Of a stretch of 64,000 bases of DNA, positions 1 through 64,000 are shown in pieces (the first letter of the stretch is position 1; each line of letters opens with the position of its first letter). The notes under the pieces are model-generated. The model did not search any database. It had not been told where the DNA came from and worked only from the letters and a program-made list of their open reading frames with translations. Source of the DNA: Bacteroidota bacterium (lineage in GTDB: Bacteria > Bacteroidota > Bacteroidia > UKL13-3); contig JAIXSO010000003.1 in the NCBI GenBank assembly GCA_027484685.1, positions 1 to 64,000 on the forward strand. Direction: 5' to 3'. Made by a program: the position numbers and the translations under genes.

Positions 1-52
1 ATAATTTAAAAAGTTATTTGAAAAACGAACTCAACTGATCTACATAATTCGC

Positions 53-136
53 AACTCCGAAGGAGTTAAATTTAAATAGCACCGAGTGCAACTCGGTGAT
101 TGATAAAATTGGAAATATCAACTCCGAAGGAGTTGA
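53..136. repeat. REP-like cluster of three short hairpins
   Basis: Three palindromes lie within 84 bp. The 15-mer AACTCCGAAGGAGTT occurs at 53-67 and again at 120-134 (extended to 19 bp, 118-136). Between them is a different hairpin, CACCGAG/CTCGGTG, at 80-98. The same unit on both sides of a second hairpin is the layout of bacterial REP/BIME elements. No REP-associated transposase is in the window. The rest of 1-238 is AT-rich and shows nothing else. Confidence 0.6.
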
Positions 137-238
137 ATAACAGAAAACAGTTGCTATTAATTCAAACCATTATTTTCCAACCAACCATATTTCCCAAATA
201 ATTTTATATTCGTAATCTTACAAAACAGATATTAAAAT

Positions 239-1396
239 ATGAAATTCATCAAGTGGTTTTTTATAGTTATCATTAGCTTACTACTTATTGGCGAAGCTGC
301 CATATTAATTAGTGGCAAAACATTTTTAAATCGTGTTTTTGCCATGACTATTTTTAGTGGCAAATTAAGTCCTGATATTGATGAACTTCATTTATTTCCA
401 TACCGAGAAATGACTGCTACCAAACCACAACCTTGGGCTGTTTCGGTAAATTACAACAAGGCTAAAATTGATGCTAGCCTCATGCAAAAAATGGAATCGT
501 TTAAAACAACTTCATTTTTAGTTATAAAAAATGATTCGATTATTTACGAAAACTATTGGGAACAGAATAACGATAAAAGTGTAACCAACTCGTTCAGTAT
601 GGCTAAAAGTTTTACTGCTGCTTTAATTGGAATTGCCATTAAACAAGGTTTGATAAAAAGTGTTGATGAGCCCGTTGGCAATTATATTGATAGTTACAAG
701 GAAGGGGATAAAGCTAAAATCACCATCAAACATTTGCTTACCATGAGCAGCGGAATTGATTTTGATGAAACGTATAATAGTCCTTTAGCATGGCCAAGCG
801 AGGCTTACTATGGAAACGATGTAAATGCCTTAACCTTAAAAGCAGGAGTAAAAGAAACACCAGGAATTACTTGGAATTACAAAGGTGGTGATACGCAATT
901 ACTTGGAATAATTTTGAAAAAAGTTTTGGGTAATAAAACTGTTTCGCAGTTTGCTGCTGAAAATTTATGGCAAAAAATGGGGGCAGAACAACCTGCTTTT
1001 TGGAGTTTAGATAAAGCGGATGGAATGGAAAAAGTAAGCTGCTGTTGGTATGCCACAGCCCGTGATTTTGCGCGTTTTGCCAAACTTTACATGAACAAAG
1101 GTAATTGTAATGGTGAGCAAATATTAGACTCTTCATACATTCAAGAATCAATTCAATTGGCTAACTTAAAAGATATTGATGGCAAACCAAACGATAAATA
1201 TGGTTACCAATGGTGGGTTATGAAACACAAAGGTCACGATATATTTTATTGCAGAGGAATTAGGGGCCAATATATTTTTGCAGTGCCTGGTAACAATTTA
1301 ATTGTGGTTCGAACTGGGCATAAACGTGCTAGTAAAAAAGGTGATGAATTGCCAGATGATATTTTTGTATACTTAGATATTGCTTTAGCCTTATAA
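239..1396 (+). CDS. Serine hydrolase, beta-lactamase class C / penicillin-binding-protein-like family
   Basis: This 385-residue protein has an N-terminal membrane anchor or signal segment (about residues 5-25) and then a beta-lactamase-like domain facing the periplasm. The SxxK motif is SMAK at 120-123, giving nucleophile Ser120 and general base Lys123. The second motif is probably Tyr214 in WNYKGGDTQ; it has Gly where class C enzymes have Asn (YxN). Family members include D-aminopeptidases, esterases and PBP4-like enzymes, so the substrate cannot be read from sequence. True beta-lactamase activity is doubtful. The next gene starts 6 bp after the stop, so the two are probably co-transcribed. 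Confidence 0.85.
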   Translation: MKFIKWFFIVIISLLLIGEAAILISGKTFLNRVFAMTIFSGKLSPDIDELHLFPYREMTATKPQPWAVSVNYNKAKIDASLMQKMESFKTTSFLVIKNDSIIYENYWEQNNDKSVTNSFSMAKSFTAALIGIAIKQGLIKSVDEPVGNYIDSYKEGDKAKITIKHLLTMSSGIDFDETYNSPLAWPSEAYYGNDVNALTLKAGVKETPGITWNYKGGDTQLLGIILKKVLGNKTVSQFAAENLWQKMGAEQPAFWSLDKADGMEKVSCCWYATARDFARFAKLYMNKGNCNGEQILDSSYIQESIQLANLKDIDGKPNDKYGYQWWVMKHKGHDIFYCRGIRGQYIFAVPGNNLIVVRTGHKRASKKGDELPDDIFVYLDIALAL

Positions 1397-1402
1397 AATA
1401 AA

Positions 1403-1933
1403 ATGTTTGATAAAGAGAAAATGAAACTTACTTTAACTAAAGCAATTGTTAAAGGTAATGAAGTATTTATAGCGCCAACTGCTACAGTTATAGGCAATGT
1501 AAATTTAGGCAATGAGGTTTCCATTTGGTTTGGTGCAGTTTTGCGTGCCGATGGTGATGAAATAATTATTGGCGACAGAAGTAATATTCAAGACAATGCA
1601 GTGGTGCATGTTGACCCTAATTGCCCAACTCATATTGGACATGATTGCATCATTGGTCATTCTGCTATAGTGCATGGTGCTAAAATTGGAAATAATGTTT
1701 TAATTGGTATGCACTCCACTATTTTAAACAATGCTGTTATAGGCGATTTTAGCATAATTGGGGCAAATGCTTTGGTAACTGATGGTACCCAAATTCCACC
1801 CTATTCGTTGGTATTGGGTTCTCCTGCAAAAGTGGTTAAACAAATTACACCTGAACAAGTAGAAAAAATCAAGATTAATGCCCAAAGTTATGTGGATTTA
1901 AGCAAAGTTTATTTGGAGGTTTTTGAAGGGTAA
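1403..1933 (+). CDS. Gamma-carbonic-anhydrase-like hexapeptide-repeat protein (YrdA/PaaY family)
   Basis: The 176-residue protein is a left-handed beta-helix of hexapeptide repeats (IGNVNLG, IIGDRSNIQDNAVVH, IGHDCIIGHS, IGNNVLIG). His69, His86 and His91 match the three metal-ligand histidines of gamma-class carbonic anhydrases, including the five-residue spacing of the last pair. In many Bacteroidota this protein is annotated as a gamma carbonic anhydrase family protein; PaaY, a thioesterase of phenylacetate catabolism, belongs to the same fold family. Translation could instead start at Met7 (1421). Its last ~23 codons recur as a fossil at 2565-2636. Confidence 0.85.
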   Translation: MFDKEKMKLTLTKAIVKGNEVFIAPTATVIGNVNLGNEVSIWFGAVLRADGDEIIIGDRSNIQDNAVVHVDPNCPTHIGHDCIIGHSAIVHGAKIGNNVLIGMHSTILNNAVIGDFSIIGANALVTDGTQIPPYSLVLGSPAKVVKQITPEQVEKIKINAQSYVDLSKVYLEVFEG

Positions 1934-1953
1934 TAACAAAATAATATAAAAAT

Positions 1954-2547
1954 ATGTACTTTAAAATTATAATTTTCTTTTGTTTACTATTATTACTCAA
2001 TGCTTGTGGAATTGGGCGTTACCATAGTTTAAACTTAGTTAGGCCAGATAAAAATACCTCTACCACATTAGTAAAACCAAAACATAAAACTAAAAAGGTA
2101 ACTGAAATTATTAGCGCAGATTCTGTAATTGCTCAAATAACTGAAGAAGATGGTTTAACTAAAACAATAAATACAATTTCAGAAAGAACCGATAATTTAG
2201 TGATTGCTTTTCTTAAAAAACCATCTCAACAAGCTAAAAAAGTAAAACTTGGTATGAAAGAAAAAATGATGTTGACTTTATTAAAAAATAAGTTTGAAAA
2301 AATAAATGAAAAGTATAAAATAAATACATCAAATAAAAATTTACTAAAACCATATTCACCAAATAAACCTGATTTGAATTCTTGGTTTTTGTATTTCTTA
2401 ATTATTTTTGCATTTCTTTTATCATTAATAATTGGAATAGTATTACTGTCTATTGATTTAAATTCAGCTTTACGATTACTAACACTTGCTTTTGTTCTTT
2501 TCATCATTATTCTCCTAGTTGACTCTCCACATTGGAATTTTGGCTGA
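1954..2547 (+). CDS. Tandem paralogous lipoprotein, copy 1
   Basis: The 197-residue protein begins with a type II signal peptide whose lipobox LLNAC places the lipidated Cys at 18. It is followed by GIGRYHSLNLVRPDKN, which is nearly identical in the two downstream paralogues. A Lys/Ser-rich middle part contains SADSVIAQITEEDGLTK. Two hydrophobic segments (about 144-167 and 172-189) end the protein. The family is unknown to me. A lipidated N-terminus combined with two C-terminal membrane helices suggests both ends are in the inner membrane (inference). The three copies diverge most near the C-terminus. Confidence 0.75.
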   Translation: MYFKIIIFFCLLLLLNACGIGRYHSLNLVRPDKNTSTTLVKPKHKTKKVTEIISADSVIAQITEEDGLTKTINTISERTDNLVIAFLKKPSQQAKKVKLGMKEKMMLTLLKNKFEKINEKYKINTSNKNLLKPYSPNKPDLNSWFLYFLIIFAFLLSLIIGIVLLSIDLNSALRLLTLAFVLFIIILLVDSPHWNFG

Positions 2548-2564
2548 AATTTTTATTTTTTGTC

Positions 2565-2636
2565 AAAATTAAACTCAATGCCCAAAATTTTGTTGATTTA
2601 ATTAAAGTGTATTTAGAAGTATTTGGAGAAAAATAA
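2565..2636 (+). pseudogene. Fossil duplicate of the 3' end of the gamma-carbonic-anhydrase gene
   Basis: Read in the frame of 2565, this stretch encodes KIKLNAQNFVDLIKVYLEVF followed by GEK and a stop. The genuine C-terminus of the protein at 1403-1933 reads KIKINAQSYVDLSKVYLEVF then EG. Eighteen of the first 22 residues can be matched or are conservative, and the DNA also aligns. Nothing upstream of it resembles the rest of that gene. It is therefore the left edge of a segmental duplication that copied the gene tail together with the following lipoprotein gene. Confidence 0.8.
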
Positions 2637-2667
2637 AAAGTTTTCAACTCGTAAAATCGTCCAACTT

Positions 2668-2715
2668 CCGTCAGACGATTGCGCGCTAGGCTTTGCGTGG
2701 CAAGGCGTCAGACGG
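2668..2715. repeat. 48-bp imperfect palindrome between lipoprotein copies 1 and 2
   Basis: The arms CCGTCAGACG (2668-2677) and CGTCAGACGG (2706-2715) pair with a single A-A mismatch. Inside them, TTGC and GCAA extend the stem. The related element at 3398-3445 sits at the same place before copy 3. It is GC-rich compared with its surroundings. It could be a dispersed extragenic palindrome or a processing or termination hairpin; it lacks a following T tract. Confidence 0.7.
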
Positions 2716-2739
2716 ATATTTAAAATAATACAAAAAGTT

Positions 2740-3369
2740 ATGCATTTCAACCTTACTAAATCAATTGTTTTTATTTGCTTGCTAATACTGCTTAATGCTT
2801 GTGTAATTGGGCGTTACCATAGTTTAAATTTAGTTAGTCCAGATAAAAATACCTCTGCCACATTAGTAAAACCAAAACATAAAACTAAAAAGGTTGAAAT
2901 AGAATACAATTCAGATTCTGCAATTGCTCAAATAAATGAAGAAGATGGTTTAACTGAAACTGCAAATATTGTTTCTGAGAAAACAGAAACTTTAATAATT
3001 CCTTTTCTTAGAAAATCTTCCATAAATGCTAAAAAAGGAAAGATTGGATTGAAGGAAAAAATGGTGTTGAGTTTATTAAACAGTAAGATTGAAAGGCCAA
3101 TTGGTAACCATGATTTATATGAATCAATTAAAAAACAAATAGATCCCAAACGTAGTCTTATAGGCGCTTTTGAAAAGGCAGTTTTGATTATTATAGGTAT
3201 TTTGACATTACTCATTGGAATTGTATTTTTGGTTGTCAAATTTGGCGGTGGTATAAATTCTGGAGGTCTAGATTTTTTGTTTTTTATTATTGTTATTTCA
3301 TTTTGGATATTAGTACCAATTTTAATAGTTGCTCTGTTTATCAATTTTATAATTAAGATATTTAGATAA
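2740..3369 (+). CDS. Tandem paralogous lipoprotein, copy 2
   Basis: I place the start at ATG 2740, because the signal peptide (MHFNLTKSIVFICLL) and lipobox LLNAC begin there. A longer reading from TTG 2623 would run through the palindrome and lacks a signal peptide. The 209-residue product shares IGRYHSLNLVSPDKN and the KPKHKTKKV segment with copies 1 and 3. It ends in two hydrophobic helices separated by a Gly-rich turn (GGGINSGG). Function unknown. Confidence 0.75.
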   Translation: MHFNLTKSIVFICLLILLNACVIGRYHSLNLVSPDKNTSATLVKPKHKTKKVEIEYNSDSAIAQINEEDGLTETANIVSEKTETLIIPFLRKSSINAKKGKIGLKEKMVLSLLNSKIERPIGNHDLYESIKKQIDPKRSLIGAFEKAVLIIIGILTLLIGIVFLVVKFGGGINSGGLDFLFFIIVISFWILVPILIVALFINFIIKIFR

Positions 3370-3397
3370 TGTTTAATTTATAAAAATTGTGCCACTT

Positions 3398-3445
3398 TCG
3401 TCAGACGATTGTGCGCTTGGTATTGCGAGTCAAGGCGTCAGACGG
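3398..3445. repeat. Palindrome between lipoprotein copies 2 and 3
   Basis: Arms CGTCAGACG (3399-3407) and CGTCAGACG (3436-3444) form the same A-A mismatched stem as at 2668-2715. The loop is diverged but recognisable, and the flank GGATATTTAAA is shared. The two elements are about 70% identical and lie at equivalent positions, so they were probably copied together with the lipoprotein genes. Confidence 0.7.
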
Positions 3446-3476
3446 ATATTTAAATTAACACAAGATATAAAAAGTG

Positions 3477-4073
3477 ATGCGTTTCAACCTTATTAAATCA
3501 ATTGTTTTTATTTGCTTATTAGCAATGCTTAATGCTTGTGGAATTGGGCGTTACCATAGTTTAAACTTGGTTAGGCCAGATAAAAATACTTCTGCCACAT
3601 TAGTAAAACCAAAACACAAAACTAATAAGGTTAAAATAGAATACAATTCAGATTCTGCAATTACTCAAGTAACTAAAGAAAATATTTTAACTAAGAGTGC
3701 AAATACTGTTTCTGAGAAAACAGAAATTTCAACAATTCCTTTTCTTAAAAAATCTCTCAAAAATACTACGAAAGTAAAGATTGGATTGAAAAAAAAAGGA
3801 GTATTTAATTTAGTAGAAAATAAAATTCCTTTTTCTAAAAACAATAAAAATATTAAGCATTATAAAGAGCAAAATAAATGGAAGCCTAATTATGATTATG
3901 ATCCCTTCGCTTTTGATTTTGAAATATTTCTTATAATTTTATTATTGAGTTTTTTTATAATCGGATTACTTACACTTCCGTTTAATGTTGTTGTTGGGTT
4001 ATGGATAATCGGTGTTGTGTTAGCTATTATATTCTTAATTGCGGTTATAAAAAGACTTTCATCAACAATATAG
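3477..4073 (+). CDS. Tandem paralogous lipoprotein, copy 3
   Basis: The start is ATG 3477 (an adjacent GTG at 3474 is less likely). The signal peptide ends at lipobox MLNAC and is followed by GIGRYHSLNLVRPDKN, identical to copy 1 here. The region around NSDSAIT is closer to copy 2. The 198-residue protein ends in two hydrophobic segments. The central part is strongly diverged and Asn/Lys-rich. The gene is the third member of the tandem array; function unknown. Confidence 0.75.
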   Translation: MRFNLIKSIVFICLLAMLNACGIGRYHSLNLVRPDKNTSATLVKPKHKTNKVKIEYNSDSAITQVTKENILTKSANTVSEKTEISTIPFLKKSLKNTTKVKIGLKKKGVFNLVENKIPFSKNNKNIKHYKEQNKWKPNYDYDPFAFDFEIFLIILLLSFFIIGLLTLPFNVVVGLWIIGVVLAIIFLIAVIKRLSSTI

Positions 4074-4160
4074 ATCTAATGTACAATTTGTTGAATTTTA
4101 AGAGTTATATACAATGTCAATTGAGTATAGCTTATTTTGAGGTTATAAGAAAAATAAATA

Positions 4161-4703
4161 CTACAAATTTCGCTTAGCTTGTGCTAAATGCCGTTCGTTA
4201 TGAGTTAATAAAAACAGCAAGGTATCATATAAATTAATCTTTATAAACGGGGCTATTGAAACACCTATTTTACCTTGATTTCCGTTTATATGTTGCATGT
4301 TTTCAATTAAGTTTAAAAACTCTTCACTATGCTGAATAAAAGTGGCCACTTGTTCCCGTCCATTCAAGTTTATTGGAGGTATATGCTTTTTTACGGCTTT
4401 GTATTTTTTTGATTTCCCATTGGCCTGCATCATGTTAATAAAATAATTGCCTAACCAAGTATGCTTAACTTCATTTGCATTAATATCATTAGGCAATTGA
4501 TCAATAACTGCTTTAACATTTGGTAAATAATAATCGTAATAACTATTTAGGTGCGCTATGCATTGAGTAATACTCCAACCTCCAGTTAAGGTGGGTTTAT
4601 TTAAAACAGACTCAGGTAAGTTTTGCAGCTGCCCAATTACTAGTTGCAGCTGCATTTCTAACCTATAATTTAAATCTTCTAAAAACAGTTCTTTACTTTG
4701 CAT
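4161..4703 (-). CDS. DinB-family protein
   Basis: With the start at the Met of MQSKELFLEDLNYRL (4703) the product has 180 residues, typical for DinB-like four-helix proteins. The motif GGWSITQCIAHLNSYYDYY and the C-terminal HNERHLAQAKR provide the histidines that bind a divalent metal in this superfamily. The superfamily includes damage-inducible DinB/YfiT hydrolases and thiol-dependent transferases; substrate unknown. Its start overlaps the end of the upstream membrane-protein gene by 11 bp, so the two are translationally linked. Confidence 0.8.
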   Translation of the reverse strand: MQSKELFLEDLNYRLEMQLQLVIGQLQNLPESVLNKPTLTGGWSITQCIAHLNSYYDYYLPNVKAVIDQLPNDINANEVKHTWLGNYFINMMQANGKSKKYKAVKKHIPPINLNGREQVATFIQHSEEFLNLIENMQHINGNQGKIGVSIAPFIKINLYDTLLFLLTHNERHLAQAKRNL

Positions 4704-5103
4704 ATTGTTTGGCTTCGGTGTATATAAATAATACAAATGCAATAATAAAGAATATACTTTCTGTAATAATCCATTGTGTACCAAAACTGCCAAGTGGCCC
4801 TTCTACCAATATGGTTATAGCTCGGCTAATTGCATACAATCCCCAAAGCATACAAAGCAAACCTAGTGCTAGTTTTAAGTTTTTGATTAATAGGTAAATA
4901 AGATGAATTGTTAGGCACAAGCCAACACCACCATAAACTCCTCTAATGCTGCTGTAAGCATCAGTATTATTAAGTTTAACTAATACCAAATCCATAACAG
5001 ATTGCGGATTGAAAAAAGCTATTACACTAACCGATAATAAACTAAGTGCAGAAAATCCGGTAAATACTTTAGCAATAGTTTGAATTGTTTTTTGTTTCAT
5101 CAT
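4693..5103 (-). CDS. DUF4345-like small integral membrane protein
   Basis: This 136-residue protein has four predicted membrane helices (about 10-30, 52-72, 76-97, 112-131). It contains the SSIRGVYGGVGLCL segment, which resembles the core of DUF4345 proteins. No enzymatic motif is visible. It is the first gene of a two-gene unit with the DinB-like protein, overlapping it by 11 bp, and is divergent from the cbb3 oxidase genes. A second Met follows directly, so the start could be 5100. Confidence 0.65.
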   Translation of the reverse strand: MMKQKTIQTIAKVFTGFSALSLLSVSVIAFFNPQSVMDLVLVKLNNTDAYSSIRGVYGGVGLCLTIHLIYLLIKNLKLALGLLCMLWGLYAISRAITILVEGPLGSFGTQWIITESIFFIIAFVLFIYTEAKQYAK

Positions 5104-5213
5104 TTTTAATAAATTTTATGCAAAAATGAGGTGTTTAAACAACCTAATTATTGGTAAAAACCAACTTTTTTAATTCTTTAACACAGTTTATTGAGCATAC
5201 TTTAAACAACCCA

Positions 5214-5285
5214 ATTGTCAATTTCTTCATGACAATTACTGACCCTAGTCACTATTTGGGCTAAAATCTCTCAAAATAGCATTTG
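5214..5285 (+). promoter_or_regulatory. Putative ccoNO promoter with two candidate operators
   Basis: An inverted repeat ATTGTCA (5214-5220) / TGACAAT (5230-5236) is followed by TGACCCTAGTCA (5240-5251), a TGAC-N4-GTCA palindrome of the general kind bound by CRP/FNR-family regulators. Just downstream, TTTG at 5255-5258 and TAGCATTTG at 5277-5285 approximate the Bacteroidota -33 and -7 elements, although the -7 has one extra base. If transcription starts near 5292, the second palindrome is centred near -46, a typical activator position. All assignments here are inferred. Confidence 0.4.
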
Positions 5286-5354
5286 CCAATGGTCATTTTA
5301 AAGGGCAGGTATTGAAAGTACGTTTGTTGAGTAAAATAAACAAATACTCACTAT

Positions 5355-7481
5355 ATGCAAACAGAAAAATTTCAATACGATAATCGAATCGTAAGAAACT
5401 TTGCCATAGCCACCATGGTTTTTGGTATTGTTGGAATGTTAGTTGGCTTGCTTGTGGCCATTCAACTTTATGAGCCCGCTGCCAATTTAGGAAATCAGTA
5501 CACTTCGTTCGGAAGAATTCGCCCATTGCATACCAACGCAATTATTTTTGCTTTTGTTGGTAATGCCATTTTTATGGGTGTGTATTACTCGTTACAGCGC
5601 TTATGTAAAACCAGAATGTTTAGCGATGTATTGAGTAATATCCATTTTTGGGGCTGGCAATTAATTATAGTAGCTGCGGCTATTACATTGCCTTTAGGGT
5701 TAACCACCTCTAAAGAATATGCCGAATTGGAATGGCCAATAGATATAGCTATTACCTTAATTTGGGTAGTATTTGGCTGGAACATGTTTGGTACAATTAT
5801 AAAACGCAGAGAGCGCCACATGTATGTAGCTATTTGGTTTTACATAGCCACTTTTGTTACGGTAGCTGTTTTACATATTGTTAACTCTTTCGAATTACCT
5901 ATTTCATTATTTAAAAGTTATTCGTTTTACGCAGGTGTGCAAGATGCCTTGGTACAATGGTGGTACGGACACAATGCGGTAGCATTTTTCTTAACCACTC
6001 CATTTTTAGGTTTAATGTATTATTATTTACCTAAAGCTGTTGATAGACCAGTGTATTCATACAAATTATCAATCCTTCACTTTTGGACATTAATTTTCTT
6101 ATACATTTGGGCTGGTCCTCACCATTTGTTATACAGTTCATTACCTGATTGGGCTCAATCGTTAGGTGTAGCTTTTTCTATTATGTTAATTGCTCCATCG
6201 TGGGGTGGTATGATAAACGGATTGTTAACTTTACGTGGTGCTTGGGATAAAGTTCGTGACGAACCAGTTTTAAAATTCTTTGCGGTAGGTATTACTGCTT
6301 ATGGTATGGCTACTTTCGAAGGTCCAATGCTTTCGTTAAAAAATGTAAACGCCATTGCTCACTTTACCGATTGGATAGTAGCCCACGTGCATGTTGGTGC
6401 ATTAGGCTGGAACGGATTTATGACCTTTGGTATTTTATATTGGTTAATCCCTCGTATTTACCAAACTAAATTACACTCTACTAAATTAGCTAACTTCCAT
6501 TTTTGGATTGGTACTTTAGGTATTTTATTCTATGCAGTTCCTATGTATTGGAGCGGATTTACCCAAGGTTTAATGTGGAAAGAGTTTACAGAAGCTGGTC
6601 AATTAAAATACGAATTTTTAGATACTACCAAACAAATTCTTTCTTTACATGTGTTCCGTTCAATAGGTGGTACACTTTATTTAACAGGTACTTTAGTAAT
6701 GGTTTACAATATTGTTAAAACCATGACTGCTGGTAAATTAGTAGCTAACGAAGATGCAGAAGCTCCGGCATTAGAAAGTAATTATGCTCCTACTGGTCAT
6801 GCATCATACTGGCATAAAGCCTTAGAACGTAAACCAATGACATTTATGGTATTATCAATTGTTGTTGTTTTAATTGGTGGTGCGGTAGAAATGTTGCCAA
6901 CGTTCTTAATCAAATCAAATATTCAAACCATTACCAGTGTAAAACCATATACTCCATTGGAATTACATGGCCGCGATTTATACATACGCGAAGGTTGTGT
7001 GGGTTGTCATTCGCAAATGATTCGTCCGTTTAGAAGCGAAACCGAGCGTTATGGCGAATACTCAAAAGCAGGTGAATATGTATATGACCATCCATTTTTA
7101 TGGGGTTCAAAACGTACAGGCCCTGACTTGATGCGCGAAGGTGGTAAATATCCAAACTCATGGCATTATAACCACATGATTGATCCAAGAACTATGTCGC
7201 CAGGTTCAATTATGCCAGCTTATCCTTTCTTAGCAGAACAAAGCATGAATGTAAGCAATATTAAGGATAAAATTAATGCCATGCGTACGTTAGGTGTTCC
7301 TTACGAAAAAGGTTACGAAGAAAGAGCATTACAAGATTTGCAAGCGCAAGCTAAAACCATTAGCGATAACCTAGCAAGTGAAAAAATAAAAATCGAAAGC
7401 GATAAAGAATTAATAGCAATTATAGCTTACCTGCAACGTTTGGGTACTGATATAAAACTAACTAATTCGGCAGCTAACTAA
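5355..7481 (+). CDS. ccoNO: cbb3-type cytochrome c oxidase, fused subunits I and II (CcoNO)
   Basis: The 708-residue fusion joins the haem-copper catalytic subunit CcoN (about 1-480, multiple membrane helices) to the c-type cytochrome CcoO (about 490-708). The CcoN part has the histidine-bearing segments FGWN, WYGHNAVAFF, GPHHLLY and VAHVHVGALGWNG, which hold the haems and Cu-B. The CcoO part has a membrane anchor and the haem c site CVGCH at 548-552. The enzyme reduces O2 to water at low oxygen and pumps protons. Fused CcoNO is common in Bacteroidota. The gene is the first of ccoNO-ccoQ-ccoP, with 19 bp before ccoQ. Confidence 0.97.
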   Translation: MQTEKFQYDNRIVRNFAIATMVFGIVGMLVGLLVAIQLYEPAANLGNQYTSFGRIRPLHTNAIIFAFVGNAIFMGVYYSLQRLCKTRMFSDVLSNIHFWGWQLIIVAAAITLPLGLTTSKEYAELEWPIDIAITLIWVVFGWNMFGTIIKRRERHMYVAIWFYIATFVTVAVLHIVNSFELPISLFKSYSFYAGVQDALVQWWYGHNAVAFFLTTPFLGLMYYYLPKAVDRPVYSYKLSILHFWTLIFLYIWAGPHHLLYSSLPDWAQSLGVAFSIMLIAPSWGGMINGLLTLRGAWDKVRDEPVLKFFAVGITAYGMATFEGPMLSLKNVNAIAHFTDWIVAHVHVGALGWNGFMTFGILYWLIPRIYQTKLHSTKLANFHFWIGTLGILFYAVPMYWSGFTQGLMWKEFTEAGQLKYEFLDTTKQILSLHVFRSIGGTLYLTGTLVMVYNIVKTMTAGKLVANEDAEAPALESNYAPTGHASYWHKALERKPMTFMVLSIVVVLIGGAVEMLPTFLIKSNIQTITSVKPYTPLELHGRDLYIREGCVGCHSQMIRPFRSETERYGEYSKAGEYVYDHPFLWGSKRTGPDLMREGGKYPNSWHYNHMIDPRTMSPGSIMPAYPFLAEQSMNVSNIKDKINAMRTLGVPYEKGYEERALQDLQAQAKTISDNLASEKIKIESDKELIAIIAYLQRLGTDIKLTNSAAN

Positions 7482-7500
7482 CCATTAATTAAATAAAAAT

Positions 7501-7656
7501 ATGTTTCGTAACTTATTGCACGAGGTAACCGGTATTGGCATTTATCAAATGTTCTCACTACTAGTGTTTACAGCATTTTTTGTACTAATAGCTTTATGGC
7601 TATTTAAAACAAAAAAAGAATACATTGATGAAATGAGCAATAAACCGCTTGAATAA
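7501..7656 (+). CDS. ccoQ: CcoQ-like small membrane subunit of cbb3 oxidase
   Basis: This 51-residue frame starts with MFRNLLHEVTGIGIYQMF, has one membrane helix (about 17-36) and ends in a charged tail KTKKEYIDEMSNKPLE. Its position between ccoNO and ccoP, its size and its topology match CcoQ/FixQ. The last base of its TAA is the first base of the ccoP ATG, a one-base overlap that implies coupled translation. CcoQ stabilises the oxidase complex in other bacteria; it is poorly conserved, so the call rests on context. Confidence 0.8.
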   Translation: MFRNLLHEVTGIGIYQMFSLLVFTAFFVLIALWLFKTKKEYIDEMSNKPLE

Positions 7657-8579
7657 TGTTTAACAAAAAATTGATTAACAAAATGAAAACAAAAGTATTT
7701 TTAGCCAGTATAGTTTTATTGCTAAGCAATAGAAGCATGGCAGCCGAAGCCGCAACGTTTGATTATGGCGATTTTGATACGCTGTATTTAAAAGTAATGG
7801 GTGTTATCATTAGTATTTTAATCCTTATCATAGTAGGATTATTATATTTAACCTTAACCGCATTACGCAGAATTAACAACCCTGAATTGGTAAAAGCCGA
7901 TGAAGAAAGAACAACAGTAGAAAAGCTGTTTTCTTTACACTCATTAAAAGATGAGAAAAAGCTTTTATTAGATGAAAGTTTTGATGGAATTGTGGAGTTA
8001 GATAACCCAACTCCACCATGGTTTAACTTTATGTTTTACACTTCTATTGTTTTTGCAATTGTTTACGGATTTTGGTATCACTATTCTGACAATTTAGGTA
8101 AATTACAATTGGCAGAATACGAACAACAATTAGCAGATGCAGAAGTAGCCAAAACAGCATATTTAAAGAAAGTAGGCAATTCAATAGACGAAAGCAATGT
8201 TAAATTAATGGCCGATGCCAAAGATTTAACAGCAGGTAAAGAATTATATACTGCTAAATGCGCAGTTTGCCATAGAGAAGATGGCGGAGGAAATGTAGGT
8301 CCAAACTTAACAGATGAGTTTTGGTTACATGGAGGCCAAGTAAGCGATGTATTCAAAACCATTAAATATGGTGTTACTGGTAAGGGTATGATTGCTTGGG
8401 AAAAATCGTTAAATGGTTTACAAATGGCTCAATTAGCAAGTTATATTAAATCAATTGGCGGCACCAATCCACCAGCACCAAAAGCGCCACAAGGAACTAA
8501 AATGGAAGAAGCTGGTGCACCCGTTGCAACAGATAGTACAGCCGTAGCTACTGATAGTTTAGCTACCGCTTTAAAATAA
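7656..8579 (+). CDS. ccoP: cbb3-type cytochrome c oxidase subunit III (CcoP), monohaem
   Basis: The 307-residue protein has a signal-like N-terminus, a membrane helix (about 46-66), a second helix (about 123-141) and a single cytochrome c domain with CAVCH at 202-206. Proteobacterial CcoP carries two haems; the single-haem form is usual in Bacteroidota. The methionine in GKGMIAW is the likely sixth ligand. A Pro/Ala-rich, low-complexity tail follows (from about 275). Translation may instead start at Met10 (7683), which begins a cleaner signal peptide. Electrons pass through this subunit to CcoO and CcoN. Confidence 0.95.
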   Translation: MFNKKLINKMKTKVFLASIVLLLSNRSMAAEAATFDYGDFDTLYLKVMGVIISILILIIVGLLYLTLTALRRINNPELVKADEERTTVEKLFSLHSLKDEKKLLLDESFDGIVELDNPTPPWFNFMFYTSIVFAIVYGFWYHYSDNLGKLQLAEYEQQLADAEVAKTAYLKKVGNSIDESNVKLMADAKDLTAGKELYTAKCAVCHREDGGGNVGPNLTDEFWLHGGQVSDVFKTIKYGVTGKGMIAWEKSLNGLQMAQLASYIKSIGGTNPPAPKAPQGTKMEEAGAPVATDSTAVATDSLATALK

Positions 8580-8588
8580 AAGTGAGTT

Positions 8589-8660
8589 AACCACATAGAT
8601 ATAAAGAAAGCATAGCTAATAACTATGATAAACTATATATCTGTGTGGTTATTTTTTTTA
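8589..8660 (+). terminator. Rho-independent terminator after ccoP
   Basis: AACCACATAGATATA (8589-8603) pairs with TATATCTGTGTGGTT (8636-8650) with one U-G wobble, and a run of eight T follows at once. The loop is long (32 nt) but holds a nested hairpin, CATAG/CTATG. It separates the structural genes from ccoG. Confidence 0.75.
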
Positions 8661-8700
8661 AAACTTTAAAAAGTTTACCAATACAATAAATAATAAAATT

Positions 8701-10122
8701 ATGCACGAAGTAGAAGAGGCAAAGGCGCTAGATGGCGAACATTATCGCGATAGTTTATCGAATGTAAATAAAGATGGAAAACGTCTTTGGATTTTTGCAA
8801 AAAAACCAAAAGGAAATTTATACCAATACAGAACGCTTTTTGCATGGTTTTTATACATTATATTTTTTGCCACACCTTTTATTAAATTTCATGGACACCC
8901 ATTATTGTTATTTAATGTTTTAGAGCGAAAATTCATCATTTTTGGTATGCCTTTTTGGCCACAAGATTTAAACTTGTTTGCCTTATTGATGCTAACTTTT
9001 ATATTATTTATTATTGTATTTACTGTTTTGTTTGGCCGCATTTGGTGCGGGTGGGCTTGCCCTCAAACCATTTTTATGGAAATGCTTTTTCGTAAAATTG
9101 AATATTTAATTGAAGGTGATTTTAACCAACAAAAAAAACTAGCTGGCCAGGAATGGAATACTGAAAAAATACTTCGTAAAGGAGGTAAACATGTAGCATT
9201 TTATTTGATTTCATTTTTGATTGCCAATACATTTTTATCATACATTATTGGTATTGACCAAATGAAACTACTTATTACCGATGGACCATTGGCACATATT
9301 GGTAAGTTTGCTTCATTACTTATTTTCTCTACTGTATTTTATTTTGTTTTTGCTTTTTTACGCGAGTTAGTTTGTGTAATTATTTGTCCTTATGGCAGGT
9401 TACAAGGTTTAATGTTAGATCCACATTCCATAGTAGTAGCATACAATTATTTACGTGGCGAACCTCGTGGAAAAGCAAGTAAAAAAGATACTGCTACTCC
9501 TGCTCCAAAAGGCGATTGTATTGATTGTAAGTTATGCGTTCAAGTTTGCCCAACTGGTATTGATATCAGGAACGGCACTCAGCTAGAATGTATCAACTGT
9601 ACAGCTTGTGTAGATGCCTGCGATGAAGTAATGGTAAAAATAAATAAACCAACTCGTTTAATAGGCTTTAACTCTAAAAATGGAATTGATAATAACGAAA
9701 CCTTTAAGTTTACTTTACGTAATGTAGGTTACTCAGTTGTTTTAGTTGGTTTATTAACTCTTTTGGTTTATTTGGTTGCTAGCCGTAAAGAAATTGAAAC
9801 TACTTTAAACAGAACTGCTGGAATGCTTTACCAAACACAAGCCAATGGCAATATTAGTAACTTATATAATATTGAGTTTGTAAATAAAACCTTTGATTCT
9901 ATTCCAATTGAACTAGAATTAGTTGAACCAAAAGGCACCATCAAATTGATTGATAAACAAATCATAAAAATACCAAAAGACGAATTGGGAAAAACCAGTT
10001 TCTTTATTGAAATTGACCCTAAAACCATCACAAGTAATCAAAACAAAGTGTTGATTAATGTAAAAAGCAATGGTGTATTAATTGAACAAGTAAAATCAAA
10101 TTTTGTGGCTCCAGTTAATTAA
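8701..10122 (+). CDS. ccoG: cbb3 oxidase assembly protein CcoG (RdxA/FixG family)
   Basis: The 473-residue membrane ferredoxin has five or so hydrophobic segments, the early motif RIWCGWACPQT, and two 4Fe-4S clusters in CIDCKLCVQVCP and CINCTACVDACD. A C-terminal immunoglobulin-like domain (about 370-473) faces the periplasm. CcoG is thought to reduce copper during assembly of the cbb3 active site. It is followed by ccoH after 29 bp, so the assembly genes form one unit downstream of the oxidase terminator. Confidence 0.95.
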   Translation: MHEVEEAKALDGEHYRDSLSNVNKDGKRLWIFAKKPKGNLYQYRTLFAWFLYIIFFATPFIKFHGHPLLLFNVLERKFIIFGMPFWPQDLNLFALLMLTFILFIIVFTVLFGRIWCGWACPQTIFMEMLFRKIEYLIEGDFNQQKKLAGQEWNTEKILRKGGKHVAFYLISFLIANTFLSYIIGIDQMKLLITDGPLAHIGKFASLLIFSTVFYFVFAFLRELVCVIICPYGRLQGLMLDPHSIVVAYNYLRGEPRGKASKKDTATPAPKGDCIDCKLCVQVCPTGIDIRNGTQLECINCTACVDACDEVMVKINKPTRLIGFNSKNGIDNNETFKFTLRNVGYSVVLVGLLTLLVYLVASRKEIETTLNRTAGMLYQTQANGNISNLYNIEFVNKTFDSIPIELELVEPKGTIKLIDKQIIKIPKDELGKTSFFIEIDPKTITSNQNKVLINVKSNGVLIEQVKSNFVAPVN

Positions 10123-10151
10123 CTTTGGCCGCATAATAAATCAACTATAAA

Positions 10152-10592
10152 ATGAAAATAACCTGGGGAACCAAATTAGTAGCACTTACTGTTTTATTTA
10201 TGTGTTTCATCGTTTTTATGATTGTAAAAATGGTAAAACAAGATGTGGCATTAATTGAAACAGATTATTACGAAAAAGGCGAAAACTACCAAGCTACTAT
10301 TGATGAAAACAAAGGCGCTGATAGTTTAATACAGTTTGAAATAATTAATGTAAACAACCAAACTGTTTTACGTTTAAAAAACATAGCCCATAAAACCATT
10401 AGCAATGCACAGTTAAACCTAAAATACTTGGCTAATAAAACCAAAGATAAAACCTTTGAGGTACAAATTGGTGATTCAATTCCAACCAATATTGATATTA
10501 CTAATTTTGAAAAAGGTAATTGGGTTGGCAACCTAAATTGGACCGATAATTCAGGTAAACATTATTTGGAAAAAAATTTCGATATAAAATAA
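10152..10592 (+). CDS. ccoH: FixH/CcoH family assembly protein
   Basis: The 146-residue protein has one N-terminal membrane helix (about 8-26) followed by a beta-rich periplasmic domain. The motif IETDYYEKGENYQATID after the helix is characteristic of FixH/CcoH. The protein is needed for maturation of the cbb3 complex in other bacteria. The next gene starts 3 bp downstream, indicating tight operon organisation. Confidence 0.9.
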   Translation: MKITWGTKLVALTVLFMCFIVFMIVKMVKQDVALIETDYYEKGENYQATIDENKGADSLIQFEIINVNNQTVLRLKNIAHKTISNAQLNLKYLANKTKDKTFEVQIGDSIPTNIDITNFEKGNWVGNLNWTDNSGKHYLEKNFDIK

Positions 10593-10595
10593 CGT

Positions 10596-11294
10596 ATGCT
10601 TTTTTTAACTGCATTAATAACTGGAATGGTAAGCAGCTTGCATTGTGCAGGCATGTGCGGACCCATTGCGTTTGCATTGCCAAGGCATAGCAATACCCAA
10701 GGTCATTTATGGCTTTCTAGGTTCATGTATAATGCAGGACGTATTTTTACTTATGCCATTTTAGGGTTCATAATTGGTGCGGTTGGCTTTCAATTAAAGC
10801 TAGCGGGCTTACAACAATCCATAAGTATTTTTGCAGGAATTAGCATTTTAGTTATTACTTTAATCAAGCTATTTTTACCTAAAATAGCCAATCAATTCGA
10901 CATCAATTTTTGGGGTAATAAATGGTATGGCAAATTATTTACCAGCAAAAGCTCGTATTCATTTTTTTTAATAGGTAACTTAAATGGCCTTTTGCCTTGC
11001 GGGTTTGTGTATGTTGCTTTAATTGCTTCATTGGCTACTCAATCGGCACTTTCAGGCGCATTATTTATGGCTACATTTGGCCTAGGAACACTTCCGGTAA
11101 TGTTTACTATTGCTATGTTAGGGCAAATTATCAATTTAAAATTTAGGCAAAAAGCCAATTTATTAATGCCTGTTTTCGCCATCTTTTTTGCATGTTTGTT
11201 TATACTTAGAGGACTCAATTTAGGTATTCCATTTGTAAGCCCTCAAATTAACGAAACCGAAGTAAGTGGTAATATGTGTGGAACTGGGCATTAG
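10596..11294 (+). CDS. SafE/DsbD_2-type membrane transporter linked to cbb3 assembly
   Basis: This 232-residue protein has about six membrane helices and the N-terminal motif LHCAGMCGP, the signature of the sulfite exporter TauE/SafE-like (DsbD_2 fold) proteins encoded next to ccoGH in Bacteroidota and Proteobacteria. The Cys pair is suited to copper binding, and a role in copper delivery to the oxidase is commonly proposed; that is inference. A second conserved segment is GNLNGLLPCGFVYVAL. It ends the respiratory operon. No ccoI copper ATPase or ccoS is in the window. Confidence 0.85.
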   Translation: MLFLTALITGMVSSLHCAGMCGPIAFALPRHSNTQGHLWLSRFMYNAGRIFTYAILGFIIGAVGFQLKLAGLQQSISIFAGISILVITLIKLFLPKIANQFDINFWGNKWYGKLFTSKSSYSFFLIGNLNGLLPCGFVYVALIASLATQSALSGALFMATFGLGTLPVMFTIAMLGQIINLKFRQKANLLMPVFAIFFACLFILRGLNLGIPFVSPQINETEVSGNMCGTGH

Positions 11295-11351
11295 GAAATT
11301 GCTTATTTACAGTATTGGGGCTAGAAATAGTTGACACCGCAAGGCAAAATC

Positions 11352-11876
11352 TTAAGGAGTAAAACTATTGGTACTATCAGGCTTGGGACTAAATTTCTTA
11401 AACTTAAAAATGATGTTTTCACTTCTTTTTTCAGTACCATCAGAACGCATTGAATTGGTGATCTGAAAAGTACTATCATTTATTATTGTTCCAAAATCAA
11501 TGTATGTTTTTAATGGACCTCCAGTTGAAGAATACCACCTTTCTAAGCTTATATTATTACCTTCAACATTAAACAAACCCCATGAAAATTTAATTCCCTT
11601 TAGTTTATTTATAAAACTAGTAGAAGATAGTGAATTCTCAATGTAATTTGGAACTGTTAAATCATAACCATCACCAGCATTTAACAGCACACCATTATTG
11701 AAAAAAACATAAACTGAAGCTTTATTTGAAAATTTATTTATAGTATAATAATATCCATCAATTTTTAATTGTTGACCGGTGTATTCGGTTTTTGTTAAAG
11801 AAAGCTTATCATCAGGATAAATTTTTTCGCAATTATTAAACAAACACATTAGTGAAATTAATAAAAAAAATTTCAT
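11352..11876 (-). CDS. Hypothetical lipoprotein
   Basis: With the start at MKFFLLISLMCLFNNC (11876) the 174-residue product has a signal peptide and a lipobox-like Cys at 16. A start at 11906 would add ten residues and overlap the stop of the small frame at 11900-12007. The rest is a soluble beta-rich domain with no motif I recognise. No transcription terminator is obvious after its stop. Confidence 0.65.
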   Translation of the reverse strand: MKFFLLISLMCLFNNCEKIYPDDKLSLTKTEYTGQQLKIDGYYYTINKFSNKASVYVFFNNGVLLNAGDGYDLTVPNYIENSLSSTSFINKLKGIKFSWGLFNVEGNNISLERWYSSTGGPLKTYIDFGTIINDSTFQITNSMRSDGTEKRSENIIFKFKKFSPKPDSTNSFTP

Positions 11877-11899
11877 AAATGTGTTATTAATTTTCAAAT

Positions 11900-12007
11900 T
11901 TACCATAATCCATTGCCTCCACCAGCTAGTTTAAGTTTAAAATTAAAGTCTAACAATCCCAATATATCTGAAAGGATTTCCACTCCGATTTTCTGCATGA
12001 TGTTCAT
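11900..12007 (-). CDS. Possible 35-residue peptide ending LAGGGNGLW
   Basis: A short frame starts at 12007 (MNIMQKIGVEILSDI) and ends in KLKLAGGGNGLW, with its TAA inside the alternative start region (ATGGTAA) of the lipoprotein gene. The mix of an amphipathic helix and a Gly-rich end resembles secreted leader peptides of the double-glycine type, but no processing protease or transporter is nearby. The same frame stays open further upstream without a clear start, so it could be chance. The remaining spacer to 12291 is AT-rich and shows no gene. Confidence 0.25.
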   Translation of the reverse strand: MNIMQKIGVEILSDILGLLDFNFKLKLAGGGNGLW

Positions 12008-12291
12008 AAAGCAAATGTATAAAAAGGCATTTATTTTTCGTATTGCAAATGCTAAAAATTTTAAGCCTAGTTTGCAAAACTACAACCACTTTGTTTGTAT
12101 CAAATCTAAGCAGATTGAAATAAAATCTTTTGGTCAAAAATACATGTAGAGTTCATTTATAATATTTTTAAACAAAACAGTAATTTTTAGCACCTTGCTT
12201 TTACTAAAACTATTGATAATTTTGAGCAATATTTAAGCATAGCCAATAATGGTACAATGTTTGAATAACAACAAAATTATACCGTATTAAA

Positions 12292-13692
12292 GTGAAAACT
12301 AAACTACTATTTATATTATCGTTTACAGCATTTTTTTTCCTATCGTGTGGCACTTCAAAAAATGGAGTTAACCGCAAGGATAGAAACAAACAGCCTAACT
12401 GGGTGCAACAACGCCCTGTAAACCCAAGTTATTATATTGGAATTGGTTACGCTAACAAAACATTAAACCCAACCGATTTCCAGCAAATGGCCAAAAAGCG
12501 CGCTTTAAACGACATGATTGGCGAAATAAAAGTGGTGGTCTCAAGTAATTCTATTTTATCGCAATATCAAAACAATGCCAACTATAACCAAAGTTTTGCA
12601 ACCGAAACTCAAGTAAATGCGCAAGCCATGGTGGAAGATTTTGAAGTAGTAGATAGTTGGGAAAACAAAAACGATTTTTACATTTACTACAAACTTTCGA
12701 AAAGCGATTACGAAGCTGCCAAACGCAGAAAACTACAAGCTGCCATTAATCAATCTATCAATTTTTTAGATAACGCTGACCAACTTTCGTACAAAGACAA
12801 TTTTATGCAAATAATACGTTTGCGCATAAAAGCATTGAGTGCGTTGCAAAATTACTTAAACGAAGATGTAGCAACAGAATACAAAGGCAAACAAGTGTAT
12901 TTGGTAAACGAAATTGTAAACCAAATTCAAAACCAATTATACAAACTGCAAGTTAAAACCGATGTAGTAGAACTAAAAGGAAAAATTGGTAAGCCCATCA
13001 GCAATCCTTTTACTGCGAGCGTTAAACTAGAGTCAGACAACTCATTTGTGCCTTTTGTACCGTTAACTTTAAAAGCAAACCAAACCAAATTTGATTATGG
13101 AAACAGTGCAGAAACCGATCAAAATGGAGTAGCTACTTTTTCGTTGAATAAAATTTTAGCTAAAGATCCCATTCAACAAGTAAAAATAATGGTTGATATA
13201 GCCACTATTATAAAAACAGATAGTTTAAATGGATTATTAAAAAGTGTTTTAACTAATATAGATGCGCCAAGTACTAATTTTAGATTAGTGGTAGAGCCTT
13301 TAAAAATTTACACCAATAGCCAAGAACAAATTTTAGGTAAAAATTTGGAATTTAATATCATAGAACCATTGCTTAAACGTAAATTGGTAGAGAGTGGATG
13401 TAACTTTGTAAGCGATAGAAAAAATGCAGATTACGAAATAAAAATAGTAGCCAACACTACTGATTTAGGAGTAATTTGGGGTAAAATGTTACAAGCCAAT
13501 ATCAATATGAATATTAGCATTGTAGATGCCACCAATAACCATGAAATTTATAAAAATGCTTTGAAGGATATAAAAGGTTTTCAACTAACGCCAGAAAATG
13601 CGAGCAAAGATGCTTACAACAACATGCTTTCTAATTTTTGGGAAAAAGTTTACCCTGAGTTTTTAAACGAGCTTTTATTAGCTGATCATTGA
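12292..13692 (+). CDS. LPP20-family lipoprotein
   Basis: A GTG start at 12292 is required, because the signal peptide MKTKLLFILSFTAFFFLSC begins there and the lipidated Cys is residue 19. The 466-residue protein has the segment QPNWVQQRPVNPSYYIGIG typical of LPP20-like domains, followed by a helical part and a beta-rich C-terminal half. LPP20-like lipoproteins are envelope proteins of uncertain function. The gene stands alone and is followed by a hairpin element and a terminator-like stem. Confidence 0.8.
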   Translation: MKTKLLFILSFTAFFFLSCGTSKNGVNRKDRNKQPNWVQQRPVNPSYYIGIGYANKTLNPTDFQQMAKKRALNDMIGEIKVVVSSNSILSQYQNNANYNQSFATETQVNAQAMVEDFEVVDSWENKNDFYIYYKLSKSDYEAAKRRKLQAAINQSINFLDNADQLSYKDNFMQIIRLRIKALSALQNYLNEDVATEYKGKQVYLVNEIVNQIQNQLYKLQVKTDVVELKGKIGKPISNPFTASVKLESDNSFVPFVPLTLKANQTKFDYGNSAETDQNGVATFSLNKILAKDPIQQVKIMVDIATIIKTDSLNGLLKSVLTNIDAPSTNFRLVVEPLKIYTNSQEQILGKNLEFNIIEPLLKRKLVESGCNFVSDRKNADYEIKIVANTTDLGVIWGKMLQANINMNISIVDATNNHEIYKNALKDIKGFQLTPENASKDAYNNMLSNFWEKVYPEFLNELLLADH

Positions 13693-13725
13693 GCGAAAAA
13701 TCGGCATCAAATGCTTTAAAATATT

Positions 13726-13806
13726 GGTCATTTCGAGCGAAGTCGAGAAATCAATGCTCCCTTTTAAAAACATTTCTTCCGACAAATCGGAATCGCTCAA
13801 TGTGAC
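13726..13806. repeat. Extragenic hairpin element
   Basis: The element begins GGTCATTTCGAGCGAAGTCG and ends with AATCGCTCAATGTGAC. Its ends pair imperfectly, and it contains the inner hairpins TTCGAGCGAAGTCGAG and TTCCGACAAATCGGAA (13777-13792). Sequences of this GTCATTTCGAGCG type are common interspersed elements between genes in Bacteroidota. It lies between two genes on opposite strands. Confidence 0.55.
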
Positions 13807-13815
13807 AAAACGAGT

Positions 13816-13846
13816 GAGACTGTTCTTTTAAAACAGCCTCTTTTAT
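13816..13846 (+). terminator. Probable terminator of the LPP20-family gene
   Basis: GAGACTGTT (13816-13824) pairs with AACAGCCTC (13832-13840) with one mismatch around a short loop, and TTTTATATTTT follows. The orientation fits termination of the upstream + strand lipoprotein gene. Confidence 0.6.
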
Positions 13847-13867
13847 ATTTTAAATTAAGCAAATCGT

Positions 13868-15109
13868 TTATGCTTGTTGCTCCCAAACTTGAACCAACTC
13901 CACCAAAACATCAACCGCGCATTGCATGTCTTGCACACTTACATATTCTTGCTTGCTATGAATAGCCATTTCGCCAGTAAAAATATTAGGGCAAGGTAAA
14001 CCCATAAACGAAAGTCTTGAACCATCAGTTCCACCTCTAATATTGGTTTTTACTAAATTTAAACCTGCACGTTTGTATGCCTCTTCAGCATTGGCCATTA
14101 CTTGCGGATATTGGTCTAAAATTTCTTTCATGTTGCGGTATTGCTCAGTTACTTTAATTTCATAAGTAGCACCTTCAAATTTAGCAACTGCTTGTTGCGC
14201 CAATTGTTCTAACAAAGCTTCATGCTCTTTTAGTTTGGCAGTGTCAAAATCGCGAACTATAAACCCAACTGTAGCTTTTTCAACTGTTCCTTCTATTGAA
14301 ACAGGATGAACAAAACCTTGGCAACCATCTGTTTTTTCAGGACACATGATATCTGCTGGTAATAACGTAGTAAAATAGGAAGCTGCTTTTATTGCGCTTA
14401 CCATTTTATTTTTAGCATAACCCGGGTGCGCACTTATGCCATGAAAAATTACTTTACAACCATCAGCACTAAAGGTTTCGCCTTCTAAATGACCACGTTC
14501 GCCACCATCTAAGGTATAACCAAAATCTGCATTCAGTTTTTTCATGTCTATTTTATCAACCCCCTGCCCTATTTCTTCATCAGGTGTAAATAATATTCTG
14601 ATATCGCCATGCTTAATTTCAGGGTGAGCTAATAATAATTGAGCCAAATCCATAATAATAGCAATTCCCGCTTTATCATCGGCACCTAATAAGGTTAAAC
14701 CACTAGCAGTTATTATATCATCACCAATTCTTTCTTGCAAATAAGTATGGTTTTTAGCCGATAGCACTACCGAATTATCATCAGGCATCACAATATCGCT
14801 TCCATCCCATTTTTTATGTAAAATAGGCTTTACATTGGTTCCACTGCAATCTGGGCTTGTATCTACATGCGAACAAAAACATAATACTGGAACTTTTTTA
14901 TCGGTGTTAGTTGGTATGGTTGCATATACATAACCAAACTCATCGGTTTCAGCATTTAAGCCCAATGCTATTAATTCATTGCATAATAACCGGCTCAAAT
15001 CTTTTTGTTTTTCACTACTTGGATTTGAAGTACTATTAGGATCGGCAGTGGTATCAACTTGTACGTAGCGCATCAATCTTTCGGCTACTGAGTAGTTATA
15101 ATTTTTCAT
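13868..15109 (-). CDS. pepT: Peptidase T (tripeptide aminopeptidase, M20 family)
   Basis: I start at MKNYNYSVAERLMRY (15109), giving 413 residues, the normal PepT length; an upstream Met would add twelve unsupported residues. The zinc ligands and catalytic residues are visible: FCSHVDTSPD (His, Asp), GADDKAGIA (bridging Asp), TPDEEIGQG (catalytic Glu and ligand Glu), LDGGERG (Asp) and the C-terminal AIHSKQEYV (His). The enzyme removes N-terminal residues from tripeptides in the cytoplasm. Confidence 0.95.
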   Translation of the reverse strand: MKNYNYSVAERLMRYVQVDTTADPNSTSNPSSEKQKDLSRLLCNELIALGLNAETDEFGYVYATIPTNTDKKVPVLCFCSHVDTSPDCSGTNVKPILHKKWDGSDIVMPDDNSVVLSAKNHTYLQERIGDDIITASGLTLLGADDKAGIAIIMDLAQLLLAHPEIKHGDIRILFTPDEEIGQGVDKIDMKKLNADFGYTLDGGERGHLEGETFSADGCKVIFHGISAHPGYAKNKMVSAIKAASYFTTLLPADIMCPEKTDGCQGFVHPVSIEGTVEKATVGFIVRDFDTAKLKEHEALLEQLAQQAVAKFEGATYEIKVTEQYRNMKEILDQYPQVMANAEEAYKRAGLNLVKTNIRGGTDGSRLSFMGLPCPNIFTGEMAIHSKQEYVSVQDMQCAVDVLVELVQVWEQQA

Positions 15110-15417
15110 TGTACAATTATTGTAAATTAAACTGACGATTTGCACTAAAATTTTATTGACGGTACTTCATTTTAGTATTAAACATTTACTTAAATGTGTT
15201 GAATGGAAAAATTTACTATTAAAATAAAAATTAAAACTGCCTCATAATGAGCAAGTTTTAAAAAAATTAAAAAAAATTATGACGAAAATTTGATAATATG
15301 ACTTTTGTTAGTAAATTTGATTTAACAATTAAACCAAAAATCATCGCCTATAAAGTATAAACCTTTACACTAACCAATTAATTATAACTGTTTGCTAAAA
15401 AACTACTGAACCAATTA
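15110..15417. other. Intergenic region between divergent pepT and the sigma-factor gene
   Basis: This 308-bp AT-rich spacer must hold promoters for both divergent genes. I see no convincing TAnnTTTG element at a suitable distance, no long inverted repeat and no small gene. The short fold around TTATGACG/TAATATGAC near 15277-15302 is too weak to call. Confidence 0.5.
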
Positions 15418-16047
15418 ATGCTTACAATTATGCAAACCTCAAAAGTTAGTGACGATGAATTGATACTGATGTATCTTAATGGCGATGTGCGTAGTTTCGA
15501 AACATTGCTAAGAAGGCATAAAAATGCCGGCTTTTCAGTAATTTTACAAAAAGTAAAACAAAAAGATATTGCGGAAGAAATTTTCCAAAATGTTTTTATT
15601 AAAATTATTGAAGTTTTAAACGATGGCCGTTATACTGAAACCGGAAGGTTTAAACAGTATTTATTATGCTTGTGTAACAACTTTTCGATTGATTATTTGC
15701 GCAAAAACTCAAAAAAGAAAGAATTTTTATTTTCTAACTTTATGAGTACCGATGCAGATGACGAGAACTACTCGTATTTTGACAATTACGCTGACGACAA
15801 AGTGCGCGCGCCTTTCGAAGATTTTGAAGCAGAAAAAGAAGCTACTCTTTTACGCAATTTAATTTTACAATTACCTACAGAACAACAAGAAGTAATTATT
15901 TTAAAACATTGGGGTAACTTAAAGTTTAGAGAAATAGCTGATCAAATTGGCGAAAATATCAATACTGTTCAAGGTAGATTTAGGTACGGAATTAAAAAAC
16001 TAAAAGAGCTCATTAAACAGCAACAAATTGAAATTTCGTTGAATTAA
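15418..16047 (+). CDS. RNA polymerase sigma factor, sigma-70/ECF type
   Basis: The 209-residue protein has region 2 (LILMYLNGDVRSFETLLRRH to about residue 100) and region 4 (LPTEQQEVIILKHWGNLKFR, with the helix-turn-helix IADQIGENINTVQGRFRYG). Regions 1 and 3 are absent, as in ECF factors. An acidic linker (STDADDENYSYFDNYADD) separates the domains. The start could be 15418 or 15430 (MQTSKVSDDEL). No anti-sigma gene is adjacent; the following gene encodes a DUF4294 protein. Confidence 0.9.
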   Translation: MLTIMQTSKVSDDELILMYLNGDVRSFETLLRRHKNAGFSVILQKVKQKDIAEEIFQNVFIKIIEVLNDGRYTETGRFKQYLLCLCNNFSIDYLRKNSKKKEFLFSNFMSTDADDENYSYFDNYADDKVRAPFEDFEAEKEATLLRNLILQLPTEQQEVIILKHWGNLKFREIADQIGENINTVQGRFRYGIKKLKELIKQQQIEISLN

Positions 16048-16082
16048 AATACTTTTGGCATTATTTTTTCAATAGTATATTT

Positions 16083-16607
16083 ATGAAACTTAGAAACCTA
16101 TATATTTACTTATTCTTATTTGGCTCATTAACTATTAAAGCTCAGGATACTATAAAAAATATTACCCTTCCTGACTTTATAGTTACTGCCCAAAAAGATC
16201 CTGAATACGAAAAAAAATACCAACGCTTGGTTTACAATGTAAAAAAAGCATTGCCTTATGCCAAGTTAGCGGCTTTCAGGTACCAAATGTTGGAGCAAAA
16301 TCTACAGCTTTTGCCAACAGAAAAGGCAAGAAAAGCTTATTTAAAGAAAACAGAAGCCAACATAAAAGACCAATTTATGGACGATTTAAAAGGCCTAACT
16401 GTTAGCCAAGGTAAAATATTAATTAAACTAATTTACCGCGAAACAGGCAGAACAACCTATGACTTATTAGAAACCTATAGAGGTAATTTTACCGCCTATT
16501 TTTGGCAAGGTATGACTAAGTTTTATGGCGGAAATCTTAAAGATGAATATAACCCCGTAGAAGACTGGCAGATAGAACAAATAATAAAGCAACTGGGCTT
16601 TGAATAA
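16083..16607 (+). CDS. DUF4294 family exported protein
   Basis: The 174-residue protein has a signal peptide ending around TIKAQ and then the DUF4294 core, including YQRLVYNVKKALPYAKLAAF and LIYRETGRTTYDLLETYRG. The family is confined to Bacteroidota and has no assigned function. It follows the sigma-factor gene by 35 bp and may be co-transcribed with it. A strong terminator follows. Confidence 0.8.
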   Translation: MKLRNLYIYLFLFGSLTIKAQDTIKNITLPDFIVTAQKDPEYEKKYQRLVYNVKKALPYAKLAAFRYQMLEQNLQLLPTEKARKAYLKKTEANIKDQFMDDLKGLTVSQGKILIKLIYRETGRTTYDLLETYRGNFTAYFWQGMTKFYGGNLKDEYNPVEDWQIEQIIKQLGFE

Positions 16608-16635
16608 GTTATTTAGTTGCAAATATTAATTGGAT

Positions 16636-16676
16636 AAAAAAAGCCCAATCAAACTATAGTTTGATTGGGCTTTTTA
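16636..16676. terminator. Bidirectional rho-independent terminator
   Basis: AAGCCCAATCAAACTA and TAGTTTGATTGGGCTT (16641-16672) form a perfect 16-bp stem with almost no loop, flanked by A5 on the left and T5 on the right. It serves both the DUF4294 gene and the convergent T9SS cargo gene. Confidence 0.9.
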
Positions 16677-16700
16677 AATTATTAACTCTATTAATGATGA

Positions 16701-17633
16701 TTATTTACTAATCATCATTTTACCAGTTTGACGGTTGTTATCGCTGGTTAAGGTATAGAAATAAATGCCGCTGTTTAAATCAGAACCATCAAAGTTAACT
16801 GTAAAATCGCCAGCAGTTTGTTTTCCTAAATCTTTTGTAAACACTTGCTTTCCATTAATATCAACTACCGATAAACTTACATTTTCTGAAGGAATAGCTA
16901 AGTTATAGCTGATTGCTGTAGTGTTATTGAATGGATTTGGATAGTTAGAAATTTCAGGTGCATTAACACCTGTAACGGTGTTTAAGCCAGTTCCCCAAGT
17001 TGTAAATTCTACATCATCAACTAATAATTCTGTGGTAGTTGAAGTTGAAGAAGTTCCCGAAGCCATATTTCCAGTTGTAAAAAACTCAATTGAACAACTA
17101 TCAGATATTGCACCTGCCGATTCTGCATCCCATCTAGCATAGCTTAATGGGTATGAAAGTTGTAACCAGTTTCCACCGTTACCTAATAATAAACCTCTTT
17201 GACTTAAACCAATTAAATTAGTTTGTAATGTATCTCTTCTGCCATTATCAGGATTTGATTGAAAAAAAGTTACTACAGCAAAAAAGCTTTCAGTAGATAT
17301 AGAAGTTAAATATTGGAATTTAAATTTAATATCAGCAGGTCTTCTTCTCATAGGCACTACGGTATTTATTCTACCAATAGAAATTGAACCATTAACCGCA
17401 GGAGAATCGTTTAACAAACCTAAAAATTTAGTACCAGTAGCAGGTCTAATTGTTACAGGCGTGCCATTAACACTTAAGTTAATAACTGTGCGAACTTTAT
17501 TTCTACCACTTGTTAAAGTCCAATTATCGAATGAAGTACCAGTAGTATTTTCAAAACTTCCATTTGTTACTAATTGAGCAAAAGCCAAAGTACTCATGGC
17601 TACTGCTGCTATTGTTGTAATTATTTTTTTCAT
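16701..17633 (-). CDS. Secreted protein with T9SS type A C-terminal sorting domain
   Basis: The 310-residue protein has a Sec signal peptide (MKKIITTIAAVAMSTLAFAQ) and starts its mature part with NGSFENTTGTSFDNW, a carbohydrate-binding-like beta-sandwich opening. The C-terminal 80 residues contain NYPNPFNNTTAISYNL, FDGSDLNSGIYFYTL and end in KMMISK, the classic type IX secretion sorting signal. It should be exported across the outer membrane and anchored or released. No catalytic motif is seen; it may be an adhesin-like or structural surface protein. Confidence 0.85.
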   Translation of the reverse strand: MKKIITTIAAVAMSTLAFAQLVTNGSFENTTGTSFDNWTLTSGRNKVRTVINLSVNGTPVTIRPATGTKFLGLLNDSPAVNGSISIGRINTVVPMRRRPADIKFKFQYLTSISTESFFAVVTFFQSNPDNGRRDTLQTNLIGLSQRGLLLGNGGNWLQLSYPLSYARWDAESAGAISDSCSIEFFTTGNMASGTSSTSTTTELLVDDVEFTTWGTGLNTVTGVNAPEISNYPNPFNNTTAISYNLAIPSENVSLSVVDINGKQVFTKDLGKQTAGDFTVNFDGSDLNSGIYFYTLTSDNNRQTGKMMISK

Positions 17634-17734
17634 TTTTGTTTTATTTGTGTTTGCGATAATAAGGTATTTAGTTTATTTAATAAATATTAGTGGTTAATTT
17701 TATGGTAAAATTTTATGTATTAATTAAAATACAA

Positions 17735-19855
17735 CTATTTCTTGACCAATTCATCATTTAACTCATTGGCTTTAGCCACTTTTTGTAACACCCAAAGTAC
17801 ATATCGAATATCTACCGCCACACTTCTACTATAGCTTTCGTTCCAAGCGTAATCGTTAATAGTAGCAGTGTAAGCTCTATCAAAATTAATTCCCACTAAT
17901 TCACCTTTGGCATTCATTACAGGGCTTCCACTATTTCCGCCTGTAGTATCTAAATTATATAAAAAGTTTACTGGCAAATCGCCCAAGCTTGGTTTTAACA
18001 AATCGCCATATTCTTTAGCTGCGTACAATTCTTTAATTAAAGGTAACAACTCATAATCAACACCATCTTCTTTTTCAACCACACCACGTAAGCTGGTAAA
18101 TGGACCATGATACTCCGCATCGTTAGGCGAATACCCTTTTACATAACCGTAAGTAAAGCGTAGGGTAGCATTGGCATCTGGCACAAAATTTTTATTTTGA
18201 AAAACCGATTTTGCATCTACATATTTTGCCATTAATAAATTCAATTCGGCCTCACGTTTTCTATCTTGTTCATCATAAAAATTGATTTCTTTATTTAAGC
18301 TAGCTGCTAAATCTAATAATGGATCTTGCAAAGCAAAAAGCTTTTCAATGTCTTCATTAGCCAATTTATCAATCATTTTGGTATCTTTAAAAATGGTTTT
18401 GCTGTACAATTCATCAGCATTGATGCTTTTTTCAAAAGCTTCCACTTTGTTATCTTTATTAAATTGTTTGGCATCGGCTTGCATTTTTTTAAAGGCAGCC
18501 ATTTCAAAAGGTTCATCGTATTTGCTAAACGCTACCGATAATGCTTGCTTTAATTTTAAACCTTGTTTTAGTTTAAAATCGGTTCTTTCGGCATCATTTT
18601 TTAGTAATTGGTAAGCATTTTTAAAATTATCAATTGCTGCAGCCATTGATAACATTGGAGTTACGCTGTAAATTTGATCGTACCATAAATTACGAGGTGC
18701 GTATTTTAAAATTTCGTCATACAAAACATTGATACGCGGAATAACATTGCTATAAGTAGCTTTTAAAACTTCATCTTTAGCTAAGAAATCTTGCAAAGCA
18801 GCTTCATCTTTGTATTTTTTAGCTGTTAAACCAGTCCTTCTAAATCCTTGTAATTTGCCTTTGAAATTTTTGGTAGTATTAGCCAATTGTTTAATGCGTG
18901 AAGCATATTTTATAGCCAAGGTTTGATTGCCCTTGCTCAATTTTTCCATTTCTTCAATTTGCCAATCGTATATATTACTGATGTATTGCAACATATACTG
19001 TTCGTGGTATTTATAAAATGCAGCAGGCTGATGGCGGTATGTACGGCCTGGGTAACCTAATACAAACACAAAATCGTTTTCGTTAACACCTTTAGGATTT
19101 ATAACCAAATGTTTAGCTGGCTTGTAAGGCACATTGTTTGGCGAATACTCAGCAGCACTTCCATCAGGAGCTACATAGGCTCTTAAAAAAGCAAAATCGC
19201 CACTATGGCGAGGCCATACCCAATTATCTCTTTCTCCTCCATACTCGCCTATGCTACGGGCAGGTACATAAACCAAGCGTACATCTTTCAATAATTTATA
19301 ACGGAATAACACGTAAGTGCGTCCGGTAAACATTTCCGAAATTTCGCAGCTTAAAGTTGGATTGGCTTTATTTTCTGCATCGGTAATGGTTTTTAAATTA
19401 TTGGCAATTATTTTCAACCTTTCGGCAGCATCGGCAGTGCCTTGTGTGCCTTGCAATACTTTGGCCGACACATCTTCGTAACTTGCAGCTATTTTACAAA
19501 CCAAACCTTTGGCTTGCGCTTCTTGTTTGTGAGTGCGAGCTAAATAGCCATTTTTTATATAATCGTTAACGGTATCGCTAATGGCAGCTACAAAACTAAA
19601 AGCACAGTGGTGATTGGTGACAATTAAACCATCGTTGCTTACAAAACTGCCGGTACAGCCGCCCACACGCACAATGGCATCAACTATACTCACTCCATTT
19701 GGGTTATACAATTCGATAGGTTTAATTTTTAAACCCACCTTTTTAAGGTTAATATTTTTAAGTTCCGACAAAGGAAACATGCCCTCGTCTGTTTTATGGC
19801 TTTGGAATAAGCCAATTGAAATAAAAGTTAAAGTTAGTAAAACGTATTTTTTCAT
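17735..19855 (-). CDS. S46 family dipeptidyl peptidase (DPP11-like)
   Basis: The 706-residue serine peptidase has a signal peptide, the catalytic histidine in VTNHHCAF (about residue 85), the conserved GGERDNWVWPRHSGDF, and the nucleophile Ser in GGNSGSPVMN. Eighteen residues after that Ser is Arg (INFDRAY). In the Porphyromonas enzymes this position is Gly in DPP7 and Arg in DPP11, which cleaves after Asp/Glu; I infer DPP11-like specificity. It acts in the periplasm on dipeptides from oligopeptide N-termini, fitting a protein-degrading lifestyle. Confidence 0.9.
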   Translation of the reverse strand: MKKYVLLTLTFISIGLFQSHKTDEGMFPLSELKNINLKKVGLKIKPIELYNPNGVSIVDAIVRVGGCTGSFVSNDGLIVTNHHCAFSFVAAISDTVNDYIKNGYLARTHKQEAQAKGLVCKIAASYEDVSAKVLQGTQGTADAAERLKIIANNLKTITDAENKANPTLSCEISEMFTGRTYVLFRYKLLKDVRLVYVPARSIGEYGGERDNWVWPRHSGDFAFLRAYVAPDGSAAEYSPNNVPYKPAKHLVINPKGVNENDFVFVLGYPGRTYRHQPAAFYKYHEQYMLQYISNIYDWQIEEMEKLSKGNQTLAIKYASRIKQLANTTKNFKGKLQGFRRTGLTAKKYKDEAALQDFLAKDEVLKATYSNVIPRINVLYDEILKYAPRNLWYDQIYSVTPMLSMAAAIDNFKNAYQLLKNDAERTDFKLKQGLKLKQALSVAFSKYDEPFEMAAFKKMQADAKQFNKDNKVEAFEKSINADELYSKTIFKDTKMIDKLANEDIEKLFALQDPLLDLAASLNKEINFYDEQDRKREAELNLLMAKYVDAKSVFQNKNFVPDANATLRFTYGYVKGYSPNDAEYHGPFTSLRGVVEKEDGVDYELLPLIKELYAAKEYGDLLKPSLGDLPVNFLYNLDTTGGNSGSPVMNAKGELVGINFDRAYTATINDYAWNESYSRSVAVDIRYVLWVLQKVAKANELNDELVKK

Positions 19856-20078
19856 ACCTATTTTTTAAAGGACGGCAATATAAAACAAATAGTTCTTTTG
19901 CCAATTTTAGTAATTAAGGTATTAATAATATCATTACAATTCCAATCTTCAGTTCAACATAATTAGTTTTTAAATATCAAGTATTCATTTTACCATCAAC
20001 CAAACATTTATCAGCTATTTATTTTTACTTCATATAGCTTACATTTGCCTGTAAATAATTATTACAAAATTTTATAAA

Positions 20079-21338
20079 ATGGATTTATTTGAAAAGCTAA
20101 AAAGCAAACCAGGTCCGCTAGGAATGCACGGAGACGACAGTTATGGTTACTACATGTTCCCTAAATTAGAAGGCGAAATTGGCCCACGAATGATGTTTAG
20201 AGGAAAAGAAAAATTAAACTGGAGTTTAAATAATTATTTAGGTTTAGCTAATCATCCAGAAGTTAGAAAAACAGATGCAGAAGCCACTGCACAATATGGA
20301 TTAGCCTATCCAATGGGCGCGCGCATGATGAGTGGGAACAGCACTTACCACGAACAATTGGAGCAAGAATTAGCTGCTTTTGTAAGCAAACCAGATGCTA
20401 TTTTATTAAATTTTGGATACCAAGGAATGGTTTCGGCCATTGATTGTTTGGTTGATAGACACGATGTGATTGTATATGATGCCGAAAGTCATGCATGTAT
20501 TATAGATGGTGTGCGCTTGCACATGGGCAAACGTTTTGTATTTACTCATAATAATATGGAAAGCCTAGAAACTCAGTTAAAACGTGCTGAGCGTTTGGTA
20601 GCTGAAACTGGTGGTTCAATTTTAGTAATTACCGAAGGTGTATTTGGAATGACAGGTGCACAAGGAAATATTAAAGCCATAGCCGAGTTAAAGAAAAAAT
20701 ACAGCTTCCGTTTATTTGTAGATGATGCACATGGTTTTGGCACAATGGGTAAAACAGGCGCAGGTGTAGGCGAAGAGCAAGGCGTAATGGATGACATAGA
20801 CGTTTATTTTGGTACCTTTGCTAAAAGTATGGCCGGTATTGGTGGTTTTATAGCTGGCGAAAAACTGGTTATTAAACACTTACGTTACAATATCCGCTCG
20901 CAAATATTTGCAAAAAGTTTACCAATGCCAATGGTTATTGGTGCTTTAAAACGTCTTTCGTTATTACGCGATTTCCCTGAAAACAAAGCAAAACTTTGGA
21001 ACATTGTACATGCTTTACAAGACGGCTTAAAAGCCAAAGGATTTAATATTGGTGTAACTACCACTCCTGTAACTCCTGTAGTTTTAAATGGCACCATTCC
21101 TGAAGCTACTGCTATTACACATGAGTTAAGAGAAGTTTATAATATTTTCTGCTCAATAGTAGTATACCCAGTTATTCCTAAAGGAATGATTATTTTACGA
21201 TTGATTCCAACTGCTGCTCATACCTTGGCCGATGTAGAAGAAACCATTGCAGCATTTTCGATAATTAAAGAAAAATTAGATGCTGGTGTTTACAAGGAAT
21301 CAGCGTTTGTTTCTATGGGCGATTTAGCCAAAGCGTAA
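20079..21338 (+). CDS. Alpha-oxoamine synthase, probably serine palmitoyltransferase
   Basis: The 419-residue PLP enzyme has the family signatures: SLNNYLGLANHP, DAESHAC (His138 stacks on PLP), FVDDAHGFGTMG (Asp215, His218) and the Schiff-base lysine in GTFAKSMAGIGGF (Lys249). The family contains KBL, AONS (BioF), ALAS and serine palmitoyltransferase. There are no biotin or threonine-degradation genes nearby. The AKSMAGIGGF form and Bacteroidota context favour the sphingolipid enzyme that condenses serine with an acyl-CoA, but KBL/BioF-like activity cannot be excluded. Confidence 0.8.
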   Translation: MDLFEKLKSKPGPLGMHGDDSYGYYMFPKLEGEIGPRMMFRGKEKLNWSLNNYLGLANHPEVRKTDAEATAQYGLAYPMGARMMSGNSTYHEQLEQELAAFVSKPDAILLNFGYQGMVSAIDCLVDRHDVIVYDAESHACIIDGVRLHMGKRFVFTHNNMESLETQLKRAERLVAETGGSILVITEGVFGMTGAQGNIKAIAELKKKYSFRLFVDDAHGFGTMGKTGAGVGEEQGVMDDIDVYFGTFAKSMAGIGGFIAGEKLVIKHLRYNIRSQIFAKSLPMPMVIGALKRLSLLRDFPENKAKLWNIVHALQDGLKAKGFNIGVTTTPVTPVVLNGTIPEATAITHELREVYNIFCSIVVYPVIPKGMIILRLIPTAAHTLADVEETIAAFSIIKEKLDAGVYKESAFVSMGDLAKA

Positions 21339-21415
21339 GCCAACTTACTTTTCTAAATAAATTTAGAAAATTTTTAGGTATGGTTTTTGTATTTTTGAGT
21401 TTTAAAAAAATAAAA

Positions 21416-21886
21416 ATGAAAAAAATTGCAGTAATATTAAGTGTGTTTATCACTATTTTAGGCTTATATGCTTTTAAACCTAAAAACGAAGAAGTAAAAT
21501 GGATGGGCTTTAACGAAGGTTATGCCTTAGCCAAAAAGAAAAACAAAATTATGCTAGTTGATGTATATACCGACTGGTGTGGCTGGTGTAAACGTATGGA
21601 CAAAGATACTTATGCTAAAAACAGTATTTCGAGTGTATTGAACGACAAATATGTATCGGTTAAATTTAACCCCGAAGTAGAAGGTGTAAAATACACTTAC
21701 AACGGAAAAACTTACGATGGACCAGGACTTGCTGCTGCTATTAGTAACAACAGCATTAGCGGTTACCCTACTACTGTTTTTATCAACCCTAAATCGCATA
21801 AAACGAAACTAGAAGTAGGTTATAAAAACGAAGCTGATATGGCTGTAATTTTAGTTGATATTCAAAAAAGTTTGAAGGCTAAATAG
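21416..21886 (+). CDS. Exported thioredoxin-like protein
   Basis: I start at MKKIAVILSVFITIL (21416), which gives a signal peptide and 156 residues. The thioredoxin fold carries the redox motif WCGWC in VDVYTDWCGWCKRMDK and the cis-proline in SGYPTTVFINP. An insertion (VKYTYNGKTYDGPGL) separates them, as in thioredoxin_7/DUF255-related proteins. It probably acts on periplasmic disulfides. A terminator follows. Confidence 0.85.
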   Translation: MKKIAVILSVFITILGLYAFKPKNEEVKWMGFNEGYALAKKKNKIMLVDVYTDWCGWCKRMDKDTYAKNSISSVLNDKYVSVKFNPEVEGVKYTYNGKTYDGPGLAAAISNNSISGYPTTVFINPKSHKTKLEVGYKNEADMAVILVDIQKSLKAK

Positions 21887-21909
21887 TACTAAAAACCTCA
21901 TTTTATTAA

Positions 21910-21948
21910 AAGCTGATTCCTAATTTTATTGGAATCAGCTTTTTTTAT
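21910..21948 (+). terminator. Rho-independent terminator after the thioredoxin-like gene
   Basis: AGCTGATTCC (21911-21920) and GGAATCAGCT (21931-21940) form a perfect 10-bp stem with a 10-nt loop, preceded by A4 and followed by T6. Confidence 0.85.
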
Positions 21949-21958
21949 TTATAAAAAT

Positions 21959-22004
21959 TTGGAATTTTAGTTTCAATTAATATCTTCGCCTAACAATTGT
22001 TAGG
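21959..22004 (+). promoter_or_regulatory. Promoter and 16-bp palindromic operator of the TetR-family gene
   Basis: TTG at 21959-21961 and TATCTTCG at 21981-21988 are separated by 19 bp, a good match to the Bacteroidota -33/-7 promoter. Directly downstream is the perfect palindrome CCTAACAATTGTTAGG (21989-22004), which would cover the transcription start, and ATG follows at 22007. The arms fit the CnAAC...GTTnG outer pattern I recall for Thermus PaaR sites. I infer self-repression by the TetR-family protein. Confidence 0.65.
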
Positions 22005-22006
22005 TT

Positions 22007-22609
22007 ATGGCTGATTCATTGAACATCAATAGAAAAGAACAAATAATAGATGCAGCCGCATTATTATTTAAACAAAAAGGTTACGCAAGCACTACTATGC
22101 GCGACTTAGCAACGGAGCTAGGTATAGAAGCTGCCAGTATTTATCACCATATCAAATCGAAGGAAGAGCTTTTAGAAGGCATTTGTTTCGACATGGCAAA
22201 CAAATTTATTTCTAATGCTAAGGAAGTAAACGATATTTACTTTAATGCTGAAGAAAAACTCCGTTTAGCTATTAAATTACACGTAGAAACCATAACTGAA
22301 AACCAAAATCAATCAGCAGTATTTTTAAGTGAGTGGCGTAATTTAAGTGAACCTAAACTTACCTTATTTAAACAATTGCGCCAGCAATACGAAAACCAAT
22401 TTACCATTATATTAATGGATGGCGAAAACGAGGATATTTTTGACCAAGTAGATAAAAAATTTGCTGTATTGAGCATTTTATCGACCATTAATTTTGTAAA
22501 CGAATGGTATAAACCCGATGGCAAAATGAATGCAGCTGAAATAGCCGAAAAACTAAGTAATTTTATAATGGGCGGCTTAAGAAAACGTTTGGTAACGGAT
22601 GTTTTATAG
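22007..22609 (+). CDS. TetR/AcrR family regulator, probably of phenylacetate catabolism
   Basis: The 200-residue protein has an N-terminal helix-turn-helix (KEQIIDAAALLFKQKGYAST, then DLATELGIEAASIYHHIKS) and an all-helical ligand domain. The leader of its mRNA would be nearly absent, with the operator overlapping the start site. It lies 68 bp upstream of paaA on the same strand. By analogy with the TetR-type PaaR of Thermus, phenylacetyl-CoA is the likely inducer (inference). Confidence 0.85.
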   Translation: MADSLNINRKEQIIDAAALLFKQKGYASTTMRDLATELGIEAASIYHHIKSKEELLEGICFDMANKFISNAKEVNDIYFNAEEKLRLAIKLHVETITENQNQSAVFLSEWRNLSEPKLTLFKQLRQQYENQFTIILMDGENEDIFDQVDKKFAVLSILSTINFVNEWYKPDGKMNAAEIAEKLSNFIMGGLRKRLVTDVL

Positions 22610-22677
22610 ACCATAGCAAATAGACCATGGTCCATGGTCCAATAACTATTAACTAATAACAAAAAACTAAAATATAT

Positions 22678-23667
22678 ATGTACGGAAATGCTTACATCGA
22701 TCCTAATGAAAAAGCCAACGCAATGCTTGCTGGCGAGGATCCAATTAAATTAGCTGAATTTGAAGCACGCATAGCACGTGGCGAAAAAATTGAACCAAAA
22801 GACTGGATGCCTAAAGAATATAGGAAACAGTTAATCAGAATGATTGAACAACATGGTCATTCGGAAATTATTGGTGCTTTACCTGAAGGTACTTGGATTA
22901 CTCGTGCTCCTGGTTTTAAACGCAAGTTAGCTTTAATGGCTAAAGTGCAAGATGAAGTTGGTCACGCACAATTATTATATAGTGCTGCTGAAACTTTAGG
23001 CAAAAGCCGTGAAGACATGATTAATGATTTGATTACCGGTAAATCAAAATATTCAAATGTATTTAATTACCCTGCATATACTTGGGCCGATGCTTGTATT
23101 ATAGCTTGGTTAATTGATGCAGGTGCAATTATAAACCAAGTAGCAAATGCTAAAGGCAGTTATGGACCTTATTGCAGAGCATTAGACAGAATTTGTACAG
23201 AAGAAAGTTTCCATTTAAAATATGGCCATGACAACGTGGTTACATTAGCTACAGGAACACCAACTCAGCGTAAAATGGTCCAAGAAGCATTGACACGTTG
23301 GTGGCCACCAATTATGCATTTCTTTGGTCCAAGCGATAAAATATCGAGTCATACCGAAATATTAATGCGTTGGAAAGTAAAAATGGCAAGTAATGATGAT
23401 ATGCGCCAACAATTCTTAAACATGTACGTTCCAAAAATTTGGGATTTAGGTTTAGTAATTCCAGATGCTAACTTAAAGAAAAACGAAGAGACAGGCAAAT
23501 GGGATTATACCGAACCAGATTGGGATGAATTTAAGCGTGTAATTAATGGTGGCGGACCTTGTAATGCAGAGCGTTTAGCAGTACGCAGAATGGCTGAAGA
23601 AAAAGGCCGTTGGGTAAGAGCAGCATTGTTAAGAAAAGACGAAAAATACGTTACACCGCTAGCTTAG
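22678..23667 (+). CDS. paaA: 1,2-phenylacetyl-CoA epoxidase, catalytic subunit PaaA
   Basis: The 329-residue ferritin-like di-iron protein shows [20 protein letters not shown] and [15 protein letters not shown], the two Glu/His helices that bind iron. It shares [17 protein letters not shown] and [14 protein letters not shown] with known PaaA. Together with PaaB, PaaC and PaaD it epoxidises the aromatic ring of phenylacetyl-CoA, the committed step of aerobic phenylacetate degradation. The next paa gene is displaced by an inserted small gene. Confidence 0.96.
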
Positions 23668-23743
23668 TTTTTTTATTACGGGTTAATTATTTCGAGTTAA
23701 TAATTATTAGTTGAAATAGATATTTACTATTGTTTAGAATTAC

Positions 23744-24118
23744 ATGGCGACTATAAAAAATTTTGAGGATTTAGAAATTTGGCAAAAAGCAATAAAACTA
23801 TCTGATGAGTTATATGAATTATGCCAAATTGATTTTTTGAAAAAAGATTATTCAACCCAAGACCAATTAAAAAGAGCAGCCTTATCTATTTCAAATAATA
23901 TAGCTGAAGGCTTTGAATACAATAATAATCCTGATTTCATTAAGTTCTTGCGCTATTCAAAAGGTTCTTGTGGCGAATGCAGAAGCATGATAGCGTTTAT
24001 TAGAAGTAAAAATTGGATTGATTCTGAAAAATATTTGTATTTTCATAATGAACTTAAATTACTAAGCTCTCAAATTGGAAGTTTCATGTCATATTTGAAG
24101 GAGCATAAATCTAAATAA
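23744..24118 (+). CDS. Four-helix-bundle protein (23S rRNA intervening-sequence protein family)
   Basis: This 124-residue helical protein has the hallmarks of the family: FEDLEIWQKAIKLSDELYEL, QLKRAALSISNNIAEGFE, FLRYSKGSCGECRSMI, and SSQIGSFMSYLKEHK at the end. Members were first found in intervening sequences of 23S rRNA genes but mostly occur as free-standing genes; their function is unknown. It sits between paaA and paaB on the same strand with spacers of 76 and 78 bp, which looks like an insertion into the operon. The downstream spacer is a repetitive sequence. Confidence 0.9.
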   Translation: MATIKNFEDLEIWQKAIKLSDELYELCQIDFLKKDYSTQDQLKRAALSISNNIAEGFEYNNNPDFIKFLRYSKGSCGECRSMIAFIRSKNWIDSEKYLYFHNELKLLSSQIGSFMSYLKEHKSK

Positions 24119-24120
24119 TT

Positions 24121-24180
24121 ATAATCCATAATAACCAACTCGTAATAACCAACTCGTAATAAGCAACACGCAATAACTAA
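24121..24180. repeat. Degenerate tandem repeat spacer
   Basis: The phrase AACCAACTCGTAATA occurs twice in tandem (about 24134-24163), followed by the diverged AAGCAACACGCAATA. The unit is about 15 bp. It separates the four-helix-bundle gene from paaB. It is too short and too degenerate for CRISPR. Confidence 0.6.
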
Positions 24181-24196
24181 CTTTTAATATAAAATA

Positions 24197-24568
24197 ATGA
24201 TAAACTCACTCGACCCTCGCATAAAGCGCGAGCAAATAAATGAAGATAATACCATTGCTCCATTAACCGAAATGGATCAATTTGAAACATACGAAGTGTT
24301 TCATCAAAAAAAACGTGGTGACCAACATGTACATGTTGGAATTGTTCACGCTCCTAATGCTGAAATGGCCTTGCTTTTTGGCAAAGAACAGTTTGGCCGT
24401 AGAGGTTTAAGCGTAAATATTTGGGTAGTTAAAACCAGTAATGTTTTTGCATCGGATTACGATGATGCTGACATTTTTGAAACAGTACCTGAAAAACAAT
24501 ACCGTGAAGCAGGTGGCTATAAAGTAATGGACAAAATTAACAAGTACAAAAAGGAAAATAAAGCTTAA
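24197..24568 (+). CDS. paaB: 1,2-phenylacetyl-CoA epoxidase subunit PaaB
   Basis: The 123-residue protein carries FETYEVFHQKKRGDQHVHVG and HAPNAEMALLFGKEQFGRRG, both diagnostic of PaaB, and ends in a charged helix. The N-terminal extension (MINSLDPRIKREQINEDN) is a little longer than in E. coli PaaB. PaaB bridges the PaaA-PaaC heterodimers in the epoxidase complex. Confidence 0.95.
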   Translation: MINSLDPRIKREQINEDNTIAPLTEMDQFETYEVFHQKKRGDQHVHVGIVHAPNAEMALLFGKEQFGRRGLSVNIWVVKTSNVFASDYDDADIFETVPEKQYREAGGYKVMDKINKYKKENKA

Positions 24569-24638
24569 TAACAGCCACAGATTTTACAGATAAAGCTGAT
24601 AATTTTATTTTGTGAATTCTGCAACAAAAAACATAATT

Positions 24639-25394
24639 ATGAATACTGAGGCAATCAAAGAATTATTATATAAAATGGCCGATGACTTGTTAGTTATTGG
24701 ACATAGAAACAGCGAGTGGACAGGCTTAGGACCTATATTAGAAGAAGATATTGCATTTTCATCTATGGCTCAAGACAAAATTGGTCATTCGCAAGCTTTG
24801 TTTCAAATATTACACCAACTTGGCGAACCTGAACCTGACACCAACGCTTTTATGCGTGAAGCAAAACAGTTTCACAACGCACAATTTTTAGAGTTACAAA
24901 ACGATGATTACGATTTTTCAACTATCCGTCACTTTTTGTTTGACCACGCTGACCAATTGCGTTTTGACAACTTAGCAAACAGCAGTTACGAACCATTGGC
25001 AAAAGTAGCTCGCAAAATAAAAGGTGAGTTAAAATACCATGTTTTTCATGCTGATATTTGGTTAAACAAATTAGGAAATGGAAATGAGGAAAGCCACGCA
25101 CGTATGCAAACTGCATTAAACAATGCTTGGAACTACGCTTTAGGCATGTTTGAAAAAGGCGATTACGAAGAACAATTAATTGCTGACAACATATTTGAAG
25201 GTGAACAATCGTTACAAAACAGATGGTTAGCGGTAATTACTCCAATCATTGAAAAAGCCAATTTAAAAATTCCTGCTGAAAAAGATTGGGAACCAGTTTT
25301 AGGTGCCCGAAAAGGTTATCATACTGAAAATCTTGATCAATTGGTAACAGAAATGAGTGAAGTTTTTAGAATAGAACCAGGAGTTGAATGGTAG
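24639..25394 (+). CDS. paaC: 1,2-phenylacetyl-CoA epoxidase structural subunit PaaC
   Basis: I start at ATG 24639 (MNTEAIKELLYKMADDLLVI); a GTG at 24612 would add nine residues before the helix seen in homologues. The 251-residue ferritin-like protein has SSMAQDKIGHSQALFQILHQ and ARKIKGELKYHVFHADIW. PaaC is the non-catalytic partner of PaaA that lacks a working di-iron centre in characterised enzymes. A 15-bp inverted repeat lies between it and paaD. Confidence 0.95.
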   Translation: MNTEAIKELLYKMADDLLVIGHRNSEWTGLGPILEEDIAFSSMAQDKIGHSQALFQILHQLGEPEPDTNAFMREAKQFHNAQFLELQNDDYDFSTIRHFLFDHADQLRFDNLANSSYEPLAKVARKIKGELKYHVFHADIWLNKLGNGNEESHARMQTALNNAWNYALGMFEKGDYEEQLIADNIFEGEQSLQNRWLAVITPIIEKANLKIPAEKDWEPVLGARKGYHTENLDQLVTEMSEVFRIEPGVEW

Positions 25395-25410
25395 TGAATT
25401 GAAAGATTAT

Positions 25411-25475
25411 AAAGATTACAAGGTTTAAAAGATTAATAAAATACAAAGCAATACTTAATTAACCTTGTAATCTTT
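25411..25475. repeat. Inverted repeat between paaC and paaD
   Basis: AAAGATTACAAGGTT (25411-25425) is perfectly complementary to AACCTTGTAATCTTT (25461-25475) across a 35-nt loop. GAAAGATTATAAAG before it and TTTGCAATCCTTCC after it look like decayed copies of the same word. No T tract follows, so partial termination or mRNA stabilisation are both possible. Confidence 0.55.
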
Positions 25476-25523
25476 CAACTTTGCAATCCTTCCAACACTA
25501 TAATTTTTTAATTAAAAACAAAA

Positions 25524-26009
25524 ATGATTACCGAAAAAGAAATTTGGTCAGCACTTGAAGTAGTAAAAGACCCAGAAATTCCAACATTGAGTATGGTAGA
25601 TATGGGCATCATTACCAAAGTTGAAGTAAGAGGCGAAAGCAATGTTTATGTTGAAATGACTCCAACTTTTACAGGTTGCCCAGCTATAAAAATGATGGAA
25701 AATATGGTGGCAGATAGGCTTAAAGAAATTGGCATTGAAACCATACAAGTTACCACCACTTTTGATAAACCTTGGAATAGCAATAAATTGACTGAACGCG
25801 GTTTGATGTGTTTGAAAAAACATGGCCTTGCTCCACCTCCAAAACACGAAGGCGAAATAACCATGGAATTATTAGAACATAGTGTTTGCCCTCATTGCGG
25901 CAGCAAAAATACAGATATGAAAACTCCTTTCGGGCCAACGCTTTGCCGCAGCATGCATTACTGCAATGATTGCCTACAAGCATTTGAGCAGTTTAAGCCA
26001 GTGGTGTAA
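25524..26009 (+). CDS. paaD: Phenylacetyl-CoA epoxidase maturation protein PaaD
   Basis: The 161-residue protein combines an N-terminal MIP18/DUF59 domain (VKDPEIPTLSMVDMGII, TPTFTGCPAIKMM) with a C-terminal zinc-ribbon-like module (CPHCG near residue 130, then CRSMHYCNDC). PaaD is implicated in assembly of the metal centre of the epoxidase. The operon ends here; the reductase gene paaE is not in the window. Confidence 0.95.
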   Translation: MITEKEIWSALEVVKDPEIPTLSMVDMGIITKVEVRGESNVYVEMTPTFTGCPAIKMMENMVADRLKEIGIETIQVTTTFDKPWNSNKLTERGLMCLKKHGLAPPPKHEGEITMELLEHSVCPHCGSKNTDMKTPFGPTLCRSMHYCNDCLQAFEQFKPVV

Positions 26010-26023
26010 ACGCGAAACAGGTT

Positions 26024-27097
26024 TTAATTAGTAATTACTATACCACGCGAAGTTACTAGGTAACTTATTCCCTTTTTTGTTCGGTAATAATCATGCGTAT
26101 TTACAGTATCAATCCCAATAGGCATTTGTTCACTTTTCGTATTTAATTTAAAAATTTCTGCTCCTGAAATCGCATTAATGGTAGTATAATATCCATCTTT
26201 ATAAACATACAGTAGAGAATCTTTGCAATTAAATATTTTGTCATCGTTTGACAAATTAGGTATTTTACTTTTTAGCTGAATAGCATCATCAGAGAGATAA
26301 TATCCATCTGTTGTTTTCATAACAAAACTACCAAGCAAATTTATATTTGGCACTAAAGTATTTTTTTGTTGGGTTCCAACTAATTTCATAAAACGGTCAA
26401 AAGAAAAAGTTTGACTACTTTGATTTGTGTAAAAACAGAAATTAGTTGAAGAAGAATTGACTTTGCTAGGTAATAAATTCTTTGGAAGTTCATATTCAGC
26501 ACCTATATTATAATCATACATTTCAATCAATACTGGTTGCGGATCTCTGTTTAAGAATAACGAATTTATATCAGTATACTTTGAAGCAAAAACCCAACAA
26601 CTAATTGAAGAACTATTGGCAATTTTATTAGGTATAATGTCGTGAATATAATACTCTGCAATATATTTTCCCAAACTGTCTAGCTTACGTATGTCTATCA
26701 TTGTTGGTCTTGAATAAGTAAATGCATCTAGCTTTTTATAGTAAAAAATAAAGTCACTGCTCTTGGAGTTAAAAGCATTCATTTTTACAAAAAAAGTACC
26801 ATCTTTTCTGAAAGTAAATTCGCGACTTTCATTATTCGGCAAATTTATAGGTTCGGTATGTTGTAAAACTCCCACATCGTTAAACAAGTACAATGTTTCC
26901 TTATTCTTATACGTAATATTACCATTATCATCCTCAAAAAAATGACTACTATGAGTGAAGAAATCATAAGGTATAAAGCCCCACTTGGGAAAAATAATTT
27001 GAGTTTTAAACTCATTATCATTATTCGATTTTTTACATGAACATAATGATGTTATTAAAACTAAAATTGATAGTAATATAAAAATATTTTTTTTCAT
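26024..27097 (-). CDS. Hypothetical lipoprotein
   Basis: I start at MKKNIFILLSILVLI (27097), giving 357 residues with a lipobox Cys at 21 followed by KKSNNDNEF. The body is beta-rich and ends in KGISYLVTSRGIVITN. No family is recognised. The stop is 14 bp beyond the convergent paaD stop. It follows the outer-membrane-type gene at 27163-28239 by 65 bp, so the two may form one transcript. Confidence 0.65.
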   Translation of the reverse strand: MKKNIFILLSILVLITSLCSCKKSNNDNEFKTQIIFPKWGFIPYDFFTHSSHFFEDDNGNITYKNKETLYLFNDVGVLQHTEPINLPNNESREFTFRKDGTFFVKMNAFNSKSSDFIFYYKKLDAFTYSRPTMIDIRKLDSLGKYIAEYYIHDIIPNKIANSSSISCWVFASKYTDINSLFLNRDPQPVLIEMYDYNIGAEYELPKNLLPSKVNSSSTNFCFYTNQSSQTFSFDRFMKLVGTQQKNTLVPNINLLGSFVMKTTDGYYLSDDAIQLKSKIPNLSNDDKIFNCKDSLLYVYKDGYYTTINAISGAEIFKLNTKSEQMPIGIDTVNTHDYYRTKKGISYLVTSRGIVITN

Positions 27098-27162
27098 CTT
27101 ATTAAGTTCGTTATTGGTAGAATAATGATAAGATTGCGTAAGTTTAAATTTAATCAAAAAGT

Positions 27163-28239
27163 TTAAGGACTAACTAAATGTATTCCTACATTAAAATACA
27201 AAGGATTGGTTAAGTGGTTTTCTATATAATAAGCATCTTTATTGCCAAGTAATCTTAAATTATCTCCCTTATCAATATTGAAATTGTAGTTAATTCTATA
27301 ACCCGCTTGAACCGTTAACCAAATAAAACCTGTAAGTAATTTTTCGTAGGTTACCCTAGCACGTATCTCACTTCGTCTTAATTCCAAATCATTGTAAGGC
27401 GAGGCAGTTTGTCCATTGGTATTTAATATTGAATAACTATTACCTTCTAGTTCATATCCAACTAATAATAAGTTTCTTGCATTGAATGAACGCCTAACTG
27501 CTAACCTAGCTGGAAACAAAGCTTCAATACCCCATTTTCTATTTACAAAAGTATGATTGAATAAAATTAAAGGAATATAACCTAACGCACCTGGTCTGTA
27601 TGTTCTGCTCGCTCCAAAAGCAATCATTGACCTGTCGTTACGTTTTATTCCATATAATGCAGCAATTGTAATTTTGGGTTTTACCAATTGATCTATTAAA
27701 TTACTACTACCAAAATTATAATTTCCATTGGCATCGGCCGAACCAAAGGCTAAAATAAAGTGCTTGTCGTTTAATGGTTTAAAAACAGTAGTATTGAATC
27801 CAGTAGAACTTAAACCTTCGTTGGTTAAATTCCTTATCACATAATTATTTGAAGTGAAACTATTTGTAAAATATTGATTTTGTAAATAACTAACACCCAA
27901 GTTTACCAATAATTTAGTATTTGAAATAACTGGAAAATTTGCTGCCAACCTAAGTCCACCTGAGCCACTTAAATTGGCTGTACCGTGTTTTATATCACCA
28001 CTAGTAGCATAGTCATCATGGCTTTCCATTTTATGTGCGGTTTGGTAATCATAGCCAATACTGATTAATTTATTGGGACTTAAACCTAACACTTTGGAGG
28101 TACAATATGTTTTTATATTGGTAGCAGGGGTTGCATTTTCGTATAAACTGAAATCTATTTCCTCCTCAACTACACTGTCTTTTTGAGCATTAGCAAATGA
28201 AAACGAAAATAATAGGGCAATAAGTAAAATGTGTTTCAT
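27163..28239 (-). CDS. Putative outer-membrane beta-barrel protein
   Basis: The start at MKHILLIALLFSFSFANAQ (28239) gives a Sec signal peptide and 358 residues. The mature part has an acidic leader (VVEEEIDFSLYEN) and then alternating hydrophobic strands such as TKLLVNLGVSYLQNQYF and LTVQAGYRINYNF, ending in NVGIHLVSP. This resembles Bacteroidota outer-membrane barrels of the DUF6268 kind, but I am not certain of the family. Upstream bases are shared with a divergent gene (86-bp spacer). Confidence 0.65.
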   Translation of the reverse strand: MKHILLIALLFSFSFANAQKDSVVEEEIDFSLYENATPATNIKTYCTSKVLGLSPNKLISIGYDYQTAHKMESHDDYATSGDIKHGTANLSGSGGLRLAANFPVISNTKLLVNLGVSYLQNQYFTNSFTSNNYVIRNLTNEGLSSTGFNTTVFKPLNDKHFILAFGSADANGNYNFGSSNLIDQLVKPKITIAALYGIKRNDRSMIAFGASRTYRPGALGYIPLILFNHTFVNRKWGIEALFPARLAVRRSFNARNLLLVGYELEGNSYSILNTNGQTASPYNDLELRRSEIRARVTYEKLLTGFIWLTVQAGYRINYNFNIDKGDNLRLLGNKDAYYIENHLTNPLYFNVGIHLVSP

Positions 28240-28324
28240 ATAAATATTTTCAATGTATAACAACAAAAATATGTAATTGTTTAATGATTTAAAAAATTTA
28301 AACTTGCAATGTTTAATAATAATT

Positions 28325-28741
28325 ATGGAAACCGAAAACTTTGCACAAAAAGCCAAAAGAGTAGCAGTAAACACAACCAAAAAGGTACTTTTAATTTTAA
28401 CAATTTTACTAATTGGAATATTTGCTTTTTTTTATTGGGGTAAATACGAAAGTGGAATTATGGCAGGTAAAGTTTTACGCATCAGCCAAAAAGGATTTAT
28501 TTTTAAAACCTATGAAGGCAAACTAAATTTAGAAACTTTTGGTGCTTTAAAAGGCACTAGCCCAATTGCTGAATCATTCGATTTTTCTGTAGAAAGTGGC
28601 GATACAACAGTTATAAATCAATTGGAACAAGTTTCGTTATCGGGCGAAAGAGTGAATTTATATTTTATAAAACGTTATATGACTTTTCCATGGCGTGGCG
28701 AATCAAAATACTTTGTTACCCAAGTAGAAAGATCGAAATAA
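28325..28741 (+). CDS. Small membrane-anchored protein, conserved in Bacteroidota
   Basis: I start at METENFAQKAKRVAVNT (28325), giving 138 residues with one membrane helix (about 20-38) and an extracytoplasmic beta-rich domain containing GKVLRISQKGFIFKTYEGKL and NLYFIKRYMTFPWRG. Homologues are often labelled 6-phosphogluconate dehydrogenase in databases, but no Rossmann fold or active-site motif is present and I do not accept that name. Function unknown. It is followed 7 bp later by the first of two matching palindromes. Confidence 0.65.
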   Translation: METENFAQKAKRVAVNTTKKVLLILTILLIGIFAFFYWGKYESGIMAGKVLRISQKGFIFKTYEGKLNLETFGALKGTSPIAESFDFSVESGDTTVINQLEQVSLSGERVNLYFIKRYMTFPWRGESKYFVTQVERSK

Positions 28742-28748
28742 CTTATAT

Positions 28749-28797
28749 AAAAATCCCCGAAATTTGTCAGTTGAACTGACAAATTTCGGGGATTTTT
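28749..28797. repeat. Near-perfect 49-bp palindrome, left copy
   Basis: The arm AAAAATCCCCGAAATTTGTC continues with AGTT, then a single central G (28773), then the exact complement ending GGGGATTTTT. The same palindrome with a central C lies directly after the ATPase gene (29992-30040). With A and T tracts at its ends it can act as a bidirectional terminator. A promoter-like TATACTTG (28801-28808) follows and leaves almost no leader before ATG 28813. Confidence 0.85.
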
Positions 28798-28812
28798 ATT
28801 TATACTTGCAGC

Positions 28813-29994
28813 ATGAAAGTTAATCGAATTGCTAAAAATCAGATTGAAAAACTACTCAAACAATTTCCAGCGGTTGGGCTTGTTGGACCTAGGCAATGTG
28901 GTAAAACTACCATTGCACTTACCATTCAAAAAGAGCTAAAAAACAATGCTGATTATTTTGATTTAGAAAGTCCGGCTGACTTGCGAAAGTTTAGTGATAT
29001 AGAGTTTTTTTTAAGTCAGAATCAAAATGCTAATTTTATTATAGACGAAGTTCAGCGATTACCTGAACTTTTTCCTGTATTGCGTTCTGTTATAGATAAA
29101 AAAAGAAAAGCGGGAAGGTTTTTGTTACTAGGTTCAGCCACTCCAGAAATGGTTAAAGGTGCATCTGAATCGTTAGCTGGTAGAATTTATTATATAGAAG
29201 CACATCCATTTAATATTACTGAATTACCTCAAAAACTAAATACACAAACTAAGCACTGGTTTAGAGGTGGTTTTCCTGATGCTTACACTGCCAAAAATGA
29301 TGAAGCTTGGTTTTTATGGATGGATGGTTTTGCTAGAACTTTTGTGGAAAGAGATTTAAATTCATTGTTTGGAACTAATTTTTCGCCTCAAATTATGTTT
29401 AGATTATGGCGTATGTTAGCACACCATCATGCAGGAATTTGGAATGCAAACTCTTTTGCCAAAGGACTTGACATAAGCCAAACTACTACTAATCGTTATC
29501 TTGATCATTTGGAAGGTGCATATATGATTAGAAAACTAAATCCATTTCATATCAATATAAAAAAGCGTTTGGTAAAAAGTCCAAAAGTTTATATTAGAGA
29601 TAGCGGTTTATTGCATTACTTATTGGATATTCATAACACAAAAACTTTGTTTAATCACATGGCCGTTGGTAATTCGTGGGAAGGTTATGTAATTGAACAA
29701 ATTATTCAATTATTACCTAGAACTATTCAGCCTTATTACTACAGAACACATGATGGAAGTGAAGTAGATTTGGTATTAATAAAAGGTATTAAACCTATTG
29801 CTTGCATTGAAATAAAATATTCTACATCACCAACTGTTTCTAAGGGATTAACAGAAAGTATTAAGGATTTAAATTCGAAAAATAATTTTATTGTTACTCC
29901 ATCAAAAGAAAATTCTTACTTTATTAACAAACAAGTGGAAGTAGTAGGATTAACAAGCTTTTTGGCTGATATTTTACCGAATATTATAAAATAA
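28813..29994 (+). CDS. AAA-like ATPase with DUF4143 C-terminal domain
   Basis: The 393-residue protein has Walker A GPRQCGKT (25-32), Walker B FIIDEVQRLP (75-84), the sensor-like LLGSATPEM, a winged-helix-like middle part, and a C-terminal nuclease-fold segment SEVDLVLIKGIKPIACIEIK. The spaced E/D...ExK pattern in it suits a PD-(D/E)xK-like fold, active or not. Such proteins are scattered as solitary genes in bacteria and archaea, and their role is unsettled. Here the gene fills the space between two matching palindromes, and its stop codon lies within the right one. Confidence 0.88.
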   Translation: MKVNRIAKNQIEKLLKQFPAVGLVGPRQCGKTTIALTIQKELKNNADYFDLESPADLRKFSDIEFFLSQNQNANFIIDEVQRLPELFPVLRSVIDKKRKAGRFLLLGSATPEMVKGASESLAGRIYYIEAHPFNITELPQKLNTQTKHWFRGGFPDAYTAKNDEAWFLWMDGFARTFVERDLNSLFGTNFSPQIMFRLWRMLAHHHAGIWNANSFAKGLDISQTTTNRYLDHLEGAYMIRKLNPFHINIKKRLVKSPKVYIRDSGLLHYLLDIHNTKTLFNHMAVGNSWEGYVIEQIIQLLPRTIQPYYYRTHDGSEVDLVLIKGIKPIACIEIKYSTSPTVSKGLTESIKDLNSKNNFIVTPSKENSYFINKQVEVVGLTSFLADILPNIIK

Positions 29995-30040
29995 AATCCC
30001 CGAAATTTGTCAGTTCAACTGACAAATTTCGGGGATTTTA
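29992..30040. repeat. Near-perfect palindrome, right copy
   Basis: It repeats the 28749-28797 element (CCCCGAAATTTGTCAGTT, a central C at 30016, then AACTGACAAATTTCGGGG) and pairs further outward to about 29987-30045. Its TAA at 29992-29994 is the ATPase stop codon. Because each copy is a palindrome, the central G versus C makes the two copies exact reverse complements of each other over the core. Confidence 0.85.
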
Positions 30041-30277
30041 TTTTAGATTTCTATTAACTTTTATACACATTTCTTTCAATTCTAGCCAAATTATCTTTTA
30101 TATAAATAATCATTTATTGAAGTTTAAGTCAACTTACCAATTAAAAATATTGAAGTTTTTCTGTTAAACTTATAAAACTATTCCATACTTCATCATTCAT
30201 AGTTTCTAATTCCTACATTTTCATTCAAAATCCAACATCCATAATCCAAAATTTAAGTATTTTCTTATCTTGCAGCC

Positions 30278-33151
30278 ATGTCAGAAAAGAAACTCTTTTT
30301 GCTAGATGGAATGGCTTTGGTGTACCGTGCTTATTTTGCTTTTAGCAATAATCCACGTATCACCAGTTATGGCTTTAATACTTCCGCAATTTTTGGGTAT
30401 GCCAATACCGTTTTAGATATTTTAAAAAAAGAAAAACCAACTCATATTGGCGTTTCGTTCGATACTTCAGAACCAACTGCTCGACATATAGAATTTGAAG
30501 CTTATAAAGCCCATCGTGAGGAAATGCCAGAAGGTATTTCAACTGCATTGCCATACATACGCCAACTTACCGAGGCATTAAATATTCCATTATTAATTAT
30601 GCCTGGCTATGAAGCCGATGATATAATTGGAACGTTAGCAAAAAAGGCCGAAAAAGATGGTTTTAAAGTATTTATGATGACACCTGACAAAGATTTTGGT
30701 CAGTTGGTAAGCGAAAATATTTTTATTTATAAACCTGCCCGCATGGGCAATGACTACGAAATACTTGGAGTGCCTGAGGTATTAAAACGTTGGGAAATTA
30801 CCGATGTAAAACAAGTAATTGATATTTTAGGCATGTGGGGCGATTCGGTAGATAATATCCCTGGAATACCAGGAATTGGTGAAAAAACTGCTAAACTTTT
30901 GGTTCAAAAATATGGCAGTATGGAAGGATTATACGAACATACTCATGAGCTAAAAGGCAAGCAAAAAGAGAATGTAATCAATAACAAAGAACAAGCTTTT
31001 TTATCGAAACGATTAGCGACTATTGATTTAAATGTGCCTATAGAATTTGATGAAAATGCATTGATTTTAGACCCACCAAACAAAGAAGCTTGCGAAGAAT
31101 TATTTGCCAAATTAGAGTTTAAAACCATGGCTGCCCGTGTATTTGGAACTCAAATTACAGTTGGAGGAACTACATTTACCTCCAACCAAAAAGCTGATGA
31201 AAATAAGCAAGGCCCCGCAAATGGAGGATTTGATTTATTTAACCCTGCTCCAGTTAAAGAGGCACCATCAATAAGTAATAACGAAAGTGAATTACAACTT
31301 GATTTTACAGCCGAAGAAAGCAGTACACCTAAAAATAATATTGACAACACTGCACATGATTATGAGTTAGTAGATACAGCCGAAAAACAAGCAACTTTAT
31401 TGCAAACACTTTTGCAGCAAAAAGAAATTTGTTTTGATACTGAAACTACTTCGCTTGAAACTTTGGATGCTGATATTGTGGGACTATCGTTTTCGTTTGA
31501 AGCACATAAAGCTTTTTACGTGCCTTTTACTACAAATTTTGATGAAGCTAAAGCATTGTTAAATACATTTAAACCAGTATTTGAAAGTGAAACTATTTGT
31601 AAAATTGGTCAAAATATAAAATACGATTTAGGTATTTTAAAACAATACGATATTACTTTAAAAGGACCATTATTTGATACCATGTTGGCTCATTATTTAA
31701 TAGAGCCTGATATGCGCCACGGCATGGATTACCTAAGTGGGATTTATTTAAACTATGAACCTGTTTCCATTACTACCTTAATTGGTAAAAAAGGAAAAGG
31801 GCAATTAAATATGCGCGATGTAGCTATTGAAAAAATTAAGGAATACGCTGCCGAAGATGCTGATATTACTTACCAATTGGCACAGAAGCTAATGCCCGAA
31901 GTTGTAGAAAAAGAAGCCAAACAATTACTAGATGAAATAGAAATTCCTTTAATTGATGTATTGAGCGACATGGAGCGCGAAGGAGTAAAAATTAACAAAG
32001 AGTTTTTACTTCAATACAGCAAAGAACTAGAAACTGATATTGCAGCGTTAGAAAAACGTATTATTGAATTAGCTGGAAAACCATTTAACATAGCCTCACC
32101 GAAACAGTTGGGCGAAATTTTATTTGATCATTTACAATTAGACCCCAAAGCTAAAAAAACCAAAACTGGCCAATATCAAACAGGCGAAGATGTTTTACAA
32201 AAATTAAGCGAGCACGAAATAGTTCAATGTATTTTAGATGTGCGCCAGTTAAGTAAGCTAAAATCAACTTATGTAGATTCATTGCCTGAGTTAATTAATC
32301 CAACAACTGGTAGAGTTCATACTTCGTTTAACCAAGCAGTGGCCGCTACTGGAAGGCTTTCAAGCACCAATCCTAACGTTCAAAATATTCCAATTAGGAC
32401 CGATAAAGGAAAAGAAATACGCAAAGCATTTATTCCACGTAATGAAGATTATGTGCTACTAAGTGCCGATTACTCACAAATTGAATTACGCATTATAGCT
32501 GCCATGGCGCATGAAGAAGCCATGATTGAAGCATTTAAAAACAATTTAGATATTCATGCAGCTACTGCTGCAAAGGTTTATGGAATTCCATTAGAAGAAG
32601 TTACTGGCACCCAACGTAGAAATGCTAAAGCTGTTAACTTTGGAATTATTTACGGACAATCAGCATTTGGTTTGGCTGAAAGTTTAGGCATTCCACGCAA
32701 AGAAGCTGCTCAAATTATTGATGAATATTGGAAGCAATATCCACGCATAAAAGCATACATGAGCGAAACCATAAATACCGCTAAAGAATATGGTTATGTA
32801 GAAACTTTAAAAGGACGCAGAAGGTATTTACGAGATATCAATTCTGCTAATTTTACTGTAAGAGGTTTTGCTGAACGAAATGCCATTAACGCGCCAATTC
32901 AAGGTAGCGCAGCAGATATGATTAAGATTGCCATGATTAACATTTTTGATAGGATGAAAAATTCGAAATCCGAAATTCAAAAATCGAAAATGATATTGCA
33001 AGTGCATGATGAGCTTTTGTTTGATGTACACAAAGATGAAGTGGAAGCCATGAAAAAATTAGTGGTTGAAGAAATGGAAAATGCCATGCAAATAGCTGTT
33101 CCAATTAAAGCCGAAGTAGGTGTTGGCGAAAATTGGTTGGAAGCGCATTAG
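30278..33151 (+). CDS. polA: DNA polymerase I
   Basis: The 957-residue enzyme has all three domains: the 5'-3' exonuclease (1-300; FLLDGMALVYRAYFAF, GYEADDIIGTLA, GVPE...DSVDNIPGIPGIGEKTA), the 3'-5' exonuclease (about 370-560; CFDTETTSLE with Asp and Glu at about 387-389, and YAAEDADITYQL), and the polymerase (about 600-957; motif A LSADYSQIELRII near 728, motif B RRNAKAVNFGIIYG, motif C QVHDELLFDV near 909). The retained DxE argues for active proofreading. A low-complexity linker lies at about 300-360. TTATCTTGC just upstream resembles a -7 element with almost no leader. Confidence 0.97.
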   Translation: MSEKKLFLLDGMALVYRAYFAFSNNPRITSYGFNTSAIFGYANTVLDILKKEKPTHIGVSFDTSEPTARHIEFEAYKAHREEMPEGISTALPYIRQLTEALNIPLLIMPGYEADDIIGTLAKKAEKDGFKVFMMTPDKDFGQLVSENIFIYKPARMGNDYEILGVPEVLKRWEITDVKQVIDILGMWGDSVDNIPGIPGIGEKTAKLLVQKYGSMEGLYEHTHELKGKQKENVINNKEQAFLSKRLATIDLNVPIEFDENALILDPPNKEACEELFAKLEFKTMAARVFGTQITVGGTTFTSNQKADENKQGPANGGFDLFNPAPVKEAPSISNNESELQLDFTAEESSTPKNNIDNTAHDYELVDTAEKQATLLQTLLQQKEICFDTETTSLETLDADIVGLSFSFEAHKAFYVPFTTNFDEAKALLNTFKPVFESETICKIGQNIKYDLGILKQYDITLKGPLFDTMLAHYLIEPDMRHGMDYLSGIYLNYEPVSITTLIGKKGKGQLNMRDVAIEKIKEYAAEDADITYQLAQKLMPEVVEKEAKQLLDEIEIPLIDVLSDMEREGVKINKEFLLQYSKELETDIAALEKRIIELAGKPFNIASPKQLGEILFDHLQLDPKAKKTKTGQYQTGEDVLQKLSEHEIVQCILDVRQLSKLKSTYVDSLPELINPTTGRVHTSFNQAVAATGRLSSTNPNVQNIPIRTDKGKEIRKAFIPRNEDYVLLSADYSQIELRIIAAMAHEEAMIEAFKNNLDIHAATAAKVYGIPLEEVTGTQRRNAKAVNFGIIYGQSAFGLAESLGIPRKEAAQIIDEYWKQYPRIKAYMSETINTAKEYGYVETLKGRRRYLRDINSANFTVRGFAERNAINAPIQGSAADMIKIAMINIFDRMKNSKSEIQKSKMILQVHDELLFDVHKDEVEAMKKLVVEEMENAMQIAVPIKAEVGVGENWLEAH

Positions 33152-33171
33152 TTGAGAGTTGAGAGTTGAGA
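33151..33171. repeat. Three-unit tandem heptamer GTTGAGA
   Basis: GTTGAGA is repeated three times right after the polA stop codon, followed by variants GTTGTTA and GTTGATA. Such word-like spacers recur in this window (see the findings). It is a simple repeat with no visible coding role. Confidence 0.7.
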
Positions 33172-33210
33172 GTTGTTAGTTGATAGGTTTTGTTACAGTT
33201 ATAAAATCTA

Positions 33211-34017
33211 TCAAATTATTAATCTATTTTCTATTCCTAATTGCTTACCTTTTTGTTCGTTTAAAATATCTTTCAAATCAAATTCCGTGATGTCGTATTC
33301 ATTGCAAAAATCCTTTTCAGAATATAAAATGCCAAGAGTATATTTCATGTTTTGATATGCTTTATAAATCTTTTCTCTATCTCTGTCATAGTTAAATTCA
33401 GTTTCTGAAGCTTCATGTAATGAATTTAACAATTCAAAAATTACTGGATTAGTTATTCCGCAAATTTGCGTAGCTTCATCATTGGTAAAACCACTGTTTT
33501 TTAGTTGAAGATAAACATTATAAATCTCTGCAAAATGGCTAATTTTACTAATAAATGATTGGATGGGTTTGTTAATAGTAATATTCCAATACCTATCTTT
33601 TTTTATTAGTTTTCTTAACTGATAAGGAGGATATTCAAATTTATAATTTAGCAAGTTTAACAATGCTTCATTGCCAGAATTATTTACACAATGAACTATC
33701 AAATAAAACTTGGTAAATCGTCCAAATATATCATCAAATTCATTGAATTGATATTCTAAATAAGGTTCAGTGCTTGCCAAAAAATTGCTTAGTAATTCAT
33801 TCACCACTTTAGCATCTTCTTTAGGAAGCATTTCTAAAATGGTTTGAAATTGTTCATGATTTACAATTAGCATTTGTTCATTTTGGTTAGTAAAATTATG
33901 AATAGCGCTATTTATAAAAAGGAATATTTCATCATCGTCATTATTAGGAACTAACATCCTATTTAACTTTATTTCTGTAAAATAATTGATATTATATATT
34001 GGTGATTCTTCTATCAT
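33211..34017 (-). CDS. Hypothetical protein of the WYL-linked cassette
   Basis: The 268-residue soluble protein is not recognised. Its first half is rich in Asp, Asn and Phe. The C-terminal part holds two helix-turn-helix-like stretches, GFTNDEATQICGITNPVIFE and YSEKDFCNEYDITEFDLKDI, which may hint at nucleic-acid binding (inference). It is the last of three genes on this strand, 8 bp after the preceding one. Low GC and unfamiliar content suggest an accessory gene. Confidence 0.7.
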   Translation of the reverse strand: MIEESPIYNINYFTEIKLNRMLVPNNDDDEIFLFINSAIHNFTNQNEQMLIVNHEQFQTILEMLPKEDAKVVNELLSNFLASTEPYLEYQFNEFDDIFGRFTKFYLIVHCVNNSGNEALLNLLNYKFEYPPYQLRKLIKKDRYWNITINKPIQSFISKISHFAEIYNVYLQLKNSGFTNDEATQICGITNPVIFELLNSLHEASETEFNYDRDREKIYKAYQNMKYTLGILYSEKDFCNEYDITEFDLKDILNEQKGKQLGIENRLII

Positions 34018-34025
34018 TTTGGGGT

Positions 34026-34751
34026 TTATGGTTTAAGTGAAAATAAATATCTTTCTAAATCAACTGCTCGTTTAATATTCCCGTTTTTTATATAAGGATA
34101 TGAAGTTCTTAGCCAATTACAATATTCTTCATAAAGCAATTGGTTTTTTAAATTATTTGATAAATACTTTGATTTATTTGACAGCTTTTCTTGAGAAAAA
34201 TTATTTGCTATAACGCTATCCAAAACACCACAATTTTCAGGATTCAAAAACATTATTAATTTTGATGCAAATGAAAATCCAAGTTGTTTTAAAGTTGTGG
34301 CAAACTTAATAGCTTCTGCAAAGGAATTTTTTGAAGCGAGTTTATAAACATTATCAATTGTTGAACAAATTTCGTTTAGTTCTGAATTTTCAATAACAAT
34401 AATGCCTTGACAATCTGATTTTATTTTCCCTTTGTTCTCAACAAAACCTGTTAATATTACTTTGCTAAATGCCCTACCCTCTTTGGTTTTATTGTTTTTA
34501 CTATTCCCAACATGACCCCAAAAAATAACAGATAAGTAACCAGTTAATTTTTCTAATTTGTTTGAACTTAACAATTGATTTTTTATGTGAATTTCTACTT
34601 CAGTTATATTTGATTTAATCTCAGAAAATATTTTGTTATCCTTTAAAGTCAATACCCAATTAGGATATTCATATTCTGGAATTTGTTCAACAATAATTTC
34701 TGAGTTAATTTTACTTAGATTTCTAAAATAACTTAATATTTCGTTACTCAT
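34026..34751 (-). CDS. Hypothetical protein with an OGG-like segment, WYL-linked cassette
   Basis: The 241-residue protein contains KFATTLKQLGFSFASKLIMF followed by LNPENCGVLDSVIANNFS. This resembles the helix-loop-Asp segment FASKllrFLdP...vlDs shared by 8-oxoguanine glycosylase OGG-like families often found in mobile or defence contexts. The rest (GYLSVIFWGHVGNS, KVILTGFVENKGKIKSDCQG) is not recognised. A base-excision or DNA-binding function is possible, not shown. It is the middle gene of the three-gene unit. Confidence 0.65.
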   Translation of the reverse strand: MSNEILSYFRNLSKINSEIIVEQIPEYEYPNWVLTLKDNKIFSEIKSNITEVEIHIKNQLLSSNKLEKLTGYLSVIFWGHVGNSKNNKTKEGRAFSKVILTGFVENKGKIKSDCQGIIVIENSELNEICSTIDNVYKLASKNSFAEAIKFATTLKQLGFSFASKLIMFLNPENCGVLDSVIANNFSQEKLSNKSKYLSNNLKNQLLYEEYCNWLRTSYPYIKNGNIKRAVDLERYLFSLKP

Positions 34752-34822
34752 AATTTTTCTTTTTAATTGGTTATATATTTACTCTCAAAAGTAATTTGTT
34801 TACTCACTTTTCCTCATTGCAT

Positions 34823-35110
34823 TTATCGTTGGCTTAAGCGGGTTATCGTTTCCATCAGTTTGCTTTTTAATTCATAAATATTCTGAATATTTGGGTCATT
34901 TATTTCATAAATATTTTCTAAATCAATCTTTACTTCAGTTCCTAATTCCTGCTCTTTGTTCCAATCTTTCCAAGCACCTTCGCAAGCTAAGTTTAATGCA
35001 AAGCAATCTAGTTCTACAATCGTTTCGTTTATAAATGTAACCAATTTCCCAAGTTGTTCATTGTAATTATTATTGGGTTGGGTTGTGTTTATTTTTATTA
35101 TTTTAGCCAT
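34823..35110 (-). CDS. Small hypothetical protein, first gene of the WYL-linked cassette
   Basis: Starting at MAKIIKINTTQPNNNY (35110), this 95-residue acidic protein contains NEQLGKLVTFINETIVELDC and ends in a helix ELKSKLMETITRLSQR. No family is recognised. Its start is 59 bp from the divergent WYL-regulator start, so both promoters must share that spacer. The gene after it starts 71 bp downstream. Confidence 0.65.
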   Translation of the reverse strand: MAKIIKINTTQPNNNYNEQLGKLVTFINETIVELDCFALNLACEGAWKDWNKEQELGTEVKIDLENIYEINDPNIQNIYELKSKLMETITRLSQR

Positions 35111-35169
35111 TGAATTGTAGCACAAAATTAAGTTGCCAGTTCCTACTTTTTGTAGTAACCAAATTTATT

Positions 35170-36150
35170 ATGAACGAAAAGAAATCAGCACATGAAAGGT
35201 ACTTAATAATTGATAATTTATTGACCAAAAATGCCAATCCTACTAAAGAATTTATTTCGAAAAAATGTGGTGTTTCTGTTAAAGCTATTGAAAAAGATTT
35301 TGATAAGATGCGAAATGATAATAAGCTAAATTTTTATGCTCCAATAGTTCATAATCCAAAAGGAAATACCTATTCTTACGCTGACCCTAATTTTTCAATC
35401 AATAAACTTACCTTAAAAAATGAAGACATTGATGCACTTAGAAATATGATGGTCATTTTAAAAAGATATGAACAACTTTCGTTATTGAAACCATTAAAAG
35501 TTGTTATCAATAAAATAGAAGCATTGCAAAATATTTCAATTGCATCAAATGCGGAAGATATTTCAGAATTTATTCAAGTTGAAATTCCTAGAGATTCAAA
35601 AGGATTGAATCATGTTACTGAACTATATAATGCCATCAAAAACCGCCTTACTATTGATTTTATTTACAATAGATTTAAAACTTGTAAAATTCATACTGTT
35701 GACCCGTATTTATTAAAAGAATACAAAAATCGTTGGTATTTGACAGGCTATTATCATCAAGAAAATCGTTTTGCAACTTTTGCTTTAGAAGGAATTGAAA
35801 ATTTAAAATCAAAAAATACTGAGTTTAAAATAAAGACTAACTTTTCAAGAACTGATTACTTCAAACACGCTTTTGGAATTACTGTAATTAATGAATATTT
35901 ACCAGTAAGGGTTATTCTGAAATTTAATCATAAACAAGGATTGTATATTAAATCACAACCAATTCACAAAACTCAGGAAATTATTAAAGACACTAAGAAA
36001 GAACTAGTAGTATCAATTACAGTAATTCCAACTTATGAATTAACAAGTCAAATTTTAAGTTATGGTAGCGATGTAGAAGTTGTAGACCCAAAGTTTTTAA
36101 GAGAAAATATCAAATCTATTCTAACTAATAACTTAGCGAATTATAAATAA
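35170..36150 (+). CDS. WYL-domain transcriptional regulator
   Basis: I start at MNEKKSAHERYLIIDNLL (35170), giving 326 residues. The N-terminal winged helix (TKEFISKKCGVSVKAIEKDF) is followed by a WYL domain (LTIDFIYNRFKTCKIHTVDP, then YKNRWYLTGYYHQENRFATF) and a C-terminal WCX-like part. WYL regulators sense nucleic-acid-related ligands and in several cases control phage-defence genes (BrxR, CapW). It is divergent from the three-gene unit at 33211-35110 and is its likely regulator. Confidence 0.85.
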   Translation: MNEKKSAHERYLIIDNLLTKNANPTKEFISKKCGVSVKAIEKDFDKMRNDNKLNFYAPIVHNPKGNTYSYADPNFSINKLTLKNEDIDALRNMMVILKRYEQLSLLKPLKVVINKIEALQNISIASNAEDISEFIQVEIPRDSKGLNHVTELYNAIKNRLTIDFIYNRFKTCKIHTVDPYLLKEYKNRWYLTGYYHQENRFATFALEGIENLKSKNTEFKIKTNFSRTDYFKHAFGITVINEYLPVRVILKFNHKQGLYIKSQPIHKTQEIIKDTKKELVVSITVIPTYELTSQILSYGSDVEVVDPKFLRENIKSILTNNLANYK

Positions 36151-36181
36151 GTTTACCATTTAAGTTAAAAAAACATTTCAT

Positions 36182-36442
36182 TTAGCTTTTTCCCGGATAA
36201 TGAAGAAATACGAATGTTCCTAAAATAAGAGCTATACCAATGATGGCAGTAACAATTATAATTGGCGTTCTAATTGGATTATGTACCTTCTTTTTAATTA
36301 TTGGAACTGTTACTTTATTACTTTCGTTTTTTATAACTAAAGTATCAGTTGCATTCTGTGCGGTTACAACAGCAAATGTGCTTGTAAATAAAAGTAAGCT
36401 ACAAATAATTAACCTAATCGAAAATATTTTAGTGAATTTCAT
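36182..36442 (-). CDS. Small exported membrane protein, hypothetical
   Basis: The 86-residue product has a signal peptide ending at VVTAQ, a short Lys-rich loop (KKKVHNPIRTP) and one membrane helix (about 59-80). An overlapping frame on the + strand is also hydrophobic but lacks this ordered layout, so I prefer the - strand. Function unknown. Confidence 0.5.
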   Translation of the reverse strand: MKFTKIFSIRLIICSLLLFTSTFAVVTAQNATDTLVIKNESNKVTVPIIKKKVHNPIRTPIIIVTAIIGIALILGTFVFLHYPGKS

Positions 36443-36673
36443 AGTTTGTTATTCAAAAAAAAATTATAGTGAATTTTAAAGGAAGATTCTACAATGTACT
36501 AATTTAGTCTGATTAGAATAATAAACTGGCAAACTAAACTTAACTTTTTATCAAAACTTCCTTCAAAATTCAAAATTTTTTGTTCAAAATTCAGTGTTGC
36601 TTTTTCGTTTTAACTCCGTTCTCAACAATCAATAGTTCTATCAACTGACGACCATCAACTGACAACTAACAAA

Positions 36674-37870
36674 TTATACTCTTTCAAATATCAACGCAAC
36701 ACCTTGGCCAACGCCAATGCACATGGTAGCTAAACCGTATTGTACATTTTGTTTTTGCATTTGATGTATCAATGTAGTTGAAATTCGTGCACCACTTGCT
36801 CCAAGTGGATGCCCAATAGCAATGGCACCACCATTAACGTTGATAATGCTTGGATCTATTTCCAAATCGCGGACACAAGCCAAACCTTGAGCTGCGAAAG
36901 CCTCATTTAGCTCTACTAAACCAATTTGATTCATGGTTAACCCTGCGCGTTTTAACGCTTTTTGAGTAGCAGGAATTGGCCCAACACCCATTATAGAAGG
37001 ATGCACACCAGCCACACCTCTGCTTACCAAACGAGCTAAAGGTTTTAAATTGTATTTTTTTACAGCATCTTCGCTCGCCAAAATTAAAGCAGCCGCACCA
37101 TCATTTATTCCACTTGAGTTTCCAGCAGTTACTGAACCATCTTTTTTAAAGGCCGGTTTTAGTTTTGCTAATTCTTCCAAGCTACTCAAACGTGGATGTT
37201 CATCTTTACTAAAAACTATGGCATCACCTTTTTTCTGCGGAATGCTTATTGGAATAATTTCATTTGCAAATACATTGGCCAAATGTGCTGCATGGTATTT
37301 TTGTTGCGAAGCAAAAGCAAATTCATCTTGCGCTTGGCGGCTAATTTTCCATTGCTCTGCAACATTTTCGGCAGTTTCGCCCATTGAAAAAGGATGGTAT
37401 AATTCTGATAATTTTTTATTAGTAAAACGCCAACCGATTGTTGTATCATAAATTTCTGGAGTGCGGCTGTAAGCAGTTTCGGCTTTAGCCATTACAAAAG
37501 GTGCACGGGTCATGCTTTCAGTACCTCCAGCAATGTAAATATCGCCATCGCCACAAGCTATAGCTCGGCTAGCATCAGCTATACTTTGCAAACCAGAAGC
37601 ACATAAACGATTTACGGTATTACCTCCAACTGTAATAGGCAATCCTGCTAACAAAGCACTCATTCTAGCCACATTTCTGTTATCTTCACCTGCTTGATTG
37701 GCAGCACCAAAAATTACATCTTCTATCTCATTTATATCAATATTAGGATTGCGTGCAATTAAGGCTTTAATCACTTCTGCTCCTAAATCATCGGGGCGGA
37801 TTGAACTTAGGGCTCCTCCAAATTTTCCAATTGGAGTTCTTACTGCATCTATAATAAAAACATCTTTCAT
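36674..37870 (-). CDS. Acetyl-CoA acyltransferase, 3-oxoadipyl-CoA thiolase type (PaaJ/PcaF)
   Basis: The 398-residue thiolase has Cys90 in NRLCASG, His354 in GHPLGASGAR and Cys384 in CIGVGQG. The segment GAANQAGEDNRNVARMSALL is typical of the PcaF/PaaJ group, which cleaves 3-oxoadipyl-CoA to succinyl-CoA and acetyl-CoA. This is the last step of the phenylacetate pathway started by the paa genes at 22-26 kb. A general fatty-acid thiolase remains possible. The spacer after its stop (36443-36673) is word-repeat rich. Confidence 0.85.
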   Translation of the reverse strand: MKDVFIIDAVRTPIGKFGGALSSIRPDDLGAEVIKALIARNPNIDINEIEDVIFGAANQAGEDNRNVARMSALLAGLPITVGGNTVNRLCASGLQSIADASRAIACGDGDIYIAGGTESMTRAPFVMAKAETAYSRTPEIYDTTIGWRFTNKKLSELYHPFSMGETAENVAEQWKISRQAQDEFAFASQQKYHAAHLANVFANEIIPISIPQKKGDAIVFSKDEHPRLSSLEELAKLKPAFKKDGSVTAGNSSGINDGAAALILASEDAVKKYNLKPLARLVSRGVAGVHPSIMGVGPIPATQKALKRAGLTMNQIGLVELNEAFAAQGLACVRDLEIDPSIINVNGGAIAIGHPLGASGARISTTLIHQMQKQNVQYGLATMCIGVGQGVALIFERV

Positions 37871-38082
37871 AATCTGTATTTTAAAACTAATTTTAGCTAG
37901 GCAAAGCTAATGCTACTTTTCATTTTTAAAAATTTGAATAAAGATTTATATACCGCCAACGACTAGATTTTTTAAATTTATAAGGCGGCATAACCATAAC
38001 TATCAAAGGTTTTTTTATGAAAAAATTTGAAAACCTTTGTTGTTTTGGTTTAAATTGCCACACTTTTAAAACAAACAAAACC

Positions 38083-38604
38083 ATGATTCAACGTATCCAA
38101 ACCGTATATTTAATTGCAATTATTGTATTAACTTCCGTAATGTGTAGCGGTAGTTTATTATCGCTAAAACAATCAAACCCAACCAATGGCGTGGATGAAT
38201 ACGATTTAAATATATTTTATTTTAAGGTAACCGAAGTACAAAAAAGCATGACAGGTGGTCAAGCAACACAAACAAGTGTTATTAAATCTATGTCAATTCA
38301 ATATGGTTTAATTGCCATTGCGGCTATATTAATTGGATTAACTATTGGTATTATTTTTTCGTACAAAAACCGCGAAAAACAAATGAAGTTAACTCGTTTA
38401 AATTTTTTAGTAATGGCCATGTTATATTCTGCCGTTTTTGCTAAAGCCATCAATTATATTCCAGGATTTGAGTTTAGTAAACTAATGCCTTACAGTACTT
38501 TAGGTATTATGTTGATGATATTTAATTTTTACCTTAACTGGCGTGTATTGCGCTTAATCAAAAAGGATGATGATTTGGTAAAAAGTGCAGACAGAATTAG
38601 GTAA
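38083..38604 (+). CDS. DUF4293 family membrane protein
   Basis: Starting at MIQRIQTVYLIAIIVL (38083), the 173-residue protein has four membrane helices (about 5-25, 65-85, 102-122, 133-152). The opening MIQRIQTVYL is the signature of DUF4293, a Bacteroidota-only family without known function. An upstream Met at 38017 would add residues without similarity. Confidence 0.85.
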   Translation: MIQRIQTVYLIAIIVLTSVMCSGSLLSLKQSNPTNGVDEYDLNIFYFKVTEVQKSMTGGQATQTSVIKSMSIQYGLIAIAAILIGLTIGIIFSYKNREKQMKLTRLNFLVMAMLYSAVFAKAINYIPGFEFSKLMPYSTLGIMLMIFNFYLNWRVLRLIKKDDDLVKSADRIR

Positions 38605-38743
38605 TTGATTGGCTAAAAGCTGATTTTCATGTAGTAAAATTGGCTTACAGCTGAAATTGTATATATTGTAAAAGTTTTAAGACCATTATTTTGTAATTTA
38701 CAATAACAAGTTAATGGCTTTAGAAATAGAATATTTAAAAATA

Positions 38744-39772
38744 ATGAAAACCATATCAAATAAATATTACTTACTTGCAATTTTGATTGTTAGTCAAACA
38801 TTTAATCCGTTTGATTTATATGGATTCAATGTTTTTAAATTCTACAAAGATTTAAATAAAGCAAATTATTACCACTTAATAGAAGAGAATTACAATAAAA
38901 GTAGTTATGTATATGAATTAATTTTGAAAAAATACGACACTTTGTTGTTGCAAAATAATAGCTACTGTTTTGCAATAGAGTCTGCATTAAAATCCAATAA
39001 TAACTCACTATTATCAAAATTGTTAAAAAGAAAAATTTATTTTGATAATGATACAACAATACTGGATCACTTATTTATTGATGTTGACTATAAATATCAT
39101 GAAAGATTAATGGCAGAAATAAGTAATTTGAATAATTCTGAAATATATAAAATAGTAAAAACAGATTTTAAGTTCAGAACAAAGTATTATTACAATTTAG
39201 ATCCGGAATTTATGAAGCTAGTAACTAAAATAAAAATATTAGTCAATGAAGATCAAGGAATAAGACGTAATAATAATAATAAAATTAACGAAGTTGACAG
39301 CATCAATATTGTTGAATTGGTAAACACATTGAAATTATGCAAAAATATCTATCAACAATCTATTCTAATTAATCAAGCAGGTATTTTATTAACACATAGT
39401 TTTCGTTACAATATCAAAAAATATGGAAGAGTTTCAGAAGAAGATTATGAATACTTAACTAAAATACTTTACCAAGGATTAAAGTCAGGGAACATTCCCA
39501 ATAGGGATTATGCTAGGTATTTAGATAATGCGAGGGCAGAAAGAGGTTATACTAATTCAAAATACGGAGAAATAAAACAAATCTATGGGACATTTATGCT
39601 ATCTACTTTAAATGAAGGAAAAATTAGTAATACATTGAATCCAATAGAAGATATTAAATCCGTAGATTCATTAAGAGCTAAAATCGGTTTACCAACGTTG
39701 TTCGAAGATTCTATTTATTACAGTTATAAACTGCCTCAAGAATACTCAATCCCAAAGCAACCTATTTATTAA
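38744..39772 (+). CDS. Exported hypothetical protein, possibly DUF6624-related
   Basis: The start at MKTISNKYYLLAILIV (38744) gives a signal peptide and 342 residues; 38714 is an alternative. The C-terminal half has NEDQGIRR, then QSILINQAG and KQIYGTFML, which resemble the conserved DqxxR and QxYGT elements of DUF6624 proteins. The N-terminal part is Asn/Tyr/Lys-rich and unlike anything I know. The 252 bp after its stop contain no gene. Confidence 0.55.
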   Translation: MKTISNKYYLLAILIVSQTFNPFDLYGFNVFKFYKDLNKANYYHLIEENYNKSSYVYELILKKYDTLLLQNNSYCFAIESALKSNNNSLLSKLLKRKIYFDNDTTILDHLFIDVDYKYHERLMAEISNLNNSEIYKIVKTDFKFRTKYYYNLDPEFMKLVTKIKILVNEDQGIRRNNNNKINEVDSINIVELVNTLKLCKNIYQQSILINQAGILLTHSFRYNIKKYGRVSEEDYEYLTKILYQGLKSGNIPNRDYARYLDNARAERGYTNSKYGEIKQIYGTFMLSTLNEGKISNTLNPIEDIKSVDSLRAKIGLPTLFEDSIYYSYKLPQEYSIPKQPIY

Positions 39773-40024
39773 ATGATTTTAATTGTATCGGACAATAAAG
39801 ATATGTCCACAAATGATTTAATTGATTGAATTATATTTTAAAACAATAAGTTTATTAGAATAAATAGGTCCGATATTTTTTAAGTTAGTAAACTAGAATT
39901 AATAAAGAAAATAATGAATTTGAAATTATATCAATAAAAATTTCATTCAAGCTAAAACTTACAAAAAAAACCTCTTTTTGATATAGAAGAAATTTAAAAA
40001 ATAACATTTAACAATAACACTTAT

Positions 40025-41266
40025 TTGAACTTCAACGAATTTAATTTTGACGAAAGGCTTTTAGATGGCCTTTATTCAATGGGTTATGATAAACCCACCC
40101 CTATTCAAGAACATGCCATTCCTTTAATTTTAGCAAACAAAGATTTAATAGCTTGTGCGCAAACTGGAACAGGAAAAACTGCTGCTTATTTACTTCCTAT
40201 TTTAAATAAAATAGTAAAAAATCAATCGAATAATTTAAACACACTGATTATTGCGCCTACACGTGAGTTGGCTCAGCAAATAGACCAACAAGTAGAAGGT
40301 TTTGCTTATTTTTTAGGCATTAGTTCTATTTCGGTTTATGGTGGTGGCGATGGTGCCGCTTTTGAGCAACAGAAAAAAGCCATGCGCGAAGGTGCAGACA
40401 TTATTATAGCTACACCTGGCCGATTAATTGCCATGCTTACTTCGGCTGGTTCGGTTGATATGAGCTCATTGCAACATTTGGTATTAGATGAAGCCGATCG
40501 TATGCTAGATATGGGTTTCTATGACGATATCATGCGTATTATCAATTATTTGCCAAAGCACAGACAAACGGTTCTATTTTCGGCCACCATGCCTCCTAAA
40601 ATCAGGAATATGGCAAGCCGTATTTTAACCAATCCTGAGCAAGTAAATATTGCCATTAGCAAACCAGCAGAAGGAATTTTGCAACAAGCTTATATGGCTT
40701 TTGACACGCAAAAAGTGGCATTGGTTAAACATATTTTAAACGAAAAAGAACACAACAGTGTAATAATTTTTGCAAGTACCAAAGAAAAAGTAAAAGAACT
40801 AAATAAAGAATTGCAGCGCTCAGGCCTTTCTATAAAAGCATTTCATAGCGATTTAGAACAAGCTGAACGTGAGCAAATAATGCTTGCCTTTAAAAATAAA
40901 GAAGTTCAAATTCTAATAGGAACCGATATTCTTTCGCGCGGAATTGATGTAGATGGAATTAGCTTGGTAGTAAACTTTGATGTTCCACCTGACCCAGAAG
41001 ATTATATACACAGAATTGGCCGTACTGCTCGAGCTGAAACTACGGGAACAGCTATTACATTTATCAACCCCAAGGACCAACGCAGGTTTTTTAGTATAGA
41101 AAATTTAATTGGAACTGAAATTCCAAAACTGCCGCTACCTGAATTTTTAGGAGAAGCGCCATTATACGAACCTGAGAAAAAAATGGATAAACCTGCTGGT
41201 GGTTTTAAGAAAAAAACAGGCTTCAAAAAGAAATTTAAACCTAATACCAATCCTAAAACGCAATAA
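40025..41266 (+). CDS. DEAD-box ATP-dependent RNA helicase (RhlE-like)
   Basis: Translation must begin at TTG 40025 (MNFNEFNFDERLLDGL), because the Q-motif phenylalanine and PTPIQ follow immediately and the next Met would remove them. The 413-residue enzyme has AQTGTGKT (45-52), PTRELAQQ, TPGR, DEAD (155-158), SAT (186-188), and the C-terminal-domain motif HRIGRTARA. The tail is basic and Lys/Gly/Phe-rich (GGFKKKTGFKKKFK), as in helicases that act on ribosome assembly or mRNA decay. It is followed by trmB after 29 bp. Confidence 0.95.
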   Translation: MNFNEFNFDERLLDGLYSMGYDKPTPIQEHAIPLILANKDLIACAQTGTGKTAAYLLPILNKIVKNQSNNLNTLIIAPTRELAQQIDQQVEGFAYFLGISSISVYGGGDGAAFEQQKKAMREGADIIIATPGRLIAMLTSAGSVDMSSLQHLVLDEADRMLDMGFYDDIMRIINYLPKHRQTVLFSATMPPKIRNMASRILTNPEQVNIAISKPAEGILQQAYMAFDTQKVALVKHILNEKEHNSVIIFASTKEKVKELNKELQRSGLSIKAFHSDLEQAEREQIMLAFKNKEVQILIGTDILSRGIDVDGISLVVNFDVPPDPEDYIHRIGRTARAETTGTAITFINPKDQRRFFSIENLIGTEIPKLPLPEFLGEAPLYEPEKKMDKPAGGFKKKTGFKKKFKPNTNPKTQ

Positions 41267-41295
41267 AAAAGTATAATCCATTATACTAAAAAAAT

Positions 41296-41991
41296 ATGGG
41301 ACAACAGAAATTAAAACGATTTGCTGAATTTGTAACTTTTCCAAACTGTTTTGATTTTCCTTATCATTTAAAAGGAAAATGGAAAACGGAAGTATTTAAA
41401 AACAACAAGCCTTTGGTACTTGAATTAGCATGTGGCAAAGGAGAGTACACGGTAAATTTAGCACAACAAGACCTTGAAACCAATTTTGTAGGAATTGATA
41501 TAAAAAGCAATAGAATGTGGAAAGGTGCAGGCATTTCGAAAGAACTTGGACTAACCAATACAGGCTTTGTGCGAATTTCTATCCAAAAAATTAATATGTT
41601 TTTTGAGCCAGGCGAAGTAGATGAAATTTGGATTACTTTTCCTGACCCTTTTCCAAAAGATAGACACGAAAAAAATAGGTTGACTCATCCAGAATTTTTA
41701 TTGTTATACAAGGAAATAATTAAACCCAATGGCATAATTAATTTTAAAACCGATGATGACGGACTTTTTGACTTTACATTAGAAACACTTGAAAATGTGA
41801 ATATTAAACCAATTGAAGTGATTAAAGATGTTCACAACGAACCTCATAATTACAACAATTTAAGAAATATTACTACACATTACGAAAAGTTATTTTCGGC
41901 CAAAGGTCGTAAAATAAAATATTGTAAATTTCAACTAGATAATTTTACATATAAGCCTAAAATTGAGAAAATTGAAAATAATATTGCTTAA
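41296..41991 (+). CDS. trmB: tRNA (guanine-N7-)-methyltransferase
   Basis: The 231-residue SAM enzyme has LVLELACGKGEYTVNLA (SAM motif I), FVGIDIKSNRMWKGA, and the TrmB signature TFPDPFPKDRHEKNRLTHPE. It forms m7G46 in the variable loop of tRNAs. Its terminal FSAKGRKIKYCKF is also typical. It probably shares a transcript with the preceding helicase. Confidence 0.95.
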   Translation: MGQQKLKRFAEFVTFPNCFDFPYHLKGKWKTEVFKNNKPLVLELACGKGEYTVNLAQQDLETNFVGIDIKSNRMWKGAGISKELGLTNTGFVRISIQKINMFFEPGEVDEIWITFPDPFPKDRHEKNRLTHPEFLLLYKEIIKPNGIINFKTDDDGLFDFTLETLENVNIKPIEVIKDVHNEPHNYNNLRNITTHYEKLFSAKGRKIKYCKFQLDNFTYKPKIEKIENNIA

Positions 41992-42095
41992 GAATTTACA
42001 ATAAACAACATTTAAATGCGTTAATAAATAACAAACTTTTTAAACATGATTTAAAAAGCTTTGTACTTTTAAAAAATTATATATTTTTGTTTGCT

Positions 42096-42953
42096 ATGAA
42101 ATTAATAAAGCTGTTAGCTGTTTTTATACTAATTACATTAAATCATTTACATGTAAAAGCCCAACAAATAGAGATTGGAATGCTTTTGGGAACATCGCAT
42201 TATATTGGCGATTTAAGTGATGAAAAATTAAATTTTAGCAACACTTATTTTGCTGCATCATTATTTGGTAGGTACAATTTTTCAAACAAGATAGCCATTA
42301 AAGGTATGGCTGCTTATGGCAGAATTAGTGGTGATGATAAACAAAGTAATTTACTTACATCAAAACTAAGAAACTTAAATTTCTACACCGATATTTATGA
42401 GTTTAGCCTACATTTTGAATACAATTTACTTAAAAACGATTTGAGAAATTTGCATTCTCGTCCATTTATTCCATATGTTTTTGGCGGTATTGGTGTATTT
42501 AAATTTAACCCCAAAACTGAATTGGCGGGAACCATTTATGAGTTGCAACCACTAAAAACTGAAGGACAAGGTTCAACTGTTTACAACGAAATAAAACAAT
42601 ATAATTTAACTGAAATTTCTTTTCCTTTTGGATTAGGCTTTAGAACTAGAATTAGTGATGCTTTTTATGTTGGCTTTGAAACTGGTTTACGTTTTACTAC
42701 CACCAACTATTTAGATGATGTAGGAGGTAAATACGGAGACAATAATGTAGTAAAAGCCAATAGCGGTGCAATAGGAGCTGCATTAGCCGATAGAAGTTGG
42801 GAAGTAAATGGACTAGGCACTCCTTCATTTAAAGAAGGCGATTTAAGAAGTGATAAAAAAACTTTTCAAAACGATTTATACCTTATTTCTGGCATAACCT
42901 TAACTTACATTATCAGAAGCAAAGGACAAGCTTGTCCTACGTTTTTTAACTAA
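42096..42953 (+). CDS. DUF6089-like outer-membrane beta-barrel protein, copy 1
   Basis: The 285-residue protein starts at MKLIKLLAVFILITL (42096), has a signal peptide ending HVKAQ, and then IEIGMLLGTSHYIGDLS, the standard opening of DUF6089 proteins. Alternating strands follow, with FIPYVFGGIGVFKFNPKTEL in the middle and ILITYIIRS-like final strands. The protein and the following gene share the layout and are tandem paralogues. Function unknown; the barrel fold is inferred. Confidence 0.75.
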   Translation: MKLIKLLAVFILITLNHLHVKAQQIEIGMLLGTSHYIGDLSDEKLNFSNTYFAASLFGRYNFSNKIAIKGMAAYGRISGDDKQSNLLTSKLRNLNFYTDIYEFSLHFEYNLLKNDLRNLHSRPFIPYVFGGIGVFKFNPKTELAGTIYELQPLKTEGQGSTVYNEIKQYNLTEISFPFGLGFRTRISDAFYVGFETGLRFTTTNYLDDVGGKYGDNNVVKANSGAIGAALADRSWEVNGLGTPSFKEGDLRSDKKTFQNDLYLISGITLTYIIRSKGQACPTFFN

Positions 42954-42964
42954 ATATTATTAAA

Positions 42965-43741
42965 TTGAAAAAAGTATTTTTTATATTATTTTTTGTAAGT
43001 TTAACTGGCTTAAAAGCACAAAATGTAGATGTGGGAATAGGGTTGGGGTTATCTAACTATTGGGGCGATTTGGCGCCAAACATAGTCTTAGGTGAAACAA
43101 AAGTAGCGGGCAATGCATTTGGGAGACTAAATTTTAATAATACTTGGGCTATTACTGGCCAAATTTCTGTTTTGGAAGTTAGTGGAAACGATAAAAACTT
43201 TGATTTTAATAAAACAAGAAATCTTAATTTTTCAAGTACTATTAGAGAGCTTTCAGGGATGATAGAATATAATTTTGTTCCTTATGGTTATGGTGTATTG
43301 GATAATAAAGTTACTGGTTACATTTTTGGTGGATTTTCATATTTTCAATTTAACCCACAAACACGCTATGCAGGCGAAACTGTAAATTTAAGAGATTTAA
43401 GAACAGAAGGTGTAGCCTACGATAAAGCCTCATTTGCCATTCCTTTTGGAATTGGTGTAAAATGGATTTTTGCTCGCAATTTAAGTTTAGAAGCCAACTA
43501 TAATATTAGAAAAACTTATACCGATTATTTGGATGATGTTAGTGGTAAATATGTAGATTTAAGTGCAACTAGTATAAGAACTCAACAAATAGCAGATAGA
43601 AGCTACGAAATAATAGGATCATCTCAATATCAGCCAGGTTCAAAAAGGGGAAGTGATAACTACAATGACTGGTTTATGACTTTTTCGGCTAGTATTGCAT
43701 ATAGAATTCCAGGACGAATTAAGTGTCCATCTTTCTTTTAA
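42965..43741 (+). CDS. DUF6089-like outer-membrane beta-barrel protein, copy 2
   Basis: A TTG start at 42965 is needed, because the signal peptide MKKVFFILFFVSLTGLKAQ starts there. The 258-residue product matches copy 1 in VDVGIGLGLSNYWGDL, YIFGGFSYFQFNPQTRYAG and the ending FFTFSASIAYRIPGRIKCP-like strand. The spacer from copy 1 is 11 bp, so they form an operon. The stop codon ends at 43741, directly beside the stop of the convergent aat gene with no spacer. Confidence 0.75.
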   Translation: MKKVFFILFFVSLTGLKAQNVDVGIGLGLSNYWGDLAPNIVLGETKVAGNAFGRLNFNNTWAITGQISVLEVSGNDKNFDFNKTRNLNFSSTIRELSGMIEYNFVPYGYGVLDNKVTGYIFGGFSYFQFNPQTRYAGETVNLRDLRTEGVAYDKASFAIPFGIGVKWIFARNLSLEANYNIRKTYTDYLDDVSGKYVDLSATSIRTQQIADRSYEIIGSSQYQPGSKRGSDNYNDWFMTFSASIAYRIPGRIKCPSFF

Positions 43742-44407
43742 TTATTTAAAAGCCTCAGTTTCTATATTAATATTTTTATTTAGTTCAGCTAAAAACTGAC
43801 GCCTAGGAATATTGGTAGCACCCATACTCATTAAATGTGGGTTTTCTACTTGGCAATCAATCATATGAAAATCAAACGATTGCAAATAGTTGGATAAATA
43901 TATCATTGCCATTTTACTGGCATTACTCATGGTGCTAACCATACTTTCGCCCATAAAACATTTTCCTAATGCTACTCCATAAAGGCCGCCAACTATTTGG
44001 TTTTCAAACCAAACCTCTACACTGTGCGCGTAACCTTTTAAGTGTAAAATATTGTAAATATCCTCTATTTCTTCGCTAATCCAAGTGCCTTCGGCTTTTA
44101 ATCTTTCGTTTCTACAAAGTTTTATTATTTCGGGAAAAGCTTTATCAATGGTGCATGTAAACTTGTTACTTTTAATAACTTGTTTCATGCTTTTTGAAAT
44201 ATGAACTTGATTTGGGTAAAGCACTGTTCTTGGATTTGGGCTAAACCACATAGGAATTTCGCCCTCGTTAAACCAATGGAAGATACCTTTTCGGTAAGCT
44301 TTTAAAACCAAATCAGGGCTCATTTGCCCACCAACAGCCAGTAATCCATCTTTCCTTCTAGTATAAACAGATTCAGGAAAAATATCGTTTACAACATAAT
44401 ACAACAT
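43742..44407 (-). CDS. aat: Leucyl/phenylalanyl-tRNA-protein transferase
   Basis: The 221-residue enzyme contains GLLAVGGQMSPDLVLKAYRK, GIFHWFNEGEIPMWFSPNPR, GTWISEEIEDIY and MVSTMSNASKMAMIYL, all diagnostic of Aat. It attaches Leu or Phe to N-terminal Lys/Arg of proteins, marking them for ClpAP/ClpS degradation. It is separated from rpoN by 6 bp and follows it on the same transcript. Confidence 0.95.
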   Translation of the reverse strand: MLYYVVNDIFPESVYTRRKDGLLAVGGQMSPDLVLKAYRKGIFHWFNEGEIPMWFSPNPRTVLYPNQVHISKSMKQVIKSNKFTCTIDKAFPEIIKLCRNERLKAEGTWISEEIEDIYNILHLKGYAHSVEVWFENQIVGGLYGVALGKCFMGESMVSTMSNASKMAMIYLSNYLQSFDFHMIDCQVENPHLMSMGATNIPRRQFLAELNKNINIETEAFK

Positions 44408-44413
44408 GTATTT

Positions 44414-45883
44414 TTAAAGTTCTTTTCTAAGCCTTGCTACAGGCAAATTAAGCTGTTCGCGGTATTTGGCCACCGTTCTGCGCGCTATGTTATAACCTTT
44501 GTCTTTTAATATTTCCATTAATTTTTCATCGGGTAAAGGTTTGTGTTTATCTTCCGAATCAATGGCTTCTTTTAAAATATTTTTTACTTCATGGCTACTT
44601 ACTTCCTCGCCATCATCGTTGGTAATACCTTCGCTAAAAAAGTATTTTAAGGGAATAATTCCCCAACCTGTTTGAATATACTTACTATTAGCCACTCGGC
44701 TTATGGTTGAAATATCATAACCTGTCATGTCGGCTATGTTTTTCAAAATCATAGGTCTTAGTTTACTATCATCGCCATCTTCAAAATACTTGTGTTGGTA
44801 TTGTAAAATGGCATTCATGGTGGTTAGCAGAGTATTCTGGCGTTGCTTAATGCTATCAATAAACCATTTGGCTCCATCTAACTTTTGCTTAATAAACATC
44901 ACGGTATCCTTTTGGTCTTTGGTAGGCGCAGCACTTTTTTCGTAAGCCTGCATGGCTTCCATATAAGTTCGGCTTATGCGCAAGTCGGGCGTGTTACGGC
45001 CATTTAAACTTACACTTAACATGCCTCCATCATCGTTTAAGGTAAAATCAGGCATGATGTATTGCGCAGCTTGCCCACCGTAACTATCGCCTGGTTTAGG
45101 ATTTAACTTAGTAATGATACCAATTATTGACTTTATTTTTTCATCATCTAAATGAAGTTCTTTAGCAATTTTTTCGTAGTGCTTTTTACTAAATTCTTCA
45201 AAATAATTTTCTAAAACTTCTATAGCTAATTCAATAGCTCGGTTATAATAATCTTTACGTTTTAGCTGAATAATTAAACATTCTTGTAAGCTGGTAGCAC
45301 CAATTCCTGGAGGATCCAATTTTTGAATTTTAGCTAAAACATGCTTCATTTCATCAATTGATGCTTCTACATTTTGAGCAAAAGCCAAATCGTTAATAAT
45401 GGCTTCTAAAGGCCTGCGCAAGTAGCCATCATCGTCAATAGTTCCTATGATTTGATTGCCAATAATTTCTTCTTTTTCGGAAGTAACTACTGCACTAAAT
45501 TGTTCTAATAAAGCATCATGAAAAGTAGATGTTTCGGCTAGTGGTGAATCTTTGCGTTCCTCGTTACCTTCATCGCTTAAATGAAAACCATCTGGCTCGT
45601 ATTCATCGTTAACATATTCTTTTACATCAAAACTTTCACTAGCCAAATAATCCTCTACGCTTGAGTCTTTATCAAAATCATCCGTATCTTGAGTTTCGGT
45701 TTTAGGATCATCGCTTGGCAAAGCATCAGTATCTTTGTTGCTAAGCAAGGCAGGATTTTCAATCATTTCTAAATCAATACGCTGCAAAAAATCTACAGTA
45801 TTAAGTTGCAATAACTTAATGAACTGTATTTGCAAAGGCGAGAGCTTTTGCTGTTGTTTTTGATATAGGCCTTGTTTTAACAT
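44414..45883 (-). CDS. rpoN: RNA polymerase sigma-54 factor
   Basis: The 489-residue protein has the activator-interacting region (QKQQQKLSPLQIQFIKLLQL), an acidic region II (about 50-110), the core-binding domain (KLDPPGIGATSLQECLIIQL) and the RpoN box ARRTVAKYREQLNLPVARLR near the C-terminus. It directs transcription from -24/-12 promoters with AAA+ activators, none of which is in the window. Confidence 0.96.
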   Translation of the reverse strand: MLKQGLYQKQQQKLSPLQIQFIKLLQLNTVDFLQRIDLEMIENPALLSNKDTDALPSDDPKTETQDTDDFDKDSSVEDYLASESFDVKEYVNDEYEPDGFHLSDEGNEERKDSPLAETSTFHDALLEQFSAVVTSEKEEIIGNQIIGTIDDDGYLRRPLEAIINDLAFAQNVEASIDEMKHVLAKIQKLDPPGIGATSLQECLIIQLKRKDYYNRAIELAIEVLENYFEEFSKKHYEKIAKELHLDDEKIKSIIGIITKLNPKPGDSYGGQAAQYIMPDFTLNDDGGMLSVSLNGRNTPDLRISRTYMEAMQAYEKSAAPTKDQKDTVMFIKQKLDGAKWFIDSIKQRQNTLLTTMNAILQYQHKYFEDGDDSKLRPMILKNIADMTGYDISTISRVANSKYIQTGWGIIPLKYFFSEGITNDDGEEVSSHEVKNILKEAIDSEDKHKPLPDEKLMEILKDKGYNIARRTVAKYREQLNLPVARLRKEL

Positions 45884-46073
45884 GTTATATTATTTTCAAA
45901 AATATAAAATTCCCTGTTAAAAATTGTGCCAAAAACTAAATATTACCAACAATTAAAACATACATGACTGCATAAAATTGACAATGAATTGGAAAAAATT
46001 TTACAAATAAAAATTCAATTTAGCCAAACTAGCTTTTTGGAAGCTTATTATTGTAACTACAATTATTGTAAAA

Positions 46074-47339
46074 ATGAACCCAAATAAACCATTAGCCGAA
46101 CGTGTTAGACCTCAAAACTTAGACGAATATACTGGCCAAGAAAATTTAATAGGGAAAGGTGCCATTTTGCGAGAAGCTATTCAAAATAAAAGCATTCCAT
46201 CTATCATATTTTGGGGTCCTCCGGGAGTTGGTAAAACTACTTTAGCGCGCATAATTGGTTATGAATTAAACTTACCTTTTTATGGCTTAAGTGCCATTAA
46301 TGCTGGCGTAGCCGATGTAAGACGCATAATTGAGGAGGCTAAAAAAATTGGAAAAGTTTTATTGTTTTTAGATGAAATACATCGTTTTAACAAAAGCCAA
46401 CAAGATGCTTTGTTAGGTGCCGTTGAAAATGGAAGTATTGTATTAATTGGTGCCACTACTGAAAATCCAAGTTTTGAAGTAAATAATGCATTGCTTTCGC
46501 GCTGCCAAGTTTATATTTTAAAAGAATTAGAGGCCGAGCATTTACAATTAATAATAGATAATGCTATTGCTAAAGATGATTGGCTAAAAAGCAAACAAAT
46601 TGAATTTAAAGAAACCGAAGCGTTGTTTTTACACAGCGGTGGCGATGCGAGAAAATTACTCAATATTTTAGAGTTAATTATTAATCAAACCAATACCACA
46701 CCAATTGTAATTAATAATGAAAACACTACTCGCATTTTACAACAAAAAATAGCGAGTTATGATAAAAATGGGGAGGAACATTACAATATTATTTCGGCAT
46801 TTATAAAATCAATGCGCGGTAGCGACCCCAATGCTGCTGTTTATTACCTAGCACGGATGCTTGATGCTGGCGAAAGTATAGAGTTTATAGCTAGGCGTAT
46901 GTTAATTTTGGCAAGCGAAGATATAGGCAATGCTAACCCAAATGCTTTGCTTTTAGCCACTAATTGTTTTCAAGCTATACAAATGATTGGCATGCCAGAA
47001 GCACGAATTATTTTATCGCAAACAGTTGTTTATTTGGCTACTTCGGCTAAAAGTAATGCCAGTTATTTAGCCATAGATGAAGCATTAAGCACGGTAAGAA
47101 AAACCGGAAACTTACCAGTTCCACTGCATTTGCGCAATACACCAACCAAGCTAATGAAAGACTTAAATTATGGTACTGATTATCAGTATGCACATGTATT
47201 TGAAAATAATTTTGTGGAGCAAGAGTTCTTACCTGATGGCATAAAAGGGCAAAAGTTTTATGAACCCGGCAATAATCCTCGCGAAAACGAACAACGCCAA
47301 TTTTTAAAATTGAGGTGGAAGGAGAAGTATGGGTATTAG
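46074..47339 (+). CDS. rarA: Replication-associated recombination protein RarA (MgsA), AAA+ ATPase
   Basis: The 421-residue clamp-loader-like ATPase has PLAERVRPQNLDEYTGQENL, Walker A GPPGVGKT (48-55), Walker B FLDEIHRFNKSQQDALL (D100, E101), and IGATTENPSFEVNNALLSRC. Its C-terminal tetramerisation domain contains the RarA segment GSDPNAAVYYLARMLDAGE. It acts at stalled replication forks. The stop is followed by a long repeat-rich spacer. Confidence 0.95.
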   Translation: MNPNKPLAERVRPQNLDEYTGQENLIGKGAILREAIQNKSIPSIIFWGPPGVGKTTLARIIGYELNLPFYGLSAINAGVADVRRIIEEAKKIGKVLLFLDEIHRFNKSQQDALLGAVENGSIVLIGATTENPSFEVNNALLSRCQVYILKELEAEHLQLIIDNAIAKDDWLKSKQIEFKETEALFLHSGGDARKLLNILELIINQTNTTPIVINNENTTRILQQKIASYDKNGEEHYNIISAFIKSMRGSDPNAAVYYLARMLDAGESIEFIARRMLILASEDIGNANPNALLLATNCFQAIQMIGMPEARIILSQTVVYLATSAKSNASYLAIDEALSTVRKTGNLPVPLHLRNTPTKLMKDLNYGTDYQYAHVFENNFVEQEFLPDGIKGQKFYEPGNNPRENEQRQFLKLRWKEKYGY

Positions 47340-47745
47340 TTGCTGGTTTATAGCTTTTGGACGATAGACCATAGACGTTTATTATGAAAAAACTGTATAA
47401 AACGTCATGCTGGAAGCATCTTTACTAGGAGCGAGAAATAACACAATATAAAGTTCCTTCTCTACGTTCAGGATGTCGCTCCCGCACCTTTTTATGTTGA
47501 ATAACTAATTAAAAAATGGTTCGGGAGGCGTCATGCTGGAAGCATCTTCTTGCCTGTAAATGATTACTAGCCATTAGCTAACTTGCTTGCCAAATTATGG
47601 AGATGCGCTGCATTACTTGTTTTTTCTGACTATGGATGATTAAGCACAACCTAAACTTTCGTCCATGGACTCTAAGCCATCAACTAAGAACCAACAAGCT
47701 ATTTAAAATTTGTTTTTAAGTTAACAAAACAAAAAGCCTAAACTT
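47340..47745. repeat. Repeat-rich intergenic spacer upstream of mfd
   Basis: The 20-mer CGTCATGCTGGAAGCATCTT occurs twice (47403-47422 and 47529-47548) and folds as ATGCT/AGCAT around GGA. Between the copies, GGAGCGA (47428-47434) pairs with TCGCTCC (47476-47482). The edges contain word-like variants such as ATAGACCATAGACG and TCCATGGACTC. No gene is visible. This looks like a dispersed extragenic palindromic element. Confidence 0.6.
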
Positions 47746-47790
47746 TATATTTGCATTATTAAGAAACCCGAATAACGTTTATTCGGGTTT
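47746..47790 (+). promoter_or_regulatory. mfd promoter with hairpin at the expected RNA 5' end
   Basis: TATATTTG (47746-47753) matches the Bacteroidota -7 consensus TAnnTTTG; a clear -33 element is not seen. About seven bases further starts the perfect stem AAACCCGAATAA/TTTATTCGGGTTT (47764-47790, ending in a run of T). The mfd GTG start lies 20 nt downstream. The hairpin could terminate the rarA transcript, or shield the 5' end or attenuate mfd. Confidence 0.5.
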
Positions 47791-47810
47791 TTGCTATTTT
47801 ATTCTATTAC

Positions 47811-50800
47811 GTGAAAATTCAAGAATTATTAGGACTGTATAGTCAAAACGAAAAGGTAAATGCCATTGCCAGTAAACTAAACAGCGCCAAAGTTACTAAG
47901 CTGTTTGCCAAAGGTTTGGTGGGTAGTATTGATGCTATTTTAGCTGCTTGTATTTACCATTTTAATTACCGAACCCAGGTTTTTATATTTAATAATGCCG
48001 ATGATGCCAAATACTTTTTTGCCGATTTAGAAAGTTTATTGGAAGGGAAAACCATTTTGTATTTTCCAGCATCGTATCGCAGAGAATATCAGGTAGATTT
48101 ATTGGAAAATAATTTGGTACTTGAACGTGCAGAAACTTTAAACAGACTGAATCAAAAAACAGGAAAAGGCGAATTAATTGTAACAACCATAGATGCAATT
48201 ACTGAAATGGTTATTAACGAAGTAGAGCTTACCCAAAATACTTTTGAGGTAAAAGTAGGTGCTAACTTTGATATGGAGTTTTTTATTGACTTTTTAACCG
48301 AACATCATTTTGAACGCAGCGATTTTGTGTACGAAGCAGGGCATTTTAGTATAAGAGGAGGCATTATTGATGTGTTTTCTTTTAGTAACGATATGCCTTA
48401 TCGTATTGAATTGTTTGGCGATGAAATAGAAAGCATTCGTATTTTCAACCCTATTGACCAACTTTCGGTAAAAAAAGTAGATTGGTTTTATATTATTCCC
48501 AATATTCAAAAAATGGTAGAACAACAACGTCAATCGTTTTTTGATTATTTGCCAGAAAACAGCATTTTTTTTACCGATGATATCAAACTTAGTACCGAAC
48601 TTTTAGAAAATGGTTTAGAAAAAGCCGAAAAAAGTTTAGTAAGAAAAAATGAAAATGAAACTGATGTAAAAAACCCTAAAGAGCCTGCTACTATTGAAGA
48701 TTTATTTATAAATACTACTCAATTTTTTGATTATTTAAATAAATACTCTTGTGTAGAAATTGGGGTACGCAATGGTTTTAAAAGCGATGAAATAGTGGAA
48801 TTTAATTGCTCGCCTCAACCTACTTTTCATAAAAACTTTAAGCTATTAATTGAAAACCTAAAACAAAACCAAAAAGACAAGCTTAAAAACTTAATTTTTA
48901 GTGATACCAGCAAACAAATTGAAAGGCTTTATACCATTTTTAACGATTTGGATAATACCATTGAGTTTGAACCAATTTACCATGGTTTAGCCCAAGGTTT
49001 TATTGACCATGAAATGAAATTGGCTTGCTATACCGAGCACCAAGTTTTTGATAGATTTTACCGCGGTAAAACCAAAACCAGGTACAACAATTCTAAAATA
49101 ATAACTTTAAAAGAATTGCGCGAGCTAAAACCTGGCGATTTTGTGGTGCATGTGGACCATGGAATTGGGAAATTTGCAGGTTTAGAAAAAATAGATGTAA
49201 ACGGAAGAATGCAAGAAGCCGTTAGGCTTATTTATAAAAACGATGATTTGCTTTATGTAAGCATTAATTCACTGCATAAAATAACCAAATTTTCGGGCAA
49301 AGAAGGAACAGAACCAAGGCTAAATAAACTAGGAAGCGATACTTGGGAAAAACTAAAAACTGCTACTAAAAAGAAGGTTAAAGACATAGCCCGCGATTTG
49401 ATAAAATTGTACGCCAAACGCAAGGCACAAAGTGGATTTCAGTTTAGCGAAGATACTTACTTACAGGTGGAACTAGAAGCTAGTTTTATGTACGAAGATA
49501 CACTAGACCAGGCCAAAGCAACTGCCGATGTAAAAAAAGACATGGAAAGTCCGCATCCCATGGACAGATTAGTTTGTGGTGATGTGGGTTTTGGAAAAAC
49601 AGAAATAGCTATGCGTGCCGCTTTTAAAGCCGTAGCCGATAGCAAACAAGTGGCAATTTTGGTTCCTACTACTATTTTGGCTAACCAACATTACCGCAGT
49701 TTTAAAGAACGTTTTAAAGATTTTCCTTGTACAGTTGATTATATCAATAGGTTTAAAACACCCAAAGAGCAAAAAGAAATTTTAAAGCGAGCTGAAGAAG
49801 GCAAAATTGATGTATTGATTGGTACGCACAAATTATTAAGCAAAGACATGAAGTTTAAAAACTTAGGCTTAATGATTATAGATGAAGAACAAAAATTTGG
49901 TGTAGCTGCTAAAGAAAAACTAAAATCAATAAAAGTAAATGTTGATACATTAACGCTTACCGCCACTCCTATTCCACGTACGTTGAACTTTAGCTTAATG
50001 GGTGCAAGAGATTTATCAATTATAAATACACCTCCACCAAACCGACAACCAGTAAATACTGAACTTCACAGCTATAACGATGAGCTTTTGCGTGATGCAG
50101 TAATGCACGAAATTGAACGCGATGGACAAGTATTTGTGGTGCATCATAGGGTTAAAGATATTTATGATATAGCCAATAGAATTCAGTTTTTATGCCCGGG
50201 TGTAAAAGTTTGTGTGGCACATGGGCAAATGGAAGGCGATGTGTTGGAAGATGTAATGATGCGCTTTATTGAAGGTGAATACGATGTGTTAGTTGCCACC
50301 ACCATTATTGAATCGGGTTTAGATATTTCTAATGCCAATACCATTATTATTAACAATGCACAAATGTTTGGCTTAAGCGATTTACACCAAATGCGTGGAC
50401 GTGTAGGCCGAAATAATAAAAAGGCTTATTGTTATTTATTGGTGCCAAGTATTCCAACCTTAAGCATTGATGCCCGCAGAAGGCTGCATGCCATTGAAGA
50501 ATTTAGTGATTTAGGAAGTGGGTTTAATGTGGCCATGCGCGATTTAGATATACGTGGTTCGGGTAATTTATTGGGTGGCGAACAAAGTGGGTTTATTTCA
50601 GAAATTGGTTTTGAAATGTACCACAAAATATTAGATGAAGCCATTCAAGAACTGAAAGAAGATGAGTTTTCGGAAGTGTTTACAGATGACAAAAAATTAA
50701 ATAACAATGGCCAAATGCCAGAAACTAAAAGCTATTTATCAAAAGACTGTGTGGTAGAAACCGATTTTGAAGCTTTAATCCCAGATGCTTATGTAAGAAA

Positions 50801-51209
50801 TATTGGCGAAAGATTGAGTTTATACAATAGTTTAGCATCATTAACCAATTTAGATGATTTACAAAAATTTGCCAATGATTTATTAGATAGATTTGGGCCA
50901 ATTCCTCAACAAGTAAACGATTTAATTGATTTAATAAAATTGCGCGAAAGCGCTAAAAAACTAGGCTTTGTAAAAATAGTTTTGAAAAACAATTTGCTTT
51001 TTGCCACTTTTCCAAACGAGAACCAAACAGCTTATTACCAAAGTAGTTTATTTACCAGTATTTTGCAGTTTGTGCAGCATAATGGCAACTTGTGTAAGCT
51101 AAAACAAAGTGGAAAAATATTGCAAGTTATTTTTAGCAATATCAATTCAATAGATAAAGGACAAAATGTATTTGATAAAATGCTACAGCATTATGATAAA
51201 ATAAAATAA
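47811..51209 (+). CDS. mfd: Transcription-repair coupling factor Mfd
   Basis: The 1132-residue protein begins at GTG 47811. It has a UvrB-like N-terminal region, the CarD-like RNA-polymerase-interaction domain (PGDFVVHVDHGIGKFAGLEK, near residue 440), the RecG-like motor with Walker A CGDVGFGKTE (near 589), DEEQKFGV in place of the DExH box, TATPIPRTLNFSLMGARD, and the TRCF C-terminal domain. It removes stalled RNA polymerase from lesions and recruits UvrA. Confidence 0.97.
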   Translation: MKIQELLGLYSQNEKVNAIASKLNSAKVTKLFAKGLVGSIDAILAACIYHFNYRTQVFIFNNADDAKYFFADLESLLEGKTILYFPASYRREYQVDLLENNLVLERAETLNRLNQKTGKGELIVTTIDAITEMVINEVELTQNTFEVKVGANFDMEFFIDFLTEHHFERSDFVYEAGHFSIRGGIIDVFSFSNDMPYRIELFGDEIESIRIFNPIDQLSVKKVDWFYIIPNIQKMVEQQRQSFFDYLPENSIFFTDDIKLSTELLENGLEKAEKSLVRKNENETDVKNPKEPATIEDLFINTTQFFDYLNKYSCVEIGVRNGFKSDEIVEFNCSPQPTFHKNFKLLIENLKQNQKDKLKNLIFSDTSKQIERLYTIFNDLDNTIEFEPIYHGLAQGFIDHEMKLACYTEHQVFDRFYRGKTKTRYNNSKIITLKELRELKPGDFVVHVDHGIGKFAGLEKIDVNGRMQEAVRLIYKNDDLLYVSINSLHKITKFSGKEGTEPRLNKLGSDTWEKLKTATKKKVKDIARDLIKLYAKRKAQSGFQFSEDTYLQVELEASFMYEDTLDQAKATADVKKDMESPHPMDRLVCGDVGFGKTEIAMRAAFKAVADSKQVAILVPTTILANQHYRSFKERFKDFPCTVDYINRFKTPKEQKEILKRAEEGKIDVLIGTHKLLSKDMKFKNLGLMIIDEEQKFGVAAKEKLKSIKVNVDTLTLTATPIPRTLNFSLMGARDLSIINTPPPNRQPVNTELHSYNDELLRDAVMHEIERDGQVFVVHHRVKDIYDIANRIQFLCPGVKVCVAHGQMEGDVLEDVMMRFIEGEYDVLVATTIIESGLDISNANTIIINNAQMFGLSDLHQMRGRVGRNNKKAYCYLLVPSIPTLSIDARRRLHAIEEFSDLGSGFNVAMRDLDIRGSGNLLGGEQSGFISEIGFEMYHKILDEAIQELKEDEFSEVFTDDKKLNNNGQMPETKSYLSKDCVVETDFEALIPDAYVRNIGERLSLYNSLASLTNLDDLQKFANDLLDRFGPIPQQVNDLIDLIKLRESAKKLGFVKIVLKNNLLFATFPNENQTAYYQSSLFTSILQFVQHNGNLCKLKQSGKILQVIFSNINSIDKGQNVFDKMLQHYDKIK

Positions 51210-51282
51210 AAAATCTTATCAAAAAATAATTCCACTATTAATTAATAAAATGTAAATTTGTTTAAACTAAAAGTAGCATTTA

Positions 51283-52512
51283 ATGATTAACTTAAACGAG
51301 CAGGACCGATTAAACAAGCTATTAAGTTATAATATACTTGATACGCCTGAGGAAAATGATTTTGACGAATTGGTAAATTTAGCTTCAAGCATTTGTAAAA
51401 CGCCCATATCGCTCATTTCATTGATTGACGATAAAAGACAATGGTTTAAAGCTCATTTTGGCTTAGCAGAAAGAGAAACACCTAAAGAAATTTCGTTTTG
51501 CCAACATGCTATAAAAAAGGAAGAACTTTTTGTGGTTTCGGATGCGCTGCTTGATGCTAGATTTAGAGATAATCCACTAGTTACAGGCCATCCTGATATT
51601 AGGTTTTATGCTGGCATGCCCTTAACCACCACCGATGGTTACAACCTAGGAACTTTATGTGTGATTGACACCAGACCACGGGTTTTAAATGAAGAACAAA
51701 CAAATGCTTTAAAAATAATTTCGAAACAAGTTACCAAACAGCTTGATTTAAAATTAAGCTATCAAAACATAAAAAATTATACAGAGCTCCTAGAGGAAAA
51801 GCAAACCGAATTAAAAGAAGCCAATGCAACAAAGGACAAAATTTTTAGCATTGTAGCACACGATTTAAGAGCACCACTAAGAAATATAAAAGATATTTTA
51901 GATATGTATAACAGTGGAGAGCTTGATATGGAAGAGTTTTCAAATTTTATAAAGCTTATTTCAGATAAAGTAAATACCACAACTGAAATGCTTGAAAACT
52001 TATTAAGTTGGGCAAAATCGCAGTTAAAAAACAGCAGACCGAATATCAGTTCATTTCTTATTAATGAATTGCTTATTAAGGAATTAAATAAACAAAAAAA
52101 AGCAGCTGAAGAAAAAGGCATTTACTTAAAAACTGCATTTAATAATAACATAGAGATAAATGCTGATGCTGAAATGGTTACCATTGTTTTTAGAAACTTG
52201 TTATCTAATGCCATTAAATTTAGTAGGAAAGGCGATTCAATTGTAGTAGAAATAGAAGAGAAGAATGACCAAGTAATTATCAATGTAAAAGATACTGGGA
52301 AAGGTATTTCGGCAGAAAACTTAGCAAAGCTTTTTAATGAAGCAGAATACATAAGTACGTTTGGCACCAATAATGAAAAAGGAATAGGCATTGGGCTGCA
52401 TTTATGTAAAACGTTTTTACAAAAAAATAAAGGATCAATTTGGGTAAATAGTACAGAAAATGTGGGTAGCACATTTTCATTTGCTATTCCAATAGACTTT
52501 AGAAAAAAATAA
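51283..52512 (+). CDS. GAF-domain sensor histidine kinase
   Basis: The 409-residue cytoplasmic kinase starts with a GAF domain (about 20-155; ISLISLIDDKRQWFKAHFGL, GTLCVIDTRPR), a coiled-coil linker, the phosphoacceptor His193 in FSIVAHDLRAPLRNI, and an HATPase domain with NLLSNAIKFS, DTGKGIS and GIGIGLHLCKTF. There is no membrane segment, so it senses an internal signal. No partner response regulator is adjacent. A strong terminator follows. Confidence 0.92.
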   Translation: MINLNEQDRLNKLLSYNILDTPEENDFDELVNLASSICKTPISLISLIDDKRQWFKAHFGLAERETPKEISFCQHAIKKEELFVVSDALLDARFRDNPLVTGHPDIRFYAGMPLTTTDGYNLGTLCVIDTRPRVLNEEQTNALKIISKQVTKQLDLKLSYQNIKNYTELLEEKQTELKEANATKDKIFSIVAHDLRAPLRNIKDILDMYNSGELDMEEFSNFIKLISDKVNTTTEMLENLLSWAKSQLKNSRPNISSFLINELLIKELNKQKKAAEEKGIYLKTAFNNNIEINADAEMVTIVFRNLLSNAIKFSRKGDSIVVEIEEKNDQVIINVKDTGKGISAENLAKLFNEAEYISTFGTNNEKGIGIGLHLCKTFLQKNKGSIWVNSTENVGSTFSFAIPIDFRKK

Positions 52513-52540
52513 TCTATTAAATACAGTATCATTTATAAAG

Positions 52541-52577
52541 AAGGCCTTATGCTAAGTTAGCATAAGGCCTTTTTTAT
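52541..52577 (+). terminator. Rho-independent terminator after the histidine-kinase gene
   Basis: AAGGCCTTATGCTA (52541-52554) pairs with TAGCATAAGGCCTT (52558-52571) around a three-base loop, followed by T5-6. It is a textbook hairpin. Confidence 0.9.
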
Positions 52578-52661
52578 AAAGTTAAAATGCAATTTTGTAA
52601 AACAAGGTCATAATTTTACGCAAAATTGACTTTATTTGTATAATTACAATATAATTAGAAT

Positions 52662-54764
52662 ATGAAAAAAAAAATACTCAATAAAATATTTTTATTCATC
52701 AGTTTTGGGGTTATCATAGGTATCAATTCGTGCAAAAAAGACACAACCAATTTCAATAAATTTGACGGATACACTGCATCGCCCGAATTTGCTATTCCAT
52801 TGTTTAATACAGATTTATCGGTTGCCAATTTAATTGAAGGCAATGATAACATTTCTGTTGGCAATGATGGCTTGATTAGCTTTGTATACCGAGAAGATAG
52901 TTTATACCAATATGGGATAGACGATTTTTTTAAATTTGACAACAACAATACCACCAATATTAACAATAGTTTAGGCGAGATAGATATTGCCTCTATAAGC
53001 AATTCAAAAATAATAACATTACAACAACTAACCACTGATTTAGACTCTACTCAAAAAGCTGGTTTTGATGCAATTGCTGGTCAAACAACTATATTTCCAG
53101 CAATTACAGATAACTCAAACTCTGTAAATGCATTTAATGCATTTACAGAGTTTACCAATGTTACTTTTTCAAATGGATGGTTAATTTTACAAGTAACCAA
53201 TAAATTACCAGTTAACCTCAATCGCGCAACAATAAATTTATACAATTTAAGTCCTACCCAAAGTTTGATTGGCAGCTTTAACTACCTAAATATTGCACCA
53301 GGAACTAATAAATCCGATTCAATATCATTATTAAATAAAACATTAAATAGTTCAATTGGCTATTCATTTGCTGTATTAGAAACCAATAGTTCAGCTCCAA
53401 CCACAGTTTTTATTAACTACCAAGATTCAATATCTTTAAAAGCAACAGGTAAAAACTTAAGAGCAGTTTCAGGAATTGCCAAATTTCCTACTCAAGAAGT
53501 AATATCGGCAAGTACTGATTTAGATTTTAGTCCAAGCGACCCAACACAACGTATTAGAAAACTAAAATTAGCCGCAGGAAAACTATTATTTTCTTCTTCA
53601 TCAACAATTCCTGAACCAATTGAATTAACCATCAACTTTCCGGGCGCTGTAAAAAATGGAAATCCTTTACCAAGCCAAAAAATAATAATTCCTTTTACAG
53701 GCATTGGCACTACAATAATTGACTCCACCATTGATATTTCTGGAATTGATTTTGATTTAACTCAACACAGTACAAAACCATATAATTATATACCAATTAA
53801 TTATACGGCAAGAATTCTTTCAAGTGGTATGCTTGTAGCTTTTGATTCGTCAAACTCAGTAAATATTCAAATAAAAACCACCAATACCAGTTTTGATTAT
53901 GTAGAGGGTTATTTAGGAACAGTGGATGTGCCTGCCACTAGCTCCGATTTTATTGATTTATCGTTTCTAAAAGAAATGAAATCTGGCTTGAATTTTAAAA
54001 ATGCACAACTCAAATTTACCGTAAATAACTCAATTGGAGTTCCTATAAAGTTTAACTATAATTTTATAGGTCAAAATGATAATGGAGGTACAGTTGATGC
54101 TCAATTACAACCATTTGATATAAATTTTCCTTTATTAAACGAAGTTGGGCTTACTAAAATTACCAATCAAGTTTATAGCAACCAAAATAATAATGGAAAA
54201 ATAAATGAGTTAGTTTCACTACCTCCTTACAAAATTCAAATTGAAGGTAAACTGACTGCTAACCCAATTGCTGATCCAACAAAAAATCAATTCTTAAAAA
54301 AAGGAACTAACATTAGTGTTAATGTAGAACTTGATTTACCTATGGCATTTTCAACTAATAACTTCCAATTATCTGATACTACTGATTTTGATATTGACCC
54401 ACTTAAAAATTTTAAAGAAGTAACATTGGGTTTAAATATTGATAATGGATTTCCGTTTGAAGCCAATGTAAAAGCTTATTTATTAGATGATGCAAACCAA
54501 GTAATTGACTCTATTCAAGCCGATAAAATTATAGCAAGTGCAATAACCGATGCCAATGGAAGAACCATACAAACTTCAAAATCAAGAAGTAGAATTGTAC
54601 TTTCAAAAGAACGCTTAGATAGATTAGTATCGTTAAAAGCCAAAAAAATACGCTCAGTATCATCGTTAATCACTGAAAATAATGGCACAAAAACCATTAG
54701 AATTTACACTGATTACAAAATGAAAATAGCCATTGGGGTTATTGGAAAAATTGATATCAAATAA
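52662..54764 (+). CDS. Large surface lipoprotein, hypothetical
   Basis: The 700-residue protein has a signal peptide and lipobox (Cys24 in GINSCKKD), then a long beta-rich body without known domains. Its order (TASPEFAIPLFNTDLSVANL near the start, repeated IDIS...FDL strands) resembles Bacteroidota-specific outer-surface proteins. It is encoded 38 bp upstream of the DUF5723-OmpA gene on the same strand, so the two are likely partners. Function unknown. Confidence 0.75.
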   Translation: MKKKILNKIFLFISFGVIIGINSCKKDTTNFNKFDGYTASPEFAIPLFNTDLSVANLIEGNDNISVGNDGLISFVYREDSLYQYGIDDFFKFDNNNTTNINNSLGEIDIASISNSKIITLQQLTTDLDSTQKAGFDAIAGQTTIFPAITDNSNSVNAFNAFTEFTNVTFSNGWLILQVTNKLPVNLNRATINLYNLSPTQSLIGSFNYLNIAPGTNKSDSISLLNKTLNSSIGYSFAVLETNSSAPTTVFINYQDSISLKATGKNLRAVSGIAKFPTQEVISASTDLDFSPSDPTQRIRKLKLAAGKLLFSSSSTIPEPIELTINFPGAVKNGNPLPSQKIIIPFTGIGTTIIDSTIDISGIDFDLTQHSTKPYNYIPINYTARILSSGMLVAFDSSNSVNIQIKTTNTSFDYVEGYLGTVDVPATSSDFIDLSFLKEMKSGLNFKNAQLKFTVNNSIGVPIKFNYNFIGQNDNGGTVDAQLQPFDINFPLLNEVGLTKITNQVYSNQNNNGKINELVSLPPYKIQIEGKLTANPIADPTKNQFLKKGTNISVNVELDLPMAFSTNNFQLSDTTDFDIDPLKNFKEVTLGLNIDNGFPFEANVKAYLLDDANQVIDSIQADKIIASAITDANGRTIQTSKSRSRIVLSKERLDRLVSLKAKKIRSVSSLITENNGTKTIRIYTDYKMKIAIGVIGKIDIK

Positions 54765-54802
54765 TTTATAAACTTTTTAACATACCGAAAACACAAATAC
54801 TT

Positions 54803-57238
54803 ATGAAGAAAATAGTTACCCTATTTTGTGTACTTATAATATTTATTCAAAATAATAGAGCTCAAACTAATTTAAACTTATATAATTTTAGGAATGTGGT
54901 TCAAAGTAATTTAATGAACCCCGGTATTAGGCCACAGGCCAATATATCGGTAGGGTTGTTTGGAACTTATAATAACTTACAGACACCTAATATAACTTTA
55001 GCTGATATTTTTAACAATAACGAAAATCCTGATAGTACGTTTAAGCGTATAGTTAGAGACCCTAATTTATCTTTTAAGAATATGGGTCTTTCTAACACAT
55101 TTGACCCCATTTTAATTGGATTTGCAATTAAGAAGAACTATTTTAGTTTAGGTTATCAAATCAATTTAGACTTGATTGGAAGCCCACCAAAAGATTTATT
55201 GGGCTTAACACAAGGTTCTACTTTTTTCCAAAACTCATTAAACCGTCAAATTGATTTAGGAAATATTGATTTGAACACTTCTGCTTATACTGCTATTCAT
55301 GTTGGCTACACGCGTGAAATAAACAAAAAACTAAGTGTAGGTATTAGGTTAAAATACCTACAAGGTATTTATAATATAAATGTAGATAAAAGCACCTTAA
55401 AATTTTCGACCAACGAAGACTCACTTTATATAAAAGCTGGTTTCAAAGCTAATACTGCTGGTGTTGACGATATAAGACAAAGTGATTATAACTTTACCGA
55501 ATTAATTTACAGAACTATAAATAACAATGAAAAAGCCCCATCTGGTTATAGTCCAAATGGAAACGACTTATTGAATTTTTTTCAAAAACGTGGAGCTATA
55601 GCTGGTTCTGGTTGGGGAATTGATATTGGAGTAAATTATAAGTTTAACCAACATTGGTCGGTTTCTGGTAGTTTAATTGATTTAGGCTATATCAATTGGA
55701 ATAAAAATAACAGAACCTACGAAATGCCTGAAACAGAATTTAACTACAAAGGCCAATATATTAAAGATTTAAATGCTAATGACGACCAATTTAAAAAGTT
55801 ACAAGATTCACTTGTAACTAAGGTATTTGTGCCAACAGAATCAACCAATTCATACACCACTTATACCAACGCCAAATTATATTTAGGAGGTCAGTATGCT
55901 TTAAATTATAACAATACTTTTGATTTAGTATTATTTAACAACTTTGCCATAAGTGATTTTAACCCTGCATTGAGCTTGGCATTTACAAAAAAACTTTGGT
56001 GGTTATTAGATTTAAGAGTGAGTGGTACTTATTATAACAAAACTTTTAATAATGCTGGAGCAGGATTTTCTCTAAATCTTGGACCTTTCCAAACTTACTT
56101 ATTTAGCGATAATCTTTTAGCTTTAACACAATATGATGAAGCTAAATTTATAAATATTAGAACAGGCATAAACTGGAATTTTGGAAGAAATTATGATAGA
56201 GATGGAGATGGAGTTATAAACAAAAAAGATAAATGCAGAAAAGTTTATGGCTCTATTGAATTAAATGGTTGCCCTGATAAAGACAAAGATGGTATTAACG
56301 ACAAACAAGATAGCTGTGTAAATGTACCAGGAAAACCATGTGCATTTGGCTGCCCAGATAAAGACAATGACTGTGTACCAGATTTTAAAGACAGTTGCAT
56401 TAACGATTCTGGATTAGTAAAATTAATGGGTTGCCCTGATTCTGATAAAGATGGAGTGGCTGATAAAGATGATAAATGCCCATTAGATTCAGGAAGAGTT
56501 GATATGCAAGGCTGTCCTGATACTGATGGTGATAAAGTTATTGACCTTGAAGATGTTTGCCCTGACGAATATGGAAAAGCTGAACTTGATGGCTGCCCAG
56601 ATATTGATAGCGATGGTGTAGCAGATTTTCAAGATTCATGCAGATTAGTTCCTGGTTTAAAAATGTATAACGGCTGCCCTGATTCTGATGGAGATGGAAT
56701 TGTAGATAATAAAGATAAATGTCCTACCTCAAAAGGAATAAAAGAATTAGAAGGATGCCCAGATGCAGATGGAGATGGAATTACCGATTTTGAAGACAAT
56801 TGTCCACAAGAAGCAGGCCCCGCAGGAAATAGAGGTTGCCCTGTTCAAGAAGTGAAAGGTAGTACCGAAGTAATTTTAACTCCAGAAGAGAAAAAAGTTT
56901 TAAACGAAGCATTTAGTAATTTAGAATTCGAAACTGGAACATCACAAATAAAAGAGAGTTCATTGGTAAGTTTAGAAGAACTTGCGGAACTTTTAAATAT
57001 AAAAACTGATTACAAGCTAAACATTAACGGATTTACTGATAATGTAGGAAATGCTGCAAGTAATGTTAAACTTAGCCAAAGCAGAGCCAATGCTGTAAAA
57101 GAATTTTTAGTAAGTAAAGGCGTTGCAAAAGCAAGACTTACAGCTAAAGGCTTTGGAAGTAAAAACCCAGTAGCTAATAATAAAACTGCTGAAGGTAGAG
57201 CTAGAAACCGCAGGGTAGAATTTAAAATTATTAAATAA
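54803..57238 (+). CDS. DUF5723-TSP3-OmpA outer-membrane protein
   Basis: The 811-residue protein has a signal peptide (ends NNRAQ), a DUF5723-type beta-barrel region (about 20-460; NPGIRPQANISVGLFGTYNN, GWGIDIGVNYKFNQHWSVSG), seven or so calcium-binding thrombospondin type-3 repeats (about 465-680; DRDGDGVINKKDKC and alike, with Cys spacings) and an OmpA domain (about 710-811; NINGFTDNVGNAASNVKLSQ, GFGSKNP, GRARNRRVEF) that binds peptidoglycan. It links the outer membrane to the cell wall. A terminator follows. Confidence 0.9.
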   Translation: MKKIVTLFCVLIIFIQNNRAQTNLNLYNFRNVVQSNLMNPGIRPQANISVGLFGTYNNLQTPNITLADIFNNNENPDSTFKRIVRDPNLSFKNMGLSNTFDPILIGFAIKKNYFSLGYQINLDLIGSPPKDLLGLTQGSTFFQNSLNRQIDLGNIDLNTSAYTAIHVGYTREINKKLSVGIRLKYLQGIYNINVDKSTLKFSTNEDSLYIKAGFKANTAGVDDIRQSDYNFTELIYRTINNNEKAPSGYSPNGNDLLNFFQKRGAIAGSGWGIDIGVNYKFNQHWSVSGSLIDLGYINWNKNNRTYEMPETEFNYKGQYIKDLNANDDQFKKLQDSLVTKVFVPTESTNSYTTYTNAKLYLGGQYALNYNNTFDLVLFNNFAISDFNPALSLAFTKKLWWLLDLRVSGTYYNKTFNNAGAGFSLNLGPFQTYLFSDNLLALTQYDEAKFINIRTGINWNFGRNYDRDGDGVINKKDKCRKVYGSIELNGCPDKDKDGINDKQDSCVNVPGKPCAFGCPDKDNDCVPDFKDSCINDSGLVKLMGCPDSDKDGVADKDDKCPLDSGRVDMQGCPDTDGDKVIDLEDVCPDEYGKAELDGCPDIDSDGVADFQDSCRLVPGLKMYNGCPDSDGDGIVDNKDKCPTSKGIKELEGCPDADGDGITDFEDNCPQEAGPAGNRGCPVQEVKGSTEVILTPEEKKVLNEAFSNLEFETGTSQIKESSLVSLEELAELLNIKTDYKLNINGFTDNVGNAASNVKLSQSRANAVKEFLVSKGVAKARLTAKGFGSKNPVANNKTAEGRARNRRVEFKIIK

Positions 57239-57281
57239 AAAACAGGCTAAAGTAAAATTAGCAATTATATAAATGCAAATA

Positions 57282-57316
57282 AAAAGGCCGACTTATTAAA
57301 ATGAGTCGGCCTTTTA
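57282..57316. terminator. Terminator between the OmpA-like gene and the PfkB kinase gene
   Basis: AAAAGGCCGACT (57282-57293) pairs perfectly with AGTCGGCCTTTT (57304-57315). The A tract before and T tract after make it usable from both convergent genes. Confidence 0.88.
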
Positions 57317-57337
57317 TCTGTTTACGTATGTAAAATG

Positions 57338-58252
57338 TTACACGTTAAAACTCGAAAGTTTTTTAAACTCAGCAATACGTGCATTTAACTCAGCTTCGGT
57401 TAAATCTACCAATCTTTCTGTTCCAAAACGTTCAACGCAGAAACTTGCCATTGCTGAACCATAAATTACGGCATTTTTCATGTTGTCAAAACTTAAATCA
57501 CCAGTTTTAGCTAAATAGCCAATAAAACCGCCCGCAAAAGTATCACCAGCACCAGTTGGGTCAAATACCTCTTCTAAAGGTAATGCAGGCGCATAAAACA
57601 TATCTTTACCGTGGAATAACAATGCACCATGTTCACCTTTTTTAATAATTAAATATTTAGGACCCATGGTTTGAATTTTGGCAGCAGCCTTAACTAAAGA
57701 ATATTCGCCTGAAAGTTGACGAGCTTCTTCATCGTTAATGGTTAATACATCTACCATTTTTAAAGTTTCCTTTAAATCATCCATGGCTATCTCCATCCAA
57801 AAATTCATGGTATCCATTACTATTAATTTTGGACGATTTGTTAAGCGTTCAATAACGGTTTGTTGTATTTTGGGAGTTAAGTTACCTAACATCAAATACT
57901 CACAATTTTGGTAAGAGGCAGGAATAATTGGATCGAAATCAGCTAACACATTTAGTTCAGTAACTAAAGTATCTCTGCTATTCATATCGTTATGGTATTT
58001 TCCACTCCAAAAAAACGACTTTTCGCCAGCTTTAACTTGCAATCCTTCAGTATTTACGCCATTTTTATTTAAATGACTAACAAACTCATTTGGAAAATCA
58101 TCGCCAACAACTGCAACTAAATTTACACTTTTAGTAAAGTAAGAAGAACATAAAGCAATGTAAGAAGCAGCACCTCCAACTATCTTATCTGTCTTTCCAA
58201 AGGGGGTTTCGATGGCATCAAAGGCTACCGATCCAACAACTAATAAACTCAT
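57338..58252 (-). CDS. PfkB-family carbohydrate kinase
   Basis: The 304-residue kinase has the family features IVGGAASYIALCSSYF near residue 25 and FDPTGAGDTFAGGFIGYL with the catalytic Asp. LITINDEEARQLSG-type and LIIKKGEHGALL segments complete the fold. PfkB enzymes phosphorylate ribose, adenosine, fructose or similar; the substrate cannot be read from sequence. It stands alone between a terminator and the tRNA. Confidence 0.88.
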   Translation of the reverse strand: MSLLVVGSVAFDAIETPFGKTDKIVGGAASYIALCSSYFTKSVNLVAVVGDDFPNEFVSHLNKNGVNTEGLQVKAGEKSFFWSGKYHNDMNSRDTLVTELNVLADFDPIIPASYQNCEYLMLGNLTPKIQQTVIERLTNRPKLIVMDTMNFWMEIAMDDLKETLKMVDVLTINDEEARQLSGEYSLVKAAAKIQTMGPKYLIIKKGEHGALLFHGKDMFYAPALPLEEVFDPTGAGDTFAGGFIGYLAKTGDLSFDNMKNAVIYGSAMASFCVERFGTERLVDLTEAELNARIAEFKKLSSFNV

Positions 58253-58373
58253 AAATAATTAATTAAATATTTTTTTTGTTTTTTTTCGCTACAAATATTG
58301 CATAATTAATTTACATTTCCTATCATTGCACCGCGTTAGAGAGTTAACGATAACGCAAAATAACATGTCAAAC

Positions 58374-58447
58374 TCCTTGGTAGCTCAGTTGGTTAGAGCA
58401 CATGACTGTTAATCATGGGGTCGCTGGTTCGAGCCCAGCCCGGGGAG
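58374..58447 (+). tRNA. tRNA-Asn (anticodon GTT)
   Basis: The 74-nt cloverleaf is complete: acceptor TCCTTGG/CCGGGGA (with two G-U pairs), D stem GCTC/GAGC, anticodon stem CATGA/TCATG with loop CTGTTAA (GTT at 58408-58410), and T stem GCTGG/CCAGC with loop TTCGAGC. CCA is not encoded. A terminator hairpin follows directly. Confidence 0.97.
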
Positions 58448-58459
58448 CAAAAAAGGTTA

Positions 58460-58490
58460 AAAGCCTCACAGAAATGTGAGGCTTTTTTTT
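58460..58490 (+). terminator. Rho-independent terminator after tRNA-Asn
   Basis: AGCCTCACA (58462-58470) and TGTGAGGCT (58475-58483) form a perfect 9-bp stem with a GAAA tetraloop, followed by T7. Confidence 0.92.
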
Positions 58491-58492
58491 GC

Positions 58493-58705
58493 AATACTAC
58501 CCAAGCTTATCAAATTGAAAAGCACATCAAGAATATGAAATCGGCTAACTATATCCGTAACTTTTTGAAGTATCCTGAAATTGCTGACAAACTTTTTTCA
58601 AAAAAACTTAATCGTTTTTATGTTGGTTCATCTGATAAGTTTATAACCCTAGATACAATTCATAAAAAAGCCAATCTAAACGACTGGCTTTACTTTCATT
58701 TATAA
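58493..58705 (+). pseudogene. Relic of a GIY-YIG nuclease, segments in permuted order
   Basis: The frame reads AYQIEKHIKNMKSANYIRNF then LKYPEIADKLFSKK, which looks like the C-terminal end of small Bacteroidota GIY-YIG nucleases (IEkhIKrMKSrkYI...YPEi). It continues with LNRFYVGSSDKF and NDWLYFHL, which look like the N-terminal part of the same family (LNkfYVGst..., NDWe). Tail before head suggests decay of a tandem pair. No start codon outside the tRNA region fits. The 3' end overlaps the convergent methyltransferase by 10 bp. Confidence 0.5.
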
Positions 58706-59595
58706 GTTTCAATAATTATTCTATCTCCCGCTACTCCAAACCATTTGGTTAAATAATAATTTATGTGCTGAAAAACATATTTAACTGTATTTTCTATAAA
58801 TGATCCTCGCAAAGGAATGGTGCTTGGATGCTTCACTTCTTCGGTAATAATGGTTTTGCTAAACCCACATTCAGCAAACATGCGCCTAGCTGTTTTTGCG
58901 CTAAATTCAGTTAAATGAAATGGAGGAATGCGCATGGTTTTTTGTGAACCAATTAATTTATAAACCATAAAACCTAGTTTACTCGATATTAAGTTTAACG
59001 TTCCTGGAAGTTGAATTAATGCCACTCCTCCAGGCTTTAAAATTTTATAGGTTAATTGCATGGCTTCAGTTGGATTGGTAAAATGTTCTAACACATCGCC
59101 CATTAATACCACATCAAAATAATTTTCGGGTAATTCATTATTCAATAAACTAAAATCATAAGGCTTATTAATAATATCAATGCCAAAATTTTTGCGTCCA
59201 AATTCGGCCGCAAAGCTCGAAAGTTCAATTCCTTTTACGTTGTAACCCTCTTTTTTTAAAGCATACAAAAAATTACCTGTTGCACAACCTACATCTAAAA
59301 CATTTCCTGTTTGACAATATTTTTTCATGTGTTGAACGCCATCGGCATAATCGCCAGCCGACAGTAAATCAACATAAGCCACTTCCATGTGATGCGTTTC
59401 TTTATCGTTTCCTGTAAAATAATCAGACGCATACATTTCTACAATTTCATCATCGCTGGGGCGAGGCCAAATAGAAACTAGCTCACAATTAGCACATTTA
59501 ACACCCCATAAAAAACGATCTTTAAAAGCATATCTAAAAGGAATGGTATTTCCTTCTTTACATCCACACAAGTTACAGTCAAAGTTAACTTTCAT
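58696..59595 (-). CDS. Class I SAM-dependent methyltransferase with N-terminal zinc-binding motif
   Basis: The 299-residue protein opens with a Cys cluster (CNLCGC and CANCE), typical of sugar C-methyltransferase-like proteins, then SAM motif I NVLDVGCATGNFLYAL and the post-motif DVVLMGDVLEHFTNP. It ends in helices including YLTKWFGVAGDRIII. Substrates could be a sugar nucleotide or a lipid-linked glycan; no glycan genes adjoin it. Confidence 0.88.
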   Translation of the reverse strand: MKVNFDCNLCGCKEGNTIPFRYAFKDRFLWGVKCANCELVSIWPRPSDDEIVEMYASDYFTGNDKETHHMEVAYVDLLSAGDYADGVQHMKKYCQTGNVLDVGCATGNFLYALKKEGYNVKGIELSSFAAEFGRKNFGIDIINKPYDFSLLNNELPENYFDVVLMGDVLEHFTNPTEAMQLTYKILKPGGVALIQLPGTLNLISSKLGFMVYKLIGSQKTMRIPPFHLTEFSAKTARRMFAECGFSKTIITEEVKHPSTIPLRGSFIENTVKYVFQHINYYLTKWFGVAGDRIIIETYK

Positions 59596-59677
59596 TCAGG
59601 TTTATTATTTTTACTGACAAAATAAACCAATTTAAGCTAAGTACCAAAATTTTGAATTTTAAACGTGCATTTGCATT

Positions 59678-59790
59678 AGGGGCTGGCGTGTAAATCCTTT
59701 TATAGCCAAGCCTTTGCAGAGGATAAAAGATTGGAACAAAGACCCGACCTGCCTTGTTTGGGTTTGCGGGCTGTGGCGGGTAATGCCCAA
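59678..59790. other. GC-rich intergenic block, probable dispersed element
   Basis: The sequence from GGGGCTGGCGTGTAAATCCT to GGGCTGTGGCGGGTAATG is far richer in G and C than the flanking spacer. Read on the - strand it encodes YPPQPANPNKAGRVFVPIFY and ends RIYTPAPNANAR, a frame I recall in many Bacteroidota spacers as a spurious protein. This suggests a repeat or structured RNA and not a gene. The rest of the 59,596-59,941 spacer holds the regulatory repeats of the next operon. Confidence 0.4.
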
Positions 59791-59830
59791 ATTTTTTATA
59801 ACAAGAAAACATTTCAGGTATTGACTTTTT

Positions 59831-59921
59831 ATGGTTCACCTACTTTTTTATACAGTTCACCTACTTTTTTTACCGTTATACCTAAATGCTGTTTTATGGT
59901 AACTGATAGTTTTTACATTTG
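59831..59921 (+). promoter_or_regulatory. Putative LytTR-regulated promoter of the LiaF/LytTR operon
   Basis: A 17-bp direct repeat (GTTCACCTACTTTTTTA at 59834-59850 and 59855-59871) has a 21-bp period. Within it, ATGGTTCAC (59831) and ACAGTTCAC (59852) are 9-bp sites 12 bp apart; the second fits the LytTR consensus except its last base, and the first keeps the GTT-N-A core. TACATTTG at 59914-59921 is a good -7 element 21 bp before the ATG. The operon it precedes encodes a LytTR regulator. Confidence 0.55.
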
Positions 59922-59941
59922 TAGCATAATTATTACAAAAA

Positions 59942-60673
59942 ATGGAAGATTTTAAAGATAGACGATTCAATAATTCAAGCACCAACGGAAGAGTAATGGC
60001 TGGAATTGTGCTTTTTATAGTTGGAATAATATTGTTTGCAAAGCAATTAGGAGTTGAGTTTCCATATTGGTTATTTAGATGGGAAATGTTCTTAATTGTT
60101 TTAGGATTTTTTATTGGTGCCAAACACTCGTTTAAACGCAATGGTTGGTTAGTACCCGTATTTATTGGGGTGTTTTTCTTATTAGACGATTGGATGATTG
60201 GTATTGAATTAAAACGCTTCTTTTGGCCAACATTGATACTAATTATTGCCGCTGCCATGATAATTTCTCCATTCAAAAAAAAAAAGTGGGAACAAAGCTT
60301 TAATACATTAAATAGCGATACCAATAGCAATGATGATATAATGGATACAACCACCATATTGGGAGGAGTAAAAAAAAGCATATTGAGTAAAAACTTTAAA
60401 GGTGGGCAAATTTTTAACGTGTTTGGTGGAGTAGAAATTGACTTATCGCAAGCCGATATTGATGGCATTGTGATGATAGATATTACTCAAGTATTTGGTG
60501 GAACAAAATTAATTATCCCTGCCCATTGGGAACTAAAATCGGAAATAACATCGGTATTAGGAGGTGTGGAAGATAAACGTAAAAATCTATCAGCATTAAA
60601 TATTGCCGAAGGTAAAACACTTATTATACGTGGTACAAGTATATTGGGTGGAATTGATATAAAATCGTTTTAA
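59942..60673 (+). CDS. LiaF-like membrane protein
   Basis: The 243-residue protein has four N-terminal membrane helices (about 18-36, 46-62, 70-84, 92-108; LFIVGIILFAKQLGVEFPYW) and a C-terminal beta domain with repeated ILGGVK, VFGGVEIDLS, VFGGTKLIIP and VLGGVEDK turns, as in the LiaF/DUF1707-related C-terminal domain. LiaF proteins restrain envelope-stress kinases. Here it heads an operon with DUF4288, a LytS-type kinase and a LytTR regulator, a layout analogous to LiaF-LiaS-LiaR (inference). Confidence 0.8.
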   Translation: MEDFKDRRFNNSSTNGRVMAGIVLFIVGIILFAKQLGVEFPYWLFRWEMFLIVLGFFIGAKHSFKRNGWLVPVFIGVFFLLDDWMIGIELKRFFWPTLILIIAAAMIISPFKKKKWEQSFNTLNSDTNSNDDIMDTTTILGGVKKSILSKNFKGGQIFNVFGGVEIDLSQADIDGIVMIDITQVFGGTKLIIPAHWELKSEITSVLGGVEDKRKNLSALNIAEGKTLIIRGTSILGGIDIKSF

Positions 60674-60699
60674 GTAAAAATATAAAAAGTTAAGTAAAA

Positions 60700-61035
60700 A
60701 TGGTATTCTTAGCAAAATTAGTATTCAGTATTTCATCGGCTAACGATTGTTTTCATTACGATGATCAATTAAGAGTGATAATGGCCAATAACAGGCACGA
60801 AGCTTTAATGAAAGCCAAAATTTTAGGCATAAAAGAAGAAGAAAATTTTATGTTAGAAAGCATTACATCTGTTTCGTGGAAATTTGTAGATGTAATGGAA
60901 ATTAAAGCTTTGGAAGATTTAAAAGACGGCATGGAACTTTACTCGCATACGCGCGAAAACGAGCCCAACAATGCTTACGAAAGTTATGTGGTTCATACTG
61001 CGAATAATTTAATAGCTGAAACCATTTTGGTATAA
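60700..61035 (+). CDS. DUF4288 family protein
   Basis: The 111-residue soluble protein begins FLAKLVFSI and contains YDDQLRVIMANNRHEALMKA, KILGIKEEENFM and VSWKFVDVMEIKALEDLKDG, which match the DUF4288 pattern (DEQL..., EA..KA, WKF..V). The family has no known biochemistry. It sits 26 bp after the LiaF-like gene and 17 bp before the kinase, in the same operon. Confidence 0.75.
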   Translation: MVFLAKLVFSISSANDCFHYDDQLRVIMANNRHEALMKAKILGIKEEENFMLESITSVSWKFVDVMEIKALEDLKDGMELYSHTRENEPNNAYESYVVHTANNLIAETILV

Positions 61036-61052
61036 AAAATTTACTTAAAAAT

Positions 61053-62099
61053 TTGAATAATTACCTTCGTATAGTACTTGTATTTACCTTTTGGAACTTA
61101 CTATTTAGTGCAGTTCAATTTTGGATAATTATTGAGTTTAACAACGATTTTTTTAAAGCGCTTTACGATTCAGTAATTAGTAATACCATTATTACTGTTA
61201 TCAGTTTTGCGCTGTTTTATATTTCAAAAAATATTCACCTACAAGCTTTTCACTTTGTAAAACCAATTGCCATTTTAGGTGCAGGTGTTTTTGGCTCTTA
61301 TTACTTACAAAAAACTTGTATTTCGTTGGCTGTTAATGATGTTAATTACGACCTTTTTGTTAGCCAAAGTTATAAGCTGCGTTTGGTATTTAACTTTTTG
61401 CTCATTAACAGTGCTGGCCTAGTTAGTTTTATATGGAATTATAAAAGTAACAAACAAGCCGAACAAGCCCAAATAACAGAAAATGAAAAGCTTTTAAAAG
61501 AAGCCGAATTATTGAATTTACGTCAACAAATTCAACCGCATTTTTTATTTAATAGTTTAAACTCTATAAGTGCTTTATTGGTTATTAAACCCAATTTGGC
61601 TCAAAAAATGATTCAAGAGTTGGCCGATTTTTTAAGAGGAACCTTAAAAAAAGATAGTAATGCTTTGGTTTCACTTCAATCGGAAATAAATCATTTGCAA
61701 CTATACTTAAACATTGAAATGGTAAGGTTTGAACATAGGCTTTTAATTGATTACAAAATTGATGAAAGTACCAAAGAAATGCTATTACCTTCGTTATTAT
61801 TACAGCCAATTGTAGAAAATGCCATAAAATTTGGATTGTATGGCACTACCGATAAAATTACTATAAGTATTAGCAGTAAAAAATTTCATGAAATGCTGTT
61901 AATTGAAGTAACCAATCCTTTTGACCAAGAAGCTACCACACAAAATAAAGGCGCTGGTTTTGGTTTAAACTCCATTGCCCGAAGGCTGTATTTACTCTAC
62001 GCTAGGCACGATTTACTAAAAGTAAACACTTTACAAAATACCTTTACTACCCAAATATTAATTCCTCAAACTGTAAGCCATGAAAGTAATAATAATTGA
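61053..62099 (+). CDS. LytS/YehU-type membrane sensor histidine kinase
   Basis: The start is TTG 61053 (MNNYLRIVLVFTFWN). Four membrane helices occupy the first 128 residues. The His_kinase motif LRQQIQPHFLFNSLNSISAL holds the phosphoacceptor His163, and the HATPase_c part has LQPIVENAIKFGL and GAGFGLNSIARRL. Its 3' end overlaps the response-regulator gene by 20 bp. It signals to that LytTR regulator; the sensed input is unknown, likely the envelope. Confidence 0.92.
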   Translation: MNNYLRIVLVFTFWNLLFSAVQFWIIIEFNNDFFKALYDSVISNTIITVISFALFYISKNIHLQAFHFVKPIAILGAGVFGSYYLQKTCISLAVNDVNYDLFVSQSYKLRLVFNFLLINSAGLVSFIWNYKSNKQAEQAQITENEKLLKEAELLNLRQQIQPHFLFNSLNSISALLVIKPNLAQKMIQELADFLRGTLKKDSNALVSLQSEINHLQLYLNIEMVRFEHRLLIDYKIDESTKEMLLPSLLLQPIVENAIKFGLYGTTDKITISISSKKFHEMLLIEVTNPFDQEATTQNKGAGFGLNSIARRLYLLYARHDLLKVNTLQNTFTTQILIPQTVSHESNNN

Positions 62100-62814
62100 C
62101 GATGAGCCTTTGGCGCAAAGTATTGTGGTTCATTACTTATCGTTTTACCCAAATATTGAAATTGTGGCTAGGTGTAACGATGGTTTTGAGGGCGTAAAAG
62201 CCATTATGCAATACCAGCCTGATTTGATTTTTTTAGATATTCAAATGCCTAAAATTACAGGGTTTGAAATGTTAGAATTAATTGAAAATAAGCCAAAAGT
62301 TATTTTTACGACTGCTTTTGATGAATACGCTTTAAAAGCATTTGACCAAAATGCCATAGACTATTTGTTAAAACCATTTAGCCAAGAAAGGTTTGATAAA
62401 GCCATGCAAAAGTGTTTGGCAAATAATGATAAAACATTGTCTGTAAACAATTCGGAACCACTGCTAAATACGAGCAATAATGAGCTAGAAACACGTGTGG
62501 TGGTAAAGCACCAAGGCAATATAAAAATAATACAAACTGTAGATATTTTATACTTAGAAGCTTATGACGATTATGTAAAAATTCATACTGCCGAAAATGT
62601 ATTTGTAAAGAAAAAAACCATGAGCTATTTTGAGCAAGCTTTTAACCCTAAGCAGTTTGTAAGAGTGCATCGCTCGTTTATTATTCAGGTAAATCAAATT
62701 AATAAAATGGAGGCCAACGATAAAGAAACCATGGTAGCCATTTTAAAAAATGGAACCAAAATTCCTTTGAGCAAAACAGGTTATCCCAAACTAAAAGCAG
62801 TTTTAGGAATTTAA
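62080..62814 (+). CDS. LytTR-family response regulator
   Basis: The 244-residue protein has a receiver domain with phosphoacceptor Asp53 in DLIFLDIQMPKITG, the switch Thr in IFTTAFDEYALKAF and the conserved Lys in DYLLKPF. The LytTR DNA-binding domain (about 145-244; ILYLEAYDDYVKIHT, FVRVHRSFIIQVNQINKME, GTKIPLSKTG) follows. LytTR proteins bind 9-bp direct repeats about 12 bp apart, matching the repeats upstream of this operon at 59831-59860. Confidence 0.95.
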   Translation: MKVIIIDDEPLAQSIVVHYLSFYPNIEIVARCNDGFEGVKAIMQYQPDLIFLDIQMPKITGFEMLELIENKPKVIFTTAFDEYALKAFDQNAIDYLLKPFSQERFDKAMQKCLANNDKTLSVNNSEPLLNTSNNELETRVVVKHQGNIKIIQTVDILYLEAYDDYVKIHTAENVFVKKKTMSYFEQAFNPKQFVRVHRSFIIQVNQINKMEANDKETMVAILKNGTKIPLSKTGYPKLKAVLGI

Positions 62815-62835
62815 AAAGAAAGTTACCTTTACCCC

Positions 62836-63324
62836 ATGAAAATTTCGATGATTGTAGCAGCCGATGAGCAAAATGGAATTGGGGTAAATAATGAATTGCT
62901 TTGCCATTTGCCTGCCGATTTAAAATATTTTAGAAACTTAACTACAGGCCATGCCATACTAATGGGCCGTAAAACTTACGATAGCATTGGTAAACCATTG
63001 CCAAACAGAACCAATATTATTATTAGCCGAAACACCAATTCTATTGAGGGTTGCCATGTGTTTAATAGTATTGAAGCAGGAATTGATTTTGCAAAATCGC
63101 TAAACGAAACTGAGTTATTTATAATTGGTGGCGATAGCATTTACAAACAAAGTTTAGCTTTAACCAATGCCGTTTATTTAACACGCATTCACCACACGTT
63201 TAATGCTGATGCCTTTTTTCCAAAATTAGATGAAACAAGTTGGCAATTAACCAATAACGAAAAGCACTTAGCTGACGAAAAGAATAAATTTGATTACAGT
63301 TTTCAGGTGTTTGAAAAGGTATAA
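62836..63324 (+). CDS. folA: Dihydrofolate reductase
   Basis: The 162-residue enzyme has MIVAADEQNGIGVNNEL, the catalytic acid in HLPADLKYFRNL (Asp28), the NADPH-binding AILMGRKTYDSIGKPLPNR and FIIGGDSIYKQ. It makes tetrahydrofolate for one-carbon metabolism. The gene follows the LytTR gene by 21 bp, so it may be read from the same transcript, although TTACCTTTAC just before its start could supply a separate promoter. Confidence 0.95.
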   Translation: MKISMIVAADEQNGIGVNNELLCHLPADLKYFRNLTTGHAILMGRKTYDSIGKPLPNRTNIIISRNTNSIEGCHVFNSIEAGIDFAKSLNETELFIIGGDSIYKQSLALTNAVYLTRIHHTFNADAFFPKLDETSWQLTNNEKHLADEKNKFDYSFQVFEKV

Positions 63325-63332
63325 AGTATCAT

Positions 63333-63361
63333 CAATGCCATCTCTTAAAGCGGTGGCATTG
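63333..63361. terminator. Possible weak terminator between convergent genes
   Basis: CAATGCCA (63333-63340) pairs with TGGCATTG (63354-63361) around a 13-nt loop. No T tract follows on either side, so the assignment is weak. Confidence 0.35.
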
Positions 63362-63376
63362 GTAATAAGATAAATT

Positions 63377-64000
63377 TTACTCCACCAATTTTCCTTGCTT
63401 TATTTTTTCATCTAAAAACTCACCAGTTGAGTTATTGGTCTTGGCTTTATTCCAATATTTAATAGCTTCTTCTTTTTCGCCAAGTTTGTATAAAATATCG
63501 CCATAATGTTCTAAAACTTCACCGCTATTGGGCGAAAGTTTTAGCGATTGTTCAATATAACTTTTGGCTTTTTCGTATTCTTTTTTCTGGTATAAAATCC
63601 AACCATAAGTATCTAAATAACTTGCACTATTAGGTTCAATTTGTAAACTTAAAAAACTCATACTATCTGCTTTATCCAAGTTTTCTTTACGTAAACTTAA
63701 AAAGTAAGCATAGTTGTTAAGCGCATAAGCGTTTTCAGGATTTAACAATAATGCTTGTTCATAAATGGAGTCCACTAAATGTGGCTTTTTAGCATAATGA
63801 GCAGCATCGCCTGCAATACTTAAAAGTTGAATTTTAAGTTCATCATTTTCAACCACAAATTCTACTCCTTTTAAAGCAGCATCTATAGCCATATCGTATT
63901 TTTTAAACTGCAAACAAGCATAAGCTTTGGAGTTATAAAATAATGGTTCCGTTGGAAAATTAGATAAGGCTTCTTCGCAATCGGCTAATAAAAACTCATT
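63377..64000 (-). CDS. Tetratricopeptide-repeat protein (5' part outside the window)
   Basis: The frame stays open to the window end, so only the C-terminal 207 residues are seen. TPR helices are clear: NAYALNNYAYFLSLRKENLD, LDTYGWILYQKKEYEKAKSY, and VLEHYGDILYKLGEKEEAIK. An internal TTG (63913) is not a likely start. TPR arrays mediate protein interactions, and in Bacteroidota such proteins are often envelope lipoproteins. Repeats run about 34 residues each. Confidence 0.85.
   Translation of the reverse strand, partial: NEFLLADCEEALSNFPTEPLFYNSKAYACLQFKKYDMAIDAALKGVEFVVENDELKIQLLSIAGDAAHYAKKPHLVDSIYEQALLLNPENAYALNNYAYFLSLRKENLDKADSMSFLSLQIEPNSASYLDTYGWILYQKKEYEKAKSYIEQSLKLSPNSGEVLEHYGDILYKLGEKEEAIKYWNKAKTNNSTGEFLDEKIKQGKLVE

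Follow-up and report, generated by a model that had tools for sequence, protein, structure and literature searches.

A mobile four-gene module with a WYL/WCX regulator and a probable OGG-like DNA glycosylase in Bacteroidota: a candidate anti-phage system

Gene Content of the Locus

In a 64-kb stretch of a Bacteroidota genome (64,000 nt, hereafter the window), a set of four genes is flanked by polA on one side and by a small gene adjoining a thiolase gene on the other. A WYL/WCX transcriptional regulator faces three co-directional genes, g1, g2, and g3 (Table 1), with g1 and g2 separated by 71 bp, and g2 and g3, by 8 bp. The open reading frames are as described in the original prediction, which was made from the sequence of the window. 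A longer variant of the regulator starting from TTG at 35110 is not supported, since its ortholog in the second copy of the module (L032, see below) also begins with MNEKK.

Table 1. Features of the four-gene module and of the corresponding interval in related genomes; positions refer to the window unless preceded by a locus label.
Feature	Position	Strand	Description
WYL/WCX transcriptional regulator	35170-36150	+	326 aa from ATG; predicted ligand-gated repressor of the facing operon
Divergent promoter region	35111-35169	.	59 bp between g1 and the regulator
Candidate operator CTACTTTTTGTAG	35143-35155		Interrupted palindrome in the 59-bp divergent spacer; read from sequence
Candidate TAnnTTTG element	35123-35130	-	For the g1 operon; read from sequence
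g1	34823-35110	-	95 aa from ATG; acidic, pI 4.7; uncharacterized
Second copy of the candidate operator pattern, TTACTNNNAAAAGTA	34779-34793	+	In the g1-g2 spacer; the other copy at 35144-35158, minus strand
g2	34026-34751	-	241 aa; basic, pI 9.0; probable OGG-like (HhH-GPD type) DNA glycosylase
g3	33211-34017	-	268 aa; acidic, pI 4.8; uncharacterized
ParE-type toxin-antitoxin pair	L020:7886-8170 (G395), also L022 (G402)		In the polA-thiolase interval, where the window has the WYL module

Insertion Site

The module is absent from all nine genus mates of the host, eight of which carry polA at 82-97% identity. Homology with the genus mates on the polA side stops at 33151-33189, and on the right side homology with G400 resumes at 36165; hence, with 33189 and 36165 as the borders, the insert comprises the four-gene module alone. 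The slot between polA and the thiolase gene varies in relatives, being occupied by an OmpA-family gene in G400 and by a ParE-type toxin-antitoxin pair in two other genomes (Table 1), and is otherwise rearranged. At 0.265, the GC content of the module is below that of the window (0.324), polA (0.353), and the thiolase gene (0.399); this is supporting and not decisive, as a few other genes of the window are equally GC-poor. The surroundings of the module contain no target-site duplication exceeding 8 bp.

Just upstream of polA (window 28737-30050) lies a lone AAA/DUF4143 ATPase gene (28813-29994, plus strand; PADLOC candidate PDC-S01, E 1.8e-86; Pfam DUF4143, E 1.2e-41), with a copy of the 45-bp palindrome AAATCCCCGAAATTTGTCAGTTNAACTGACAAATTTCGGGGATTT on each side. 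Exactly one copy of this palindrome is present in four of the nine genus mates; in G397, G398, and G403 it is located upstream of polA without the ATPase gene, and the G403 copy has symmetric paired changes. Given these single copies, the AAA/DUF4143 gene looks like a cassette whose insertion duplicated a unique palindrome. At positions 1954-4073 of the window there are three tandem paralogous genes of small lipoprotein-like proteins, GC-poor and sharing the start GIGRYHSLNLVRPDKNTS..LVKPKHKT.

The Regulator and Its Divergent Promoter

The regulator matches the Pfam domains WYL (PF13280, E 9.2e-12, residues 148-213) and WCX (PF25583, E 8.8e-11, residues 245-318), and has the signature KNRWYLTG at residues 186-193. 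Its N-terminal HTH is below the Pfam threshold (E 0.05-0.14), so the wHTH-WYL-WCX domain order of the BrxR/CapW type is present with the HTH part sub-threshold. The original assignment to the BrxR/CapW build thus holds for the domain architecture but hardly for sequence kinship, which is marginal: the phmmer comparison with the PDB structure of BrxR (7t8k) yields E 0.0084 over 94 residues. The phmmer value, a proxy since both the program and the database are different, falls short of the published threshold for BrxR homology (BLASTP E < 1e-5). In PADLOC, the regulator matches generic WYL models only.

WYL proteins are common in the bacterial family of the host, and most of them are ordinary chromosomal genes. 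We considered WYL genes of relatives, 36-42% identical to the regulator, as possible orthologs, and rejected them, since their chromosomal neighbors are different from those of the module and often shared among them; the WYL gene of the module therefore represents a distinct lineage. Repressors with the wHTH-WYL-WCX architecture are known to govern defense operons (PMC9122601, PMC9122588), and the binding sites of CapW and BrxR are near-palindromes located in their promoter regions (PMC9122588, PMC9122601). Other WYL regulators answer to DNA damage (PafBC, PMC11804915) or genotoxic stress (SiwR, PMC10693628).

The divergent spacer contains an interrupted palindrome (Table 1), which is a candidate operator for the WYL protein. 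The candidate TAnnTTTG element ahead of g1 corresponds to the Bacteroidota –7 consensus. In the alignment with the L032 spacer, the places matching the candidate operator and the TAnnTTTG element are taken by a near-palindrome, CCTAATAATTATAGG, and by TACCTTTG, respectively; both spacers have an interrupted palindrome and, ahead of g1, a TAnnTTTG element. The pattern TTACTNNNAAAAGTA, built from the two sites listed in Table 1, has only these two exact matches in 64 kb.

g2 and the OGG-Like Family

According to the original prediction, none of the three facing genes belonged to a recognizable family. For g1 and g3 this holds, with no family found in Pfam, PADLOC, NCBIfam, and PHROGs (in the latter, chance-level matches only), whereas g2 resembles PF21790, the family of putative 8-oxoguanine DNA glycosylases (OGG-like). 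The Pfam match (E 1.5e-5, 25.2 bits) covers residues 152-237 and is confined to the C-terminal half of g2 and to family positions 116-201, that is, the C-terminal 86 positions. As the score is about 2 bits under the gathering cut-off of 27 bits, we call g2 OGG-like and do not count it as a certified member of PF21790. None of the Pfam matches of g2 is to a UDG family.

A profile was built from four PF21790 proteins of other Bacteroidota. Scored with it, g2 exceeds 998 of 1000 shuffled versions of itself, while the score of g3, taken as a control, is reached by 828 of 1000 shuffles, which amounts to no signal. The middle protein of L032 has no Pfam match to PF21790; its score with the same profile is reached by 23 of 1000 shuffles, and by eight of 1000 if g2 is added to the profile. 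Aligned by eye, the candidate catalytic residues K164 and D178 of g2 correspond to the K/D residues of L003, L004 (LSTY.K ... LILD), and L005. In the same visual comparison, both middle proteins show a Lys/Asp pair spaced by 12-14 residues (K164/D178 for g2 and K132/D144 for the L032 protein), as well as a hydrophobic tail of the L..LF form. Based on the profile and shuffle scores, the Lys/Asp pair, and the tail, g2 is probably an OGG-like DNA glycosylase, and the middle gene of L032 may encode a very diverged one. HHalign of the single g2 sequence against the four-row OGG alignment is not significant, and the AF2 model of g2, built from a single sequence with no homologs, has pLDDT 40.

PF21790 genes are rare: sampling of 395 Bacteroidota genomes yielded four, of which one (L005/L067) scores below the curated cut-off. 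No biochemically tested member of the family was found. In this small sample, all four genomic contexts are accessory. Two are type I restriction loci including HsdM/HsdS/HsdR, HATPase-NOV_C, and AAA_21: the PF21790 gene of L066 (9464-10096) has HsdS on one side and, on the other, a HATPase/NOV_C protein with HsdR after it, and that of L064 (7090-7962) is located upstream of HsdM and HsdS. In the other two, with the neighbors read by eye, the PF21790 gene is found among ParE-like and PIN-like genes and a recombinase fragment (L065), or adjoins a tyrosine recombinase and a transposase-like gene (L067). The presence of OGG-like genes within or beside type I restriction loci (L066, L064) is unexplained in a restriction system.

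g1 and g3

The conserved core of g1 is ALNLACEGxWKDWNKEQ. In PADLOC, g3 matches only Cmr5 at chance level (E 0.03), and g1 and g2 have no match; NCBIfam yields nothing for the module genes. The AF2 model of g3, based on a two-row alignment, has pLDDT below 42. No known toxin or antitoxin family was observed among g1-g3 in Pfam, PADLOC, and NCBIfam, and no gene of the module falls into a known housekeeping family, so the original prediction stands in this respect.

A weak g1-like gene of 99 aa (E 2.2e-5 in its own genome) ends a three-gene minus-strand operon at L063:8556-10506, in which a PAD_porph-type deiminase (339 aa) is encoded along with an unknown protein of 227 aa; a toxin-antitoxin-like pair then follows. 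Judging from this locus, g1-type proteins may partner other effectors.

A Second Copy and Remnants in Other Genomes

A search of 64 genomes of the order with a joined g1+g2+g3 query identified the complete layout, with the same gene order and orientation, at an unrelated genomic site in another genus (G471 contig C157; L032, identical to L036; CANHJJ010000157.1). This is a 5.3-kb contig of a Bacteroidetes MAG, 70% complete. When g2 and g3 were used as single queries against plasmids, phages, IMG/VR, and GTDB contigs, nothing or only the L032 contig was obtained. The complete module is missing from 62 of the 64 genomes, and two complete copies are known.

The regulator is 62% identical to its L032 ortholog, which sits in the same divergent position; L032 g1 is longer by a 62-aa C-terminus, and g1 aligns with its N-terminal part at 45% identity; and g3 is 60% identical to L032 g3 over 220 aa. 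The middle gene of L032 encodes 227 aa, and its similarity to g2 is undetectable by BLAST. The distance between g1 and g2 is 68 bp in L032, compared to 71 bp here, and the 8-bp spacer between g2 and g3 corresponds to a 4-bp overlap. For the WYL gene, g1, and g3, codon comparison gives dN of about 0.26-0.40 against dS from 1.6 to saturation, hence all three are under purifying selection. The flanks have nothing in common: the module adjoins polA here, whereas in L032 its neighbors are an ssb-like gene and a PIN_2 gene.

The four genes are thus a real unit, which travels together in a second genus, and this check named with the original prediction goes in its favor; the module is, however, a stand-alone insertion with no defense island around it. 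By sequence comparison, the middle gene appears either to have been exchanged or to evolve far faster than its kept partners, and a middle gene changing beside constant partners is the pattern expected for a moving target.

Two further genomes of the host's family retain decayed fragments of g3, one of 122 aa (40% identical) adjoining a PIN_2 gene (L033), and the other of 73 aa (45% identical; L034). These fragments and the weak g1-like gene of L063 are the only homologs found without the WYL gene, so the linkage of the module genes to the regulator, on which the original prediction depended, largely persists. PIN_2-domain proteins encoded at L032:596-1291 and L033:550-996 are 46% identical, and their genes adjoin g3 or its remnant. 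The suggestion that the extra C-terminus of L032 g1 is the tail missing from L032 g3 was dropped, as 3% of shuffles reach the score and BLAST sees nothing; a match of G468 to the g1 tail was spurious.

Possible Function and Alternative Explanations

We consider the four genes to be a mobile module whose most probable function is defense against phages or mobile elements, and would give this reading an even chance. The WYL/WCX protein would keep the operon low by acting on the 59-bp divergent promoter, until a ligand derived from infection or damage frees the promoter; if CapW and PafBC are taken as a guide, this ligand would be single-stranded nucleic acid or a small nucleotide. The operon would then yield g2, an OGG-like glycosylase predicted to remove particular bases, probably modified ones, from phage DNA, and the resulting abasic sites would block replication and transcription. 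As conserved partners of g2, g1 and g3 may provide targeting, licensing, or restraint. In this scheme the gene order, the conservation of the module at two sites, selection, patchy occurrence, the WYL/WCX domains, and the resemblance of g2 to PF21790 are observed, and repression, the ligand, base excision, defense, and the parts played by g1 and g3 are inferred.

The defense reading is suggested by the occurrence of the unit at unrelated loci in two genera under purifying selection; by its absence from genus mates, the variable slot, and low GC; by the resemblance of g2 to PF21790, whose relatives are found in restriction-modification or toxin-antitoxin/recombinase contexts; and by the role of glycosylases as anti-phage effectors (PMC11078745, PMC13160076) and of WYL repressors in the control of defense operons (PMC9122601, PMC9122588). 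Against it are the lack of a defense island and of credible PADLOC matches for g1-g3, the sub-cut-off PF21790 score over the C-terminal half only, and the existence of just two complete copies, one from a short contig, as well as the mostly ordinary chromosomal nature of WYL genes, the non-significant HHalign result, and the low pLDDT of the AF2 models. The defense or stress module of the original prediction is partly supported, as a non-housekeeping unit with a putative glycosylase compatible with defense, but no defense-system call was obtained in Pfam, PADLOC, NCBIfam, or PHROGs.

An accessory DNA-repair or genotoxic-stress operon, in which g2 would excise damaged host bases of the 8-oxoguanine type, the WYL protein would be a DNA-damage sensor of the PafBC/SiwR sort, and g1 and g3, repair helpers, seems to us unlikely. 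The only family resembling g2 is named for 8-oxoguanine excision, WYL regulators do answer to DNA damage (PafBC, PMC11804915) and genotoxic stress (SiwR, PMC10693628), and the insertion adjoins polA, by chance or not. Still, repair genes are normally vertical and widespread, while the module is missing in nine of nine genus mates and, in its complete form, in 62 of 64 genomes; PF21790 relatives reside in restriction and mobile-element contexts; and the divergence of the middle gene past recognition, with partners at 45-60% identity, is unusual for a constant lesion. Another possibility is a toxin-antitoxin or addiction cassette, where g2 would be a toxin damaging host DNA, g1 and/or g3 would be the antitoxin, and the WYL protein an autoregulator, the cassette spreading selfishly and perhaps aborting phage infection as well. 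Two acidic partners beside a basic g2 in both loci, the small size and patchy presence, the related PIN_2 toxin genes (46% identical) adjoining both g3-bearing loci, L032 and L033, and the ParE-type pair occupying the same slot in genus mates fit such a cassette. However, specific neutralizers should change along with g2, whereas g1 and g3 are conserved next to a middle gene that is either replaced or no longer recognizable, and three operon genes with a separate WYL regulator are not the usual type II layout, which makes this explanation improbable in our view.

That there is no functional unit, the WYL gene and unrelated open reading frames being accidental neighbors drifted into a variable intergenic slot, could be proposed given the variability of the slot within the genus and the g3 remnants standing alone in L033 and L034. 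At L032, an unrelated site in another genus, the four genes keep their order, orientation, and spacing, with strong purifying selection, which already contradicts this explanation and makes it very hard to believe.

More broadly, the anti-phage module might represent an undescribed class of mobile immune systems of Bacteroidota, with a fixed chassis (the WYL switch and the g1 and g3 families) and exchangeable base-excising effectors; we propose this tentatively, as a possible if doubtful extension. The chassis would sense invasion, and the interchangeable glycosylase would decide which modified DNA is destroyed. Were the defense reading true, base excision as an anti-phage weapon would reach the OGG-like helix-hairpin-helix fold, beyond the uracil-glycosylase fold of Brig1, and would operate under a WYL switch along with two protein families unnamed in any library; the rare OGG-like genes in type I restriction loci would become candidates for the same activity. 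In a layout with a conserved chassis and a variable effector, the chassis proteins could be used to find further exchangeable effectors.

Comparison With Known Systems

The module is undescribed and can be regarded as a variant of known ideas, namely, WYL-controlled defense operons and defense glycosylases. Among DNA glycosylases, Brig1 (PMC11078745) and the 5hmC glycosylase (2026; PMC13160076) have a proven anti-phage effect. The module shares with them the proposed base excision from phage DNA leading to abasic sites, as well as the accessory, patchy occurrence in defense or mobile contexts. Unlike g2, which resembles the OGG-like HhH family and is accompanied by a WYL regulator and two conserved partners, Brig1 belongs to the uracil-DNA-glycosylase superfamily and protects as a single gene. 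The match of g2 to PF21790 proteins includes the K...LD and L..LF tail motifs, the K and D being aligned by eye, and these relatives also reside in accessory loci; on the other hand, its N-terminal 150 residues have diverged and its score is below the curated cut-off.

Similar to BrxR and CapW of the BREX and CBASS systems (PMC9122601, PMC9122588), the regulator has the HTH-WYL-WCX order, a possible effector operon adjoining it, and a near-palindrome in the promoter region. In contrast to them, its sequence similarity is marginal (E 0.0084), its neighbors are neither BREX nor CBASS, and its gene is divergent from the presumed targets. The WYL/WCX architecture and a DNA-repair-like gene among the probable targets are also reminiscent of PafBC and SiwR (PMC11804915, PMC10693628), but these regulate chromosomal stress genes in mycobacteria, whereas the WYL protein considered here belongs to a mobile module.
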